NCBI GenBank assembly: GCA_017527065.1
Contig: JAFXQO010000068.1
Location: forward strand, 1 to 58,097
DNA length: 58,097 bases
Direction of reading: 5' to 3'
Source: Clostridia bacterium
GTDB taxonomy: Bacteria; Bacillota; Clostridia; Christensenellales; Aristaeellaceae
The translations under genes were made by a program, and so were the position numbers. Shown in pieces: positions 1 to 58,097 of this stretch. The notes under the pieces were generated by a model, which did no database searches, had not been told where the DNA came from, and was given only the letters and a program-made list of their open reading frames with translations. How positions within the stretch are numbered: the stretch's first letter is position 1; each line of letters opens with the position of its first letter.

Positions 1-140
1 CGCTAAACTTGAGATTGTCACAGGGCTCTTCTCCTGACCTTGATTTCTCGACAATCTCAAGTATATCAGGAAATCCCTGTGATGCTTTTTGTCTCAAGCG
101 CTTTCGCTCATTCTCTACCCACAGGTTGTAGTGAAGAGCC
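1..140 (-). mobile_element. Probable end of an ISL3-like insertion sequence (partial, runs off left edge)
   Basis: Read on the minus strand from position 140, the sequence begins GGCTCTTCACTACAA, which resembles the terminal inverted repeats of ISL3-family elements (GGCTCTT...). The element would extend leftwards out of the window. Inside are two interleaved inverted repeats: 8-19 with 50-61 (12 bp, perfect) and 18-25 with 75-82 (8 bp, perfect). No transposase reading frame can be confirmed here; a short minus-strand frame is open from about 160 to 1 but has no convincing start. The family call rests only on resemblance of the end. Confidence 0.35.
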
Positions 141-177
141 AAAAAACCGCTGATAATTTGTCTTTGTCAACGGTCTG

Positions 178-215
178 AACGATCCCCGTCGGGTCCGGCG
201 GGAATCGTTATTTTT
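178..215 (+). terminator. Hairpin with U-tract next to the pgi 3' end
   Basis: An 11-bp inverted repeat with one mismatch (178-188 with 199-209) is followed on the plus strand by ATTTTTGTTTT, so the intrinsic-terminator shape faces rightward. On the minus strand the hairpin starts about 15 nt after the pgi stop but has no U-run, so it may still stabilise the pgi mRNA end. It would shield pgi from transcription leaving the IS-like end. Confidence 0.5.
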
Positions 216-223
216 GTTTTCTA

Positions 224-1807
224 TCAAATGCCGAACAGCTCGCTGTACGCCTTCAGCGCGCCGTCGGTCTCGTGTGCCAGCACGCGCTTGGCCAGCACCT
301 TGCCCAGCTGCACGCCCTCCTGGTCGAAGCTGTTGATATTCCAGCAGAAGCCCTGGAACATGACTTTGTTCTCGAAGTGCGCCAGCAGCGCGCCGAGGGA
401 CTCGGGCGTCAGCTGATCGCCGATGATGATGCTGGAGGGACGGCCGCCCGCGAACGCCTTGTTGGGGTTGTCGTCCTTCTTGCCGCAGGCGAAGGCCATG
501 ATCTGCGCGACCACGTTGGCGCACAGCTTTTCCTGGCTGGTGCTGCCCTGGATGTCCACGTCCATGCCGGCCTGGTTCTGACGGAAGCCGACGAACTGCA
601 GCGGCACGATGTCGGTGCCCTGGTGAAGCAGCTGGTAGAAGGAATGCTGGCCGTTGGTGCCGGGTTCGCCGAATATGACGGGGCCGGTGGGATAGGCCAC
701 CGCTTCGCCGAAACGGTTGACCGACTTGCCGTTGGATTCCATGTCGAGCTGCTGCAAATGCGCCGGGAAACGGCTCAGCGCCTGCGAATAAGGCAGCACC
801 GCTGTGGTAGGATAGCCCAGCACGTTGCGCTCATACACGCCGATCAGCGCGTCGAGCAGGGCCGCGTTCTTTGTCACATCCGGGTTGGTCGCGAGTTTGT
901 CCGTCTCGGCCGCGCCGCTCAGGAAACGGGCGAAAACCTCGGGGCCGAAGGCCAGCGACAACACCACACCGCCCACGCAGGAGCTGGATGAATAGCGGCC
1001 GCCGATAAAATCGTCCATGAAGAAGGCGGCGAGGTAATCGCTGCTCCGCGCCAGCGGCGAGGTCTCGCTGGTCACGGCAACCATGTGTCGGGCGGGTTCC
1101 AGCCCGGCCTTGCGCAGCGCGTCCTTCACGAAGGATTCGTTGGTCAGCGTCTCGAGGGTGGTGCCGGACTTGGAAACCAGCACGAACAGCGAACGGGACA
1201 CGTCGATGCTCTTGAGCACGCTGGCGGCGTCGTCCGGGTCCACATTGCTGATGAACCGCGCTTCCATTTTGAAAGTACCGTTCTGGCGCGCCCAGTTCTC
1301 CAGCGCCAGGTACATGGCGCGTGGGCCGAGGTCGCTGCCGCCGATGCCGATCTGCACCACTGTGGTGAACTTCTCGCCCGCCGCGTTGGCGATTTCGCCA
1401 GAATGCACGCGCTTTGCAAACTGCGCGGCCTTTTCCTGCTCCTTCACGTAAAACGCGCGCTTGTCGACGCCATCTACGACGACCGCCTTGCCCAGCTGCC
1501 CGCGGGTGAGCTGATGCAGCACGAGCCGCTTCTCGCCTGTGTTGATGATTTCGCCGTTGAACAGCGCTTCGTATTTTTCGATGAGCTGGGCCTCCGCGGC
1601 CAGCGCCTTGAGCGCCGCGAGGACTTCGCCATCCACGGGCCGCGCGGCATAATTGAACGTCAGACCGCCGGCCATCGGCACGCTGTATTCGCGGACGCGT
1701 TTCGCGCCCATCTCCCCCGCCATGGCATCGGTCAGATCGACATGCCCCTTAAGCGCGCTGAGCGTTTTATAAGCCTGCAGCGTATCGAGATTCTTCCAAG
1801 AAATCAT
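224..1807 (-). CDS. pgi: Glucose-6-phosphate isomerase
   Basis: A cytoplasmic enzyme that interconverts glucose-6-phosphate and fructose-6-phosphate at the entry to glycolysis. The 527-residue protein is close to the usual bacterial length. It carries the sugar-isomerase phosphate-binding motifs GIGGSDLGPRA and SKSGTTLETL, the signature PVIFGEPGTNGQHSFYQLLH, and the C-terminal signature NINSFDQEGVQLGK. The start is supported by GGAAGGAT about 9 nt upstream. It has its own promoter in the 108-bp gap after the DUF2804 gene, so it is probably transcribed alone. One small departure is GGRYSSSS in place of the more usual GGRYSVWS. The identification is secure. Confidence 0.97.
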   Translation of the reverse strand: MISWKNLDTLQAYKTLSALKGHVDLTDAMAGEMGAKRVREYSVPMAGGLTFNYAARPVDGEVLAALKALAAEAQLIEKYEALFNGEIINTGEKRLVLHQLTRGQLGKAVVVDGVDKRAFYVKEQEKAAQFAKRVHSGEIANAAGEKFTTVVQIGIGGSDLGPRAMYLALENWARQNGTFKMEARFISNVDPDDAASVLKSIDVSRSLFVLVSKSGTTLETLTNESFVKDALRKAGLEPARHMVAVTSETSPLARSSDYLAAFFMDDFIGGRYSSSSCVGGVVLSLAFGPEVFARFLSGAAETDKLATNPDVTKNAALLDALIGVYERNVLGYPTTAVLPYSQALSRFPAHLQQLDMESNGKSVNRFGEAVAYPTGPVIFGEPGTNGQHSFYQLLHQGTDIVPLQFVGFRQNQAGMDVDIQGSTSQEKLCANVVAQIMAFACGKKDDNPNKAFAGGRPSSIIIGDQLTPESLGALLAHFENKVMFQGFCWNINSFDQEGVQLGKVLAKRVLAHETDGALKAYSELFGI

Positions 1808-1863
1808 CCGTTATCATCCTTCCCGTTTTTTCGGATGCCGCGCCGGCGGCACTCTTTTGTCTA

Positions 1864-1892
1864 AGTATATCGCAAAAAAGCGTTTATGTCCA
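1864..1892 (-). promoter_or_regulatory. Sigma-A promoter of pgi
   Basis: On the minus strand TGGACA (1892-1887) and TATACT (1869-1864) are separated by exactly 17 nt, about 55 nt upstream of the pgi start codon. Confidence 0.75.
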
Positions 1893-1915
1893 GCGTTATT
1901 CGCGGCCTTCTCTCC

Positions 1916-2938
1916 TCAATAGCGATTGTGGACCTTCTCCGCGAAACACAGCGTATTATTCAGTTCAATCGGAGTGTCGTCATCCAGAATCGCCTTGCCG
2001 CTCATCCGGCCGAAGACCTGGTGCTGGTCCGACACCAGCAGCCCGAAATCGATTTTAGCCACACGGTCCAGCACGGGCGTGAACTCCATCTCAAAGCGGC
2101 CGTCCGAAGAGGAAAACCTCCACGGATCCATATAGCCGCTTTCGGGAATGTGGAAGGTCACATCGTCCAGCTTATGGACAACGCCGTTGTAGAACAGCGC
2201 GTTTTCCGTCGCGGCATTGGTATTGCCGAAACCGTAACCTATGTTGAAGCCGAAGGCGGCGCCGCCGATGTCCGCATTGCCCGAACCCCAATACCAGGTA
2301 TTGTCATAGGTCCACACGCCCCGACCCCAGTCCAGCGTGCCGAAATCCGCGGCCGGGTCGAATTCATAGCGCACGCCGTCATATTCCATCCATCCGGACG
2401 CCCGCATACAGTTGATCTTTTGATTGTAATAGAAGTGTCCGTCTTTATCCCATGGCGTGGCGATGACCATGCTCTCCATAGCCGGCTGCCGGAGCGTGAT
2501 GTCACAGTCAAAAGGTTTGTCCTTCCAGAACCGCTCGAAGTGGCAGGTGATGCGGCGCGTACCGTTCTTCGGGCAAAACCGCATCCGCAGGCGTTTGTCT
2601 TCGTAAGCCGTGTCTCCTGTGAAAGAGTCGGCCGGCAGCTTCATCCGGCCCATTGGGAAGAGGTTCAAAACAGTTTCCGTATGCTCCCAGGGCTTGTCGC
2701 CGAGGAAGAGCAGCGACACCGACTGCAAACCGATGTAACCGTCGTCTGATATCGTGAACGCCCCGGCGAAGTCCCGCCCCATGACCAGATAGTAATCCCA
2801 TTCCTTGATTCGCCAGGCAGGCGCTTTGATCCGGCTCCGGTCATATTTCTGGACAAGGCTGCGCGACCAGCCCGGCTCCGCCAGATTGCCGCGTTCGTCC
2901 AGCAAACCCCGTGGCCCGATGACTTCATGATTCCTCAT
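1916..2938 (-). CDS. DUF2804 family protein
   Basis: A 340-residue protein of the DUF2804 family, whose function is unknown. Recognition rests on the overall pattern of Trp- and Gly-rich beta segments, such as WYWGSGNADIGGAAFGFNIG and the N-terminal GPRGLLDERGNLAEPGWSR. No signal peptide or membrane segment is seen. The ATG at 2938 is preferred to one 21 nt upstream because GGAGG lies 9 nt before it. It follows the Gfo/Idh/MocA gene by 23 nt and is presumably co-transcribed with it. That neighbour and the divergent glycosidases hint at a carbohydrate role, but this is inference from position only. Confidence 0.85.
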   Translation of the reverse strand: MRNHEVIGPRGLLDERGNLAEPGWSRSLVQKYDRSRIKAPAWRIKEWDYYLVMGRDFAGAFTISDDGYIGLQSVSLLFLGDKPWEHTETVLNLFPMGRMKLPADSFTGDTAYEDKRLRMRFCPKNGTRRITCHFERFWKDKPFDCDITLRQPAMESMVIATPWDKDGHFYYNQKINCMRASGWMEYDGVRYEFDPAADFGTLDWGRGVWTYDNTWYWGSGNADIGGAAFGFNIGYGFGNTNAATENALFYNGVVHKLDDVTFHIPESGYMDPWRFSSSDGRFEMEFTPVLDRVAKIDFGLLVSDQHQVFGRMSGKAILDDDTPIELNNTLCFAEKVHNRY

Positions 2939-2961
2939 TAATCGCATCCTCCGTTTCATCG

Positions 2962-4092
2962 CTATAGACGTATCGCCTTTTCATCCCAGGGCATGTTCGG
3001 GCGGAATCTGGGCATCTCCATGGCGCGCCCCTTGTTTTCAACAGAAAGCTCGGACAAAAGGCCCACCGCCGTCCACTCGGCGGCCTGATAAACGTCGATG
3101 TCCGGCTTTTCTCCGGTGCGCAGAGAATGAAGGAAATCCTCCACAAGGAAGAAATCGCTGCCAAAGTGGCCCGCTTGCTTCTGCTCCGGGGTGGCGTTCC
3201 GATAGCGCTCCGGCAGCAGATCGCTGAATTCCTCAATGTCGTGCCAGCGGGCGTGGGCCGAATCCGGATCCATGGTGTCCAGCCAGACCAGATCTTTCCC
3301 GTTATACAGATCCTGCGCTGTCTGATAGACGCCCTTCGTGCCCTGCAGCTGGTAGCTGGTGTTGTTGTGGGGGCGGTTTGACATGCAGTCCACCCGAAGC
3401 CGGATGAGCTTCCCGCTCTCCAGCTGACACATGGTCACCGTGGTGTCGTCCTGTCTTAAGCCGGTTTCCGGATAATGCCGTCCGCTGCTGAAGGTTGAAA
3501 TCGAGGCGATATGATCTCCCTCAAACCACTGCATCACCGGACCGATGGAATGGGTGGGATAAAAGCTGCCCCGCTTGCCGAACTGCCAGTATTTTCTCCA
3601 GGAGGTCTTGCCGTTCGGATAGGTGGTCAGGCTGCGGACATTGTGAAGATACTCGCCCTCGCCGTAATACACGGTGCCGAACATGCCCCGCCTCACCATT
3701 TCCCGTACCAGCCGGCAATGGGGCAAGTAGCAGCAGTTTTCAGCGAACATATAGATTTTCCCGCTCTGCTCCACCGCCTCGCACAGCCAGAACAGTTCGT
3801 CCATCGTCACGCCCGCCGTGACCTCGCAGAGCACATGTTTCCCCGCCTCCAATGCCGCGATGCTCTGCGGCACGTGGCATTGCATAGGCGTCGCCACGAT
3901 CACCGCGTCGATGTCGCTTTCCAGCATGTCCTCGAACACCCGATATGTGCGCCCGATGCCGTGTTTTTTGCTCTGCTCCGAGAGGAGCGCTTCGTCAAGG
4001 TCGCACAGCGCGGCAATTTCCACATCCTCCGCCGCACGCAGGCCCATTACTGTGGACAACCCGCGCGCTCCCGCAATTCCGATCTTTATCAT
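2962..4092 (-). CDS. Gfo/Idh/MocA family NAD(P)-dependent oxidoreductase
   Basis: Predicted cytoplasmic dehydrogenase acting on a sugar, inositol or related cyclic alcohol; the substrate cannot be read from sequence. The N-terminal Rossmann fold starts IKIGIAGARG, and the ALEAGKHVLCEVTAG segment corresponds to the family's GKHVLCEKP motif, with Lys-Pro replaced by Val-Thr. Lysine at that position is normally catalytic, so chemistry may differ. The C-terminal half fits the usual alpha/beta domain, and 376 residues is normal. The ATG at 4092 is chosen because AGGAGA lies about 8 nt upstream. It is the first gene of a two-gene unit with the DUF2804 gene, divergent from the glycosidase operon. 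Confidence 0.9.
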   Translation of the reverse strand: MIKIGIAGARGLSTVMGLRAAEDVEIAALCDLDEALLSEQSKKHGIGRTYRVFEDMLESDIDAVIVATPMQCHVPQSIAALEAGKHVLCEVTAGVTMDELFWLCEAVEQSGKIYMFAENCCYLPHCRLVREMVRRGMFGTVYYGEGEYLHNVRSLTTYPNGKTSWRKYWQFGKRGSFYPTHSIGPVMQWFEGDHIASISTFSSGRHYPETGLRQDDTTVTMCQLESGKLIRLRVDCMSNRPHNNTSYQLQGTKGVYQTAQDLYNGKDLVWLDTMDPDSAHARWHDIEEFSDLLPERYRNATPEQKQAGHFGSDFFLVEDFLHSLRTGEKPDIDVYQAAEWTAVGLLSELSVENKGRAMEMPRFRPNMPWDEKAIRL

Positions 4093-4145
4093 GTTTCTCT
4101 CTCCTGATTCCTGCAGCCGCATTCAGTTCGCGTCTTTCCGCTTAT

Positions 4146-4175
4146 ATTATAATCCGGCTTCTGGCCGGCTGGCAA
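4146..4175 (-). promoter_or_regulatory. Sigma-A promoter of the oxidoreductase-DUF2804 unit
   Basis: On the minus strand TTGCCA (4175-4170) and a consensus TATAAT (4151-4146) have an 18-nt spacer. A short GCCGG/CCGGC inverted repeat sits between them and could be an operator. Confidence 0.65.
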
Positions 4176-4234
4176 GCGAGAATTTACGGGGACTGCCATC
4201 ATCCGCGACAGCCGTGTTTTGGACTGAGTACGGC

Positions 4235-4263
4235 TTGACATACAACCTCAAAACCGATATACT
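4235..4263 (+). promoter_or_regulatory. Sigma-A promoter of the glycosidase operon
   Basis: Consensus TTGACA (4235-4240), 17-nt spacer, TATACT (4258-4263), about 50 nt upstream of the first start codon. It is back to back with the minus-strand promoter about 60 nt away. Confidence 0.8.
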
Positions 4264-4313
4264 GAGACGGTAGAAACGATAAGGGACGCCGTTCTTTTAC
4301 AGGAGTCTTTTCC

Positions 4314-4640
4314 ATGCAGAATTATGAATCGTTCCAGGCGTTTGTCGAAGCTCTCCCATCCTTGGCGGCGGAGGCCAGGGACCGCCTCAAGGCGTGTCCC
4401 GGCGCCTTTCGGCTGGAGACCCTCGAGGGAAACGTTTATGAGATCGAAATCCTTCCCGACGGACAGACGGTTCTCGGCTGTTTAACCCGTAAGCCGGACT
4501 GCACCGTTACCGCCTCTGAACGCGATCTCCTTTCCATCATTCAGGGTAAGCTGAACCCCGCCAAAGCCCTGCTGCTGCGAAAGATCAGGGTGCGGGGCCA
4601 GATTACCCGACTCACGGCCTTGATCGCCTTGCTGAACTGA
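4314..4640 (+). CDS. SCP2 sterol-carrier-like domain protein
   Basis: A 108-residue protein resembling a stand-alone SCP-2 domain, a small hydrophobic-ligand-binding fold. The recognisable part is the second half, PDCTVTASERDLLSIIQGKL followed by NPAKALLLRKIRVRG, which matches the usual pattern 'D..i..s..d....i.G.lnp..A...gki.v.G'. No signal peptide or membrane segment is present. AGGAG lies 8 nt before the ATG. It is the first gene of an operon with two glycoside hydrolases, an unusual partnership that does not explain its function. The ligand is unknown. Confidence 0.75.
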   Translation: MQNYESFQAFVEALPSLAAEARDRLKACPGAFRLETLEGNVYEIEILPDGQTVLGCLTRKPDCTVTASERDLLSIIQGKLNPAKALLLRKIRVRGQITRLTALIALLN

Positions 4641-4707
4641 AAGCCATCGGCTGATCCAATCATGTTTTTAGGAATAAAAACACTGCCGAAACGAAAAGAG
4701 GAAGACA

Positions 4708-6585
4708 ATGGAAGAGTTCTCATATGACCGGCCTGAAGCCGATGTCGCTGTGGCCCTGGATCATGCGTCGACACGGGTCATCTCTCCGCTCCTGTTCGGC
4801 GACAACCTCGAACATACCCGCGCCTGCGTCAACGGCGGTTTGTCCGCCGAGGTCCTGAAAAACAGGAAATTTGTCGGGCACACCAGCCGGTACGGCTGCG
4901 CGAACGGATGGTATCCCATCGGAGAGAAAGCATTCTTCTCATTCGGGACTGATGACGGCGGGCTCACCGGCAGCCGGGTCTATACCCGTCACGGCGAAGG
5001 ATACCGGATGCGCCGCCGCCTGGAACGGAACGCGCAGTTCATTACCAATTACGCGGCGGGGAGAAGCGGAATCGGCCAGGAAGATCTGTATGTCAGGGGC
5101 GGGATTCCTTACGAGTGCTCCTTGGCTGTGAAGGCGCTGGCTGAAACGAAGGTCGCCGTCTCCCTGCTCGCGGGCGACGGGACGATTCACGACAGCGGGA
5201 CAATGACGGCGCGCGCCGGAGACTACAAAGAAATCGCGCTTCTTTTGACGCCCGCGCGGGAAGACCCGGAGGCGCGGCTGGAGATCACCTTCGACACGGA
5301 AGGAACCCTGATGATCGGCGCGGCTTCCCTCATGCCGTCGGATCACTTTCACGGAATGCGCCGGGATGTGATCGAAAAAATGAAGGAAATCGGGATCCGG
5401 CTGCTGCGCTGGCCGGGCGGCAATTTCTCCGGAGAATACCACTGGAAAGACGGCCTTCTCCCCCGCAACATACGCGCGCCGCTGGAGTCTTATCTGGGGC
5501 TCGAGACGCAGCCCCACACGCTTGGGTATGACTTTCATGAAATCAACACCGACGACTTTGTTGCGCTTTGCCGGGAAATCGGCGCGGAACCGTTTATCAC
5601 CATCAATCCCGCGTGGAACACGCCCGAGGAAAGCGCGCAGTGGGTTGAATACTGCAACGGCGACAGCGCGACGCCTTACGGAAAAATACGCGCCGATCGC
5701 GGATATCCCAAACCTTATGGCGTAAAGCTCTGGTCTCTGGGGAATGAAGCGGGCTATGGGCATATGGAAGGCGCGAATACCCCGGAGGGCTACGCGAAAA
5801 ACGCGCGTGCGCATGCGGAAAAGATGCTCGCCGCTTCTCCCGGAATCACGCTTTGCTCCTCCGGTCCCTATCCCAATCAGGACTGGGTGGAAAACTGCGC
5901 AAAGAAGCTCACTGACGTCTCAGGCGTCGTTTCACTGCACCACTATACCACGTTCCCCGCTTATATCGACCCGGCCGAGCGCGAACACGAGTATAACGCC
6001 TTCATCAGGGAAGCGGATACCGGGAATCTTACCTGCATGCAGGAGCTCTCGGCGCAGCTCAAAGGGACGGATATCAAAATCTCTTACGATGAATGGAACG
6101 CCTGGCACGCGTGGTACAGGATCGGGAGCGTCAGCGAAGGCATTTTTGCCGCGGCTTTTCAGAACATGCTTTTCCGCAACGCGGACAAATACGGGGTGAC
6201 AATGGCCTGCCATTTCGAGTCGGTCAATGAAGGCGCGATCATGGTTCATCCAGATCGGGCTGAGCTGGCCCCCGCGGGCGTCGCGTTCTCGCTCATGAAA
6301 GAGCACGCCGGCGGAACTGTCCGCGCGCTCGAGCAGGATGTTACGGCGACCCATAAAGATTCCGTCATCACCTGCACGCTGCTGAACCGCGCCTATGCGA
6401 AAGAAAAGCGGTTTACGCTGCGCGGCTGCGGCGAGATCCTCTCGGCGGTTCTGTATCGTTCGGAGGACGTCGTGCCTACATCTGTCTTTGAGAAGGCGGC
6501 CTTGCCCGTGACGGTTGTCGACGGCACGGCTGAAATCGTCCTGCCGCCGCACAGCATCGCCCAGATCAGGATGGCGTATATTTGA
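4708..6585 (+). CDS. Alpha-L-arabinofuranosidase, GH51
   Basis: Predicted to release terminal alpha-L-arabinofuranose from arabinan, arabinoxylan or their oligosaccharides. The GH51 barrel is marked by RWPGGNFSGEYHWKDG (about residue 235), the acid/base glutamate in LWSLGNEAG (E347) and the nucleophile in SYDEWNAWH (E462). An additional beta-rich region at about residues 110-220 resembles a carbohydrate-binding module inserted before the catalytic core, which explains the length of 625 residues against about 500 for many GH51 enzymes. The C-terminal 110 residues form the usual beta-sandwich. There is no signal peptide, so it works on imported oligosaccharides. GAGGAAG precedes the ATG. Confidence 0.92.
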   Translation: MEEFSYDRPEADVAVALDHASTRVISPLLFGDNLEHTRACVNGGLSAEVLKNRKFVGHTSRYGCANGWYPIGEKAFFSFGTDDGGLTGSRVYTRHGEGYRMRRRLERNAQFITNYAAGRSGIGQEDLYVRGGIPYECSLAVKALAETKVAVSLLAGDGTIHDSGTMTARAGDYKEIALLLTPAREDPEARLEITFDTEGTLMIGAASLMPSDHFHGMRRDVIEKMKEIGIRLLRWPGGNFSGEYHWKDGLLPRNIRAPLESYLGLETQPHTLGYDFHEINTDDFVALCREIGAEPFITINPAWNTPEESAQWVEYCNGDSATPYGKIRADRGYPKPYGVKLWSLGNEAGYGHMEGANTPEGYAKNARAHAEKMLAASPGITLCSSGPYPNQDWVENCAKKLTDVSGVVSLHHYTTFPAYIDPAEREHEYNAFIREADTGNLTCMQELSAQLKGTDIKISYDEWNAWHAWYRIGSVSEGIFAAAFQNMLFRNADKYGVTMACHFESVNEGAIMVHPDRAELAPAGVAFSLMKEHAGGTVRALEQDVTATHKDSVITCTLLNRAYAKEKRFTLRGCGEILSAVLYRSEDVVPTSVFEKAALPVTVVDGTAEIVLPPHSIAQIRMAYI

Positions 6586-6603
6586 GTATGCGAGGGAAAA
6601 AAC

Positions 6604-8502
6604 ATGCCGGTAAGCGCGATTGTAATAAAGGGCGGACTGCCCGTTCTGACGGTGAACGGCGAGCCCGTCCCGCCATGCGGGTATATGAGCTATCAGGTGG
6701 AAAAGGCGGATTACGCCGGCTTCGCCGCGGCGGGCTATAAGCTTGCGTTCGCGCCCGTTTACGCGGGCGATCGGGGCATCAATCCCATGAGCGGCATACG
6801 CCCGTTCTATCCCGGTTTCTGGAAAGGCGAAGACAGTTTCGACTTCTCCGCGGCGGAGGAGGTTCTCCGCCAGGCTGTCGGCGGCGCGAAGCCCGGCGAA
6901 ATATGGCTTATTCCCCGCCTCATGCTGGAGCCGCCCTCATTCTGGGAAGAAGCGCATCCCGGCGAGCTGTGCCGGGACGCGACGGGAGCCAGCGTGCATC
7001 AAAGTTATTCCTCGCGCGTCTGGCTGGAAGACACCACGAAAGCCATGGGCCGCTTTCAGCAATGGCTGGAGGAGAGCGGGCTGGACGAGTACGTGGCGGG
7101 ATGGCAGATCGCCTGTGGGTGGACGGAAGAATTCATGCGGCCCATGACCCATCCCCTGCAGCTGACCGACTACTCCCAAACCTCCCTGCGCGCCTGGCGC
7201 AGCTTCCTTGAGGCAAAGTATAAACATATCAGCGCGCTGAACGCTGCCTGGGACAGCGCATATGGCGGCTTTGAGAAAATCGGCGTCCCCACGCCCGCTG
7301 TGAGAACCTACGCGCAGGACACAGGGCGCTTCCCCGCGCCGGCGGCGGACTACAACCGCTTCCGCAGCGTCGAGACCGCCCGGGCGCTGGTCTGGCTCGC
7401 CCACGAAGCGAAGCGCGTCACCGGCGGACAGCGCGTGATCGGCGCGTTTTACGGCTACGCCGGCACGCGCTTCGGGCACGACGCCATAGACATCGTTCTG
7501 GAAAGCGGCGACGTGGATTTCCTTGCCAGCCCCTTCGCCTACGATACGCTGAGAGCGCCCGGCACGGACTGGGCGCTGCAAGGGCCGCTGGGCTCCTGCC
7601 GGCTTCACGGCAAGGCATGGTTCATAGAATGCGACGTGCGCACGCACCTGAGCCGGCCCATCAGCGAGGCCATGCCCCGCGCGAATCCCGCCGGGAACAC
7701 GCAGTACGACGCGCCCGTGTGGTTTGGCCCGCAGGACGAGGCCATGGCCGCGCATCAGATGCGCCGGGCCATCGCCAGGACGGTTTCCTGCGGCGCGGCC
7801 ATGTGGTGGTTCGATATGTGGGGCGGGTGGTTCAAAACCCCGGCGTATATGGACTGCGTCCGTAAGGCCCTGCGGTTGTATCGCGAGCAGGCCGGCGAAA
7901 AGCCTGTGTCTCAGGTGGCCGTGGTATACGACACATACGCGGGCGGACAGTTCGCCGATTCCTGCGGCATCGGCCCGCTTCTCCAGCGCATGGCCGCAAC
8001 GGGCGCGGCCTTCGAGCAGTTCGCCCTCACGGATTTCGCCCGGCTGAATCCCGCCGTTTACCGGGCCGTCGTGTTCGTGAACGTCCGCGGGGATATCCCC
8101 GGCCTCGCCGCATGGCGAAGCGCCGGCCGCTCCATCGCCTTTGTGGCGGGCGGCCCCGCGCGCGAAGACGAAGGAGTCTACGCCGTCCTGCTGGCGGAGG
8201 GCGTCGTGCGCGTTCACAAAGAATGGCAGGAGTACCGGTTTGACCGCGTTCCCGGACCCGCCGCGCTGCGGGAAGCCCTTTTGACTGCCGGCGCGCATAT
8301 CTATGCCTACACGGACGACTTTGTGTACGCCTACGGCTCGATGGTGGCCCTGCACGCCGCTTCTGATGGAGAAAAGCGGCTGTATCTGCCGCATAAGGGC
8401 GCGCTGGAGGACGTGTTCACGGGCGAACGCCCCGAGCCTTGCGATCACTTCACCGATTTTTACATGAAGAAAGGTGAAACGCGGGTATTCAGGATCGTAT
8501 GA
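6604..8502 (+). CDS. GH42-like glycoside hydrolase (beta-galactosidase-like)
   Basis: A 632-residue, apparently cytoplasmic enzyme of the GH42/clan-A type. The N-terminal half resembles the GH42 barrel: the acid/base region reads WQIACGWTEEF (E175 or E176, where GH42 enzymes have WQ..NE) and a likely nucleophile lies in WFIECDVRTH (E342). The C-terminal part (about 440-632) resembles the trimerisation/glutamine-amidotransferase-like domain seen after GH42 barrels. The acid/base motif departs from the family pattern, so the substrate is uncertain; an arabinoside or galactoside would suit the GH51 gene 18 nt upstream. The ribosome binding site (GAGGG) is modest, so translation may be partly coupled. 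Confidence 0.72.
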   Translation: MPVSAIVIKGGLPVLTVNGEPVPPCGYMSYQVEKADYAGFAAAGYKLAFAPVYAGDRGINPMSGIRPFYPGFWKGEDSFDFSAAEEVLRQAVGGAKPGEIWLIPRLMLEPPSFWEEAHPGELCRDATGASVHQSYSSRVWLEDTTKAMGRFQQWLEESGLDEYVAGWQIACGWTEEFMRPMTHPLQLTDYSQTSLRAWRSFLEAKYKHISALNAAWDSAYGGFEKIGVPTPAVRTYAQDTGRFPAPAADYNRFRSVETARALVWLAHEAKRVTGGQRVIGAFYGYAGTRFGHDAIDIVLESGDVDFLASPFAYDTLRAPGTDWALQGPLGSCRLHGKAWFIECDVRTHLSRPISEAMPRANPAGNTQYDAPVWFGPQDEAMAAHQMRRAIARTVSCGAAMWWFDMWGGWFKTPAYMDCVRKALRLYREQAGEKPVSQVAVVYDTYAGGQFADSCGIGPLLQRMAATGAAFEQFALTDFARLNPAVYRAVVFVNVRGDIPGLAAWRSAGRSIAFVAGGPAREDEGVYAVLLAEGVVRVHKEWQEYRFDRVPGPAALREALLTAGAHIYAYTDDFVYAYGSMVALHAASDGEKRLYLPHKGALEDVFTGERPEPCDHFTDFYMKKGETRVFRIV

Positions 8503-8582
8503 GCGCTGTGTCTGACGCCGGTAAACCGTCAATACAATACAATTGTTATACAAAATTGGTAGAAAATTTTAAAAACGGATGA

Positions 8583-8588
8583 TATAGT
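8583..8588 (+). promoter_or_regulatory. Possible -10 element upstream of the ydcF-like gene
   Basis: The gap 8503-8617 contains an AT-rich stretch (about 8530-8590) unlike the flanking GC-rich DNA, ending with TATAGT. It also holds the short palindrome ACAATTGT near 8540. No good -35 at a proper distance was found, so this is only a candidate. Confidence 0.3.
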
Positions 8589-8617
8589 TAAGTCAAGAGC
8601 GAACGAGGTGAGTGTTG

Positions 8618-9502
8618 ATGAAGAAGTCAATCGCGCTGCTGCTGGTTGTCCTTATGTTCATGGCGGGCCTGTCGGCCGCGGCGGAAGAATACAGCATAAA
8701 CGGGGAAAACGTGTCCAATTTCAACGCCTTATTGGGCGACCTTTTTGCCGCCTATGATACGCCGACCGACGGGGACGCAAAGAGGACCGAAGCCGATCTC
8801 GACGCCGTTCGCGCGGTGAGCGAAACGGATTATGAGGTTGCCCGGCGCATCGCGGATCATTGGCAGACGGTCTATCTGGACGCCTCTTATCCCCTCTATA
8901 TCCATGACGGCGGCGAGCGCGCGACGGCCCTGGAGCAGGCAATGCCCGCGGACATTGGCGCGCACGCGATCGTGGTGCTTGGCTATGAGCTGAAGGACGG
9001 CGGCATGACCGAGGAATTGATGGGCCGGTGTGAAGCCGCGGCCGCAGTGGCGCGCTCCTTCCCCGATTCCATTCTCGTCTGCTCCGGCGGTGCGACCGGC
9101 AAGAACAACCCGGAACAGCACACCGAAGCGGGCCTGATGAAGGTTTACCTGGCCGAGAACTGCGGCATCGACGCCGCACGCATCTTCATCGACGAACAGG
9201 CGATGACCACCGTGGAAAACGCCGTCAATACCTTTGTGATTCTGGAGGCCAACGGAATCGACTCCATAACGATCGTCACCTCCACCTATCACCAGCGGTG
9301 GGGACAGGCCGTTTACAACGCGGTGGGCGCGCTCTATGAGAAGACCCACGGCTATTCGGCGAAGATCGTCGAAAACTACTGTTTCGACATAGAGCCCTCC
9401 AACACAATGTTCAATCGGGACGCGCAGATTGCCATTATGCAGATGACGTCTGTGCTGGGCCTGACTATTGATGGAAAGAGACCGCAGCAAAAGGCTGGCT
9501 GA
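8618..9502 (+). CDS. Exported YdcF/DUF218 family protein
   Basis: DUF218 (YdcF-like) proteins have a Rossmann-like fold; E. coli YdcF binds S-adenosylmethionine, and other members affect envelope processes. Here a signal peptide (KK, hydrophobic run, then SAAAEE) directs export. The family core spans about residues 105-235 and shows IVVLGYELKDGGMTEELMGR, LVCSGGATGKN, TTVENAVNT and the late TSTYHQRW. Start choice: GTG and TTG codons lie just upstream in frame, but GAGGTGA is best placed for the ATG at 8618. The next gene's ribosome binding site overlaps this gene's stop, implying co-transcription and coupling. The substrate is unknown. Confidence 0.85.
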   Translation: MKKSIALLLVVLMFMAGLSAAAEEYSINGENVSNFNALLGDLFAAYDTPTDGDAKRTEADLDAVRAVSETDYEVARRIADHWQTVYLDASYPLYIHDGGERATALEQAMPADIGAHAIVVLGYELKDGGMTEELMGRCEAAAAVARSFPDSILVCSGGATGKNNPEQHTEAGLMKVYLAENCGIDAARIFIDEQAMTTVENAVNTFVILEANGIDSITIVTSTYHQRWGQAVYNAVGALYEKTHGYSAKIVENYCFDIEPSNTMFNRDAQIAIMQMTSVLGLTIDGKRPQQKAG

Positions 9503-9513
9503 GGTGGAAAACA

Positions 9514-10047
9514 GTGAAGAAGAAACTGTTTTCGGAGATACCAAGCCTTCGAGGGCCGCGCGTTGAATTGAGGCGATTGGAAGATCATGACGCGCCGGGT
9601 CTTCAGGCGCTGGTGAACAGCCCGGCGGTCTATCGGTATTTGCCGACCTTTCTCTTTGAGAAGCAGTATGCGGATGTTCACGAGGTCATTCGCCGCCTGT
9701 ACGGCGAGTGCCTGAAGGATTCGATCATCCTGGGTGTTTTCATGGAAAACCGCTTCTGCGGGCTCTGCGAATTCTACGGCTACCGCGACCCCATACACAA
9801 AATCAGCGTCGGCTATCGCCTGCTGGAGGACTGCTGGGGCATGGGAATCGCCACCGAGTCATTGGAAGCGATGGTCAGGTATCTCTACGACGAGACGGAC
9901 ATCGAGATCATTACCGCCAGTACGATGGTCGAAAATCAGGCTTCTGCCAATGTGCTGCGGAAGAACGGCTTCACACTGGTCGCGGCCGCTGTGGACGAGG
10001 ACTGGGGATATAGCCGGCCAACCGTCGCCGACAAATGGATCCGATAG
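9514..10047 (+). CDS. GNAT family N-acetyltransferase (RimJ/RimL type)
   Basis: Predicted cytoplasmic acetyl-CoA-dependent acetyltransferase of 177 residues. The N-terminal LRGPRVELRRLEDHDAPGLQ and the core GYRLLEDCWGMGIATESLEA (acetyl-CoA-binding motif A, with GMGIA in the role of Q/RxxGxG/A) followed by VENQASANVLRKNGF are typical of the RimJ/RimL subgroup that modifies protein N-termini or small molecules. The substrate is not predictable. It starts with GTG at 9514, 6 nt after GAGGTGG, which itself overlaps the stop of the preceding gene. Confidence 0.9.
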   Translation: MKKKLFSEIPSLRGPRVELRRLEDHDAPGLQALVNSPAVYRYLPTFLFEKQYADVHEVIRRLYGECLKDSIILGVFMENRFCGLCEFYGYRDPIHKISVGYRLLEDCWGMGIATESLEAMVRYLYDETDIEIITASTMVENQASANVLRKNGFTLVAAAVDEDWGYSRPTVADKWIR

Positions 10048-10129
10048 GCTCCGGAATAATGAATTGCCCAATGAAAAACGATTGGCAGACATTCGTTTCT
10101 GTTGGAAAACCGGCAAGGAGGAAAACGCA

Positions 10130-11293
10130 ATGAAAAAGGCCATGACAAGACTGACGGCAGGATGTATGGTCCTGGCAATGCTGCTCATTTCCCTGACGGG
10201 TTTTGCGTCTGCGGAAGAAACGGACCTGGGAAATGAATTCGAAGAACAATTTGAAGAGTGGAACACGGATGCCCCGGCGCTGAACGCGCTGATCGACTAC
10301 GTCGAGGCCGTGACCGACACGGAATCGCCGGACTATATCCCCAAAGAAGACCGCATCGCCGTGTTCGACATGGACGGCACGCTGATGGGCGAGCTGTACC
10401 CGACGTATCTGGAATACTACATGCTGGCCTGGCGCATTTTAAAAGATCCGACCATCGAGCCCGACGCCGAGATGCTTGAGGTAGGCCGGCTGCTTCGTGA
10501 CTGCGCGCTGGACAACTCCTTCCCTGAGGATATGGCCATGCGTCACGCCGTCCAGGCGGCGCGGGCCTACGCGGGCATGACGCTCAATGAGTTCGCGGAC
10601 TTCGTCACGCGCATCCTCATCCGCGAAGTGGACGGCTTCGAGGGCATGACCTACGCGGAGTGCTTCTACCTGCCCATGGTGGAGGTCGTGGAGTATCTCC
10701 AGGACAACGGCTTCACCTGCTACGTCTGCTCCGGCAGCGACCGGTTCATCTGCCGCGTGTTCATCGAGGGCATGCTGGACATCCCCTACAACAACATTAT
10801 CGGCATGGACGTGCAGCTGGAGACCACGGAGCAGGGCGAAGATGAAGGGCTGAACCATACCTTCTCCATCGGCGAGGACGTGGTGCGCACGGACAAACTG
10901 CTCATCAAGAACCTCAAGACCAACAAGGTCCTGCAGATCGCTCAGGAGATCGGCCAGCGGCCGGTGCTGTCCTTCGGCAACTCCAGCGGCGACACCAGCA
11001 TGCACAATTACGTGATCGGAGGCAACCCCTATCGGAGCATGGCCTTCATGCTGGTGGCGGACGACGACGTGCGCGACTACGGCAACCCTGAGAAGGGCAA
11101 GGGCCTCGCGGAAAAGTGGGCGGCAGCAGGCTATCAGGTCATCTCCATGCGGGACGACTGGAAGACCATCTACGGCGAAGACGTCGTCAAGACCGGCGAG
11201 TTCCACTGGCTGGAGGAGCTGGCGGAGGACCGGGTTCCCGTGGATAGCGCGGCTGAGGAGCAGCAGGGCGAGAGCCTCCAATCGGCTGATTAA
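10130..11293 (+). CDS. Exported HAD-superfamily phosphatase
   Basis: The frame is open far upstream, but the gene starts at the ATG at 10130, with AAGGAGG 8 nt before it. The resulting 387-residue protein has a clean signal peptide (MKKAM..., AMLLISLTGFASAEE). The HAD catalytic motif is VFDMDGTLMGE, followed by CSGSDRF (motif II) and a later GNSSGDTSMH (motif IV), so an active Mg-dependent phosphatase is expected, acting outside the cytoplasm. A long helical cap lies between motifs I and II, as in phosphoserine-phosphatase-like enzymes. The substrate is unknown. The C-terminus is acidic and low in complexity. Confidence 0.88.
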   Translation: MKKAMTRLTAGCMVLAMLLISLTGFASAEETDLGNEFEEQFEEWNTDAPALNALIDYVEAVTDTESPDYIPKEDRIAVFDMDGTLMGELYPTYLEYYMLAWRILKDPTIEPDAEMLEVGRLLRDCALDNSFPEDMAMRHAVQAARAYAGMTLNEFADFVTRILIREVDGFEGMTYAECFYLPMVEVVEYLQDNGFTCYVCSGSDRFICRVFIEGMLDIPYNNIIGMDVQLETTEQGEDEGLNHTFSIGEDVVRTDKLLIKNLKTNKVLQIAQEIGQRPVLSFGNSSGDTSMHNYVIGGNPYRSMAFMLVADDDVRDYGNPEKGKGLAEKWAAAGYQVISMRDDWKTIYGEDVVKTGEFHWLEELAEDRVPVDSAAEEQQGESLQSAD

Positions 11294-11363
11294 GTCTTGA
11301 TACCGTTCAGATTTCTCAATTCCGAGGGCGATTTTGTCGAGCATGAGAGGCAGGTGCACGCCT

Positions 11364-11927
11364 ATGATTCTATTCGTCAATGCATGTGTCCGCGAAAAAT
11401 CGCGAACACGCCGTTTGGCGGAACCTTTGCTGAAGAGACTGAACGGTGAAATCGAAGAGCTGCGGCTCGGCGAAACCGTATTCCCCAGAGTAGACGAGGC
11501 TTTCCTGCGCGAACGGGACAGGCTGATCGGAACGGCCGCCTTCGAACATCCTCTTTTCGCGATGGCGCGGCAGTTCGCGCGCGCGGATGAAATCGTGATC
11601 GCTGCGCCCTACTGGGACATGTCCTTCCCCGCGGCGCTCAAGCAATACATTGAGCAGATCAACGTGGTGGGAATCACCTTTGTCTATACGCCCGAGGGAA
11701 TCCCTCATGGCCTGTGCAAAGCGCGCAAACTGTATTATGTCACGACCGCGGGGGGCGACTATGCCCCGGAAGATTACGGCTTTGGCTATATCAGGGCGCT
11801 GGCGCAGGGCTTCTGGGGCATCCCGGAGGTCAGTATGATAAAGGCTACGGGGCTGGACATCGACGGCGCGGACGCGGAGGGAATTCTGGCAAACGCCCTG
11901 AGCGGCATCGACGAAATCTGTGAATGA
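11364..11927 (+). CDS. Flavodoxin-fold NAD(P)H reductase (AzoR-like)
   Basis: A 187-residue FMN-binding reductase resembling FMN-dependent NADH-azoreductases and quinone reductases. The diagnostic segment is APYWDMSFPAALKQYIEQI, matching the family's 'AP.yn...p..LK.yiD.i' flavin-binding strand-loop; a second FMN contact is likely in VTTAGGDY. The start at 11364 (MILFVNAC) places the first beta strand at the N-terminus, although the upstream AGGTG is a weak ribosome binding site. It lies between the HAD phosphatase and the PP2C gene on the same strand with short gaps. The physiological electron acceptor is unknown. Confidence 0.88.
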   Translation: MILFVNACVREKSRTRRLAEPLLKRLNGEIEELRLGETVFPRVDEAFLRERDRLIGTAAFEHPLFAMARQFARADEIVIAAPYWDMSFPAALKQYIEQINVVGITFVYTPEGIPHGLCKARKLYYVTTAGGDYAPEDYGFGYIRALAQGFWGIPEVSMIKATGLDIDGADAEGILANALSGIDEICE

Positions 11928-11975
11928 CGTTATACTGTCTTCACCTGACGCAGGGCGTATGGAAGAGAGGAAACC

Positions 11976-14165
11976 ATGAAGCGATTCGGGAACATGGTCA
12001 TAGGCGGCATCCAGAGCAAGATCCTCAGGTTGATCCTGTTTACGGTGGTCCTGCTCACCGCCGCGTATATGGCCGTGTCCGTGTATCACAGCAACATGCT
12101 CGTCCAGCTCGCGACGCAATCCAACAGCCGCCAGCGGGCCGCCATTGAGGAAACCACCGGCAAAGTCATGGATCAGGCGGTTTCCCTGACGCTGTCCCGT
12201 TCCAACCGGACGGAAGCCGGTATCGCGGACAGGATGTTTGAGGATTCGCGAAACCTGGTGACCTTCCTGGGCGGCTGCGTGGAAAACCTGTTCGACCATC
12301 CGGAGGATTATACGGCAAAGCCCTATGCCGCGCCTGACCCGGCTGACGACGGCGCCTGGACAGCCAAGGTGATATATGCCGACGGCATCGACGCGTCCGA
12401 TCCAGACATCGGGGAAATAACGGGCCTGCTGGCGAATATGTCCGAGATCATGATCGCCCTTTGCCCTTCTATGGGAACGTCCGACGCCTACATCGCCCTG
12501 CCGGAAGGCGTGTTCCTGTGCGTAGATGACACCGCCGCCAGCTGGTTTGAAGAGGGAAAAATTATCAGCTATGACGCGCGGGAACGGAACTGGTATGGGC
12601 AGGCGGTCGCGGCGGGCGGCCTGATCTTCACCGACGGCGAGTGGGACGCCAATACGGGCGCATACTGCATTGAATGCGCCATGCCGGTATACGGCCCGGA
12701 CGGAAGCCTGAAGGCGGTTGTCGGCACGGACCTGTATATGGACAAAATGCAGGAAATCATGCGGGCATCCACGACGGAGGGCGAATACACGCTGCTCGTA
12801 AACCAGGCGGGCCATGCCGTGCTCGCGCCCCAGGCAGAGGCTTTTCCCATGGATGAAGCGGACAGGACCGGCGATCTGCGCGCCTCCTCAAACGCCTTCC
12901 TCGCGCAGGTTGTAAGGGACGCCCTGCAGGGAAGCGACACGGGCATCGGGCTGGGCAGTCTGTCAGACGGCACGTATTATGTGGCCTGTACGCCCATTGA
13001 AACCACGGGCTGGGTGCTGCTCTCCGCTTTCAGCCAGGCCGTGTCCAACCAGCCCACCGTGCTGCTCACGACCAACTATACCGCCATACAGGATGAAATC
13101 ACGGCGGATTACCAGGAGAAAACAGGCCACTCCAGGACCACCGCCATCGTCCTTCTGGCAGCCGTCATGGCGCTTGTCCTCACAGGCGCGATGATGCTCG
13201 GCAGGCGGATCGTAAAGCCCCTGAACACCATGATAAACCGCGTGTCTGATATGAGCGACAGCAACCTTGAGTTCAGGATGGAGGATATTTACCGCACCGG
13301 CGATGAGGTGGAGGATCTGGCGCAGTCCTTTGCGGACCTGTCCCACAAGACCGTGGAGTATATGGACCGGATCGTGAAAGTGACGGCGGAAAAGGAGCGC
13401 ATCGGCGCAGAGCTGACGCTGGCGACGAAAATCCAGGCCGCCATGCTCCCCCATGTGTTCCCGCCCTTTCCGGATCGGTCGGAGTTCGACATTTTCGCCA
13501 GCATGGATCCGGCCAAGGAAGTTGGCGGCGACTTCTACGATTACTTCCTGATCGACGAAGATCATTTGTGCCTGGTGATTGCGGATGTCTCCGGGAAGGG
13601 CGTGCCGGCGGCGCTGTTCATGATGGCGTCGAAGATCATATTGCAAAGCGTGGCTATGCTGGGCAATTCTCCGGCGGAGGTTCTTTCAAAGACCAACGAG
13701 GCGATCTGCTCCAACAACGAAGCGCAGATGTTCGTCACCGTCTGGCTGGGCATCCTGGAACTGTCTACCGGCAAGCTGACCGCCGCCAACGCGGGCCATG
13801 AATACCCGGTTCTGAAACGGCCGGACGGCGCGTTTGAGATATACAAGGACCGACACGGCTTTGTCATTGGCGGCATGGAAAGCGCACGGTACAGAGAATA
13901 CGAACTGCAGTTGACGCCCGGCACGAAGCTGTTCGTCTATACGGACGGTGTGCCGGAGGCCACCAGCGCGGACATGGAACTGTTCGGTACGGAACGGATG
14001 CTGGAAGCCCTGAACAGGCATCCCGACGCCGAGCCGCGAGCGCTTCTCAATCAGGTTCGCGCGGCGGTGGACGGCTTTGTGAAGGACGCGGAGCAATTCG
14101 ACGACCTGACGATGCTGTGCCTGGAGTACAGGGGATGCGATGCGAAGGAAGGTGGGAATCCTTGA
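11976..14165 (+). CDS. Membrane PP2C (RsbU/SpoIIE-type) phosphatase with dCache and HAMP domains
   Basis: A 729-residue transmembrane signal receptor. In order: TM1 (about 16-37), an extracellular double-Cache-like sensor (about 60-365, including DARERNWYGQAVAAGG and VGTDLYMDKMQEIM), TM2 (about 385-408), HAMP (about 408-460), a short coiled linker ending ELTLATKIQAAMLP, and a SpoIIE/PP2C phosphatase (about 500-720). Metal-binding motifs are intact: VGGDFYDYF, ADVSGKGVPAALFMM, AGHEYPVL and VYTDGVPEA. Such receptors dephosphorylate a STAS anti-sigma antagonist when a small ligand binds outside; the expected partner is encoded about 100 nt downstream. GAGAGGAAA precedes the ATG. Confidence 0.95.
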   Translation: MKRFGNMVIGGIQSKILRLILFTVVLLTAAYMAVSVYHSNMLVQLATQSNSRQRAAIEETTGKVMDQAVSLTLSRSNRTEAGIADRMFEDSRNLVTFLGGCVENLFDHPEDYTAKPYAAPDPADDGAWTAKVIYADGIDASDPDIGEITGLLANMSEIMIALCPSMGTSDAYIALPEGVFLCVDDTAASWFEEGKIISYDARERNWYGQAVAAGGLIFTDGEWDANTGAYCIECAMPVYGPDGSLKAVVGTDLYMDKMQEIMRASTTEGEYTLLVNQAGHAVLAPQAEAFPMDEADRTGDLRASSNAFLAQVVRDALQGSDTGIGLGSLSDGTYYVACTPIETTGWVLLSAFSQAVSNQPTVLLTTNYTAIQDEITADYQEKTGHSRTTAIVLLAAVMALVLTGAMMLGRRIVKPLNTMINRVSDMSDSNLEFRMEDIYRTGDEVEDLAQSFADLSHKTVEYMDRIVKVTAEKERIGAELTLATKIQAAMLPHVFPPFPDRSEFDIFASMDPAKEVGGDFYDYFLIDEDHLCLVIADVSGKGVPAALFMMASKIILQSVAMLGNSPAEVLSKTNEAICSNNEAQMFVTVWLGILELSTGKLTAANAGHEYPVLKRPDGAFEIYKDRHGFVIGGMESARYREYELQLTPGTKLFVYTDGVPEATSADMELFGTERMLEALNRHPDAEPRALLNQVRAAVDGFVKDAEQFDDLTMLCLEYRGCDAKEGGNP

Positions 14166-14266
14166 AAGAACTGGCCCTGGAGGAAGCGCCGCGCGTCGCG
14201 CCTGCGGGGAAATAACGGGTAATACATTTTGACAATATAAACCTGCATGACGAGGAGGACAAGACC

Positions 14267-14563
14267 ATGAAAATCACCAAGAACCAGAACGGAACCGCAC
14301 TGACCATCGCCCTGACGGGCCGCCTCGACACGACCACCGCGCCGGAGCTGGAGAACGAACTGAAAGCCTCTCTCGCAGGCGTGACCGAACTCACGCTGGA
14401 TTTGAAAGAGCTGGAGTACATCTCCTCCGCGGGCCTTAGGGTGCTGCTGTCGGCGCACAAGTCCATGCAAGCCAAGGGCGGCATGAAGGTGACGAATGTC
14501 AACGAGATCGTGGCGGAAGTGTTCGACGTGACCGGCTTTACAGACATTCTGACAATCGAATAG
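14267..14563 (+). CDS. STAS-domain anti-sigma factor antagonist
   Basis: A 98-residue single STAS domain like RsbV/SpoIIAA. The phosphorylatable serine lies in LEYISSAGLRVLL, the canonical site that a RsbW-type kinase phosphorylates and a PP2C phosphatase dephosphorylates. AGGAGGA precedes the ATG at a good distance. It is sandwiched between the PP2C receptor and an RsbW-like gene 13 nt downstream, so the three form a partner-switching module. No sigma factor is encoded nearby, so the output may be another target. Confidence 0.95.
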   Translation: MKITKNQNGTALTIALTGRLDTTTAPELENELKASLAGVTELTLDLKELEYISSAGLRVLLSAHKSMQAKGGMKVTNVNEIVAEVFDVTGFTDILTIE

Positions 14564-14576
14564 GGAGGTAAACAAA

Positions 14577-15164
14577 ATGAAAACGGATGTGATTGTGGTT
14601 TCCAGTGAGGGCAGCCGGATGGACGCCGCTCTGGCGCAAACCGAAAAGGTAGCGGAATACAAGGGCCTGTCTCACAAGAACATGCTGCATCTGCGCCTGC
14701 TGGCAGAGGAAATGATGAGCATGATGGGTTCCATTGCCGGCAATGTCGAAGGCGAGTTCTGGATTGAGGATGATGACAATGTGTATCAGCTGCACCTGAA
14801 AGTGAAGACGGACATGGACGCCGAGCAGCGCAAGCAGCTGATCTCCGCTTCTTCCAGCGGAAAGAACGAGGCGCATCGGGGCTTCATGGGCAAGCTCCGC
14901 TCGTTCTTCGAGGCCGACGATGTGTTCCCCATGTACTACGAGGCCGGCATGATGTCCACGTCGAGCGATGTTTTCGTTGACATGTCCTGGTCGATGCGCG
15001 CGTACCGTGAGCAGGTGGAGCGCTATATGCAGGAACAGCGCAAAGGCGCGGATGAAGCCTGGGACGAGCTGGAGAAATCCGTGGTCGCGCACGTCGCCGA
15101 CGATGTGAAGGTGAGCATCAAAGGCCGCACTGTCGACCTGACGATCATCAAAAAGCTGGCGTAA
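14577..15164 (+). CDS. RsbW-like histidine-kinase-fold protein with degenerate ATP site
   Basis: A 195-residue protein in the position where a partner-switching kinase/anti-sigma factor is expected. LRLLAEEMMSMM resembles the N-box helix of RsbW-type ATPases, but the conserved asparagine is missing and no DxGxG (G1) motif follows. A middle segment SASSSGKNEAHRGFMGKL precedes a helical region and a final beta strand VKVSIKGRTVDLTIIKK. ATP binding and kinase activity are therefore doubtful. I infer the RsbW-like role from fold hints and operon order. GGGAGG lies upstream, and an intrinsic terminator follows the gene. Confidence 0.7.
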   Translation: MKTDVIVVSSEGSRMDAALAQTEKVAEYKGLSHKNMLHLRLLAEEMMSMMGSIAGNVEGEFWIEDDDNVYQLHLKVKTDMDAEQRKQLISASSSGKNEAHRGFMGKLRSFFEADDVFPMYYEAGMMSTSSDVFVDMSWSMRAYREQVERYMQEQRKGADEAWDELEKSVVAHVADDVKVSIKGRTVDLTIIKKLA

Positions 15165-15181
15165 TTGTCCGCTGCGCTTCC

Positions 15182-15224
15182 AACTGAACCCGTCTGCGCA
15201 CCCGCGGCGGGTTCAGTTTTCCTC
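15182..15224 (+). terminator. Intrinsic terminator of the partner-switching operon
   Basis: A perfect 11-bp inverted repeat (15182-15192 with 15208-15218) is followed by TTTTCCTCTT, directly after the RsbW-like gene. Confidence 0.85.
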
Positions 15225-15233
15225 TTATGGGTC

Positions 15234-15277
15234 AAAAACCGGCAGGCCGTCTCTCTTTTCGGAACGTCTGCCGGTTT
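15234..15277 (-). terminator. Intrinsic terminator of the DUF4838 operon
   Basis: A 10-bp inverted repeat (15236-15245 with 15268-15277) followed on the minus strand by a run of U (complement of 15234-15238). It lies just after the DUF4838 stop codon and converges with the plus-strand terminator. Confidence 0.8.
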
Positions 15278-15298
15278 ATATTATCGTTTCATGGGCCG

Positions 15299-17065
15299 TC
15301 AGTATATCTCCTCGCGGCCTTCCTCCAGCCAGTGCTCGTAGAATTCCACGCCGCGCCATACGTTTTTGAGCAGCGCCCGGTGCGTGGTTTCCTGACTCAC
15401 CCATTCGTCCAGCCGGCCCATGCCGTACGCCCGCCATTCGGTGAAGAAGCGGTTGACCGTTTCCGGATCGAGTCGGTTTTTCAGCATCGCGTCGTTTTTG
15501 AGGCGCACCCAGCGCACGCTCAGCCGCGCCTTCCCCACGCGCCAAAGTCTCAGCGGATCGCCCTGTACGGCCCGCTCCGCACGGTCCATGATCTCATCCA
15601 GCTTGTCCAGCATGTCGTCCGCATAGAGGGGCGTATTGGTCTGGTCGTTGAAGCCAACGTGGATATTGTCCTGCTCCGCCTTATCGCACAGTGCGTCTAT
15701 GTATTCGCGAATGAACAGGCCGGCCCCGCCGTAGTAATAGTCGGTGAATTCCTCGATGTGCCGCTTCACGTCGCAGTCCGCGTCCCAGAGCAGCTTGCTG
15801 ATCACATACGCCCGCAGTTCGTTGAGGTCGACGCCGCCTCGGCTGCCTGAATTGCCCTGTTCAAACACGCCTTTAACGTTGTTCTTCACGAAGGAGCGCA
15901 TGTTCGGCTGCAGCGTGCGCCAGTTCGGGAAGGGCGCGGCGTAGTGCGCGAAACAGGTTGTGTAGTCCCATATATACAGCCTGTCGTGGAACGCGCCCCA
16001 CTGGCGAAGGTCGCGGATAAAGGAGGAACGCGTGCCGTCCAGCAGGGTCACGCCCCGGTCGTCGTCGCAGGTCTCGAAAGGATGCGAGAAGCAGCACTCG
16101 ATGGAGCACAGCCGCACGCACACATTGTGCCGGGGATGGGTGATCTTCGGCACCGGGCGGGTGTAGTTGTAGGCCAGCGTATCGAAAACCACATCAGGGA
16201 ATTCAGGCTCCAGCGCCTCGGCGATGGCGTTCACGAAGCGCAGCAGCGTGCCCGAGGGGCTGCCCTCTTCCCGGTCGATGGCCCGGCAGGCCGCGCACTC
16301 GCAGCCCTTGTTGACGTCGTTCTGCGAAATGGAGATGATGCGCGTGCCGGGATGCGCGCGCAGGGCCGCCCGGGCGCTCTCCGTGGCGATTTTAAGCACT
16401 TCGGGGTTGCTCAGGCAGAGCTGCGTGCGGTGCTTGAGGGTGCAGCGCTTGCCGTCGTACAGGGCGAAGTACTCCGGATGGCTCTCGCCGTACACGTCGG
16501 TGGGCACCAGCTGCTCGAAGGTATGCACGAACCAGGTGTAGCTCTGATGACCGCCGAATTTCTCCGGAATAGCCGCCGAATGGCCGTTGATGCGCGACTT
16601 CACCGCAAAGCGCGGGCAGGTGTGATAGAAGAAGTAGTTGTGGTCGCGGTGCTCCAGCGCGGGAACCTGGCGCGTGTCGATCATCGGCGCTTCCAGTTCC
16701 ACAACGCAGGGTACCTTCTCGCATTCCGGCGTGAAGAAGCGGCAGCCCAGCCGCTCCAGCAATTCGTACACGCCGTAGATGACGCCCCGCTTGCCGCCCT
16801 GGATGGCAATCGCGCCGGGCAGCGCGCGGATGGCGAAGCCGTCCTCGCCAAGGCCCGTGTCCGGCGCCAGGAAGGCGTCTGCCGCCCCGCCCAGGGCGAT
16901 TTGAGGCCCCTCATGCGGCGCTGAAACGATCTCGAACACCGCCGAGGTCATCAGGTCGAGGTAGTTGCGCAGCTCCTGCGCGGCGTACTTTTCCTGTTCG
17001 GTGGCGTCGGCCGGAATGACGATGGCCGCCAGGGCCTGCCGGTTTGATGCCAGATGTATGGACAT
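15299..17065 (-). CDS. DUF4838 domain-containing protein (glycosidase-like)
   Basis: A 588-residue protein whose N-terminal part (IVIPADATEQEKYAAQELRN, then GVYELLERLGCRFFTPECE) matches the small domain that precedes GH20/GH67 catalytic barrels. The central part, with NDVNKGCECAACRAID, is the DUF4838 region often linked to glycan degradation. No catalytic residues can be named and no signal peptide is seen. The frame is open for a further 400 codons upstream, but the ATG at 17065 has GGGAGG exactly 7 nt before it, strongly indicating independent initiation. Without that start it would be the C-terminal part of a 991-residue fusion. Confidence 0.82.
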   Translation of the reverse strand: MSIHLASNRQALAAIVIPADATEQEKYAAQELRNYLDLMTSAVFEIVSAPHEGPQIALGGAADAFLAPDTGLGEDGFAIRALPGAIAIQGGKRGVIYGVYELLERLGCRFFTPECEKVPCVVELEAPMIDTRQVPALEHRDHNYFFYHTCPRFAVKSRINGHSAAIPEKFGGHQSYTWFVHTFEQLVPTDVYGESHPEYFALYDGKRCTLKHRTQLCLSNPEVLKIATESARAALRAHPGTRIISISQNDVNKGCECAACRAIDREEGSPSGTLLRFVNAIAEALEPEFPDVVFDTLAYNYTRPVPKITHPRHNVCVRLCSIECCFSHPFETCDDDRGVTLLDGTRSSFIRDLRQWGAFHDRLYIWDYTTCFAHYAAPFPNWRTLQPNMRSFVKNNVKGVFEQGNSGSRGGVDLNELRAYVISKLLWDADCDVKRHIEEFTDYYYGGAGLFIREYIDALCDKAEQDNIHVGFNDQTNTPLYADDMLDKLDEIMDRAERAVQGDPLRLWRVGKARLSVRWVRLKNDAMLKNRLDPETVNRFFTEWRAYGMGRLDEWVSQETTHRALLKNVWRGVEFYEHWLEEGREEIY

Positions 17066-18274
17066 GAGGTTTCCTCCCTTTTCGAATCTGTCATAGGCGG
17101 GGCCGCTTTCCGGCCCGATCAGCCCCATTCGCCGGGCGCGCTCTATATTCGGCGGAAATAGTGGAAAGCAGAATGGCGGATTGTTTGCGCCTTGCAAGTT
17201 CTGTAGAGGCATGACGCGCACTTCTGTGCAGCGGCTTTTCACGAGAGATGCGTCCCGTCTGACAGCCTCTGCTTCCGTCAGATCCATTCTGTCCGAAGGT
17301 GCGTCGAATTGCCGCCCAAACAGTGTCGTATTGAAGACAATGCTGTGCCATATGCGGTATTTTGCCGCCCTGATCGACTGGGCGTCGGGCGATTCAGAAT
17401 TGACGCCGCGGTCGATGGGCGCGTCCGGGAACAGCGCTATCCAGCCTTTTTTACCATCCGGGAAGGCACAGCGCTCCGCCTCGGCGAAAAAAACCAGCGG
17501 CTTGTCCTTCATCCCCTGCGCGATGGACAGGCGGCAATGCGACAGGGTGTATTGCGCCGGGTCATAGCCTACAGCGCGCAACTCGACCCGCACGCCGCAG
17601 CCTTCTCCGCCCGCCAGCTCAACCATACAGTCGCAGGGATTGCCATACGCAGCCGTCACGCTGATGGAAAACGCGGGTGGCGCGTTCCGATCCATCAGAA
17701 AGGCGGAATGGCCATCCTTCGCCCGCAGCCACAGCGTGCAGAAGGGCTTCGGGCCGTCCTCGCCTTCTTCATCCAGCGGATACGAAAGGATATCCTCACT
17801 CCAGCCGGCCAGCGGCGCGGCGTCGCTCAGAATCGTCTCCGAAAAGACGTATTTCCGCCGGAACAGCTGCTTCAGCCGCTCCGCGCACCCACCCAGCACG
17901 GCGTCCCACAGGGGCGTTTCCCGCGGCAGGGCCGGCGCAGGTTCGTCAAGCGAGCCGTATTGGAGCGTTTCTCTTTGATCGCCATCCGTCAGGGACAGGA
18001 AGAGGACGTCGCTGTCGAAGTTGTCCGCCGCCACCACGGGGCAGTTCAGGGCCCGCGACAAGCGCTTTACGCCATCCGCACTGCCCAGTTCCGGCGCAGA
18101 GCCCGCGACGATCACCCAATCTCCTCCGGCGGGCGCGTACAGCCGCAGCGAGCAGTCCGCCTCTTCTCCAGCCGTCGCGCGCACATAACCCTGCGCCTTA
18201 TAATATGCCTTGAGCCCATCGCGCACTGCCCGCGCGCCGCCCCGAATGAGCATTGCCGAAAACGTATAGCCCAA
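17066..18274 (-). CDS. Conserved hypothetical protein, in frame with the DUF4838 gene (no stop between)
   Basis: About 403 residues, not confidently assigned to a family. It starts with TTG at 18274, 7 nt after AAAGGAGG; an ATG seven codons later is less well placed. The sequence is mixed alpha/beta with acidic, Trp- and Tyr-containing segments, no membrane span and no signal peptide. There is no stop codon before the DUF4838 start, so translation would continue into it. The last 45 or so residues before the junction (after RVMPLQNL) look less protein-like, consistent with a lost stop codon or frameshift. It belongs to the eda-xpt transcription unit. Confidence 0.6.
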
Positions 18275-18302
18275 AGCCGCGCCTCCTTTGCTTTGATGCC
18301 AT

Positions 18303-18335
18303 AGAGCGCCGCGCTCATTGAAAGCGCAGCGCTCT
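18303..18335 (-). other. Strong hairpin between xpt and the hypothetical gene
   Basis: A 13-bp inverted repeat with one mismatch (18303-18315 with 18323-18335, 7-nt loop) lies in the 69-bp gap. There is no U-tract on the minus strand, so it looks more like an mRNA stability or processing element than a terminator. Confidence 0.55.
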
Positions 18336-18343
18336 GTCATCCC

Positions 18344-18925
18344 TCATGCGTCCGCTTCGACGAACTCGATGAACCCCTCGCCCATCTTCGACACGCGGGC
18401 CAGAGAAATCACCTTGTAACCCTTCCCCGTGAGCAGCGCGCGCCCCGGCTGGAAGGCCTTTTCGATCACGATGCCGATGGCGGCCACGCTGCCGCCCGCC
18501 TGCTCGATGAGCTTCGACGCGCCCTGGGCCGCCTCGCCGCGGGCTAGGAAATCGTCTATCAACAGAACCCGGTCTCCCGGCAAAACGAAGCGCTTCTTCA
18601 GCGTGAGCTGGTAGGCCGCGTTTTTCGTGAAGGAAAAGACCTCGGTCTGTAATATGTCGTCGTTCAGGATACGCGAGGTGGATTTCTTCAAAATGACCAT
18701 CGGCACACCCAGCGCCATGGCGGTCATCAGGGCCGGGGCGATGCCTGAACTCTCGATGGTGATCACGCGGGTGATTCCCAGTCCCTTCGCGGCTTCGGCA
18801 AAGGCCTTTCCTGCTTCCGCCATCAGCGGCGCGTCAACCTGATTGTTCAGAAACGAATCGACCAGCAGCACATCCTCGTTCAGCGCGCGCCCATCGCGCA
18901 GGATCTTCTCCTCAAGCTGTAGCAT
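18344..18925 (-). CDS. xpt: Xanthine phosphoribosyltransferase
   Basis: Converts xanthine and PRPP to XMP in purine salvage, in the cytoplasm. The 193 residues align well with Bacillus Xpt: VDSFLNNQVDAPLM, TIESSGIAPALMTAMALGVP, the PRPP-binding LLIDDFLARGEAA and VIEKAFQPGR. AGGGGAGAAGGG precedes the ATG. It follows eda by 30 nt and probably shares its promoter. No purine riboswitch fits in that gap, so the regulation usual in Bacillus is absent here. Confidence 0.96.
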   Translation of the reverse strand: MLQLEEKILRDGRALNEDVLLVDSFLNNQVDAPLMAEAGKAFAEAAKGLGITRVITIESSGIAPALMTAMALGVPMVILKKSTSRILNDDILQTEVFSFTKNAAYQLTLKKRFVLPGDRVLLIDDFLARGEAAQGASKLIEQAGGSVAAIGIVIEKAFQPGRALLTGKGYKVISLARVSKMGEGFIEFVEADA

Positions 18926-18955
18926 AAGCCCTTCTCCCCTCGTATTGCTCTGTCC

Positions 18956-19615
18956 TCAGTGATGGCTGACGGCCTCCATGAAGCGCCTGGCCCGCTCGGT
19001 CACGGCGGCCCAATTGTTCGCCTCGATGACCGCCTTGGGCAGCAGGGGCGAACCGACGCCGAACCCGCATACGCCTGCGTCCAGCAGCTCGCGCACGTTT
19101 TCCGGGGTTACGCCGCCCACCGCCAGCAGCGGAATGTGGCTGAGCGGCGCGCGCACGGCCTTGATGTAGGGCGCGCCCATCTGCGACGCCGGAAACAGCT
19201 TCACGAAATGCGCGCCGGCCTCCCAGGCCGAGACGATCTCCGTGGGCGTGAACGCGCCGGGAATGGAGACTAGGCCCAGCCGCACCGTTTCGCCGATGAC
19301 CTGCGCGCTCACGTTGGGCGATACGATGAAGCGCCCGCCCGCTTCGGCTGTGGCCCGCGCCTCCTCGGGCGTGAGCACCGTGCCCGCGCCGATGTCCATA
19401 TCCTCTCCCGCGATCTGCGCCAGCTGGGCGATCATGCGCCCGTTGAGCGCCACGCAGTCCGCGCGCGCATGGTCAAACGTGCACTCGATGGCGCGCACGC
19501 CGCCCTTCACCAGGGCCTCCGCGATGAAGCCCAGCTTCGATTCTGGCACGCCGCGCAGGATCGCGATGATCTTCTGCCTTTTGATCCGTTCAATGACCGC
19601 CGCCGCATCGCTCAT
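18956..19615 (-). CDS. eda: Bifunctional KDPG / 4-hydroxy-2-oxoglutarate aldolase
   Basis: Cleaves 2-dehydro-3-deoxy-6-phosphogluconate to pyruvate and glyceraldehyde-3-phosphate, serving hexuronate breakdown. At 219 residues it is of normal length. It has the general acid/base Glu in AIECTFDH, the Schiff-base Lys in HFVKLFPAS, and the phosphate-binding AVGGVTPEN and GFGVGSPL loops. AAAGGAG lies about 11 nt before the ATG. It is the first gene of the minus-strand unit eda-xpt-hypothetical-DUF4838. Pairing with a glycosidase-like gene suits uronic-acid-containing glycans, although no uronate isomerase is present in the window. Confidence 0.95.
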   Translation of the reverse strand: MSDAAAVIERIKRQKIIAILRGVPESKLGFIAEALVKGGVRAIECTFDHARADCVALNGRMIAQLAQIAGEDMDIGAGTVLTPEEARATAEAGGRFIVSPNVSAQVIGETVRLGLVSIPGAFTPTEIVSAWEAGAHFVKLFPASQMGAPYIKAVRAPLSHIPLLAVGGVTPENVRELLDAGVCGFGVGSPLLPKAVIEANNWAAVTERARRFMEAVSHH

Positions 19616-19668
19616 AGCCTGCCGCGCTCCTTTCCCGATTGACGAAACGATGTGTTTTGACTAATTTA

Positions 19669-19697
19669 TCATACCACGCCCGCCGGGAAATTTCAAC
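19669..19697 (-). promoter_or_regulatory. Sigma-A promoter of the eda operon
   Basis: Minus-strand TTGAAA (19697-19692), 17-nt spacer, TATGAT (19674-19669), about 55 nt upstream of the eda start. Confidence 0.75.
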
Positions 19698-19771
19698 GCC
19701 GCACGATCAATTCGCGCATATCTTTTACCGTGTCCGGCAAAAAATAGAAAAAAAGAACGGAGGTACGCGCC

Positions 19772-20344
19772 TTGCCCCTTATCCTCGCCCTGCCCCTTTG
19801 CGCGCTGGCCGCGCTGTGTCCCCTGCCCGTGCGCACAGGCTTTCTGAAATCGCCCGGCGCTGCGCTGCGTGTCGGCCTGGCGATCGGCGCTTTCAGGCGG
19901 CAGGGAAGTCTTGCCCTTACCCGGGCGGAGGGTAAGCTGGCGCTGCGGCTCAGTTCGTCCAACGGAGAGCGGCTGATCCCGCTCGGGAGAAGCAAAGACC
20001 GAAGCGCCGCTTCCGCCGTCGGAAAGGCGATGCGCTTCCTTCTGCGCCGGACGCGCGCCGAAAGGCTGGAGGCCCGGCTTATCGTAAACGCGGGCGACGC
20101 GCAAAGCACCGTGCTGCTGGCTGCGCTCATCGGGGCGGCGCTGTCCTCGCTGCGCGCCGCGCGGCCCGGCCTGCCCCTCCGCGGGCGTGTGCGCTGCGCC
20201 TTTTCAGAGCCGGGCGAGGCGCGTCTTATGGGCATCTTTTCCCTTCGCGCGGGGCATATTATGCTTGCGGCGCTTCTGTTCTGCCGCGAATACTGCTTCG
20301 GGAGGTTACGCGCATGGATAAACACCCCATCGAAAACATCATGA
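19772..20344 (+). CDS. DUF2953 protein, YtfI-like
   Basis: A 190-residue protein with an N-terminal hydrophobic segment (residues 3-20) and a second hydrophobic stretch near the end. The VNAGDAQSTVLLAALIGAAL segment matches the GtGDA...Tal.yG pattern of DUF2953, the family of Bacillus YtfI. In Bacillus ytfI lies directly before ytfJ/gerW; the same order is seen here, with a 31-nt overlap. It starts with TTG at 19772, 8 nt after CGGAGG. The function is unknown, probably sporulation-related by association. A forespore promoter would be expected upstream but was not identified. Confidence 0.75.
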   Translation: MPLILALPLCALAALCPLPVRTGFLKSPGAALRVGLAIGAFRRQGSLALTRAEGKLALRLSSSNGERLIPLGRSKDRSAASAVGKAMRFLLRRTRAERLEARLIVNAGDAQSTVLLAALIGAALSSLRAARPGLPLRGRVRCAFSEPGEARLMGIFSLRAGHIMLAALLFCREYCFGRLRAWINTPSKTS

Positions 20345-20691
20345 CCACCACCATGGAAAATATCCGCGACATGGTGGACGTAAACACCGTCATCGGCGAC
20401 CCTGTCGTCGCCGCGGAAGGCTCAACGATCATTCCCATCTCCCGCGTGAGCTTTGGCTTCGTGGCGGGCGGCGGCGAATACGGCGCGAAGCCGGAAATGG
20501 CCGGCACGCCCTTCGCCGGCGGCACCGGCGCGGGCGTCACCGTGCAGCCGATGGGCTTTTTGAGCATCACCGGCAACCAGGTGCGCCTCACGCCCGTCCA
20601 GTACGCCGCGCCGATCGACCGCGTTATTGACATGATCCCGGGCATGGTGAAGGACGTGAAAGCCTTTCTCGAAGGACAGGGAAAGGGATAA
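20314..20691 (+). CDS. gerW: GerW family sporulation protein (YtfJ)
   Basis: A 125-residue protein of the YtfJ/GerW family, forespore-made in Bacillus and needed for normal spore germination. Typical features are ENIRDMVDVNTVIGDPV, TIIPISRVSFGFVAGGGEYG, the Gly-rich TPFAGGTGAGVTVQP, and a C-terminal amphipathic helix. GGGAGG lies 8 nt before the ATG, inside the preceding gene, so the two are translationally linked. This is one of the clearest signs that the organism forms endospores. An intrinsic terminator follows. Confidence 0.95.
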   Translation: MDKHPIENIMTTTMENIRDMVDVNTVIGDPVVAAEGSTIIPISRVSFGFVAGGGEYGAKPEMAGTPFAGGTGAGVTVQPMGFLSITGNQVRLTPVQYAAPIDRVIDMIPGMVKDVKAFLEGQGKG

Positions 20692-20708
20692 ACGGTATAA
20701 ACAGGCAG

Positions 20709-20737
20709 GTTGTGGGCAGCGCCCCACAACTTTTTTT
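20709..20737 (+). terminator. Intrinsic terminator after gerW
   Basis: An 8-bp perfect stem (20709-20716 with 20723-20730) followed by seven T residues. Confidence 0.9.
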
Positions 20738-20810
20738 GCGCATGTATTCAGGATTTTCATATTGCTATAAACAAAGCGCGGGGTGTTTAGAAAAACATCT
20801 CAAAATTAAC

Positions 20811-20839
20811 GTGCATTCCCCTGTGATAGGTGCTATGAT
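20811..20839 (+). promoter_or_regulatory. Candidate promoter of the decarboxylase cluster
   Basis: TATGAT at 20834-20839 is a good -10, but the hexamer 17 nt upstream, GTGCAT, is a poor -35. The 175-nt leader between the gerW terminator and the first gene is otherwise AT-rich with no recognised riboswitch. Confidence 0.4.
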
Positions 20840-20912
20840 GTGGAATGGAGGAATAAGGGTTTACCTGTTTGATTTATGTTATTCCACAAAGGTAGATATG
20901 GAGGTTGAAACA

Positions 20913-22394
20913 ATGAGTGTGGAACGGAATCTGCCCATCGTCCGCGATCGCAGGCAGGCGGCTCTCCAGGGAGACGCCGAGCAGATCAAGCGCCAGCACG
21001 ACGCCGGCAAGCTGACCGCGCGCGAGCGCGTGGCCTGCCTCTTCGATGAGGCGAGCTTCGTCGAGCTGGATACCCTCATCGCCGACGCCGGCGTCATCAC
21101 CGGCTACGGCCTGATCGACGGCCATCCCGTTTATGCCTACGCCCAGGACTACACCGTCAAGGCCGGCGCGCTGGGCGCAGCCCAGGCCCGCAAGATCCTG
21201 AAGGTGCTTTCCCTCGCCGAAAAAACCGGCGCGCCCATCGTCGCCCTTTGCGATTCCCACGGCGCCCGCCTGGACGAGGGCATGAACGCCGTCAACGCTT
21301 ACGCGTCCATCATGGCCAAGAGCGCGGACCTGTCCGGCGTGGTGCCGCAGATCACCGTGGTGCTCGGCCCCTGCGGCGGCGGTGCGGCCATGTGCGCCGC
21401 GATGGCGGACATCGTCATCATCGGCAAGAACGGCCAGCTGTTCGTCAACGGTCCGCAGCTCGTTTCCGCAGTCACCGGCAAGAATATCACCATGGAAGAA
21501 ATGGCCGGCGCGGCCGCTTCCGTGAAATCCGGCGCGGCCCATATTGCCGCCGACAGCGACGAGGACGCCATCGCCAAGGCCCGTAAGATCGTCGCGCTGC
21601 TTCCCGGAAACAACCTGGAGGACGCGCCCTTCGCCTTCGAGGCCGAAGACGACATCAACCGCGAGCTTTCCGACCTGAACGCCATCGACACCCTGGCTGA
21701 CGCCAAGGACGCCATCGTGCGCATCGCCGACAACGCCGACGTGATCGAGCTGGGCGACACCTACGCCCCCGAAGTCGTGACCGCGCTGGTTCGCATCGGC
21801 GGCAGCGCCGCCGGCATCGTGGCGACGCAGGGCGCGAACAACGACGGCCGCCTGACCGTCGAGGGCTGCCGCAAGGCCGCGCGCTTCGTCCGCTTCCTTG
21901 ACAGCTTCTCCATCCCCGTCGTCACCCTGGTGGACACCAAAGGCGCGGCCGCCAACACCGCCGCGCAGGGCGAGCTGGCCCGCGCCAATGCCGCGCTGAT
22001 GGGCGCCTACGCCGACGCCACCAGCCCGCGCGTGGCCGTCGTGACCGGCAGCGCCATCGGCACCGCCGCCACGGCGCTGGCCTCCCGCGCCGCGAGCGAC
22101 GTGATCTACGCCTGGCCGGGCGCGGTCATCTCCCCCGTCAGCGCGCCGGTCGCCGTGCAGCTGATGTATGAAAAGGAACTGCACGAGGCCGCCGATCCCG
22201 CCGCCAAGCGCGACGAGCTGGAAAAGGCCTATCAGGACGATGTGGCCGACGGCGTGAACGCCGCGCTGCAGGGCAATGTGGACGACGTGATCGAGCCCGC
22301 CGCCACCCGCCAGATGATCGCCGCCGCGCTGGAGATGCTGGCCGGCAAGCGCGAATCGAAACCCGCCCGCAAGCATGGGAACCTTCCGCTGTAA
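20913..22394 (+). CDS. Carboxyltransferase subunit of a biotin-dependent decarboxylase/transcarboxylase (MmdA/12S-like)
   Basis: A 493-residue crotonase-fold carboxyltransferase related to methylmalonyl-CoA decarboxylase alpha (MmdA) and the transcarboxylase 12S subunit. The N-terminal half shows KLTARERVACLFDE, the oxyanion loop GPCGGGAAMCAAMAD and an NGPQLVSAVTGK segment; the C-terminal half shows DTKGAAANTAAQ and VVTGSAIGTAATALAS. The usual PGF.PG motif of propionyl-CoA-type enzymes is replaced, so the acyl-CoA substrate is uncertain. The frame is open upstream, but GGAGG 8 nt before the ATG at 20913 fixes the start. It is the first gene of a five-gene cluster with the gamma, biotin carrier, beta and 5S-like subunits. 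Confidence 0.85.
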   Translation: MSVERNLPIVRDRRQAALQGDAEQIKRQHDAGKLTARERVACLFDEASFVELDTLIADAGVITGYGLIDGHPVYAYAQDYTVKAGALGAAQARKILKVLSLAEKTGAPIVALCDSHGARLDEGMNAVNAYASIMAKSADLSGVVPQITVVLGPCGGGAAMCAAMADIVIIGKNGQLFVNGPQLVSAVTGKNITMEEMAGAAASVKSGAAHIAADSDEDAIAKARKIVALLPGNNLEDAPFAFEAEDDINRELSDLNAIDTLADAKDAIVRIADNADVIELGDTYAPEVVTALVRIGGSAAGIVATQGANNDGRLTVEGCRKAARFVRFLDSFSIPVVTLVDTKGAAANTAAQGELARANAALMGAYADATSPRVAVVTGSAIGTAATALASRAASDVIYAWPGAVISPVSAPVAVQLMYEKELHEAADPAAKRDELEKAYQDDVADGVNAALQGNVDDVIEPAATRQMIAAALEMLAGKRESKPARKHGNLPL

Positions 22395-22406
22395 GGAGGG
22401 GACAAT

Positions 22407-22775
22407 ATGAGCTTTATTGGCAAACTGGGATATTCCCTGATCGTCGCGATCATCGGCCTGTTCATCGTCTTCCTGGGCCTGGTCATACTGATCGGCTGCA
22501 TTAAGGCGATGTCGATCATCGTGGGCAAAATGCGTGAGAACGCCGAGGCGAAGAAGCCCGCGCCGACTCCCGCGCCCGTCGTCGTGCCCGAGCCGGTCGC
22601 CGAAGCCGCCGCTGAGGAAGCCGGCGTGGACGAGGGCGAACTGGTCGCCGTGATCACCGCCGCTCTGATGGCCTACGCCAAGGGCAACGGCGGCAAGACG
22701 CTGGTCGTTAAGAACATCCGCCGCGCAAACGCCTGGGCGAACGCCGGCCGCGCCGATCAGCTGACCCGCTTCTGA
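22407..22775 (+). CDS. Sodium-pump decarboxylase gamma subunit (OadG family)
   Basis: A 122-residue membrane protein with one N-terminal transmembrane segment (about residues 9-33: SLIVAIIGLFIVFLGLVILI), an Ala-Pro-Glu-rich linker, and a soluble C-terminal domain. This is the layout of OadG/MmdD, which anchors the soluble carboxyltransferase to the membrane beta subunit. The C-terminal domain, ending NAWANAGRADQLTRF, is longer than in the minimal enterobacterial OadG. AAGGAGGG lies 8 nt before the ATG and 12 nt after the preceding gene. Confidence 0.88.
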   Translation: MSFIGKLGYSLIVAIIGLFIVFLGLVILIGCIKAMSIIVGKMRENAEAKKPAPTPAPVVVPEPVAEAAAEEAGVDEGELVAVITAALMAYAKGNGGKTLVVKNIRRANAWANAGRADQLTRF

Positions 22776-22814
22776 TATTGATACCTATTGATATGATTAG
22801 AGGAGGAAACACTC

Positions 22815-23195
22815 ATGCGTAAATTCCAGATCGTTGTCAACGGCACCTCTTATATCGTCGATGTCGAAGAGCTGGCCGCCGGTCAGGCTCCCGCCCCCGT
22901 CGCCGCTGCGCCCGCGCCTGTCGCCGCCCCCAAGGCCGCGCCTGCCGCCGCTCCCAAGGCTGCGCCCGCCGCCCCCGCCGGCGCCGAGGCCATCAAGTCC
23001 CCCATGCCCGGCACCATCAACGCCGTGAACGTCACCGCCGGCCAGGCTGTGAAGAAGGGCGACGTGCTGTGCATCCTCGAGGCCATGAAGATGGAAAATG
23101 AAATCAAGGCCCCGCGCGACGGCTCCGTGGCCTCCGTGAACGTGACCAAGGGCCAGAGCGTGGCCTCCGGCGACGTGCTGCTTTCTCTGAACTGA
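22815..23195 (+). CDS. Biotin carboxyl carrier protein of the decarboxylase complex
   Basis: A 126-residue biotinyl carrier. An N-terminal beta segment (KFQIVVNGTSYIVDVEE) is joined by a flexible Ala-Pro-Lys linker (about 25-58) to a biotinyl domain (about 60-126) with the biotin-accepting lysine K92 in the canonical EAMKMENEI motif. It carries CO2 between the two carboxyltransferases of the cluster and the membrane beta subunit. It corresponds to MmdC or the 1.3S subunit of transcarboxylase. AGAGGAGG precedes the ATG. Confidence 0.95.
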   Translation: MRKFQIVVNGTSYIVDVEELAAGQAPAPVAAAPAPVAAPKAAPAAAPKAAPAAPAGAEAIKSPMPGTINAVNVTAGQAVKKGDVLCILEAMKMENEIKAPRDGSVASVNVTKGQSVASGDVLLSLN

Positions 23196-23242
23196 TTCGG
23201 TGCCTTAAAAACTGATGAAATGAAGAGGAGGTTGCCACGCGC

Positions 23243-24718
23243 ATGAAATCCAAACGCACCAGGGTATTGGTGACGCTTTTCCTGCTGATGATCGTCGCCA
23301 TGCTTCCCGTTCTGGCTGCCAGCGCCGACGCCGTGTCCGGCGAAGCGCAGACAGCGACCGTCTTCGGCGCCATCACGGATGACGGCACAATCAGCGCCGG
23401 CAACGAGACCGACGAAACGGCCGCGGCCACCGAGACCGAGGCTGAGACCGGGGACAGTTCCATCAACTTCTTTGAGGCGCTGGGAAACATCGCCCGGAGC
23501 ACCGGCTTTGCCAGCGGCAACTGGCGTCAATACGTGATGATCGCCGTGGCCTGCCTGCTGCTGTACCTGGCGATCGTGAAGCAGTTCGAGCCGCTGCTGC
23601 TGCTGCCCATCGCCTTCGGCATGCTGCTGGCCAACCTGCCCGCCGCGGGCATGATGGCTGATCCCACCTATCACTACTTCACCAGCCTGGACGAGGCCGT
23701 GAACTACATGTCCTCTCAGGGCAAGCCGCTGGACGACATCGTCATGGCCTACTCGAAAGAGCTGGGCGCCATGGCCTATCGCGTGCCTTACGCCAACGGC
23801 GGCCTGCTGTGGTATCTGTACCGCGGCGTCAAGCTGGGCATCTATCCCCCGCTCATCTTCATGGGCGTCGGCGCGATGACCGACTTCGCCCCCCTGCTGG
23901 CGAACCCGAAGAGCCTGCTCCTGGGCGCGGCCGCCCAGCTGGGCATCTTCCTGGCCTTCACCGTGGCCATGCTGACCGGCGCGTTCACGCCTGAAGAGGC
24001 CGCCTCCATCGGCATCATCGGCGGCGCGGACGGCCCCACGGCCATCTTCGTGACCACCCGCCTCGCCCCGCAGCTGCTGGGCCCCATCGCGGTGGCCGCA
24101 TACAGCTACATGGCGCTGGTGCCCGTCATCCAGCCGCCCATCATGAAAGCGCTGACCACAAAGGAAGAGCGCTCCATCGTGATGGAGCAGCTGCGCCCTG
24201 TCTCCAAGACTGAGGCCATCATCTTCCCCATCGTCGTCACCATCGTCGTGTCCATGCTGCTGCCCGACGCGGCCACGCTGATCGGCTGCCTGATGCTGGG
24301 CAACCTGCTGCGCGTCTCCGGCGTCACCGAGCGCCTGAACAAGACCGTGCAGAACGAGCTGTGCAACATCGTGACCATCTTCCTGGGCGTCACCGTCGGC
24401 GCGACGACCAACGGCGAGACCTTCCTGACCATCAGGACCATCCTGATCGTCCTCATGGGCATCTTCGCCTTCGGTGGCGGCACGGCGGGCGGCGTGCTGC
24501 TGGCCAAGCTGATGAACAAGCTCACCGGCGGCAAGATCAACCCGCTGATCGGCTCCGCAGGCGTTTCGGCCGTTCCCATGGCCGCGCGCGTGTCCAACAC
24601 TGTCGGCCAGCAGGAGAATCCCGGCAACTTCCTGCTGATGCACGCCATGGGCCCGAACGTGGCCGGCGTCATTGGCTCGGCTGTCGCGGCTGGCGTGTTC
24701 ATCTCCCTGTTCGGCTGA
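23243..24718 (+). CDS. Sodium-translocating decarboxylase beta subunit (OadB/MmdB)
   Basis: A polytopic membrane protein that decarboxylates carboxybiotin and exports Na+. Key motifs are GVGAMTDFAPLLANP (D214, matching the essential Asp of OadB), GIIGGADGPTAIF, and the C-terminal NTVGQQENPGNFLLMHAMGPN. At 491 residues it is longer than classic OadB: an N-terminal signal-like segment plus an acidic, Thr/Glu-rich extracellular stretch (about 30-75) precedes the first membrane span, and an extra loop of about 50 residues (about 138-190) follows the second. AGGAGG lies 11 nt before the ATG. Confidence 0.93.
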   Translation: MKSKRTRVLVTLFLLMIVAMLPVLAASADAVSGEAQTATVFGAITDDGTISAGNETDETAAATETEAETGDSSINFFEALGNIARSTGFASGNWRQYVMIAVACLLLYLAIVKQFEPLLLLPIAFGMLLANLPAAGMMADPTYHYFTSLDEAVNYMSSQGKPLDDIVMAYSKELGAMAYRVPYANGGLLWYLYRGVKLGIYPPLIFMGVGAMTDFAPLLANPKSLLLGAAAQLGIFLAFTVAMLTGAFTPEEAASIGIIGGADGPTAIFVTTRLAPQLLGPIAVAAYSYMALVPVIQPPIMKALTTKEERSIVMEQLRPVSKTEAIIFPIVVTIVVSMLLPDAATLIGCLMLGNLLRVSGVTERLNKTVQNELCNIVTIFLGVTVGATTNGETFLTIRTILIVLMGIFAFGGGTAGGVLLAKLMNKLTGGKINPLIGSAGVSAVPMAARVSNTVGQQENPGNFLLMHAMGPNVAGVIGSAVAAGVFISLFG

Positions 24719-24754
24719 TATTCGCCCATTGAAGTATAAAAGGAGGATAATCCT

Positions 24755-26152
24755 GTGGGAAAGGTACTTATTACTGAAACCATCCTGCGCGACGCGCATC
24801 AGTCTCAGGCCGCGACCCGCATGCGCCTGGAGGACATGCTGCCCGCCTGCCCGATTCTCGATAAAGCCGGCTACTACTCCATCGAATGCTGGGGCGGCGC
24901 GACGTTTGACAGCTGCCTGCGCTTCCTGAACGAGGATCCCTGGGAGCGCCTGCGCCAGCTCAAGAAGGCCCTGCCCAACACCAAGCTGCAGATGCTCTTC
25001 CGCGGCCAGAACATCCTGGGCTACAAGCACTACGCCGACGACGTGGTGGACGAGTTCGTCCGCCTGTCCATCAAGAACGGCATCGACATCATCCGCATCT
25101 TCGACGCGCTGAACGACGTGCGCAACCTGCAGGCGGCTATCCAGGCCACCAAGAAATACGGCGGCATCTGCGAAGTGGCCATGAGCTACACCATCAGTCC
25201 GGTGCACACCGAAGAGTATTTCGTGAAGCTGGCCCAGCAGCTGGAGCGCCTTGGCGCGGACAACATCTGCATCAAGGACATGGCTAACCTGCTTCTGCCC
25301 TACACCGCCTACAGCCTGGTGAAGAAGCTGAAGAAGGCCGTCAAGTGCCCCATCCACCTGCACACCCACAACACCGCCGGCGTCGGCAACATGACCGTTT
25401 TGAAGGCCATCGAGGCGGGCGTCGACATCGTGGACTGCGCGCTGTCTCCCCTGGGCAACGGCACTTCCAACCCCGCCACCGAGCCGCTGATCGCTACCCT
25501 GCGCGGCACGCCCTACGATACCGAAATCGACCTGGACGCGCTGACCGAAGCCACCACCCATTTCCGCGGCGTGGCCGACAAGCTGAAGGCGCAGGGCATT
25601 CTCGATCCCAAGGTGCTGGGCGTTGACATCAACACGCTGAAGTATCAGGTGCCCGGCGGCATGCTGTCCAACCTGATCAACCAGCTGAAGCAGGCGAACG
25701 CCTCCGACAGGTTCTACGAGGTGCTGGCCGAGGTGCCGCGCGTGCGCGAAGACTTCGGCTATCCGCCGCTGGTCACCCCCACCTCTCAGATCGTCGGCAC
25801 CCAGGCCGTCATGAACGTGCTGGCCGGCGAGCGCTACAAGATGAATCCCAAGGAGAGCCAGGGCCTCATGCGCGGCGAATACGGCAAGCTGCCGGCGCCC
25901 GTGAACGAGGAAGTGCGCCGCAAGGTCATCGGCGACCAGGAGCTCATCACCTGCCGCCCCGCCGACCTGCTCAAGCCCGAGCTGGAGAACTATCGCAAGG
26001 AAATCGGCGAGTACATCACCCAGGAAGAGGACGTGCTTACCTACGCGCTGTTCCCGCAGGTGGCGCAGAAGTTCTTCCAGGCGCGTCAGGCCAAGACCAT
26101 CGGCCTGGACAATTCCGTCCGCGACGCGAAGAACAACGCCATGCCCGTGTAA
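24755..26152 (+). CDS. Oxaloacetate decarboxylase alpha / pyruvate carboxylase-type carboxyltransferase (5S-like, no biotin domain)
   Basis: A 465-residue DRE-TIM carboxyltransferase acting on oxaloacetate/pyruvate. It has TILRDAHQSQAATRM (D13 metal ligand), the carboxylatable lysine in NICIKDMANLL (K174), and the metal-binding HLHTHNTAG (H203, H205). The C-terminus matches the PycB post-barrel domain, but the biotinyl domain of OadA is absent, so it must use the separate carrier encoded in the cluster. It therefore also equals the 5S subunit of transcarboxylase. It starts with GTG at 24755, 9 nt after AAAGGAGG, and a strong terminator follows. Confidence 0.92.
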   Translation: MGKVLITETILRDAHQSQAATRMRLEDMLPACPILDKAGYYSIECWGGATFDSCLRFLNEDPWERLRQLKKALPNTKLQMLFRGQNILGYKHYADDVVDEFVRLSIKNGIDIIRIFDALNDVRNLQAAIQATKKYGGICEVAMSYTISPVHTEEYFVKLAQQLERLGADNICIKDMANLLLPYTAYSLVKKLKKAVKCPIHLHTHNTAGVGNMTVLKAIEAGVDIVDCALSPLGNGTSNPATEPLIATLRGTPYDTEIDLDALTEATTHFRGVADKLKAQGILDPKVLGVDINTLKYQVPGGMLSNLINQLKQANASDRFYEVLAEVPRVREDFGYPPLVTPTSQIVGTQAVMNVLAGERYKMNPKESQGLMRGEYGKLPAPVNEEVRRKVIGDQELITCRPADLLKPELENYRKEIGEYITQEEDVLTYALFPQVAQKFFQARQAKTIGLDNSVRDAKNNAMPV

Positions 26153-26172
26153 TCATCCAGAAAGAAGCGAAT

Positions 26173-26209
26173 CGCCTGTCCGGTTTCATCGCCGGGCAGG
26201 CGTTTTTTT
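26173..26209 (+). terminator. Intrinsic terminator of the decarboxylase cluster
   Basis: An 11-bp stem with one non-pairing position (26173-26183 with 26192-26202) followed by seven T residues. Confidence 0.9.
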
Positions 26210-26273
26210 GATGCGTGAAACCGGGTCGTGTCTCAATTGTCGCTTTTCCTGTCTATGTTGTCGGATTCCGGCC

Positions 26274-26311
26274 TTTCAAATAACAGGACAATACATTATA
26301 ATAATATTGTG
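26274..26311 (+). promoter_or_regulatory. Promoter with overlapping palindrome upstream of the ABC exporter
   Basis: A consensus TATAAT (26297-26302) with a weak -35 TTTCAA (26274-26279) at 17 nt. The -10 lies inside an ACAATA...TATTGT inverted repeat (26289-26311), a possible operator. This region is AT-rich compared with its surroundings. Confidence 0.5.
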
Positions 26312-26363
26312 ATCAGATTAAAACTTCTTGTTAACGATGTTGACCTGAATGGGAGGAAACAGC

Positions 26364-27284
26364 ATGGACATATTGCGCGCCATCGACATTAGCAAACAGT
26401 TTGGACACAGCCTTGTCTTAGAGCGTCTCTCATTCAGTCTGTCGCCTGGCCGAATCTACGCCCTGGTCGGGAACAACGGCTCAGGCAAGACGACATTGTT
26501 CAGAATGATCATGGGCCTCTCCTTTCCCACGCAGGGCTCCCTGTCTCTCTTTGGAAGTCAGACAATCCATGAAAACGAGCGAGCGAGAAGGCGCATTGGC
26601 GCACTCATCGAAAACCCGATTCTCTATGAAAACGCTTCGGGCTATCAAAACGTGAACAACATTCGCCTTTTGAAAGGTATCTCGAGTAGAAGCGCGGTCG
26701 ATGAAGCACTGCGCAAATTTGGTCTGCTGAATAAGAAAAGGCTGCCGGTCCGGCATTACTCGATGGGTATGAAGCAGCGTCTCGCACTGGCCTGTGCCTT
26801 GTTGGGAAATCCGGAGCTGCTTCTTTTAGACGAACCGCTTAACGGCCTTGATCCCAGTGGCATGAGAGAGATTGAAACCACGCTCTTACAGACGGTCAGA
26901 GACAACGGAACAACCATTTTTATTTCAAGTCACTACCTGAAACAGCTCTATGGTTTCGCAACAGATTATATCTTCATAGACCAAGGCCACCTCGCCGGCA
27001 GCATGACGGCCAGCGAATTGGAAAGGAAATGCGACCTCTGCGTGTATCTGTCCGTTCCGGAAGGCGAAAGGGAAGCCGCACTGAGAATTCTTTCCAGAAC
27101 AATGGATAATGATGTCAGATTGCTTGAAAACGGCGAAATCTGCGTTTACGGCTTCCAGGAAAAGCTGGATGTCATCAACAACGCGTTGAATAGGGAGCGT
27201 ATAACCTTAAACAGCATTAGATCAAGTGGCATCAGTTTGGAGGACTACTTCTTTCAAATGATTGGGGGAAACAGAACATGTTGA
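26364..27284 (+). CDS. ABC transporter ATP-binding protein (BcrA/lantibiotic-immunity type)
   Basis: A 306-residue cytoplasmic ATPase with Walker A GNNGSGKTT, the ABC signature YSMGMKQRLALACAL, Walker B LLLLDEPLNGLD and the H-loop ISSHYL. The C-terminal 80 residues after the nucleotide-binding domain are typical of ATPases paired with ABC-2 permeases for bacitracin or lantibiotic self-protection. The ATG at 26364 is 7 nt after GGGAGG; an in-frame ATG five codons upstream is not supported. The partner permease overlaps its end by 7 nt. Substrate unknown. Codon choice is visibly less GC-rich than in the neighbouring decarboxylase genes. Confidence 0.92.
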   Translation: MDILRAIDISKQFGHSLVLERLSFSLSPGRIYALVGNNGSGKTTLFRMIMGLSFPTQGSLSLFGSQTIHENERARRRIGALIENPILYENASGYQNVNNIRLLKGISSRSAVDEALRKFGLLNKKRLPVRHYSMGMKQRLALACALLGNPELLLLDEPLNGLDPSGMREIETTLLQTVRDNGTTIFISSHYLKQLYGFATDYIFIDQGHLAGSMTASELERKCDLCVYLSVPEGEREAALRILSRTMDNDVRLLENGEICVYGFQEKLDVINNALNRERITLNSIRSSGISLEDYFFQMIGGNRTC

Positions 27285-28069
27285 GAATGCTGAGAGTCGA
27301 AGGCCGAAGAACGGTGCAGAGTCTCGCCCTGTGGATCATTTTCGGTGTTATGGTCGTCGTTTCATTCTGGTTCTCAGGCATGACGTTTGCCAAATTCCCC
27401 GAGGAAATCAGCGCGGCGTATGGCATGCAGTATGGCACGGCGACGCCAATGAGCCGGGGTGAATATGTATTCCTCCGCACGATGAGCGACGCGAGCTTCA
27501 CGGCTTGGCTGTCTGTCATCGCGGGCGCGCTGCTCATCGGCATGGAATTTTCAAACCGGACTATCAATCACCTGATTTACGCGGGCAACAGACGAATCTC
27601 CATCCTCGTTGTCAAGCTCCTGTATTTCTACTTGTGCACGCTTTTCCTGTCGGCTGTCTACCCTGTTGCGAGCTGCTTTAGGTATAGCTTGACGTGGTTT
27701 TCCGGATTGACACAAAGCGACGTCGCATACGTTCTGCGCTGTGTGGGTTGCCGCACACTGATCGACATGGCCATGATGAGCTTTGCCCTTGTTTCAGCCT
27801 TCGCCTTCCGGGATGTCATTCGCACGCTCGTTTGCTCGCTGATCATCGTCGTGGTACTGTCTCAACTGATGAATATCGTCAGAGGCGTCGGAAACGGCGC
27901 GTTGATCAAGAACATGATTGATTACTTTCCAGCGCTCACAATCAATAAAATCATGTTCCGCGATGCGAGTGTCGAAAACATCCGCAGGTCAATGCTGTAC
28001 AGTTGTACAATGATTTTGAGCACATGGATTTCATGTCATCTGTTTTTCAGGAAAGCCAACCTGAAATAA
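27278..28069 (+). CDS. ABC-2 type permease
   Basis: A 263-residue membrane protein with about six hydrophobic spans (first LALWIIFGVMVVVSFWF, last YSCTMILSTWISCHLFF). Its length and the segment MEFSNRTINHLIYAGNRR resemble permeases of bacitracin/lantibiotic-immunity exporters. The start overlaps the ATPase stop by 7 nt, showing translational coupling, and GGGGG lies 8 nt upstream. Two components suffice for this exporter class. No peptide biosynthesis gene is nearby, so it is more likely a self-protection or stress exporter. Confidence 0.85.
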   Translation: MLRMLRVEGRRTVQSLALWIIFGVMVVVSFWFSGMTFAKFPEEISAAYGMQYGTATPMSRGEYVFLRTMSDASFTAWLSVIAGALLIGMEFSNRTINHLIYAGNRRISILVVKLLYFYLCTLFLSAVYPVASCFRYSLTWFSGLTQSDVAYVLRCVGCRTLIDMAMMSFALVSAFAFRDVIRTLVCSLIIVVVLSQLMNIVRGVGNGALIKNMIDYFPALTINKIMFRDASVENIRRSMLYSCTMILSTWISCHLFFRKANLK

Positions 28070-28099
28070 TAATGGACAAACAGAAAGGAGTCATTCACC

Positions 28100-28819
28100 A
28101 TGAAACACGCGCATCTATGTCTCTTCCTGACAATGCTCCTGTTGCTCTCGCTTACCGCCGCGCCCGCGCAGGCCATAAACCGCGCGGAATTGCCCACCAT
28201 GACAATGAAGCCTCTCCTGCGCGAAGGCGAACTGCGCCGCCTGTACACCGAGGAAGGCGCTTTCCTCTGCCCGGACGGCCTGTACTTCGGTATGTCGCTG
28301 GAAGAAGCCATCGATCTTCTTCCCCTCTCCGAAACGATGCGGCGCGGCGAGGAGGCTTTCGACGAGCGGAAGGTCGTCGTAGTGCCGGACAGCGGCTTCG
28401 TGACGCTGAAACCTTTCATCTACTATGCTTTTGAAGAAATCGACGCCGCGCTGGAGCTGACGCTGGAATTCAATGGGGACCATGAACTGTTCGGCTACTG
28501 GCTGTCCGGCGTCCCCATGAAGCTGGAGGACATGTCCGATTCAGATAAGGAAATTGCACCTATGCGATTGCAGCGCATGATCGACGTTTTCTCAAATGCG
28601 GCCAAACCGCTCGTTGAAAAAGGGCCGGAAGACCTCGAAGCACTCGACTTCAGGTATTTTGAAGACGGCGGACAGCTTCGCGTGTTCTTCCCGATGGAAA
28701 AAGGTACCTTCTGCCAGGTCAGCGCGAATCTGTTCCAGAACACGTTCGTCTACAACATCGGCATTGGCTGTCTGGAAGACTGGTCGGCCGTGGCGGGTAT
28801 CATCGAGAATCTCAGGTAA
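28100..28819 (+). CDS. Secreted hypothetical protein
   Basis: A 239-residue protein with a clear signal peptide (MKHAHLC..., hydrophobic core, AAPAQA cleavage region) and no lipobox. The mature part is a mixed alpha/beta domain containing YFGMSLEEAIDLLP, a pattern seen in small exported domains of Clostridia that respond to or modify the envelope, but I cannot assign a family. AAAGGAG lies 9 nt before the ATG. It follows the ABC permease by 30 nt and may be co-transcribed. A bidirectional terminator separates it from the ATP synthase operon. Confidence 0.75.
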   Translation: MKHAHLCLFLTMLLLLSLTAAPAQAINRAELPTMTMKPLLREGELRRLYTEEGAFLCPDGLYFGMSLEEAIDLLPLSETMRRGEEAFDERKVVVVPDSGFVTLKPFIYYAFEEIDAALELTLEFNGDHELFGYWLSGVPMKLEDMSDSDKEIAPMRLQRMIDVFSNAAKPLVEKGPEDLEALDFRYFEDGGQLRVFFPMEKGTFCQVSANLFQNTFVYNIGIGCLEDWSAVAGIIENLR

Positions 28820-28832
28820 AACGAAGAAACAT

Positions 28833-28876
28833 AAACGCAGCCGTGCAGGCGTTCACTGCCCACGCGGCTGCGTTTT
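28833..28876. terminator. Bidirectional intrinsic terminator between convergent units
   Basis: A perfect 11-bp inverted repeat (28833-28843 with 28865-28875) with T-rich flanks; AAA on the left side gives a short U-run on the minus strand. It ends both the plus-strand secreted-protein unit and the minus-strand ATP synthase operon. Confidence 0.8.
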
Positions 28877-28888
28877 ATCTGCGATTGT

Positions 28889-29155
28889 TTATTCCCCATC
28901 CATCCACTCGAACTTCGTGGACAGCACCTCGACCTTGCCCCCCGCCACGTGCAGCATGCCGCCGACACAGTGGGCCTTGTGCACGTGGCCGTCGTAGGTC
29001 ACGCGGGCTTCGCCGTCGCCCAGGGCGGAAAGGTAGTCGATGTGGCGCGGCAGGATGCACACGTCGCCCTGCACGGTGCGCACCACGATGCGCTCCGCCT
29101 CGCCTTCATAGACGAGTGATTCGGGCGTCACGATTTTCAGATGAAAGCTCGCCAT
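28889..29155 (-). CDS. atpC: ATP synthase epsilon subunit, short form
   Basis: F1 central-stalk subunit. At 88 residues it contains only the N-terminal beta-sandwich (FHLKIVTPESLVYEGEAERI through VLSTKFEW) and lacks the C-terminal two-helix domain of typical epsilon subunits (about 130 residues), which inhibits ATP hydrolysis. The ATG at 29155 is preferred: it follows the atpD stop by 2 nt, with AAAGGGTGA upstream; a TTG two codons earlier overlaps atpD. It is the last gene of the atp operon, with a terminator 13 nt downstream. Confidence 0.92.
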   Translation of the reverse strand: MASFHLKIVTPESLVYEGEAERIVVRTVQGDVCILPRHIDYLSALGDGEARVTYDGHVHKAHCVGGMLHVAGGKVEVLSTKFEWMDGE

Positions 29156-29157
29156 GA

Positions 29158-30579
<1,422 letters not shown>

Positions 30580-31425
30580 TCATTGCTCCGCGCCGGCAAC
30601 GATTTCCGTGATCTCCTGGGTGATCGAGCCCTGACGCGCGCGGTTGTAGCTCAGGCTCAGGTCGCTGATCATCTGCTCCGCGTTCTTGGTGGCCGAGTCC
30701 ATGGCGTTGCGCCGCGCGGCCATCTCGCAGGCCACCGCGTCACACGCCGCGCCGTACAGCACGCCCGCCAGGTAATCCGGCATCACGGCGTTCAAAAGCG
30801 CCGCCGGGCCGGGCTCCATCAGGAGCTGCGTTCGCGGTTTTTCACTGGGCTCAAATTCCGCCGGCGTCACCGGCAGCAGCGTCGTCGTGAAGGCGGTCTG
30901 CGTCATGGCGGATTCAAAGGTGGTCGCGACGAGCGTCACCTCGCCGTAATCGCCGTGCAGGAAACACTCTATCAGGCGCTCGGCCATGTTCCGGCAGTCA
31001 TAGGAGGAAACGCGTTCCACTTTGAGATATACATCGCTCACCAGCTTCGCGCCGCGCCGCGCGTAGCGGTCGACGGCCTTTTTGCCGATGGGCAGCACCT
31101 GCGTGTCATCTCCGATCAGCCCGTCCGCCAGGTTGAACACGGCGGCGTTGTAATGCCCGGCCAGGCCGCGGTCGCCGGCGATAACCACGACGCAGCGCGC
31201 CGCGCTCTCCTGTTTCCTGAAAAAGGGCGAAATCACGTCCTTGTGGGCTGCGATGTCCGCGATGACCTCGCGCGCCGCGTTCATATAGGGCCGCGTGTCC
31301 TCCATGCGCTGGCGCGCGCGCCGGAGCTTGCTTCCCGCCACCAGCTGCATGGCCGAGGTGATCTGCTTGGTGCTCTCGACGCTGCGTATGCGGAGCTTGA
31401 TGTCCTTCATGGATGCGCCGGCCAT
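30580..31425 (-). CDS. atpG: ATP synthase F1 gamma subunit
   Basis: Central rotor shaft of F1, 281 residues. The N-terminal helix shows the family pattern IKLRIRSVESTKQITSAMQLVA, and the C-terminal helix ends NRARQGSITQEITEIVAGAEQ, the classic gamma signature. The Rossmann-like middle domain is present. GGGAGGG lies about 8 nt before the ATG, and only 3 nt separate it from the atpA stop. Confidence 0.97.
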   Translation of the reverse strand: MAGASMKDIKLRIRSVESTKQITSAMQLVAGSKLRRARQRMEDTRPYMNAAREVIADIAAHKDVISPFFRKQESAARCVVVIAGDRGLAGHYNAAVFNLADGLIGDDTQVLPIGKKAVDRYARRGAKLVSDVYLKVERVSSYDCRNMAERLIECFLHGDYGEVTLVATTFESAMTQTAFTTTLLPVTPAEFEPSEKPRTQLLMEPGPAALLNAVMPDYLAGVLYGAACDAVACEMAARRNAMDSATKNAEQMISDLSLSYNRARQGSITQEITEIVAGAEQ

Positions 31426-31428
31426 GCG

Positions 31429-32958
<1,530 letters not shown>

Positions 32959-33002
32959 CCTGTCAGCCTTCTTTCATTCTGGGTCGCGCCGCGGCGCGCG
33001 CC

Positions 33003-33539
33003 TCACGCCTCGTCCGCCAGGTGACGGCGCATGAGATCCAGCCTGTGCCGGATGGTGTTGTCATAGCGGCGGCCCTCCATGTCCACTCTGAGGCCGCCCA
33101 TGACGGCGGGATCAATGTGTATGAGCAGCTCGACCTTCTTGCCGGCGATGTCGCTGAGCTTCTTCGAGAGCGAGGCGCGCTGCGCGTCGGTGAGCGGCGC
33201 GGCCGACGTCACGCGGGCTTCCACGACGCCCTTCTCCTCCAGCCAGCGGGCATGGAAATGACGCGCGCAGTCCGGCAGCGCCGAAAGCGCGCCGCGCTCC
33301 AGCAGCAGCTTCATGAAGTTGAGCACATAGGGATGAACCTTCCCGCGGAACGCCTCGTCCAGTATGGCGAGGCGCACGTCCCTGCTCAGCGCGTGGGTCT
33401 GTAGCAGGCGGGCGTAGCGCGGCTCGCCCTCAAAGGCGCCCCGCAGCACATTCATCTCCTCATGGATCCCGTCCAGCAGGTTCTCCTCCCTCGCCAGGTC
33501 GAAGAGCCCTTCGCCGTATTCTCTGGCCAGCTCCGTCAT
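33003..33539 (-). CDS. atpH: ATP synthase delta subunit
   Basis: Peripheral-stalk subunit joining F1 alpha to the b dimer, 178 residues. It has the N-terminal helical bundle (REYGEGLFDLAREENLLDGI) and the conserved C-terminal motif DPAVMGGLRVDMEGRRYDNTI. It overlaps the end of atpF by 4 nt (ATGA), so translation is coupled. Confidence 0.96.
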   Translation of the reverse strand: MTELAREYGEGLFDLAREENLLDGIHEEMNVLRGAFEGEPRYARLLQTHALSRDVRLAILDEAFRGKVHPYVLNFMKLLLERGALSALPDCARHFHARWLEEKGVVEARVTSAAPLTDAQRASLSKKLSDIAGKKVELLIHIDPAVMGGLRVDMEGRRYDNTIRHRLDLMRRHLADEA

Positions 33540-34042
33540 GCCTTGTCACCCGCGTTTCGGATAAATTCGTCGACGAGCCTGTCCTGATCCTTCACGTTCA
33601 GCTCGCGGCTGACCATCTGTTCGGCGATGTCCACCGCCATGCCGGACAATTCTTTCTTCACCTCAGCGAACGCCTTCACGCGCTCCTGCGCGATCTCGGA
33701 TTCGGCGCGGCGGATCATGCCCTCGGCCTGCGCCTTCGCGTCGCCGATGATGGCGTCGCCGCGCCGGCTGGCGGATTCCTGAGCGGATCTCATCAGCTGG
33801 TCCGCTTCCTCGCGCGCGCCGGCCATGTGGCGGTCGTAATCCTGCTTGAGCGCGGCCGCCCGGGCGCGATCCTGATTGGCGGCGTCGTAGATGCCGTCGA
33901 TCTCATCCTGCCGCGCCTTCAGCACGGCCATGACCGGCTTGAACAGGAACTTCTTGATGAGCAGGCAGAGGATCAGCAGGTTGCAGTATTGAAAGATGAT
34001 CGTCCAGGGAACGATCGAAAAAAACTCCTGAACCCCGTTCAT
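33536..34042 (-). CDS. atpF: ATP synthase F0 b subunit
   Basis: Peripheral-stalk membrane subunit, 168 residues. One N-terminal transmembrane segment (WTIIFQYCNLLILCLLIKKF) is followed by FKPVMAVLKARQDEI and a long, charged coiled coil rich in Ala, Glu, Arg and Lys. Length and layout are normal. It is coupled to atpH by a 4-nt overlap. Confidence 0.96.
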   Translation of the reverse strand: MNGVQEFFSIVPWTIIFQYCNLLILCLLIKKFLFKPVMAVLKARQDEIDGIYDAANQDRARAAALKQDYDRHMAGAREEADQLMRSAQESASRRGDAIIGDAKAQAEGMIRRAESEIAQERVKAFAEVKKELSGMAVDIAEQMVSRELNVKDQDRLVDEFIRNAGDKA

Positions 34043-34069
34043 GATCTCATTCCCCCGTTAAAGCCTCTC

Positions 34070-35104
<1,035 letters not shown>

Positions 35105-35105
<1 letters not shown>

Positions 35106-35524
35106 CAGCCTTCACTTCCTTTGGATTTGCGATTCTTGACGAATTGCCATGCCTTGATGACGATCGGCGGGAAGACGAGCGGCGCGACCGTCGCGATCCA
35201 GTTGACGTTCAGAAAGTAGATGCTCGCGCCCAGCAGCAATACCATGGCCAGCATGCGCCGGTTATAGGACAGACGCATCTTCGCCTTCGCCGTCTTTACG
35301 GCCCCGTCGTCGGCCGGGTCAATGCTGTCCGTCAGGCGCTGCACGTCCATCGCCATGATGAAGAAATTGCCCACCGCCAGCGCGTATCCGATCAACGCGC
35401 CCAGGAGAACCAGGCCGCTCATCTTTCCGGCCGCGAGAAATGCCAGCAGCATGACGGCCGTGAGGATCGCCGTGCCGACGGCGATGCGCCGCGTTTCCTG
35501 AACAACCGCTTTCTGGGGCTTCAT
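35105..35524 (-). CDS. atpI: ATP synthase subunit I (AtpI-like)
   Basis: A 139-residue membrane protein with about four hydrophobic spans in two pairs (TAILTAVMLLAFLAAG, LVLLGALIGYALAVGNFFIM, then two after residue 88) separated by a charged loop. Position as first gene of the operon, directly coupled to atpB, and size identify it as an AtpI-type accessory protein that helps c-ring assembly in some bacteria. A weak GGAG lies 6 nt before the ATG. A consensus promoter is 55 nt upstream. Confidence 0.85.
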
Positions 35525-35577
35525 ATCGTCTCCGCTCCCACTATCCTGCGCAACGCATACCGCGCGAATTTACTGCT

Positions 35578-35606
35578 ATTATAAACGATCTTAATCCTAT
35601 TATCAA
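35578..35606 (-). promoter_or_regulatory. Sigma-A promoter of the atp operon
   Basis: Minus-strand TTGATA (35606-35601), 17-nt spacer, consensus TATAAT (35583-35578). One of the best promoters in the window, as expected for a housekeeping operon. Confidence 0.88.
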
Positions 35607-35682
35607 GAGAGATTTTGCAAACAATTCAAAATCGCGCGTTATTTCCGCTTTCTCTGCGCCGTTTCCTTCCAAATCTTGTTCA

Positions 35683-35711
35683 TGGACAATAACCATCCGC
35701 ATTGTTATAAT
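35683..35711 (+). promoter_or_regulatory. Sigma-A promoter of the FtsH-like gene
   Basis: TGGACA (35683-35688), 17-nt spacer, consensus TATAAT (35706-35711), about 30 nt before the start codon. It is divergent from the atp promoter. Confidence 0.8.
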
Positions 35712-35741
35712 GATTTGTATCATCAACCGGGAGGAATGCCT

Positions 35742-37142
35742 GTGTCAGTCCGTCTCCCATTTCGCCTGCCGCCGCGCCGCGCACGCGCCCTGAGCCGCGC
35801 GCCGTTTTCCCGAACACGCCGGGCAGAGCGCGCCGCCTCAACCGTCACCTTTCGCGACGTGGCCGCCAACGAGGCCGCCATGGACCGGCTTCGCGCGCTG
35901 GCCGACTACCTGGCGCATCCGCAGAAATACGCCGCCCTGGGCGCGCGCCTGCCGCGGGGCGTGCTGCTCTACGGCCCGCCTGGCACCGGCAAGACGCTCA
36001 TGGCCCGCGCCCTGGCGGGCGAGGCGGGCGTGCCGTTTTTTTCGCTGAGCGGGTCGGATTTCGTGGAAATGTACGTCGGCGTCGGCGCGGCCCGCGTGCG
36101 CGAGCTGTTCGCCAAGGCGGCCAAAGCCGGGCGCTGCGTGATATTCATCGACGAGATAGACGCCATCGGCAAGCGGCGCGACGACTCATCCGGCAGCGAG
36201 GAACGGGACCGCACGCTCAACGCGCTGCTGAGCGAGATGTCCGGCTTCGCGGAGAACAGCGGCGTCATCGTTCTGGCCGCCACAAACCGCGCCGACACCC
36301 TCGACCCGGCGCTCACCCGCCCCGGCCGCTTCGACGCGAAGATCGAAATAGGCCTTCCTGACCGGCGGGAGCGGCTGGATATCCTCCGGCTGCACTGCCG
36401 CAAAAAGCCCCTGGCGGAGGACGTCGACCTGTGCCGCCTGGCCGCGGACACCGTGCGATTCAGCGGGGCGTCGCTGGAAAGCCTGGTCAACGACGCTGCC
36501 ATCCGCGCGGCACGCCGGGGAGGCCATGTCATAGAGGAGGACGACCTGCACGCCGCCTTCGTCGCCGCCGTCGCGGGGGAAGACAGGCCGGTCAGCGCCG
36601 CGCGGGAAGAATTGGCCGTCGTGGCGCTTCACGAGGCGGGCCATGCCGTCGCCTGCCGCGCGCTGCTCCCCGGCCACCGAATCGAGCGGCTGAGCGTCCT
36701 GCCCACGACGAGCGGCGCGGCGGGCTACAACCTGACCATTCCCGCCGAACGCGCGCTGCCGGACCTGAACGGCCTGACCGCGCAGATTCAGGTGCTGCTG
36801 GCCGGACGCGCGGCGGAGCAGCTGCTCTACAGCGAGACGAACCTCACCGCCGGGGCTTCAGGCGACCTGGCGCAGGCCGCGGAGCTGGCTTCCACCATGG
36901 CACTTGACCTGGGCATGGTCGCCTCCCCTGCCGTATCGCTGCGCGCGCTGTCGCGCTGCACGGGCGGCGCGCAGGAGGGCGCGGCTCTTGTCCGCCGTCT
37001 GCTGGACGACTGCTACCAGGCCGTTCGCCTGCTCCTCAGCCAACGCGTAGCCCAGCTTGAGGCCCTGGCCGCGCGCCTGGTTGAGGCTGAGTCCCTCACA
37101 GGCGACGAGGTGGCGGCATTTTTTGAGGAGATGCCCGTGTGA
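35742..37142 (+). CDS. Soluble FtsH-like AAA+ zinc metalloprotease
   Basis: A 466-residue protein with the FtsH AAA+ module and M41 peptidase but no transmembrane segment or periplasmic domain; the first 35 residues are instead very arginine-rich (PPRRARALSR). Present are Walker A GPPGTGKT, pore loop SDFVEMYVGVG (Tyr where FtsH usually has Phe), Walker B CVIFIDEID, the second region of homology TNRADTLDPALTRPGRFD, zinc motif HEAGH (H297, E298, H301) and the distal SGDLAQA ligand region. It should be an active ATP-dependent protease in the cytoplasm. The GTG at 35742 is 7 nt after GGGAGG; an ATG two codons earlier is only 1 nt from it. Confidence 0.88.
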   Translation: MSVRLPFRLPPRRARALSRAPFSRTRRAERAASTVTFRDVAANEAAMDRLRALADYLAHPQKYAALGARLPRGVLLYGPPGTGKTLMARALAGEAGVPFFSLSGSDFVEMYVGVGAARVRELFAKAAKAGRCVIFIDEIDAIGKRRDDSSGSEERDRTLNALLSEMSGFAENSGVIVLAATNRADTLDPALTRPGRFDAKIEIGLPDRRERLDILRLHCRKKPLAEDVDLCRLAADTVRFSGASLESLVNDAAIRAARRGGHVIEEDDLHAAFVAAVAGEDRPVSAAREELAVVALHEAGHAVACRALLPGHRIERLSVLPTTSGAAGYNLTIPAERALPDLNGLTAQIQVLLAGRAAEQLLYSETNLTAGASGDLAQAAELASTMALDLGMVASPAVSLRALSRCTGGAQEGAALVRRLLDDCYQAVRLLLSQRVAQLEALAARLVEAESLTGDEVAAFFEEMPV

Positions 37143-37145
37143 AAA

Positions 37146-37190
37146 AACGGGCCGGACAAAGCGTCACGCCTCGTCCGGACCGTTGTTTTT
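37146..37190. terminator. Bidirectional terminator between ftsH-like and ogt
   Basis: A 12-bp stem with one mismatch (37146-37157 with 37173-37184), flanked by AAAAAA on the left and TTGTTTTT on the right, serving both convergent genes. Confidence 0.85.
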
Positions 37191-37193
37191 CAA

Positions 37194-37649
37194 TTACAGC
37201 GCGCCTTCCAGCTTCAGCAGCGCCTCCTTTACCTCGAGGCCGCCGCCATAGCCCACCAAATCGCCGTTCGCGCCGATCACGCGGTGACAGGGGATCACAA
37301 TGGCGATGGGATTGCGGTTGTTCGCCATGCCCACGGCCCGTGTGCCGCCAGGGCATCCTATGAAGGCCGCGATATGCTTGTAACTGCGCGTTTCGCCGTA
37401 GGGGATCGCCTGCAGCGCCGCCCACACGCGCCTCTGAAACGGCGTGCCACGCGGTTCCAGGGGCAGATCGAAGTCGCGCAGCTGCCCGGCGAAATACGCC
37501 TCGAGCTGCTCAAAAGCGCGCCCCGTGAGGCGCGACGGCGCGGCCGGTCCGTCCGATTGGCCGAAGGCTACGCGCGTGATCGCGTATCCGTTGTCCTCCA
37601 CCGTTACTGGGCCGACGGGCAGGAGACGCGTTTCGCGTCCGACTGTCAC
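37194..37649 (-). CDS. ogt: Methylated-DNA--protein-cysteine methyltransferase
   Basis: Repairs O6-alkylguanine by suicide transfer to its active cysteine. The 151-residue protein has GTPFQRRVWAALQAIPYGET (the helix-turn-helix DNA-binding region) and the active-site IVIPCHRVIGANGDLVGYGG. The frame is open further upstream within asnA; the GTG at 37649 overlaps the asnA stop (GTGA), a typical coupled start, and gives a normal length. No strong ribosome binding site is present, in keeping with coupling. Confidence 0.93.
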   Translation of the reverse strand: MTVGRETRLLPVGPVTVEDNGYAITRVAFGQSDGPAAPSRLTGRAFEQLEAYFAGQLRDFDLPLEPRGTPFQRRVWAALQAIPYGETRSYKHIAAFIGCPGGTRAVGMANNRNPIAIVIPCHRVIGANGDLVGYGGGLEVKEALLKLEGAL

Positions 37650-38653
37650 AGGAGGATCACGCCCGCTTCGGAGGCGACCCGGCGGGTGTCCTCGTCCCAC
37701 AGCGAAACCTGCACCTCGCCGATGTGCGCCTTGCCCAGTATCAGCATGCACAGCCGGGACTGGCCGATGCCGCCGCCGATGGTGAGAGGCAGTTCGCCCG
37801 CCAGCAGCTGCCTGTGGAACGGCAGATCGCGCCGTGCGTCGCAGCCGGCTTCCCGAAGCTGCCTGTCCATTGCCGCCGGATCGACGCGGATGCCCATCGA
37901 GCTCACCTCGAACGCCCGATTAAGCAGTGGATTGTAGAACACGATGTCGGCGTTCAGTGTCCAGTCGTCGTAGTCCGGCGCGCGGCCGTCGTGCTTCTCG
38001 CCCGAGCGGAGTTTTCCGCCGATCTGCAGGATGCAGGCGGTGGCGTGCTCCCTGGTATAGGCGTCCTCGCGCTGCTTGGGCGTGAGGGTCGGATACATAT
38101 CCTCCAATTCCTGGGTGGTCACGAAACTCACGTTGCGGTCCGGCATCCAGTTCAGCGCCGGATAGCGGGCGCGCAGGGCGTCGTTCGTGAGGCAGATCGC
38201 CCCCACGATCACGCGCACGGTCTCTTTCAGGTAATCCAGCGTGCGGTCGCTCGCGGTGATGACCTTCTCCCAGTCCCACTGATCGACGTAGATCGAGTGC
38301 AGGTTATCCATCTCCTCGTCGCGGCGAATGGCGTTCATGTCGGTGTACAGGCCCTCGCCCACGGGGAAGCCATAGTCCCTGAGGGCCATGCGCTTCCACT
38401 TGGCCAGCGAGTGCACCACCGCGCCGCGCGCGCCGGTCTCGCGGATATCGAAGGACACGGGCCGCTCCACGCCGTTCAGGTCGTCGTTGAGGCCGGTATC
38501 CGGATCGACGAACAGCGGCGCTGACACGCGCTTCAAATTCATCGCCACGGCGAGGGTGTCCTCGAAGATGCGCTTGAGCTGTCCGATGGCGGCCTGTGTG
38601 TCGTAAAGCCCCAAGGTGGCATGATAGCCCGCCGGGATCCAAGATTTTGCCAT
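37646..38653 (-). CDS. asnA: Aspartate--ammonia ligase (AsnA), in frame with upstream barstar
   Basis: ATP-dependent synthesis of asparagine from aspartate and ammonia, related to class II aminoacyl-tRNA synthetases. From the ATG at 38653 the protein has 335 residues, the normal AsnA length, with VVHSLAKWKRMAL, GEGLYTDMNAIR, SIYVDQWDWE, RAPDYDDW, SSMGIRVD and LTIGGGIGQSRL all conserved. AAGAAGGA lies 11 nt upstream. However, the frame continues without a stop through an 88-codon barstar domain, so a 423-residue barstar-AsnA fusion may also be made. It is coupled to ogt downstream. Confidence 0.94.
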   Translation of the reverse strand: MAKSWIPAGYHATLGLYDTQAAIGQLKRIFEDTLAVAMNLKRVSAPLFVDPDTGLNDDLNGVERPVSFDIRETGARGAVVHSLAKWKRMALRDYGFPVGEGLYTDMNAIRRDEEMDNLHSIYVDQWDWEKVITASDRTLDYLKETVRVIVGAICLTNDALRARYPALNWMPDRNVSFVTTQELEDMYPTLTPKQREDAYTREHATACILQIGGKLRSGEKHDGRAPDYDDWTLNADIVFYNPLLNRAFEVSSMGIRVDPAAMDRQLREAGCDARRDLPFHRQLLAGELPLTIGGGIGQSRLCMLILGKAHIGEVQVSLWDEDTRRVASEAGVILL

Positions 38654-38917
38654 ATTGCCGCATTCCTTCTTTTCTGCTCTTTGAATGGTTAGCCGTGGGC
38701 CGCAGGCGTCCTCAAACACGCGCAGCGCCCGCGCCAGGAAGGGCGTCGTTTCCCACTCCAGCCGGATGAGATAGCGTTCGTTCAGGTTTTCCCCCGTGAG
38801 CGCGTCATAGAGCGCGTCCAGGTTGTTGCCAAACCACGCGGGCAGGCCCAGCCGTTCGCGGAGATAGGGGTAAGCCGTTTCCTTTTCCCGCAGTCTGGCG
38901 CCGTCAAGTTCAATCAT
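38654..38917 (-). CDS. Barstar-family ribonuclease inhibitor domain, no stop before asnA
   Basis: An 88-residue barstar-like domain: MIELDGARL, YLRERLGLPAWFGNNLDALY (the GNNLDALYD segment that blocks the barnase active site), and a C-terminal strand ending PRLTIQ. Full barstar proteins are about this long. It begins with ATG at 38917 behind GGAGG, 14 nt after the barnase gene, as an immunity gene should. Instead of a stop codon the frame runs through AEKKECGN straight into AsnA. The TGC codon near the junction is one base from TGA, so recent stop loss is conceivable. Confidence 0.85.
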
Positions 38918-38931
38918 GTGCTTCGCCCTCC

Positions 38932-39339
38932 TCAGGGATAGAGCTGTTCAAAGCTCTCGTAGTGATCTTCCGTATAATAGATGTAGCCGTCCTCGGAATA
39001 GACGATGCGTTTCGCGCCGCGCCTGCCGCCTCTGGAGTCGATGTCGCACTCGCGGTAGGTCTTGCCGGTGGGCAGCGCACCCTCGTAGTTGCCGAAGCGG
39101 TCTCCGCCGATGCTCTTGCCCGGCGCGTATTTCGACAGGTCGCCGCCCGGCCAGCCCAGCGCCTGGGCTTCTTCCTTGGTGATGAAATTCTGCGGGAGCT
39201 GGCCGTAGACGTGCAGGAATTCGGCCACGTCCCGCTTTGATGTGTAGCTGCCCGCCGGGTTGGGCATCGACACGGCCGCGCAGGCCGCCAGTGTCAGAGC
39301 CAGCGCCAGCGCGAGGAAGATCCTGAACGCGCGCTTCAT
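38932..39339 (-). CDS. Barnase-family ribonuclease, predicted lipoprotein
   Basis: A 135-residue extracellular RNase of the barnase (N1/T1) family. After the signal sequence the core shows LPQNFITKEEAQALGW, GKSIGGDRFGNYEG, YRECDIDSRGG, RIVYSEDGYIYYTEDHY. The catalytic residues correspond to E97, R111 and H126 (barnase Glu73, Arg87, His102), so activity is expected. Unlike secreted Bacillus barnase it has a lipobox, LAAC, at residues 17-20, implying membrane anchoring. It overlaps the upstream HAD gene by 4 nt, and barstar follows. Confidence 0.93.
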   Translation of the reverse strand: MKRAFRIFLALALALTLAACAAVSMPNPAGSYTSKRDVAEFLHVYGQLPQNFITKEEAQALGWPGGDLSKYAPGKSIGGDRFGNYEGALPTGKTYRECDIDSRGGRRGAKRIVYSEDGYIYYTEDHYESFEQLYP

Positions 39340-40157
39340 GTTCTTATCTCCTTTTCAATACGGTCGATCAGGTCGGCGACCGCGCCCTCGTCGTGGTCGC
39401 GCACGAGGATCGCGCCGGGAATGTTTTTCAGCCTGTCCAGGCCGTTTGCAGGCACGGCGCAACGGTCGGCGGCGCAGAGCATATCGTAGTCGTTGTCGTA
39501 ATCGCCGATGGCGTAGAGGACCTTGCCGCCGGAAAGCGCCTTGAGGCGCGAGAGCATCTTTCCCTTCGTGGCCGCGGCGGACTGGATCTCCGTGATGTCC
39601 GCTCCGGAGCGGATGCAGTTGAATCGCCCGTCGAGCAGGCTTCTGAGCATCGCCTCCGCCCGGTCAATCTCTTCCGGCGGGCCGTCGAAGGCCACCTTGT
39701 GCCAGCAGTCGCGCGGCATGGCCTCAAGGGGCATCACGCGCGCCTTATCGGGATAGAGGTCCCGTACCCACTCGAATTCCCTGTAGATGCGCTCCACGAA
39801 ATAGCAGTCCAGCATGTCAACCCGAAAGCCCGCGCGTGGACAGGCGTCCGCAACGCGCCGGATCACGGGCAGCAGCGGTCCGTCCTCCAAAAAGGTCTCA
39901 ACGAGCTTTTTCCCGGCGTGGTAATCGTATATGTACGCGCCGTTGCAGGCGATGGCGGGGCAGTTGCAGATGTCTTCAACCTGCGGTACGCTGGGATAGA
40001 CGATGAAGTACTCGCGCCCGGTCGCAATGGTGAATTGTCCGCCGTTTTCCTTGAAATAGCGAATCCTTTCAAGGTTTTCCGGCACGAGCCGCCCGCCTCT
40101 GCCGAGAAACGTGCCGTCGATATCCGACACGATGATGACGCCGTCGAAAAGGCCCAT
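39336..40157 (-). CDS. Cof-type HAD-IIB family phosphatase
   Basis: A 273-residue cytoplasmic sugar-phosphate-type phosphatase. It begins with the motif I aspartates in IIVSDIDGTFLG, and has motif II TIATGR, a lysine in the ATKGKMLSRL segment and motif IV AIGDYDNDYDML, with the IIB cap between motifs II and III. The substrate is not predictable. It is the first gene of the unit with barnase, barstar-asnA and ogt, overlapping barnase by 4 nt. Its ribosome binding site is weak (GGAAG). Confidence 0.93.
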   Translation of the reverse strand: MGLFDGVIIVSDIDGTFLGRGGRLVPENLERIRYFKENGGQFTIATGREYFIVYPSVPQVEDICNCPAIACNGAYIYDYHAGKKLVETFLEDGPLLPVIRRVADACPRAGFRVDMLDCYFVERIYREFEWVRDLYPDKARVMPLEAMPRDCWHKVAFDGPPEEIDRAEAMLRSLLDGRFNCIRSGADITEIQSAAATKGKMLSRLKALSGGKVLYAIGDYDNDYDMLCAADRCAVPANGLDRLKNIPGAILVRDHDEGAVADLIDRIEKEIRT

Positions 40158-40196
40158 GGAATGCCGTCACTTCCGTTTCATCCGCGTTTGTATTTC

Positions 40197-40225
40197 AGTA
40201 TAGCACCGCGCGGCGGTTTTCGCAA
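40197..40225 (-). promoter_or_regulatory. Sigma-A promoter of the HAD-barnase-barstar-asnA-ogt unit
   Basis: Minus-strand TTGCGA (40225-40220), 17-nt spacer, TATACT (40202-40197), 40 nt before the HAD start codon. Confidence 0.7.
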
Positions 40226-40233
40226 TCTCCGGT

Positions 40234-41124
40234 TTACGCTTTCGCGCTCTTTCCCGGCAGCTGCGCCAGGATAATGGCCGCGAACATCATCGTGCAGCCC
40301 GCGAGCTCCCGGCCGCTCAGACTCTGGCCGAGGATGGCCCAGCCGGACAGCGCCGAGAATACCGATTCGAGGCTCATGATCAGCGACGCCAGCGTGGGAT
40401 TGACGTTTTTCTGGGCGATGATCTGCAGCGTGTAGGCCACGCCGCTGGAGAGCACGCCCGCATACAGCACGGGAAACCACGCCGCCAGCAGGCCCTGCCA
40501 GTCCGGCTTCTCAAAGAGAAGCATACCGATGAAGCTGAGGACGCCGGCCACGAAGAACTGTATGCAGGCCAGGCGCACGCCGTCCACCCGCGGCGAAAAG
40601 CGGTCGATCACCAGGATGTGCGCCGTGAAGAACAGGGCGCAGGCAAAGCAGAGCGCGTCGCCCCGGTTTATCCCGGCGTCGCCTTTGATGCACAAAAGAT
40701 ACATGCCCGCCACGGCCAACGCCACGCCGGCCCACAGCGCCGCGCCGATCTTTCGGCCAAACAGCGCGCCCGCCAGCGGCACCAGCACGATATACAGCGC
40801 GGTAATGAACCCCGCCTTCCCGACGGTGGTGTACTGGATGCCGGTCTGTTGGAAGGCGCTCGCCGTGAACAGCACCACGCCGCAGCACAGCCCGCCAATC
40901 ATCAGGTCGCGCTTCGAGCCGGGCGAGGCCGCTTCGCCGCTCCGGCGGCGCAGCCCGTCCAGCAGGCGGATGACGGGCATGAGCACCACGCCGCCCACGA
41001 GCATGCGCGCCATATTGAAAGCCAGCGGTCCCACGCTGTCCATGGCCTGGCTCTGCGCCACAAAGGCCGTGCCCCAGATGAACGCCGTGAGGAATAGCAG
41101 CAGACTGTATTTGATCTGTTTCAT
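40234..41124 (-). CDS. EamA/DMT superfamily transporter
   Basis: A 296-residue membrane protein with ten predicted hydrophobic spans arranged as two EamA repeats (first starts LLLFLTAFIWGTAFVAQSQA, second after GDAGINRGDALCFACALFF). Family members export metabolites such as amino acids, but the substrate here is unknown. The ATG at 41124 is used because it starts the first span properly; an upstream in-frame ATG at 41148 lacks a ribosome binding site. It has its own promoter. Confidence 0.9.
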   Translation of the reverse strand: MKQIKYSLLLFLTAFIWGTAFVAQSQAMDSVGPLAFNMARMLVGGVVLMPVIRLLDGLRRRSGEAASPGSKRDLMIGGLCCGVVLFTASAFQQTGIQYTTVGKAGFITALYIVLVPLAGALFGRKIGAALWAGVALAVAGMYLLCIKGDAGINRGDALCFACALFFTAHILVIDRFSPRVDGVRLACIQFFVAGVLSFIGMLLFEKPDWQGLLAAWFPVLYAGVLSSGVAYTLQIIAQKNVNPTLASLIMSLESVFSALSGWAILGQSLSGRELAGCTMMFAAIILAQLPGKSAKA

Positions 41125-41159
41125 GGCCGATCGCCTGATTTCATGCATATATATGCGAT

Positions 41160-41188
41160 AGTTTAGCGCGTCCCGCCCGGCGTTTCAA
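41160..41188 (-). promoter_or_regulatory. Promoter of the EamA transporter gene
   Basis: Minus-strand TTGAAA (41188-41183), 17-nt spacer, TAAACT (41165-41160), about 35 nt before the start codon. Confidence 0.6.
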
Positions 41189-41215
41189 GCGTTTTTTTCT
41201 TAATTATTCGCATAA

Positions 41216-41255
41216 ATAATAAAAAGACGGCGGAAGAAACGCGCCCTCCGCCGTC
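41216..41255 (-). terminator. Intrinsic terminator of the TSCPD gene
   Basis: A perfect 9-bp stem (41226-41234 with 41247-41255) followed on the minus strand by TTTTTATTATT. Confidence 0.85.
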
Positions 41256-41272
41256 GAGTTATTCTGAAAATA

Positions 41273-41518
41273 TTACGCCCCCGCCTTGATCTGCTCCAGC
41301 GCGGTGGCAAGCTGGTCCGGGCAGGAGGTGCCGTTGCGGCACTGGATGCCCTTGAGCAGGCCGATCACCTCGTCGATATTGCGGCCCTCGGCCAGGCGCG
41401 CCACGCCCTGTGTGTTGCCGTGGCAGCCGTCGGTGAACTGAACCTTGCGCACCACGTCGCCGTCCATTTCGATTTCGATGGCGGTGGAGCAGGTGCCGTG
41501 AGTCTTATACGTATACAT
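41273..41518 (-). CDS. TSCPD domain-containing protein (TIGR03905 type)
   Basis: An 81-residue protein of unknown function, with GTCSTAIEIEMDGD, DGCHGNTQGVARL, IQCRNGTSCPDQL. Four cysteines (in GTCS, DGCHG, IQCRNG and TSCPD) are conserved in this family and may bind metal or a cofactor. The TSCPD motif is shared with the C-terminus of some ribonucleotide reductases. AGGAGG precedes the ATG. It is a single-gene unit with its own promoter and terminator. Confidence 0.9.
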   Translation of the reverse strand: MYTYKTHGTCSTAIEIEMDGDVVRKVQFTDGCHGNTQGVARLAEGRNIDEVIGLLKGIQCRNGTSCPDQLATALEQIKAGA

Positions 41519-41558
41519 TCTGTTTTCCTCCTGATGGTATTCATTGATTCACAAAGCC

Positions 41559-41587
41559 ATTATACCATGTCCTCCCGCCCCTGGCAA
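41559..41587 (-). promoter_or_regulatory. Sigma-A promoter of the TSCPD gene
   Basis: Minus-strand TTGCCA (41587-41582), 17-nt spacer, consensus TATAAT (41564-41559), located just after the stop of the upstream dehydrogenase gene. Confidence 0.8.
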
Positions 41588-41592
41588 GCGCT

Positions 41593-42576
41593 TCATTGGG
41601 GCTTTTTCATGGCGAGATGGCGGTTCACCATGTTCGGCGGCGTGCGGCCCTCCAGCGCGTCGATGATGCGCGCGGCGCAGGCCTCGGCCATGCCCTTTCG
41701 GGCCTCGTGCGTGTTTGTGCCCACGTGCGGGGTGAGCGTGACGCAGGAGAGCGCCAGCAGGCGCTTCGGCACGCGCGGCTCGTCCGGGAAGACGTCCAGC
41801 CCCGCGCCGCGAAGCCGCCCCGCCTCCAGCGCGTCGCACAGCGCGTCATAATCGACCGTTCCGCCGCGGGAGGTGTTGATGAGCACGGCGTCCTCCTTCA
41901 TCAGCCCGATTTCCCGCGCGCCGATGAGCCCGCGCGTTTCGGGCGTCAGCGGGCAGTTGATTGACACGGCGTCGGATTGCTTGAGAAGTTCGTCAAGGCT
42001 CAGCCAGCGGGCGCCGGCCTCGAGGTCCGGAGCAAGCCTTCTCCGATTGTGATAGACCACATCCATGCCGAAGGCGCGGGCCATGCCGGCCAGGCGGCGT
42101 CCGATGCGGCCCATGCCCACGATGCCCAGCGTGGCCCCGTTAAGGTTATGGCCCATGTGCCGGCCCATGCCGAAGGCGTTCTCCGGCGGACCCGCGCGCA
42201 GCATGGCGTCCAGCTCGGCCACGCGGCGATAGACGCTCACCAGCAGCGCGAACGCCAGCTCGGCGGTGGATTCGGTGGTGCTGTCCGGAATGTTCGTCAC
42301 GATCACGCCGCGTTCGTCTGCCGCGTCCACATCCACCTGGTCGTAGCCCGCGCCGTAATTGCTGATGACGCGCAGCCGCGGCGCGGCCTCGATCTGCCCG
42401 CGCGTCACGGCCCCGCAGGCCAGCACGGCGTCGCATTCCGGCAGGAGAGATAGCATTTCTTCCGCAGTGTACGGCCCCCGGCCCGCCGGATACAGCACAT
42501 CGTAGCGCTCACGCAGCGCCGCGAGGCCCTCCGGGGGAATGGGATGGGTGATCAGAACCTTCATTTTATCCCTCAT
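41593..42576 (-). CDS. D-isomer-specific 2-hydroxyacid dehydrogenase
   Basis: A 327-residue NAD(P)-dependent dehydrogenase of the glyoxylate/hydroxypyruvate reductase type. The Rossmann motif is ATLGIVGMGRIGRRLAG; catalytic residues are the arginine in NTSRGGTVD, the glutamate in DEPRVP and the histidine in LTPHVGTNT. The ATG at 42576 lies 6 nt after AGGAGG, which overlaps the alaX stop, so the genes are coupled. The open frame further upstream is not coding. The substrate, possibly glyoxylate or hydroxypyruvate, is inferred only at family level. Confidence 0.92.
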   Translation of the reverse strand: MRDKMKVLITHPIPPEGLAALRERYDVLYPAGRGPYTAEEMLSLLPECDAVLACGAVTRGQIEAAPRLRVISNYGAGYDQVDVDAADERGVIVTNIPDSTTESTAELAFALLVSVYRRVAELDAMLRAGPPENAFGMGRHMGHNLNGATLGIVGMGRIGRRLAGMARAFGMDVVYHNRRRLAPDLEAGARWLSLDELLKQSDAVSINCPLTPETRGLIGAREIGLMKEDAVLINTSRGGTVDYDALCDALEAGRLRGAGLDVFPDEPRVPKRLLALSCVTLTPHVGTNTHEARKGMAEACAARIIDALEGRTPPNMVNRHLAMKKPQ

Positions 42577-42587
42577 GGTGCGCCTCC

Positions 42588-43787
42588 TCACATGCCGCGC
42601 AGCATGTCCTTCGCCGCGTCGAGCGCGGCCGCGTCCGGGCTGCTGCCCTGGGCGAAATCCGGCTTTCCGCCGCCTTTGCCGCCGCATCGCGAAGCGGCCT
42701 CCCGCAGCAGGCGGCCCATATCCAGGTTCACCGCCGCGCCGCGCGCGAAGACCAGGCTGTATCCGCCCTCCCGCTCAGCGGCGATGAGCGCCACGGCGCC
42801 TTCATCGCGCGTCAGCTCCGTAGCAAGGCGGCGCAGGCCGTCCATGGCCAGCGGACCGAGTTTTGCCGCCGCGACGCGGTAGCCCCCGATGACCTCCGCG
42901 CGCTCGCGGATCGCCGGCGCCTGGGCGAGCGCCTCCGCCTGGCGAAGCTGCGATATCTCGTGCTCCAGCGCCGCGACGGCGTCGTTCAGCCGGGTGACGG
43001 CTTTCGGAAGCTGAGCGGGCTGTGCGGAGAGCAGCGCCGCGGCGCGCGTGCAGGCGTCGTACTTCTCGCGGTAATCGCGCACGGCGCGCATGCCGCACAC
43101 GAACGCCAGCCGCGTCTTGCCCTTGCTCGGCCGCGCGTCGATGATCTTCACCAGGCCGATCTGCCCCGCCGAGGAGGGATGCGTGCCCCCGCAGGCCACC
43201 ATTTCCCTCTCCCCGATGGCCACGACGCGCACGTGTTCCTTCACCGTGGGCGGCTTGCGCAGGGGCAGCGCGGCCAGTTCCGCCTCATCCGGGAACCAGC
43301 AGCGGATGGGAACGTCCCGCTGAATCTCCCCGTTCACGTCGTCCTCCACGGCGCGGATCTGATCCGGCGTAAGGTGGGTCTCGCCATGCGGCATGGTCAC
43401 GTCTATGGTTGAAAACGCCGCGCCCAGGTGAAGGCCGATGGTCGTCCCGCCAAACTGCCGCCAGACAGACCCGGCGATCATGTGCTCCCCCGCGTGCTGC
43501 TGCATGTGGTCAAACCGCCGCGCCCAGTCGATTTCGCCGCGCACCGCGTCGCCGGGCGACAGCGCGCCTTCGACCGAGTGCCATACCTCCCCCGCCTCGT
43601 CCACAAACACGTCCGTCACGGGCAGGCCGTTCAGCGCGCCTGTATCGAAGGGCTGGCCTCCGGAGGTGGGATAGAAAGCGCTCCGATCCAGCGAAACCGC
43701 GCAGCCGCTCCCGTGGGGCCGGGCGTCGGTCACCACGGCGTCGAACGACGTCAGGTAGGGCTGGTCATAGTAAAGGCGTTCGGTCAT
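42588..43787 (-). CDS. Alanyl-tRNA editing protein AlaX-L
   Basis: Trans-editing enzyme that hydrolyses mischarged Ser- or Gly-tRNA(Ala). The 399 residues comprise an N-terminal beta-barrel domain (LDRSAFYPTSGGQPFDTG), the zinc-binding editing domain with HAGEH (H98, H102) and CGGTH (C199, H203), a helical linker, and a C-terminal DHHA1-type domain ending with the Gly-rich SRCGGKGGGKPDFAQGSS. This matches the long AlaX form. AAAGGA precedes the ATG. It shares a promoter with the 2-hydroxyacid dehydrogenase. Confidence 0.94.
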   Translation of the reverse strand: MTERLYYDQPYLTSFDAVVTDARPHGSGCAVSLDRSAFYPTSGGQPFDTGALNGLPVTDVFVDEAGEVWHSVEGALSPGDAVRGEIDWARRFDHMQQHAGEHMIAGSVWRQFGGTTIGLHLGAAFSTIDVTMPHGETHLTPDQIRAVEDDVNGEIQRDVPIRCWFPDEAELAALPLRKPPTVKEHVRVVAIGEREMVACGGTHPSSAGQIGLVKIIDARPSKGKTRLAFVCGMRAVRDYREKYDACTRAAALLSAQPAQLPKAVTRLNDAVAALEHEISQLRQAEALAQAPAIRERAEVIGGYRVAAAKLGPLAMDGLRRLATELTRDEGAVALIAAEREGGYSLVFARGAAVNLDMGRLLREAASRCGGKGGGKPDFAQGSSPDAAALDAAKDMLRGM

Positions 43788-43828
43788 GCTGCGTCAATCC
43801 TTTCATCCTGCAAACAATTACCTTACAG

Positions 43829-43857
43829 ATTATACCAAATGAGCGCCTTTTCCGCAA
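43829..43857 (-). promoter_or_regulatory. Promoter of the alaX-dehydrogenase unit
   Basis: Minus-strand consensus TATAAT (43834-43829) with TTGCGG (43857-43852) at 17 nt. Confidence 0.7.
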
Positions 43858-43924
43858 TCCCCGTGTTAAATCCCGCTGTCAGCGCACGTTAAAAGACGGT
43901 ATTCGTTGGCCCGATCCCGGTTTT

Positions 43925-43954
43925 TTGAAACTTTTTCCGCTCTCCGCGTATCTA
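43925..43954 (+). promoter_or_regulatory. Weak candidate promoter of the envelope transport locus
   Basis: TTGAAA (43925-43930) and TATCTA (43949-43954) with an 18-nt spacer, 44 nt before the start codon. A perfect TTGACA at 43966-43971 has no -10 in range. Confidence 0.35.
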
Positions 43955-43998
43955 ACATACAACCTTTGACATGATTCCCACGGAAAAGAGATGGTTGC

Positions 43999-46470
43999 AT
44001 GACGAAAAAATGGCTGTGCGGCTTCCTGATAGGCTGCCTGCTTATCAGTCCTCTGGGGGCCCTTGCCGACGCCGGCGAGCTTCCGCCCGCGGACAATCAG
44101 GAGCAGGAATCCTTCACGACTGGAAATGACACTGAAAACGAGGGCGATCCCGCCCCCGACGGCAATATCATACCGAAATCCGAACCGGAGCCGGAACCTG
44201 AACCAGAACCGGAGCCTCAACCCGAGCCCGAGTCCCAACCCGAGCCGGAACCGGAACCTGAACCAGAACCGGAGCCTCAACCCGAGCCCGAGCCCCAACC
44301 CGAGCCGGAACCGGAACCTCAACCTGAGCCCGAGCCCCAACCCGAGCCGGAACCGGAACCTCAGCCTGAGCCACAACCCGAACCGGAGCCCGAACCAGAG
44401 CCGCAGCCTGAGCCCGAACCGGAACCTGTGCCCGAGCCTGAACCGCAGCCTGAACCCGAGCCGCAGCCCGAACCGCTGCCAGCCTCCGTCGACTGGCCCG
44501 CGATCTGGGCTGAAAGCGAGGCCTGGTTTTACGGGGCGGACGGAACGGTCGTACACGGCGCGCTGAGCGATCTCTGCCGCGACCTTATCGCGAGCGGGGA
44601 ACTGGACGCGGAACATCCCGTCGAACTTGCGCTCTGCGCCGATAAACTGCTCGTGATCGAGGAAATCCGGCGCGGGGACATCCGGTTCTTCTCCTTTGCG
44701 GCAGACGCGCGCGTGCTGGAAGACGCCGAAGAGCGAACGCTGGTCGTTTCGGAATACGCGCCCGGCGAGGAACCGGGTGAGGAACCGGGTGAGGAACCGG
44801 ACGACGACCCCGACGCTGTCGTCACATTCTACGTGTGGCTGGAGCCCAAGGCCGTTCCCAGCGCGACGCCTTCTCCCGCCCCCTCCGAAACACCCATCCC
44901 TGACCCGACTGATGAGCCGACTGACGCCCCCACCGACGCCCCCACTGACGGACCAACCTCTCCTCCGGAGCCGGAGGACGGCTTTGAAACGATCGAGCAG
45001 GCGGAGGACCTGCTGCTGCGGGCGAAGGATTTTAAAGACAGCGCCTGGAGCAACGCGCGCCCGGTGTTCAAAATGAGCGGCATACCGGAAGGTGAGCGCT
45101 ACTGGGAATACGCGGTGATCCCTTACGGGAAGCAGATTCAACTCGTGAAGGATGGCGTCTATTCCCCCGAAGGGGAGGGCGAATACACCCTGCGCTTCCT
45201 CATGCTGGATGATTTGGGCGACGTGGCCTGCGCCTCGGACACCTACACCGTGATGCTGGACTTCACCCCGCCGGAGATTATCGACGCGGACGCGGAGAGC
45301 GGCGAAGACTTTACGCTGATCGTGTCCGCGACCGACGAACTGAGCGGACTGGACGCCGTCTCCCTGGACGGCGGCGAAACATGGACGGAATTTGACGGCG
45401 ACGAGCCGTATACCTATACCGCGGAGGCGGAGACGGTCATCGCGGCGGGCGATCTCGTCGTGCGGGACCGGGCGGGCAATACGACCGCCTGGCCCGATGA
45501 AATCACACTGACCGGCCAGGCCGGCGAAGACGAGCCGTTTTACCCCGACGATCCCGGCGGCGTCGTCGATCCGGGCGAAGATCCCGGCTGGGGCGGCGGC
45601 GGAGGCGGCGGAAGCGGCGGGGGCGGCGGCAGCCCCAGCGCGACTTACGCGCCCCATTCCAAGGGCAGCGGCGCGGCCAAGCACGACTACGACCAGGTCG
45701 CCGTTCCGAAGGATGAGGAAGAAAAGCCGATGCACACCCTGACGCTGGACGGCGAGGAGCTGGAGCTGACGCTCACCCTCGACGAGGCGCAGGGCCCCGA
45801 TTTCGACGAGACCTACGAAGCGGTGTTCAAGGTGGAAACGGCCTACTGGGCCGAGCCGCCGGCTGAAGACGAAGCGCCGGCCGCGGCCGGCGCGACGCCG
45901 TCGCCCAAGCCGACGCCAAAGCCTTCGCCAGCGCCCACCGTCACGCCGCCGGAAGACGTCGAGCCGAACACCATGATCCTCGACGCCCAAATGGACGAAA
46001 CCGTGCTTGAGGACGGCGCGTTCCAGTATTCCTGGAAGATCAACGGCGCGGTGCTGCGCCAGCTCAGGAAGAGCGGCGTCAGCTATCTGGCGCTGAAGAT
46101 CGGCGATCAGCTGACGGCGCTTCCCGCCGAGGGCTTCCTGGCCGGAGAAAAATACACCGAGCTGAAGATGCAGGGCGTTTCGACGCGGCGCTTCCAGTAC
46201 GACGTGGTGATGCGGTTCACCCCGCCCGACCCGGAAGCGGAACCGCCGGACGGGAACGAACCGCCCGTCAGCCCCTGGACTACCGAGATCTACGTGACGG
46301 TCGAGGAAGAGACGACGCTGCTCACCGAGGATCAGCTGGAGCCGATCTACATGACGAACGTGTGCGTGGGTCCTTCGGTCATGATGAGCGTGCCCTACGG
46401 CACCTGGGTCGACGAAGAAACGGAAACCGGCCCCGCGTCGAGCGGAGCCCCGATTGAAAAGGAGGAATAA
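43999..46470 (+). CDS. Secreted Pro-Glu repeat protein with Ig-like segment
   Basis: An 823-residue exported protein with no recognised family. Layout: signal peptide (MTKKW..., ending ALADAGE), acidic spacer, a Pro-Glu/Pro-Gln repeat (about residues 60-160), a globular segment, a small Pro-Gly-Glu-Glu repeat, a Thr-Asp-Ala-Pro stretch, a beta-rich part resembling bacterial Ig-like folds ([17 protein letters not shown]...), a glycine linker of about 18 residues (near 530), and a C-terminal region split by a Thr-Pro-Lys-rich linker. No LPXTG or SLH anchor is seen. The rigid repeat suggests spanning the cell wall. The next gene's ribosome binding site lies in its last codons. Confidence 0.85.
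44176..44478 (+). repeat. Tandem Pro-Glu/Gln coding repeat with 60-bp and 42-bp units
   Basis: At DNA level 44191-44250 and 44251-44310 are near-identical 60-bp units (one mismatch, at 44233 versus 44293). A further 42-bp unit starting at 44281 is repeated from 44323. The high identity between units, despite free synonymous choice for Pro and Glu, points to recent slippage duplication and likely length variation between strains. Confidence 0.85.
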
Positions 46471-46473
46471 TCC

Positions 46474-47604
46474 GTGATAAAGAGAGCGATGGCGCTGGCC
46501 CTAATCCTGGCTTTGGCGCTGGGGCTGACAGCCGCCGCCCGGGCGGAGATCGAGCTGTCCTACGAGGGCGTTGTTGTGGCGGGAGAAACCATTCCGGTCA
46601 CGGCGGCTTTCGGCGGGCGGCTGTCCAACATGAAGCTGCGGAAGGGCGACCTGGTGAATAAGGGCGACGTGATTGCCGAGATCGCGACCACGCTGAACTA
46701 CGCCCCCCTCGAAGGCACGGTCACAGGCATCTACGCCGAGGAGGGCGACGACGCGGAGGCCATCGCCGGGCGCTACGGCGCGGTGCTCTACATCGAACCC
46801 ACCAACCGCTACACCATCAAGGCCACCACCGAGAAGGCCTACAACAAGAGCGAAAACAAATACATCCACCTGGGCGAGAAGGTCTACCTCTCCTGTACGG
46901 CGGACGGCACTCACCAGGGCACCGGCATGGTCGCCGGACTGACCGACGAGGGCTATACCGTGGAAGTGACGGGCGGCGAGTTCTATATGGGCGAGACGGT
47001 GGGCATTTACCGCCGGGCGGATTACGCAGCGGAGAGCCGCATCGGCCGGGGCAGCGTCGGGCGCACCAGTCCGGTCGCGGTCAAGGGCTCCGGCTCCGTG
47101 CTGCGGCTGCATGTGGAGAACGGCGATTTCGTGGAGCGCGGCGAGCTGCTTTTCGAGACGGTCGACGGCCTGCTCGACGGCCTGTACGCCACCGACGGCC
47201 GCGTGACCGCGCCGACCTCCGGCGTCGTCGCCTCGGTTGACGCCGCCTCCGGCGAGAGCGTGACCAAGGGCGCGAGCGTCGTAAAGCTCTATCCCACCGC
47301 GTCGATGCAGATCGAACTCTCCATTCCCGAAGAGGATCTGTTCGAGCTGTTCGAGGGCGAGGGCGTCGACATCGAATTCTACTGGGACAATGACGAGAGC
47401 ATGAACTACAAAGGCATCATCGCTTCCATCTCCCACCTGAGCGAGGAAACGACGGACGCCAAGAAGAGTTACAAGGCCTACGTGACCTTCCAGCCGGACG
47501 AGCGCGTGCGGCTGGGGATGAGCGTGATCGTGTATCCCAACGGCGCGGGCTTCGAGGACGGCGCGGATGAAGGCGGCGAAGACGCCGGACACGGCGAAGA
47601 ATAA
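46474..47604 (+). CDS. Exported HlyD/MFP-like adaptor protein
   Basis: A 376-residue exported protein with signal peptide (ending AAARAE), two lipoyl-like halves (AAFGGRLSNMKLRKGDLVNKG and VTAPTSGVVASVDAASGESV) and beta-barrel regions characteristic of periplasmic adaptor proteins of efflux pumps. The lipoyl motifs lack the lysine for modification, as in all adaptors. The usual alpha-helical hairpin is essentially absent. The C-terminus is acidic. The GTG at 46474 follows AAAAGGAGG at about 8 nt; the site overlaps the preceding gene. Confidence 0.8.
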   Translation: MIKRAMALALILALALGLTAAARAEIELSYEGVVVAGETIPVTAAFGGRLSNMKLRKGDLVNKGDVIAEIATTLNYAPLEGTVTGIYAEEGDDAEAIAGRYGAVLYIEPTNRYTIKATTEKAYNKSENKYIHLGEKVYLSCTADGTHQGTGMVAGLTDEGYTVEVTGGEFYMGETVGIYRRADYAAESRIGRGSVGRTSPVAVKGSGSVLRLHVENGDFVERGELLFETVDGLLDGLYATDGRVTAPTSGVVASVDAASGESVTKGASVVKLYPTASMQIELSIPEEDLFELFEGEGVDIEFYWDNDESMNYKGIIASISHLSEETTDAKKSYKAYVTFQPDERVRLGMSVIVYPNGAGFEDGADEGGEDAGHGEE

Positions 47605-47628
47605 ATAAAAGCAGAGAGGACAAAGACG

Positions 47629-49932
47629 ATGAAGAAGACGATCATTTCATGGCTCCTGGCGCTCGCGCTGTTTGCGGGCATGATTCCGGCCGCGCTGGCC
47701 TCGACCGGCGACGCGACGGTCTACTATGCCGCGCCAGAAGACGGAATGGGCTACTACAGCGTGGAAAGCTGCATGCTGGCCGGAAACAAGGTTTATTACT
47801 ACACCGGGAACAAGCTGTACGTGTACGACATCGCGACGCAGCAGACCGAGGAATTCGACGCCAGCGCGCTGCTTGAAGACGCGGAGGGCCGGGAGTCCGC
47901 GGAGGACGGCGCGCCGGAACCCTACAGCGAGATCGCGGCCTGGTTCGTGAAAGACGGCGAGGTGTTCGCCTTGATAAACAAGGGCGAATATGCCGGCGAT
48001 GGCCGCACCGTCGAGGGCGGGTATATCAACCGTCTCACCCTCGCGGACGGCGCGGCGGCTCTCGAGTCCGCCGACATGCCGCGGCTGGACTGGAGCGGCA
48101 TGATCGAGACATACGACGAGTACAGCTACAGCCGCTGGGCTCAGGACTCCTTCTGCTCCGGCGACAGCCTGTTTATCCAGACCTATGACGACGAGGGCAA
48201 CGATCTCGTCATGCAGTTCGACCTGACCGACGGCCAGGCCCGCGAGCACTACATCCAGGACCTGAACAGCATCGCCCCGGCAGGCGACGGGCGGCTTCTC
48301 GTCTGCCTGTGGGGCGACGAAGAACTGGCCCGCATCGGTTTCTACGATCCGGCCAGCGAATCCGTTGACATCCGCGCCGAATACAAGGTCGTCGACTATA
48401 TGCTGCCCCAGAACATGTGCTACAGCGCGGAAAACGACACGGTTTACTATGTGTTTTCCGGCGAGATCTGGGCCGCGCCCGGCTTCGACTTTGACAATGC
48501 CGTGTCCGTCAACGACTGCCCAGCGGGCGGCGTCGGCAAGGCCGCGCAGATGACCGACGACGGCTTCCTGCTGCTGTACGATTACGAGACCGTCGTGCTG
48601 CGCAACACCGACCCCGCCCAGCGCTCCGAAATCACACTGTACGTGAAGAACTACAGCTATGTGAGCGCGATCGATAAGGCGTATTATGACTACACCAACC
48701 GCCGCGGGGATATCTCGATGGTCATCAGCAGCAACGGACAGCCGGGCGACATCCTGCAGGCCATGATGAACCGCGACGGCAGCGTCGATATCTACTGCAT
48801 GGACATGTCCCTGAGCCAGTACAGCGCCGTGTTCGAGCGCGGCTACATGGCCGAGCTGGATGGCAGCGCGAAGCTGACCGCGGCTGTGGACAGCATGTAT
48901 CCCGCCATCGCGGAGGCTGTTAAAAAGGATGGCGTGCTCTACGCCATTCCACTGGGCGCTTACGGCTACGGCATGGGCGTCAACACGACCGCGCTTGAAA
49001 AGCTGGGCCTGACCATGGACGACATGCCCAAGACCTGGGACGGCTTCTTCGATTTCCTCGCGGAGCTTCCCGAAAAGCTGGAGGGCAGCGAAGTGCGTGC
49101 CTTCGACAGCTGGTATGAGCAGCGCGACCTGCGGATGCAGCTGTTCAACACCCTCCTGATGAGCTATCAGAACTACATCAACGCGGGCGAGGCCGAATAC
49201 GCCTTCAACACCCCGCTTCTGAACGGCCTGATGGCGCGGATCGACGAGATCGACATGGGCGCGCTGGACGTCGTCGAGAGCAACTACGACGAGGAGACCG
49301 ATACCTGGTATGATAACTATGACGACCGTACGGCGCTCTTTACAGATAGCGTGTCGACCGTCATACAGAGCTACAACGAGGGCGAGCCGCTGCTGCTGAC
49401 CTTCGGCGATGAAGCGCCCCGCGCCTCGATCTACCTGCGCGTGGCTTTCGTGAATCCCTTCTCCGCCCACGTGGCCGAGAGCGTTGAGTTCCTCGAGACG
49501 CTGATCGACGACCTGGACATGCAGGCTCAGTACGCCTTCTATCCGGACCGCGACGAGCCCATCCGCTATCCCGACTTTGAGGAGTATAAGGTGAGCCTGG
49601 CCCAGTGGCTCGAAGAGGCCAGGGAGGCGCTCGAGAAGGCCGGCGAGGACGAGAAGGAAGACTACGAAGACACCGTCCGGTATCTGGAGGAAAACCTCGC
49701 CACCATCGACGACACCTACTGGATGTTCAGCCCCCAGGCCATCGAATCCTACAAGGCCCGCGTTCAGTATCTCTCCCCCGTCACCTACGACTTCACGAGC
49801 GAGCTGACCTACGACGAGAACGACAGCTTCTACAGCCTCTTCCAGCGCTTCTATGAGGGCAACGTGAGCGCTTCCGAGCTGCTGGCCGGCATCGACAAGA
49901 AAGTCCAGATGATGCGGCTGGAGGGCATGTGA
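47629..49932 (+). CDS. Large extracellular solute-binding protein with N-terminal propeller-like domain
   Basis: A 767-residue exported protein. The signal peptide (ending PAALASTGD) has no lipobox, unlike most Gram-positive binding proteins. Residues about 30-330 are rich in Tyr, Asp and Gly with repeated beta segments (NKVYYYTGNKLYVYDI, DTVYYVFSGEIWAAPG), suggesting a beta-propeller sensor. From about 340 the sequence matches a family 1 (sugar-type) solute-binding protein: DILQAMMNRDGSVDIYCMD, DGVLYAIPLGAYGYGMGVNT, KTWDGFFDFLAELP. A charged helical part follows (about 650-690). It precedes the cognate permeases. The ligand is unknown. Confidence 0.85.
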   Translation: MKKTIISWLLALALFAGMIPAALASTGDATVYYAAPEDGMGYYSVESCMLAGNKVYYYTGNKLYVYDIATQQTEEFDASALLEDAEGRESAEDGAPEPYSEIAAWFVKDGEVFALINKGEYAGDGRTVEGGYINRLTLADGAAALESADMPRLDWSGMIETYDEYSYSRWAQDSFCSGDSLFIQTYDDEGNDLVMQFDLTDGQAREHYIQDLNSIAPAGDGRLLVCLWGDEELARIGFYDPASESVDIRAEYKVVDYMLPQNMCYSAENDTVYYVFSGEIWAAPGFDFDNAVSVNDCPAGGVGKAAQMTDDGFLLLYDYETVVLRNTDPAQRSEITLYVKNYSYVSAIDKAYYDYTNRRGDISMVISSNGQPGDILQAMMNRDGSVDIYCMDMSLSQYSAVFERGYMAELDGSAKLTAAVDSMYPAIAEAVKKDGVLYAIPLGAYGYGMGVNTTALEKLGLTMDDMPKTWDGFFDFLAELPEKLEGSEVRAFDSWYEQRDLRMQLFNTLLMSYQNYINAGEAEYAFNTPLLNGLMARIDEIDMGALDVVESNYDEETDTWYDNYDDRTALFTDSVSTVIQSYNEGEPLLLTFGDEAPRASIYLRVAFVNPFSAHVAESVEFLETLIDDLDMQAQYAFYPDRDEPIRYPDFEEYKVSLAQWLEEAREALEKAGEDEKEDYEDTVRYLEENLATIDDTYWMFSPQAIESYKARVQYLSPVTYDFTSELTYDENDSFYSLFQRFYEGNVSASELLAGIDKKVQMMRLEGM

Positions 49933-50020
49933 GGCAATTAGGAATTTGGAATTAGGAATTGGGAATTGGGAGTTTGAAGAAAGATGTCCGCCTGCGGCCC
50001 GATCTGGTACGCGGGCGGAC
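49933..50020 (+). repeat. Short GGAATT tandem repeat plus hairpin between binding protein and permease
   Basis: 49936-49970 consists of about five near-tandem copies of the heptamer GGAATTR/K (AATTAGGAATTTGGAATTAG...). It is followed by a 10-bp inverted repeat with one G-T wobble (49986-49995 with 50011-50020, 15-nt loop). It fills the only sizeable gap in the locus and has no U-tract. Such an element may be a dispersed intergenic repeat or a stability hairpin that sets high binding-protein and low permease expression. Confidence 0.65.
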
Positions 50021-50035
50021 TGTCTGGAGGAACCG

Positions 50036-50890
50036 GTGTATACGAAAAAGAGGTATGCGCTGCCGTTTTTGCTGCCCGGACTGGCGGGGATCCTGCTGTT
50101 TTACATAGCGCCCTTCATCGGCGGCGTCTGGTACAGCGTCACGGACGGCAGCTATAAAAACGCCTTTGTCGGGTTCCAGAACTACCTGAATGTGTGGAAA
50201 AACCAGATGTTCAGGCTGGGGCTTAAAAACACCATGGAGCTGTCGCTCATCTGCGCGCCGCTTCTGTGGCTTTTGTCGTTCGTGCTGAGCCTGCTGCTCA
50301 ACCGCATCCGCCCGTCGGGCGGTTTCTTTCAGAGCAGCGTGCTGCTCCCCTACCTCATGCCTTCTTCGGCGGTACTGATCATATGGCTTTTGTGGTTTGA
50401 CTTCGGCGGGCCGGTGAACCGGCTTTTCGCGCTGCTGGGGCGGGATCGGGTGATCTGGCTGGAGGGCGCGGCGCTGCGGCTGCCGATCGTGCTCATGTTC
50501 CTCTGGAAAAACCTGGGCTTCTGCATTGTCATCTTCGCGGCGGCGCTGCAGGCCATTCCGGAGCCGCTCTATGAATACGCCACGCTGGAGGGCGCCACGT
50601 TCCGGCAGCAGGCGTTCACCATCACGCTGCCGCTGATCGTCCCCTCGGCGTTTCTGGTGTTCATTCTGGCGTGGATCAACGCCTTCAAGATTTTCAAGGA
50701 AGTGTATTTCATCGGCGGCGCCTATCCGGACGAGCCGGTCTACACGCTGCAAAATTACATGAACAACATGTACTCAAAGCTCAACTATCAGAACGTGACC
50801 ACCGCGGCTTACAGCTTCGCGGTGATCGTGTTCGCGCTGTTCGGCCTTCTTTTCTTCCTGCAAAAGCGCGCTCAGCGCGGGCTGAACTGA
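50036..50890 (+). CDS. Sugar-type ABC transporter permease (MalF/UgpA-like)
   Basis: A 284-residue membrane protein with six predicted spans. The cytoplasmic EAA loop that contacts the ATPase reads EYATLEGATFRQQAFTITLP, and the N-terminus LLPGLAGILLFYIAPFIGG is typical of the MalF/UgpA group. The GTG at 50036 is chosen because GGAGG lies 5 nt upstream; the open frame further upstream crosses the repeat element and is not coding. It pairs with the next gene. No ATPase gene is in the locus. Confidence 0.92.
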   Translation: MYTKKRYALPFLLPGLAGILLFYIAPFIGGVWYSVTDGSYKNAFVGFQNYLNVWKNQMFRLGLKNTMELSLICAPLLWLLSFVLSLLLNRIRPSGGFFQSSVLLPYLMPSSAVLIIWLLWFDFGGPVNRLFALLGRDRVIWLEGAALRLPIVLMFLWKNLGFCIVIFAAALQAIPEPLYEYATLEGATFRQQAFTITLPLIVPSAFLVFILAWINAFKIFKEVYFIGGAYPDEPVYTLQNYMNNMYSKLNYQNVTTAAYSFAVIVFALFGLLFFLQKRAQRGLN

Positions 50891-50903
50891 GGGAGGCGCG
50901 GTC

Positions 50904-51764
50904 ATGCGGAGAAAACGCGGGGCGCGTTTCGCCCTCATCTGCGCGCTGCTCTTCATCCTGACGCTCGTCATGTTGCTGCCGATGATACAGACGTTCCTGT
51001 ACTCCTTCTCCTCCATCGAGGACATGAAAGCGTACATGAAGACCCGCGGCAGCTTCGACGGGGAAGCCTGGATGGAATCGCGGCTGTCCCCGGCCATGTT
51101 CTCGCTGGGGCAGTATTACCAGATCCTCATCACGGATAACACGGTGCTGCGGCTTTTCGTCAACTCGGCGGGCTACACGCTGCTCATCCTGCTGGGGCAG
51201 GCGCTGGTCATCCCGGCGATGGCCTTCGCGCTGAGCCGGTTCCGCTTTCCGGGCCGTGACGCGCTGTTCTTCGCCATCATCCTCCTGATGCTTCTGCCCT
51301 TCCAGGTGACGATGGTGCCGAACGTGCTCACGCTGAGGAGCATGGGCCTTTTGAACACGGTCTGGTCGGTGATCCTGCCCATGTGGTTCTCGCCGTTTTA
51401 CATCTTCCTCATCCGGCAGTTCATGGTCGGGCTGCCGGGCGAATTGATCGAAGCGGCCTCCATCGACGGCGCGGGCACCGCGCGCGTCTATCTGAACATC
51501 ATACTGCCCGTTTGCCGGCCCATCCTCGGCGCGGCGGCTGCGCTGTCCTTCGCGGACTGTTGGAATCTGGTGGAGCAGCCGCTCACCTACCTCGCCCAGC
51601 GCGACGACCTGCAGCCGCTTTCCACCATGTTCAATCAGCTTGCCAAGGAAAACACGGGCTTCGAGTTTGCCGGCGCGGCGCTCTATATCCTGCCCGCGCT
51701 GTTCGTGTATATGTTCTTCCAGTCCGACATCCTGTCGGGCATTCAACTTACAGAAATGAAGTAG
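50904..51764 (+). CDS. Sugar-type ABC transporter permease (MalG/UgpE-like)
   Basis: A 286-residue membrane protein with six predicted spans and the EAA motif EAASIDGAGTARVYLNIILP. The long extracellular loop after the first span and PFQVTMVPNVLTLRSMGLLN are typical of the MalG group. GGGAGG precedes the ATG, 13 nt after the partner permease. The intact EAA loops in both permeases imply that an ATPase from elsewhere, such as a shared MsmK-type protein, drives them. Confidence 0.93.
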   Translation: MRRKRGARFALICALLFILTLVMLLPMIQTFLYSFSSIEDMKAYMKTRGSFDGEAWMESRLSPAMFSLGQYYQILITDNTVLRLFVNSAGYTLLILLGQALVIPAMAFALSRFRFPGRDALFFAIILLMLLPFQVTMVPNVLTLRSMGLLNTVWSVILPMWFSPFYIFLIRQFMVGLPGELIEAASIDGAGTARVYLNIILPVCRPILGAAAALSFADCWNLVEQPLTYLAQRDDLQPLSTMFNQLAKENTGFEFAGAALYILPALFVYMFFQSDILSGIQLTEMK

Positions 51765-51777
51765 GGGATTCGCGTTT

Positions 51778-53109
51778 ATGAAAAAGATAGCCGTGCGCGC
51801 CATGATCACGCTTGCGGTGGTGGTGGCGCTGTGCATGTTCTTCTCCGGAACCATCCGCACGATCACCACCGCCAAGGTGCGCTTTACCTCAGCCCGTCAG
51901 GGCAAGTTTGAGATGACGAGCGAGCTGACGGGCAAGGTGCAGTTCAGGGAAACGGAGGACCTGAAGCTGAGCGTGCCAGAAGGCGCGCTGCTGAGCGTGA
52001 AGAACGTTTTCGTGAAGCCCGGCGCGGCCGTGGAGGCGGGCGACAAACTCATCGGCGCGGCCGTGGTGGACTATGAGAAGACCATCGCCCAGCTCCAAAG
52101 CGACTATGACACCGCTCAGGCGACGCTTCGGAACCTCCTGCGCAAAAACGGCGAAGCGCGCCTCACCCGGGGCGAACAGGCCTGGATGGAGGCCTATTAC
52201 GCGGCGCAGGAAGCGTCCCAGCGCAAGCGGGACGCGCGCGTGGAGGTTCAGGCGCTGCTGGCGCTGGAGGGTTTCGACCCGGAGGACGGCGCGCTGCCGG
52301 AGGGCGCGAGCGATGAGCTTGCCGCCGCCTTCGAGGCGCAGGCCCAGGCCGAAGCGGACAGTGCCGCGGCTGACGAGGCGCTGGAGAAGCTCAACCGCTA
52401 CGCCATCGCGGACGACACCTGGGATTATCTGACCCAGCGGCATGAATGCGAAGCCAAGATGGCCCGGTGCGAAGCGGACATGGCCGCCCTCACGCGGCTC
52501 TCGCGGGAAGTGGAGGCGGTTTGCGCGCCCCACGCCGGCTATGTGACCGAGGTGCTGGTGGAAAAGGGCGCTTCGATCGACAGCGCGACCGTGGCGCTCA
52601 AAATGACGCCCGAAGACAGCGCGCCGGTCATCCGCGCGGATATTTCCGACATAAAGCAGAGCGTGACCGCCGGTTCGGTCGTCACCATGGACACCCAGCG
52701 CCGCGGCCGCCTGGAGACGGCGGTCGTGGACACCGGCGTGAACGCCGACGGCAGCCGCTATGCCGACGTGACTATTACTAAAGACATGCTGCAGGCCAGC
52801 GGCGGCCTGGGCGGGCTGATGGGAACCGACGTAACCCTGCGCCTGACAACCCGCGCGCAGGAAGCCACCTGCCTCGTCTCCCCCGCCGCCGTGCGCGGCA
52901 GCGGCGACGACCGCTACGTGTTTGTGGCGGTGAAGGAGAGTTCCACCTTCGGCGGCACGCAGATGAAAGTTCAGAAGGTGAGCGTGACGGTGCTGGGCGA
53001 ATCGAGCAGCGCGGTCTCCGTGTCGGAGGATCTGGCGCGCCAGCAGATCGTCTACATGGAAGACCGCGCCATCAGCGAGGGCGACGCCGTGATGGAGTAC
53101 GGCGGCTAG
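51778..53109 (+). CDS. Membrane-anchored HlyD/MFP family adaptor
   Basis: A 443-residue protein with an N-terminal membrane anchor (AMITLAVVVALCMFFSG), a split lipoyl domain (VPEGALLSVKNVFVKPGAAVEAG and CAPHAGYVTEVLVEKGASI) around a long alpha-helical hairpin (about 95-235, coiled-coil-like, Ala/Glu/Arg-rich), and a C-terminal beta-barrel ending AISEGDAVMEYGG. This is the classic efflux adaptor layout and differs from the hairpin-less adaptor earlier in the locus. GGGGAT lies upstream of the ATG, 13 nt after the MalG-like gene. Confidence 0.88.
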   Translation: MKKIAVRAMITLAVVVALCMFFSGTIRTITTAKVRFTSARQGKFEMTSELTGKVQFRETEDLKLSVPEGALLSVKNVFVKPGAAVEAGDKLIGAAVVDYEKTIAQLQSDYDTAQATLRNLLRKNGEARLTRGEQAWMEAYYAAQEASQRKRDARVEVQALLALEGFDPEDGALPEGASDELAAAFEAQAQAEADSAAADEALEKLNRYAIADDTWDYLTQRHECEAKMARCEADMAALTRLSREVEAVCAPHAGYVTEVLVEKGASIDSATVALKMTPEDSAPVIRADISDIKQSVTAGSVVTMDTQRRGRLETAVVDTGVNADGSRYADVTITKDMLQASGGLGGLMGTDVTLRLTTRAQEATCLVSPAAVRGSGDDRYVFVAVKESSTFGGTQMKVQKVSVTVLGESSSAVSVSEDLARQQIVYMEDRAISEGDAVMEYGG

Positions 53110-53118
53110 GAGGCGCAC

Positions 53119-54246
53119 ATGGCGAGGAAAAGACGGATACACCTTCTCATCCCGTTGGGCTGCCTTATCGCCGCCGTGGCGCTCGCCGGCCTGATGGGCA
53201 CGCCCCGACTCATCCAGTACGCCTTTCTCCCACGGGACGAGCTGACCGTGTATATCGAGAAAATGGAATCGTTTGACCGGGCGCTGGACGGCGCGGCGTC
53301 CGTGACCGCGCTGCACGGCGTGAAGGCGGACGTATCCCTCTCGGTCGGGGACGGCGCGGGCGAAAGCGGCGTGACGCTGTATATGGTCGGCGCGCGCTGG
53401 AACGAAGCCTATCCCCGGCCCATGATCGCGGGCGAGCCGCTGAGCCCCGCCTCCATCGCCGGGCGGGCGAAGGAAATCGTGCTGGACGAGCAGCTGGCGT
53501 TCCGCCTCTTCGGCGACGGCGATCCCCTGGGCCGCACCGTGCGCCTGGCCGGCCAGGATTTCGAGGTGGTCGGCGTGGCGAAGCACGCCCGACGTGTCGG
53601 CGAGACCGGCCCCTACGCCGCCTGGATCCCCCTTGGCAGCGACGCGGCCTCCGGTTGCGACCTGATGGTCGTCACGGCGGTGTCCGGCATCGACGGCGGC
53701 CTGATGACGCTGCTGGGCAACGCGGCGAAGGAGTCCTTCGGGCCGGGCGCGCTCTACGGCCTCCAAAAGGAGCGCATGCGCGCCACGATGATCCTGCGCC
53801 TGGTGGCGTTGGCGCTGGCGCTCCGGCTGCTGGGCGCGTGGATCGGCGTTTTGAGGCGCGCGGGAACCGCCTTCCTGTCGGAATACCGCGCGCGAATCAA
53901 GGCGGCGTACTTCTCGCGCGTGATCGGCTTCGCGCTCTCCCGCGCCGCCGTCATGCTGCTGGCCGCCGCTGGAACGCTGGCCGCCTGCTGGGCTCTCATG
54001 AATTTCTTCGTGGAGCCGGTGAAGGTGTTCGTCGAGTGGGTGCCGGAAGTGCTGGTATCCTTCGGCTCCATCCGCGGCCGCTTCTGGGAACTGACCGGCG
54101 CGGCCGCCGCCCCGGTGAGCTTCGTCACGGCGGAGATGGCGGAGCTGCGCTTTTGGGCGTTCCTGCTGCGCTGGGGCGTGATCTCGGCCCTGACCGGCGC
54201 GTTGGCCGCCGGCGTTTTCCCGAAGGAAAAACAAGCCGAACGGTAA
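53119..54246 (+). CDS. MacB periplasmic-core-domain permease-like protein
   Basis: A 375-residue membrane protein. After an N-terminal span (residues 8-27) the extracellular region contains the MacB_PCD signature: IVLDEQLAFRLFGDGDPLGR and TVRLAGQDFEVVGVAKH. Two or three further spans follow (about 235-250, 275-300, 345-368). FtsX/MacB permeases normally have four spans and a longer C-terminal part, so this is a compact or divergent version. Adaptor plus MacB-like permease would form an export pump, but no MacB ATPase is encoded. Last gene of the locus, directly after its adaptor. Confidence 0.78.
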   Translation: MARKRRIHLLIPLGCLIAAVALAGLMGTPRLIQYAFLPRDELTVYIEKMESFDRALDGAASVTALHGVKADVSLSVGDGAGESGVTLYMVGARWNEAYPRPMIAGEPLSPASIAGRAKEIVLDEQLAFRLFGDGDPLGRTVRLAGQDFEVVGVAKHARRVGETGPYAAWIPLGSDAASGCDLMVVTAVSGIDGGLMTLLGNAAKESFGPGALYGLQKERMRATMILRLVALALALRLLGAWIGVLRRAGTAFLSEYRARIKAAYFSRVIGFALSRAAVMLLAAAGTLAACWALMNFFVEPVKVFVEWVPEVLVSFGSIRGRFWELTGAAAAPVSFVTAEMAELRFWAFLLRWGVISALTGALAAGVFPKEKQAER

Positions 54247-54274
54247 ATTATTCGGAAAAAACGGCCGCGCGCCC

Positions 54275-54303
54275 TTGACGGAACCGGCCGCGACTGATAT
54301 AAT
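54275..54303 (+). promoter_or_regulatory. Sigma-A promoter of the T-box operon
   Basis: TTGACG (54275-54280), 17-nt spacer, consensus TATAAT (54298-54303), placing the transcript start near 54310 at the beginning of the leader. Confidence 0.85.
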
Positions 54304-54309
54304 GGCTTC

Positions 54310-54600
54310 CAACAGCATAGTGAAATGCGATGAAGGCATTAAGTCCCGCGCGGCGTCTCACAGAGAGCCGGTGTCTGGTGTAAACCGGCGGCAAGGCGCG
54401 AAGGCTGTCTGCTGCCCGAGCAGAATCCTGAACACTTCCCCGTCGGGAAGGTCAGTAGGGATCTCCGGCGGAGCTCCGTCACCAGGGCTCAGGGTTTGTT
54501 TGAACCTTACAAAGCGGCCGTGCGCGAGCGCGGCAATCCGGGTGGTACCGCGATTGAAGAATCGTCCCAGAAGCGAACGCTTCCGGGGCGTTTTTATTGA
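54310..54600 (+). promoter_or_regulatory. T-box riboswitch leader
   Basis: A tRNA-sensing leader that controls the downstream operon by antitermination. Stem I features are the GATGAAGG...AAGT segment (54329-54343), the distal AGAGAGCCGGTG and loop ending AAACCGG (54363-54388). The invariant T-box GGTGGTACCGCG is at 54541-54552. The terminator stem is 54563-54590, followed by five T residues, and a further hairpin (54435-54449) lies between. The specifier codon lies in AGAATCCTGAACACT (54422-54436) but cannot be fixed by eye: CUG (Leu) and AUC (Ile) are both possible. Confidence 0.93.
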
Positions 54601-54639
54601 CGGGCCGGCTGATTCACAGAAAGAAAAAGGAGAGTCACC

Positions 54640-56046
54640 ATGAAGACGATACGCATTTATGACGCGACGATGCGTCAGATGGCATCCGCGCAGAACAGCG
54701 CGCTGACCTTCCGGGAAAAGCTGGAGATCGTGCGCGCGCTGGACAAGCTGAAGATCGACACCATCGAGCTGCCCCGCATCGAGGACGCCAAGGCGGACAG
54801 CCTCCTGAACCGCACCGTGGCCTCGATGATCGCCACGGAGATTTCCGCCACGGTGGGCCTCGACGCCGGTTCCGTGAAGGAAGCCTGGGAGAGCATCCGC
54901 GCGGCAAAAAAGCCCGTGCTTCACGTGATGCTGCCGGTGTCCACCGTGCAGATGGAATATATCTGCCGCAAGAAGGCCCCGGCCATGCTGAAGCTGATCG
55001 AGGAACTGGTTTCGGCCTGCCGGTTCTATTGCGAGACGGTCGAGTTTTCCGCCCAGGATGCCACGCGCGCCGAGCCCGCCTTCCTGGCGCAGGCGGTTCA
55101 GGCGGCGATCGGGGCGGGCGCGAGCCGCGTCACCCTGTGCGACACGGCGGGCCTCATGACCCCGGTCGAATTCGGCGAATTCCTCAGAGGCGTTCAGGCC
55201 GCCGCGCCGGCGCTCAACGGCGTTCAGCTGAACGTGGAGTTCTCCAACGCCCTCAGCATGGCCTCGGCCTGCGCGGCGCAGGCGGCGGCGTGCGGCGCGG
55301 CGGGCGTCAAGACCACCGTGAGCCGGATGGACATCACCCCGCTGGAGGACTTCGCACAGTTCCTGAAAGCCCGCGGCGCCGACCTTGGCCTGGAGGCGGG
55401 CACGCGCTTCACCGAACTCACCCGCACCGTGCGCCAGCTGGAGTGGATGCTCAGCCCGAAGAAAGAAAACGCCGTCATCCAGACCGCGGACGCGGGCGCC
55501 ATGGCCAACATCTGCCTTGACGTCAACGACTCCATCGGCGAGGTCGTTAAAGTCGTGAACCAGCTGGGCTACGACCTTTCCGAGGAAGACAACGCGCGCG
55601 TTTATGAAGCGTTCAGGCGTGTGGCGGAGAAGAAGAACTTCGTCGGCACAAAGGAGCTGGAGGCCATCGTCGCCAGCAGCGCGCTGCAGGTGCCCTCCAC
55701 CTACCACCTGGACAGCTACGTCATCAACAGCGGCAACATCATCACCGCCACGGCCAACATATCCCTCGAAAAGGACGGCAAAAAGATGCGCGGCATGAGC
55801 GTCGGCGACGGCCCCATCGACGCCGCGTTCCTGGCCATCGAGCAGATCATCGGCCATCATTACGAGCTGGACGATTTCCAGATTCAGTCCATCACAGAGG
55901 GCCGCGAGGCCATGGGCAGCGCGCTGGTCAAGCTGCGCGCCGGCGGCCGCCTGTATTCCGGCAACGGCATTTCCACCGACATCATCGGCGCATCCATCCG
56001 CGCCTACATCAACGCTTTGAACAAGATCGTGTACGAGGAGGGCTGA
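54640..56046 (+). CDS. 2-isopropylmalate-synthase-like protein lacking metal ligands (LeuA allosteric domain retained)
   Basis: A 468-residue member of the LeuA/citramalate/homocitrate synthase family. The barrel (about 1-290) aligns through ELPRI, VEFSAQDATRAEP and CDTAGLMTPVEFGEFL, and the C-terminal LeuA regulatory dimer domain (about 345-468) is well kept. The active site is not: family TLRDGEQ is TMRQMAS here (metal-ligand Asp is Q13), and the HxH metal motif is V199 and F201 within LNVEFSNALSMA; the later NGxGERxGN loop is also lost. Canonical acetyl-CoA condensation is therefore unlikely. It is T-box controlled and followed by a TIM-barrel/acyl-CoA ligase gene. AAAGGAG precedes the ATG. 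Confidence 0.85.
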   Translation: MKTIRIYDATMRQMASAQNSALTFREKLEIVRALDKLKIDTIELPRIEDAKADSLLNRTVASMIATEISATVGLDAGSVKEAWESIRAAKKPVLHVMLPVSTVQMEYICRKKAPAMLKLIEELVSACRFYCETVEFSAQDATRAEPAFLAQAVQAAIGAGASRVTLCDTAGLMTPVEFGEFLRGVQAAAPALNGVQLNVEFSNALSMASACAAQAAACGAAGVKTTVSRMDITPLEDFAQFLKARGADLGLEAGTRFTELTRTVRQLEWMLSPKKENAVIQTADAGAMANICLDVNDSIGEVVKVVNQLGYDLSEEDNARVYEAFRRVAEKKNFVGTKELEAIVASSALQVPSTYHLDSYVINSGNIITATANISLEKDGKKMRGMSVGDGPIDAAFLAIEQIIGHHYELDDFQIQSITEGREAMGSALVKLRAGGRLYSGNGISTDIIGASIRAYINALNKIVYEEG

Positions 56047-56048
56047 CG

Positions 56049-58097
56049 GTGAAGCTGTCGTATTCCACTCTGAATTGGACGGACAGGACATGGCAGGCCC
56101 ACTGCGCCGCCGCCGCGGCCTGCGGCATGCAGGGCGTCGAGCTGGCAGGCGTCGGCGGGGCGGCGTTCCAGGGCAAGGACAGCCCGCTCAATCCCGAACT
56201 GTCCCTCGTCACCCGCCGCGGCCTCATCCGCCAGAACCTCTCGATCCCCTGCGTGGACACGGTGAGCGACTTCATGAGCGGCGACGCTTACGTGGAGCTG
56301 CGCCAGGCCATCGAGGCCGCGCAGAACCTGGGCGCGCCTTACGTGGGCCTGCACACGAGCTGCGCCGACGCGGACGCCGTGGCGGAGGCGCTCTCCGCCG
56401 TGCTCGACGCCCTGGAGGCGGACGGCTCCCTCGTACTGCTTCTTGAAACCCGCGGCGCGCTGGCCGATTCCGGCAAACTGCGCGACATCCTCAACTGCTT
56501 CGCGGACGACCGCCTGGCCGCGCTCTGGAACATGCACGAGACGTTCCAGGCGGCGGGCGAAGACCCGGAGACCACCATCACCAACCTGGGCGCTTATGTG
56601 AAGCACGTCCACCTCTCCGACTCCGTGAAGGAAAACGGCGGGCTGCGCCGCGAGCTGGTCGGCGAAGGCGAACTGCCCATCCACGAGCTGATGAACGCGC
56701 TGCGCTCGGTCAACTACGACGGCTTCGTGTCGCTGGAGTGGAATCCCGCCTGGATCGAGGACCTCGACGACATGGAGACCATTCTCACGCACTTTACAAG
56801 CGTCATGAGCGGCTATGAGACGCGCCGCAGCCGCCGGCGTTCCAGCCATCTCTACTCCAACAAGGCCGGAACAGGCAAATACGTGTGGAAGCAGAACGAG
56901 CTGATCACCAAGACCTTCTCCGAGGTGCTGGACACCATGGTGGAGGAATTCCCCGACCAACTGGCCATCCGCTGCACCACGCTGGATTACACTCGCACCT
57001 ACGCCCAGTTCCGCGACGACGTGGATGAATTCGCCCGGGCACTGATCGCGCTGGGCGTGCGCGCCGGCAGCAAGGTAACCATCTGGGCCACCAACGTGCC
57101 CCAGTGGTTCTTGACCTTCTGGGCCGCCACGAAGATCGGCGCGGTGCTCGTCACCATGAACACCGCCTATAAAATCCACGAGGCGGAATACCTGCTGCGC
57201 CAGTCCGACACGCACACGCTTGTCATGATCGAAGGCTATCGCGATTCCAACTACCGCCAGATCATCACGGAGCTCTGCCCCGAGTTGAAGGACAACCGGC
57301 CGGGACAGCCGCTGCACGCCCGCCGCCTGCCCTTCCTGCGCAACGTCATTTCCGTGGGCTTCCGCATGCCCGGCGCGCTGACCTGGGAGGAATCCCTCGA
57401 ATACGCCCAGAAGACGCCGCGGGAGGAGCTGAGCCGCATGGCGGCCGCCGTGGACGTAAACGACGTTTGCAACATGCAGTACACCTCCGGCACCACCGGC
57501 TTCCCGAAGGGCGTCATGCTGACCCACTACAACATCGTCAACGACGGCAAGTGCATCGGCGACGGCATGGACCTCTCCACCGCCGACCGCATGATGATCC
57601 AGGTGCCCATGTTCCATTGCTTCGGCATGGTGCTGGCCATGACCGCCACCATGACCCACGGCGGCACCATCCTGCCCCTGCCCTACTTCTCGCCCAAGTC
57701 CTCCCTGGCCTGCATCAACAACGAGCACATCACCGCCTTCCACGGCGTGCCCACCATGTTCATCGCCATGCTGTCCCACGAGGACTTCCCCAAGACCGAC
57801 TTCAGCCACATGCGCACCGGCATCATGGCCGGCAGCCCCTGCCCCATCGCCGTGATGCGCGACGTGGTCGAAAAGATGCACATGCCAGAGATCGTGATCG
57901 TGTACGGACAGACGGAGGCCTCGCCCGGCTGCACCATGAGCCGCACCACCGACCCGCTGGAGGTGCGCGTGACCACCGTGGGCAGCGCTTTCCCGGAGGT
58001 GGAGTGCAAGATCGTGGACCCGGAGACCTGGGAGGACCTGCCGGACAACGTGGACGGCGAGTTCGTGGCCCGGGGCTACAACGTGATGAAGGGCTAC
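56049..58097 (+). CDS. Fusion of a sugar-isomerase-like TIM barrel with an AMP-forming acyl-CoA synthetase (3' end outside window)
   Basis: An uninterrupted frame of 683 codons that runs off the right edge. Residues 1 to about 275 form a xylose-isomerase/AP-endonuclease-2-like TIM barrel with candidate metal ligands in LLLETRG, ALWNMHE, KHVHLSDS and SLEWNP. An Arg-rich linker (about 275-295) leads to an AMP-binding acyl-CoA synthetase from about 300, with the ATP-binding TSGTTGFPKG (from residue 479) and VYGQTEASPG (A5-type motif). It starts with GTG at 56049, 7 nt after GAGGAGG and 2 nt after the upstream stop, so the two genes are coupled. Substrates are unknown. Confidence 0.88.
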   Translation, partial: MKLSYSTLNWTDRTWQAHCAAAAACGMQGVELAGVGGAAFQGKDSPLNPELSLVTRRGLIRQNLSIPCVDTVSDFMSGDAYVELRQAIEAAQNLGAPYVGLHTSCADADAVAEALSAVLDALEADGSLVLLLETRGALADSGKLRDILNCFADDRLAALWNMHETFQAAGEDPETTITNLGAYVKHVHLSDSVKENGGLRRELVGEGELPIHELMNALRSVNYDGFVSLEWNPAWIEDLDDMETILTHFTSVMSGYETRRSRRRSSHLYSNKAGTGKYVWKQNELITKTFSEVLDTMVEEFPDQLAIRCTTLDYTRTYAQFRDDVDEFARALIALGVRAGSKVTIWATNVPQWFLTFWAATKIGAVLVTMNTAYKIHEAEYLLRQSDTHTLVMIEGYRDSNYRQIITELCPELKDNRPGQPLHARRLPFLRNVISVGFRMPGALTWEESLEYAQKTPREELSRMAAAVDVNDVCNMQYTSGTTGFPKGVMLTHYNIVNDGKCIGDGMDLSTADRMMIQVPMFHCFGMVLAMTATMTHGGTILPLPYFSPKSSLACINNEHITAFHGVPTMFIAMLSHEDFPKTDFSHMRTGIMAGSPCPIAVMRDVVEKMHMPEIVIVYGQTEASPGCTMSRTTDPLEVRVTTVGSAFPEVECKIVDPETWEDLPDNVDGEFVARGYNVMKGY

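Follow-up and report, generated by a model that had tools for sequence, protein, structure and literature searches.

A leucine T-box operon of Clostridia with a degenerate LeuA relative as candidate leucine sensor for a putative isovalerate ligase

The DNA analysed here is a contig of 58,097 nucleotides from a Clostridia bacterium of the Aristaeellaceae (hereafter the window). Close to its end lies a gene for a relative of 2-isopropylmalate synthase (IPMS, LeuA) which, judging from its sequence, is almost certainly dead as an IPMS and is termed pseudo-LeuA below. It stands behind a leucine T-box and directly ahead of a gene for an acyl-CoA ligase fusion. We consider it probable that these genes form an isovalerate-to-leucine operon, isovalerate being the predicted substrate of the ligase. 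As a whole, we moderately favour a model in which the operon forms the leucine arm of a route from branched-chain volatile fatty acids to amino acids, with the dead LeuA as leucine sensor gating the ligase. Chemistry of such a pathway is known; what would be new is that a T-box operon for the described pathway includes a pseudoenzyme as sensor.

Pseudo-LeuA is encoded by an open reading frame at 54640..56046 on the forward strand (468 amino acids, start codon ATG) and was identified from the reading frame, Pfam matches and alignments. Its top NCBIfam match is LeuA (NF002086, TIGR00973), with 286.7 bits, under the cut-off of 532. The N-terminal part, at 54649..55425 (+), is a degenerate catalytic TIM barrel (HMGL-like, 118 bits on residues 4-262). 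When aligned with the solved IPMS chains 6e1j, 3rmj, 3ewb and 3eeg, Q13 takes the place of the metal aspartate of TLRD, just as the initial annotation had proposed. The same annotation had both histidines of the HxH motif replaced by V199 and F201; the loss is real, and the residues aligned to the two histidines of HCHND are E200 and S202, one position further on. It was also correct in describing the NGxGERxGN loop as lost, four residues of which are gone, and understated the extent, as a second catalytic segment, bearing IHQHG, is deleted as well. The regulatory domain had been described as intact, and this is what we find: LeuA_dimer (PF08502) matches residues 338-463 (55651..56028, +) with 109.1 bits against a cut-off of 24.9 and spans profile positions 5-130 of 131, and this is the best-conserved portion of the protein across the family. 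An AlphaFold2 model displays a barrel and a distinct C-terminal alpha/beta domain (mean pLDDT 84.6, pTM 0.59).

Loss of the active site is a property of the whole family. An alignment was constructed from 122 unique family sequences, the window's own included and three fragments excluded, together with 11 catalytic LeuA as comparison set. The full metal-ligand set (Asp and HxH) is retained by none of the 122, compared with 11/11 catalytic LeuA; the check on orthologues that the initial annotation had proposed thus argues against decay of a single copy. At the position of the metal aspartate, E (40 sequences), Q (25), K (18) and R (10) are found along with 14 other residues, among these D once (L064). 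The first histidine position holds Q in 57 sequences, E in 31, S in 12 and others in the rest, never H; the second holds S in 90 and others in the rest, with H once (L051). Both the ER of GERxGN and IHQHG are missing from all 122 sequences. Chance loss of the active site was considered and rejected, since identical losses run throughout the 122 unique sequences.

Conservation along the protein is inverted. Mean pairwise identity among the 122 sequences is 0.683 in the regulatory domain (residues 346-466) and 0.418 in the barrel, whereas the 11 catalytic LeuA show 0.403 and 0.590, respectively, a contrast whose size is approximate, given that the LeuA sequences are few and differ in their diversity from the family. 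Selection that acts on the sensor half and no longer on the catalytic half would be expected to produce such inversion. Five barrel residues (E106, K112, D140, R143 and D168) are nevertheless invariant in all 122 sequences.

The family was detected in 13 genomes among those of 40 relatives. A search of 348 genomes of the phylum at E 1e-90 gave, beyond the window's genome, one family-level score (G379, 627 bits); the other 19 matches listed, at 310-344 bits, fall where catalytic LeuA score in this analysis. Seven proteins with intermediate scores of 281-353 bits (L144-L150) were considered as a sister clade and rejected, as they are ordinary LeuA with the ligand set in the alignment. Five of these seven adjoin a second synthase-like gene.

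The gene downstream of pseudo-LeuA (56049..58097, +) encodes a fusion of a TIM barrel of the sugar-isomerase type with an AMP-forming acyl-CoA ligase, and is cut by the contig end at 58097. Pfam places an AP_endonuc_2 barrel at 56106..56747 (+; residues 20-233, 68.2 bits) and an AMP-binding domain (PF00501) at 56937..58097 (+; residues 297-683, 293.1 bits) with the motif YTSGTTGFPKG at residue 478, in agreement with the CoA ligase fusion already noted. The C-terminal domain of the ligase, which is present in the relative L160, lies past the contig end in the window.

Conservation of this neighbourhood was followed in a scan that returned at least 573 stretches encoding some relative, catalytic LeuA included; the best 80 of these are referred to as named loci. 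The barrel part lies downstream in 79/80 and the ligase part in 76/80 of these best 80 loci of at least 573, and those lacking either part (L069, L040, L074, L075) have at most 870 bases of downstream DNA. The suggestion that pseudo-LeuA always adjoins a TIM-barrel/ligase gene is thereby borne out wherever DNA suffices. Where a fusion frame was found (75 named loci, out of the best 80 of at least 573), it exceeds 780 amino acids as one frame in 64; ten of the 11 shorter frames are cut by contig ends, and that of L048 is not. At five of the best 80 loci our script returned no fusion frame, L079 among them despite enough DNA. Identity to the window across the named loci (best 80 of at least 573) is highest in the ligase, at 68-91%, and lowest in the fused barrel, at 33-54%. 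We take H163, E230 and E133 to be the metal ligands of an isomerase-type barrel. In the 75 fusions aligned from the best 80 of at least 573 loci, these putative positions are kept in 30/75, 40/75 and 61/75 cases, respectively; by these residues and their poor conservation in the window's family, the fused barrel looks degenerate too. Two dead barrels side by side, one in pseudo-LeuA and one in the fusion, may form a control unit.

Could pseudo-LeuA serve the ligase as structural partner or stabiliser and do nothing else, with leucine binding lost and control left to the T-box alone? Such a role would suit a protein that adjoins the barrel-ligase fusion at all named loci with enough DNA (best 80 of at least 573), all the more as the fused barrel itself seems degenerate. 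We nevertheless regard it as unlikely, for the regulatory domain is the best conserved part of the protein (0.683, as above), and it is difficult to see why this should be so unless the domain has a ligand or an allosteric role.

The initial annotation had alternatively offered a metal-free enzyme acting on a CoA ester. In this reading, pseudo-LeuA would convert isovaleryl-CoA or a similar CoA ester by a new chemistry and would be feedback-inhibited by leucine; the invariant residues of the barrel, and the fact that the barrel has been kept and not deleted, speak in its favour. We find the proposal unsupported and judge it rather improbable, because the ligand positions drift freely and are fixed on no new residue, and because two catalytic segments are deleted. 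Moreover, the barrel is less conserved than that of catalytic LeuA, and the pathway proposed here leaves no step for such an enzyme.

Feedback control of the ligase is the reading to which the conserved leucine-type domain, the constant ligase neighbour and the ruined active site lead us. We therefore lean, if only slightly, towards pseudo-LeuA conferring leucine-sensing control on the ligase; that leucine is bound and that the ligase is affected are both inferred. The amino-acid-binding regulator suggested initially fits the same observations as well as the leucine T-box, and the binding itself retains the status of a prediction.

T-box regulation, also assumed in the initial annotation, is supported by a leader RNA (Rfam RF00230) that extends from stem I to antiterminator at 54321..54572 (+). 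The match is full-length (model 1-219 of 219) with 84.4 bits and E 5.4e-19; as this lies under the gathering score of 93, an Rfam scan of the whole window at gathering score is empty. The Rfam alignment sets CUGC at the specifier positions, with the specifier codon CUG (leucine) at 54409..54411 (+); after the specifier comes UGCC, which pairs with GGCA at 54335-54338. The T-box/antiterminator sequence GGGTGGTACCGCG, recognised from sequence and Rfam alignment, is located at 54540..54552 (+). Because a T-box permits transcription under shortage of its cognate amino acid, this operon should supply leucine.

Leaders of this kind accompany most relatives. In 15 relatives tested with Rfam, a T-box was detected at E <1e-3 in 13, nine of which exceed 93 bits, and none was found in L014 and L112. 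Where 400 or more upstream bases are present (77 named loci, from the best 80 of at least 573), a T-box motif was found within 450 bases upstream in 63, and by eye also in L096; in the remaining 13 it was not found directly upstream. The specifier could be parsed in 93/127 family loci: CTC in 77, CTG in 14 and two misparses (L055, L088), so that leucine accounts for 91/93 as parsed; a simpler specifier script reads CTC and CTG, respectively, at the two misparsed loci. No specifier was obtained at the other 34/127 loci, some of which have no upstream DNA or no T-box, and T-boxes of L009, L011, L012 and L115 were missed by the specifier script and found by Rfam. An AAC specifier at L102 was rejected, as it arose from a non-leader match, and the true leader was located by Rfam. 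A catalytic LeuA gene with a leucine (CTC) T-box (L148) was left out of the 93 parsed family leaders. As such a gene carries the same specifier, the leucine codon could be inherited from a LeuA operon.

Neighbouring genes were surveyed at the 56 loci whose downstream sequence reaches 3.6 kb or more, and subunits of VOR-type 2-oxoacid:ferredoxin oxidoreductase were sought within 10 kb. VOR subunit genes occur at 17/56 loci (9 downstream, 5 upstream on the same strand, 3 on the other strand), and a PFOR-type enzyme is encoded downstream at 22/56. At 17/56 loci both VOR and linked PFOR are absent; the only clearly cultured carrier, Bittarella massiliensis GD6 (L088), belongs here, and its genome lacks LeuB over cut-off. 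Contiguous arrangements include pseudo-LeuA, fusion, branched-chain aminotransferase (BCAT), ATPase, VorB, VorA and VorC at L162, and VorB, VorA, VorC, BCAT, pseudo-LeuA and fusion at L164. At L160, whose genome encodes a pseudo-LeuA of 62% identity, PFOR and BCAT follow further on along the same strand with other genes intervening. Sampled genes were assigned by family models: BCAT by NF009897 (504.9 bits, cut-off 307), VorB by NF005507 (549, cut-off 399) and PFOR by TIGR02176 (1729.5, cut-off 911); VorA and VorC are named by homology and position, the samples being under the curated cut-offs of related models. The window's own genome carries VOR and BCAT genes on contigs other than that of the pseudo-LeuA operon.

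The PFOR of the operon is a paralogue distinct from the stand-alone PFOR, and it occurs in the operons of L160, L161, L052 and others, VOR being found at other loci. Seventeen operon PFORs share 67-84% identity with the L052 operon copy, while stand-alone PFORs of three genomes (G019, G012, G000) share 54-56% with it and a PFOR on the other strand near L044 shares 53%. At L103, a leucine T-box (CTC) near 5551 precedes ATPase, VorB, VorA, VorC, BCAT, pseudo-LeuA and fusion; this T-box is absent from the Rfam list at gathering score. An Amidohydro_2 protein is encoded downstream on the same strand at 19/50 loci with at least 8.5 kb of downstream DNA (e.g. L058:13914-14711).

VOR modules also contain two kinds of a different ligase protein, about 760 amino acids long, in which a helix-turn-helix-like start and a cupin are combined with an AMP-forming ligase (the Pfam cut-offs are exceeded for AMP-binding and Cupin_2 and not reached for the helix-turn-helix models). 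The set comprises 35 copies, some partial or duplicated, of which 23 have a parsed T-box, and the two kinds were sorted by protein similarity alone. Kind one has an AUC (isoleucine) specifier in 14/14 parsed leaders, and kind two a valine specifier in 9/9 (GUA in 7, GUC in 2). The window's genome possesses leucine, isoleucine and valine T-boxes, each ahead of its own ligase of this paralogous group. Its isoleucine-type protein (L172, contig C11) has an AUC leader of 90.0 bits and its valine-type protein (L166/L173, contig C38) a GUC leader of 83.8 bits, against the Rfam gathering score of 93; on C38, VorB, VorA and VorC follow. The ligases on C38 and C11 are likely to represent valine and isoleucine arms. 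The three T-boxes match isovalerate, 2-methylbutyrate and isobutyrate as precursors, and nothing else supports the pathway reading as strongly as this agreement. A further T-box of the same genome (L175, contig C85, 3141-3390 on the reverse strand, 112.6 bits) has the specifier UAC (tyrosine) and precedes an AMP-ligase gene and an indolepyruvate-oxidoreductase-like alpha gene, both named from their sequences. This locus could be an aromatic-acid arm leading to tyrosine.

The same enzymes might be put to other uses. VOR and BCAT can in principle work in both directions, so the operon could degrade leucine; alternatively, the ligase could make branched acyl-CoA primers for membrane lipids, as the available text on Staphylococcus aureus MbcS describes for branched acids routed to lipids (PMC10026030). 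Both uses appear distinctly improbable to us. A leucine T-box switches the operon on at leucine shortage, opposite to what breakdown would need, the ligase consumes ATP, and linkage with VOR/PFOR and BCAT together with isoleucine and valine T-boxes on paralogues indicates amino-acid supply. Finally, a decaying LeuA gene, which the missing active-site residues might bring to mind, is hardly credible given that the losses are common to 122 unique sequences with a strongly conserved regulatory domain.

In a class sample of 291 genomes (35 carriers of pseudo-LeuA, 256 non-carriers), LeuB scores over cut-off in 5/35 carriers and 163/256 non-carriers (Fisher p 2.4e-8), and avoidance of LeuB holds within taxonomic families (Mantel-Haenszel p 1.2e-6). 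The corresponding numbers among relatives are 0/13 and 11/27, and LeuB occurs in 2/10 further carrier genomes. One divergent genus accounts for 3/5 LeuB-positive carriers of the class. Three loci of a divergent genus with a pseudo-LeuA operon (L141-L143; G078, G247, G183) were also inspected, and LeuB is over cut-off by E-value in 2/3 of these genomes. No LeuB over cut-off was found in the window's own genome, which is 89% complete. Since most carriers lack LeuB, the old leucine route is not one that pseudo-LeuA could serve. IlvC is over cut-off in 2/13 carriers and 9/27 non-carriers among relatives, and G001, of the same genus as the window, has neither the pseudo-LeuA family nor LeuB; absence of LeuB may thus in part be a consequence of a wider loss of branched-chain synthesis.

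The isovalerate-to-leucine model would operate as follows. Uncharged leucyl-tRNA would cause the T-box to permit transcription of the operon, and the ligase would convert isovalerate to isovaleryl-CoA. Reductive carboxylation to 2-oxoisocaproate would be performed by the VOR-type or the dedicated PFOR-type 2-oxoacid:ferredoxin oxidoreductase, either of which could be driven toward carboxylation by reduced ferredoxin, and BCAT would yield leucine. Leucine bound to the regulatory domain of pseudo-LeuA would then slow or stop the ligase through the dead barrel, so that the first step of the replacement route would now be controlled by a feedback sensor taken over from LeuABCD, the route that was lost.

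In its most inclusive form our proposal becomes tentative. LeuABCD may have been dropped and a catalysis-free LeuA kept as feedback subunit of an isovalerate ligase; this would be one T-box-controlled arm among those that make leucine, isoleucine, valine and perhaps tyrosine from waste acids, the others sensing via ligase-fused cupin (and helix-turn-helix-like) domains. The interpretation given in the initial annotation is thus partly supported; identification of the pathway was absent from it and is added here.

Candidate genes can now be named for the isovalerate-to-leucine route, which makes the route testable, and an RNA code, the T-box specifier, assigns each ligase to its amino acid. Pseudo-LeuA is clearly a candidate case of an enzyme that became a sensor, serving the route by which its original pathway was replaced. 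The proposal also bears on the need of gut and rumen bacteria for branched acids and on genome-based scoring of auxotrophy.

In the open-access literature we found no paper that names genes of the pathway, T-boxes on such genes or a catalytically dead LeuA. The pathway itself is old: in the portion of PMC7356843 available to us, isovalerate, 2-methylbutyrate and isobutyrate are given as rumen precursors of leucine, isoleucine and valine, and carboxylation of isovalerate to leucine in rumen bacteria is attributed to Allison and co-workers, since the 1960s. According to the available text of a 2020 proteome study, formation of branched-chain amino acids from branched short acids is unproven and theoretically possible via the ferredoxin oxidoreductase EC 1.2.7.7 (PMC7709123).

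Compared with known systems, pseudo-LeuA resembles LeuA (NF002086, TIGR00973) in its collinear barrel, subdomain II and LeuA_dimer domain, and differs in lacking the metal-ligand set, GERxGN and the IHQHG segment, as well as in scoring well below the family cut-off. The rumen isovalerate carboxylation pathway shares with our model the predicted activation, reductive carboxylation and amination; the papers searched, in their available parts, contain no gene set for it, whereas our proposal assigns to it a leucine T-box operon that includes a partner derived from LeuA. The characterised branched-acid synthetase MbcS (methylbutyryl-CoA synthetase) of S. aureus is likewise an ATP-dependent synthetase of branched short acids, a likeness drawn by description and not by sequence; as far as its available text goes, MbcS serves lipids and is poor with isovalerate. 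Typical T-box leaders precede leuA in two Proteobacteria, according to the accessible part of PMC2494555, whereas the gene under control here is a non-catalytic LeuA relative.
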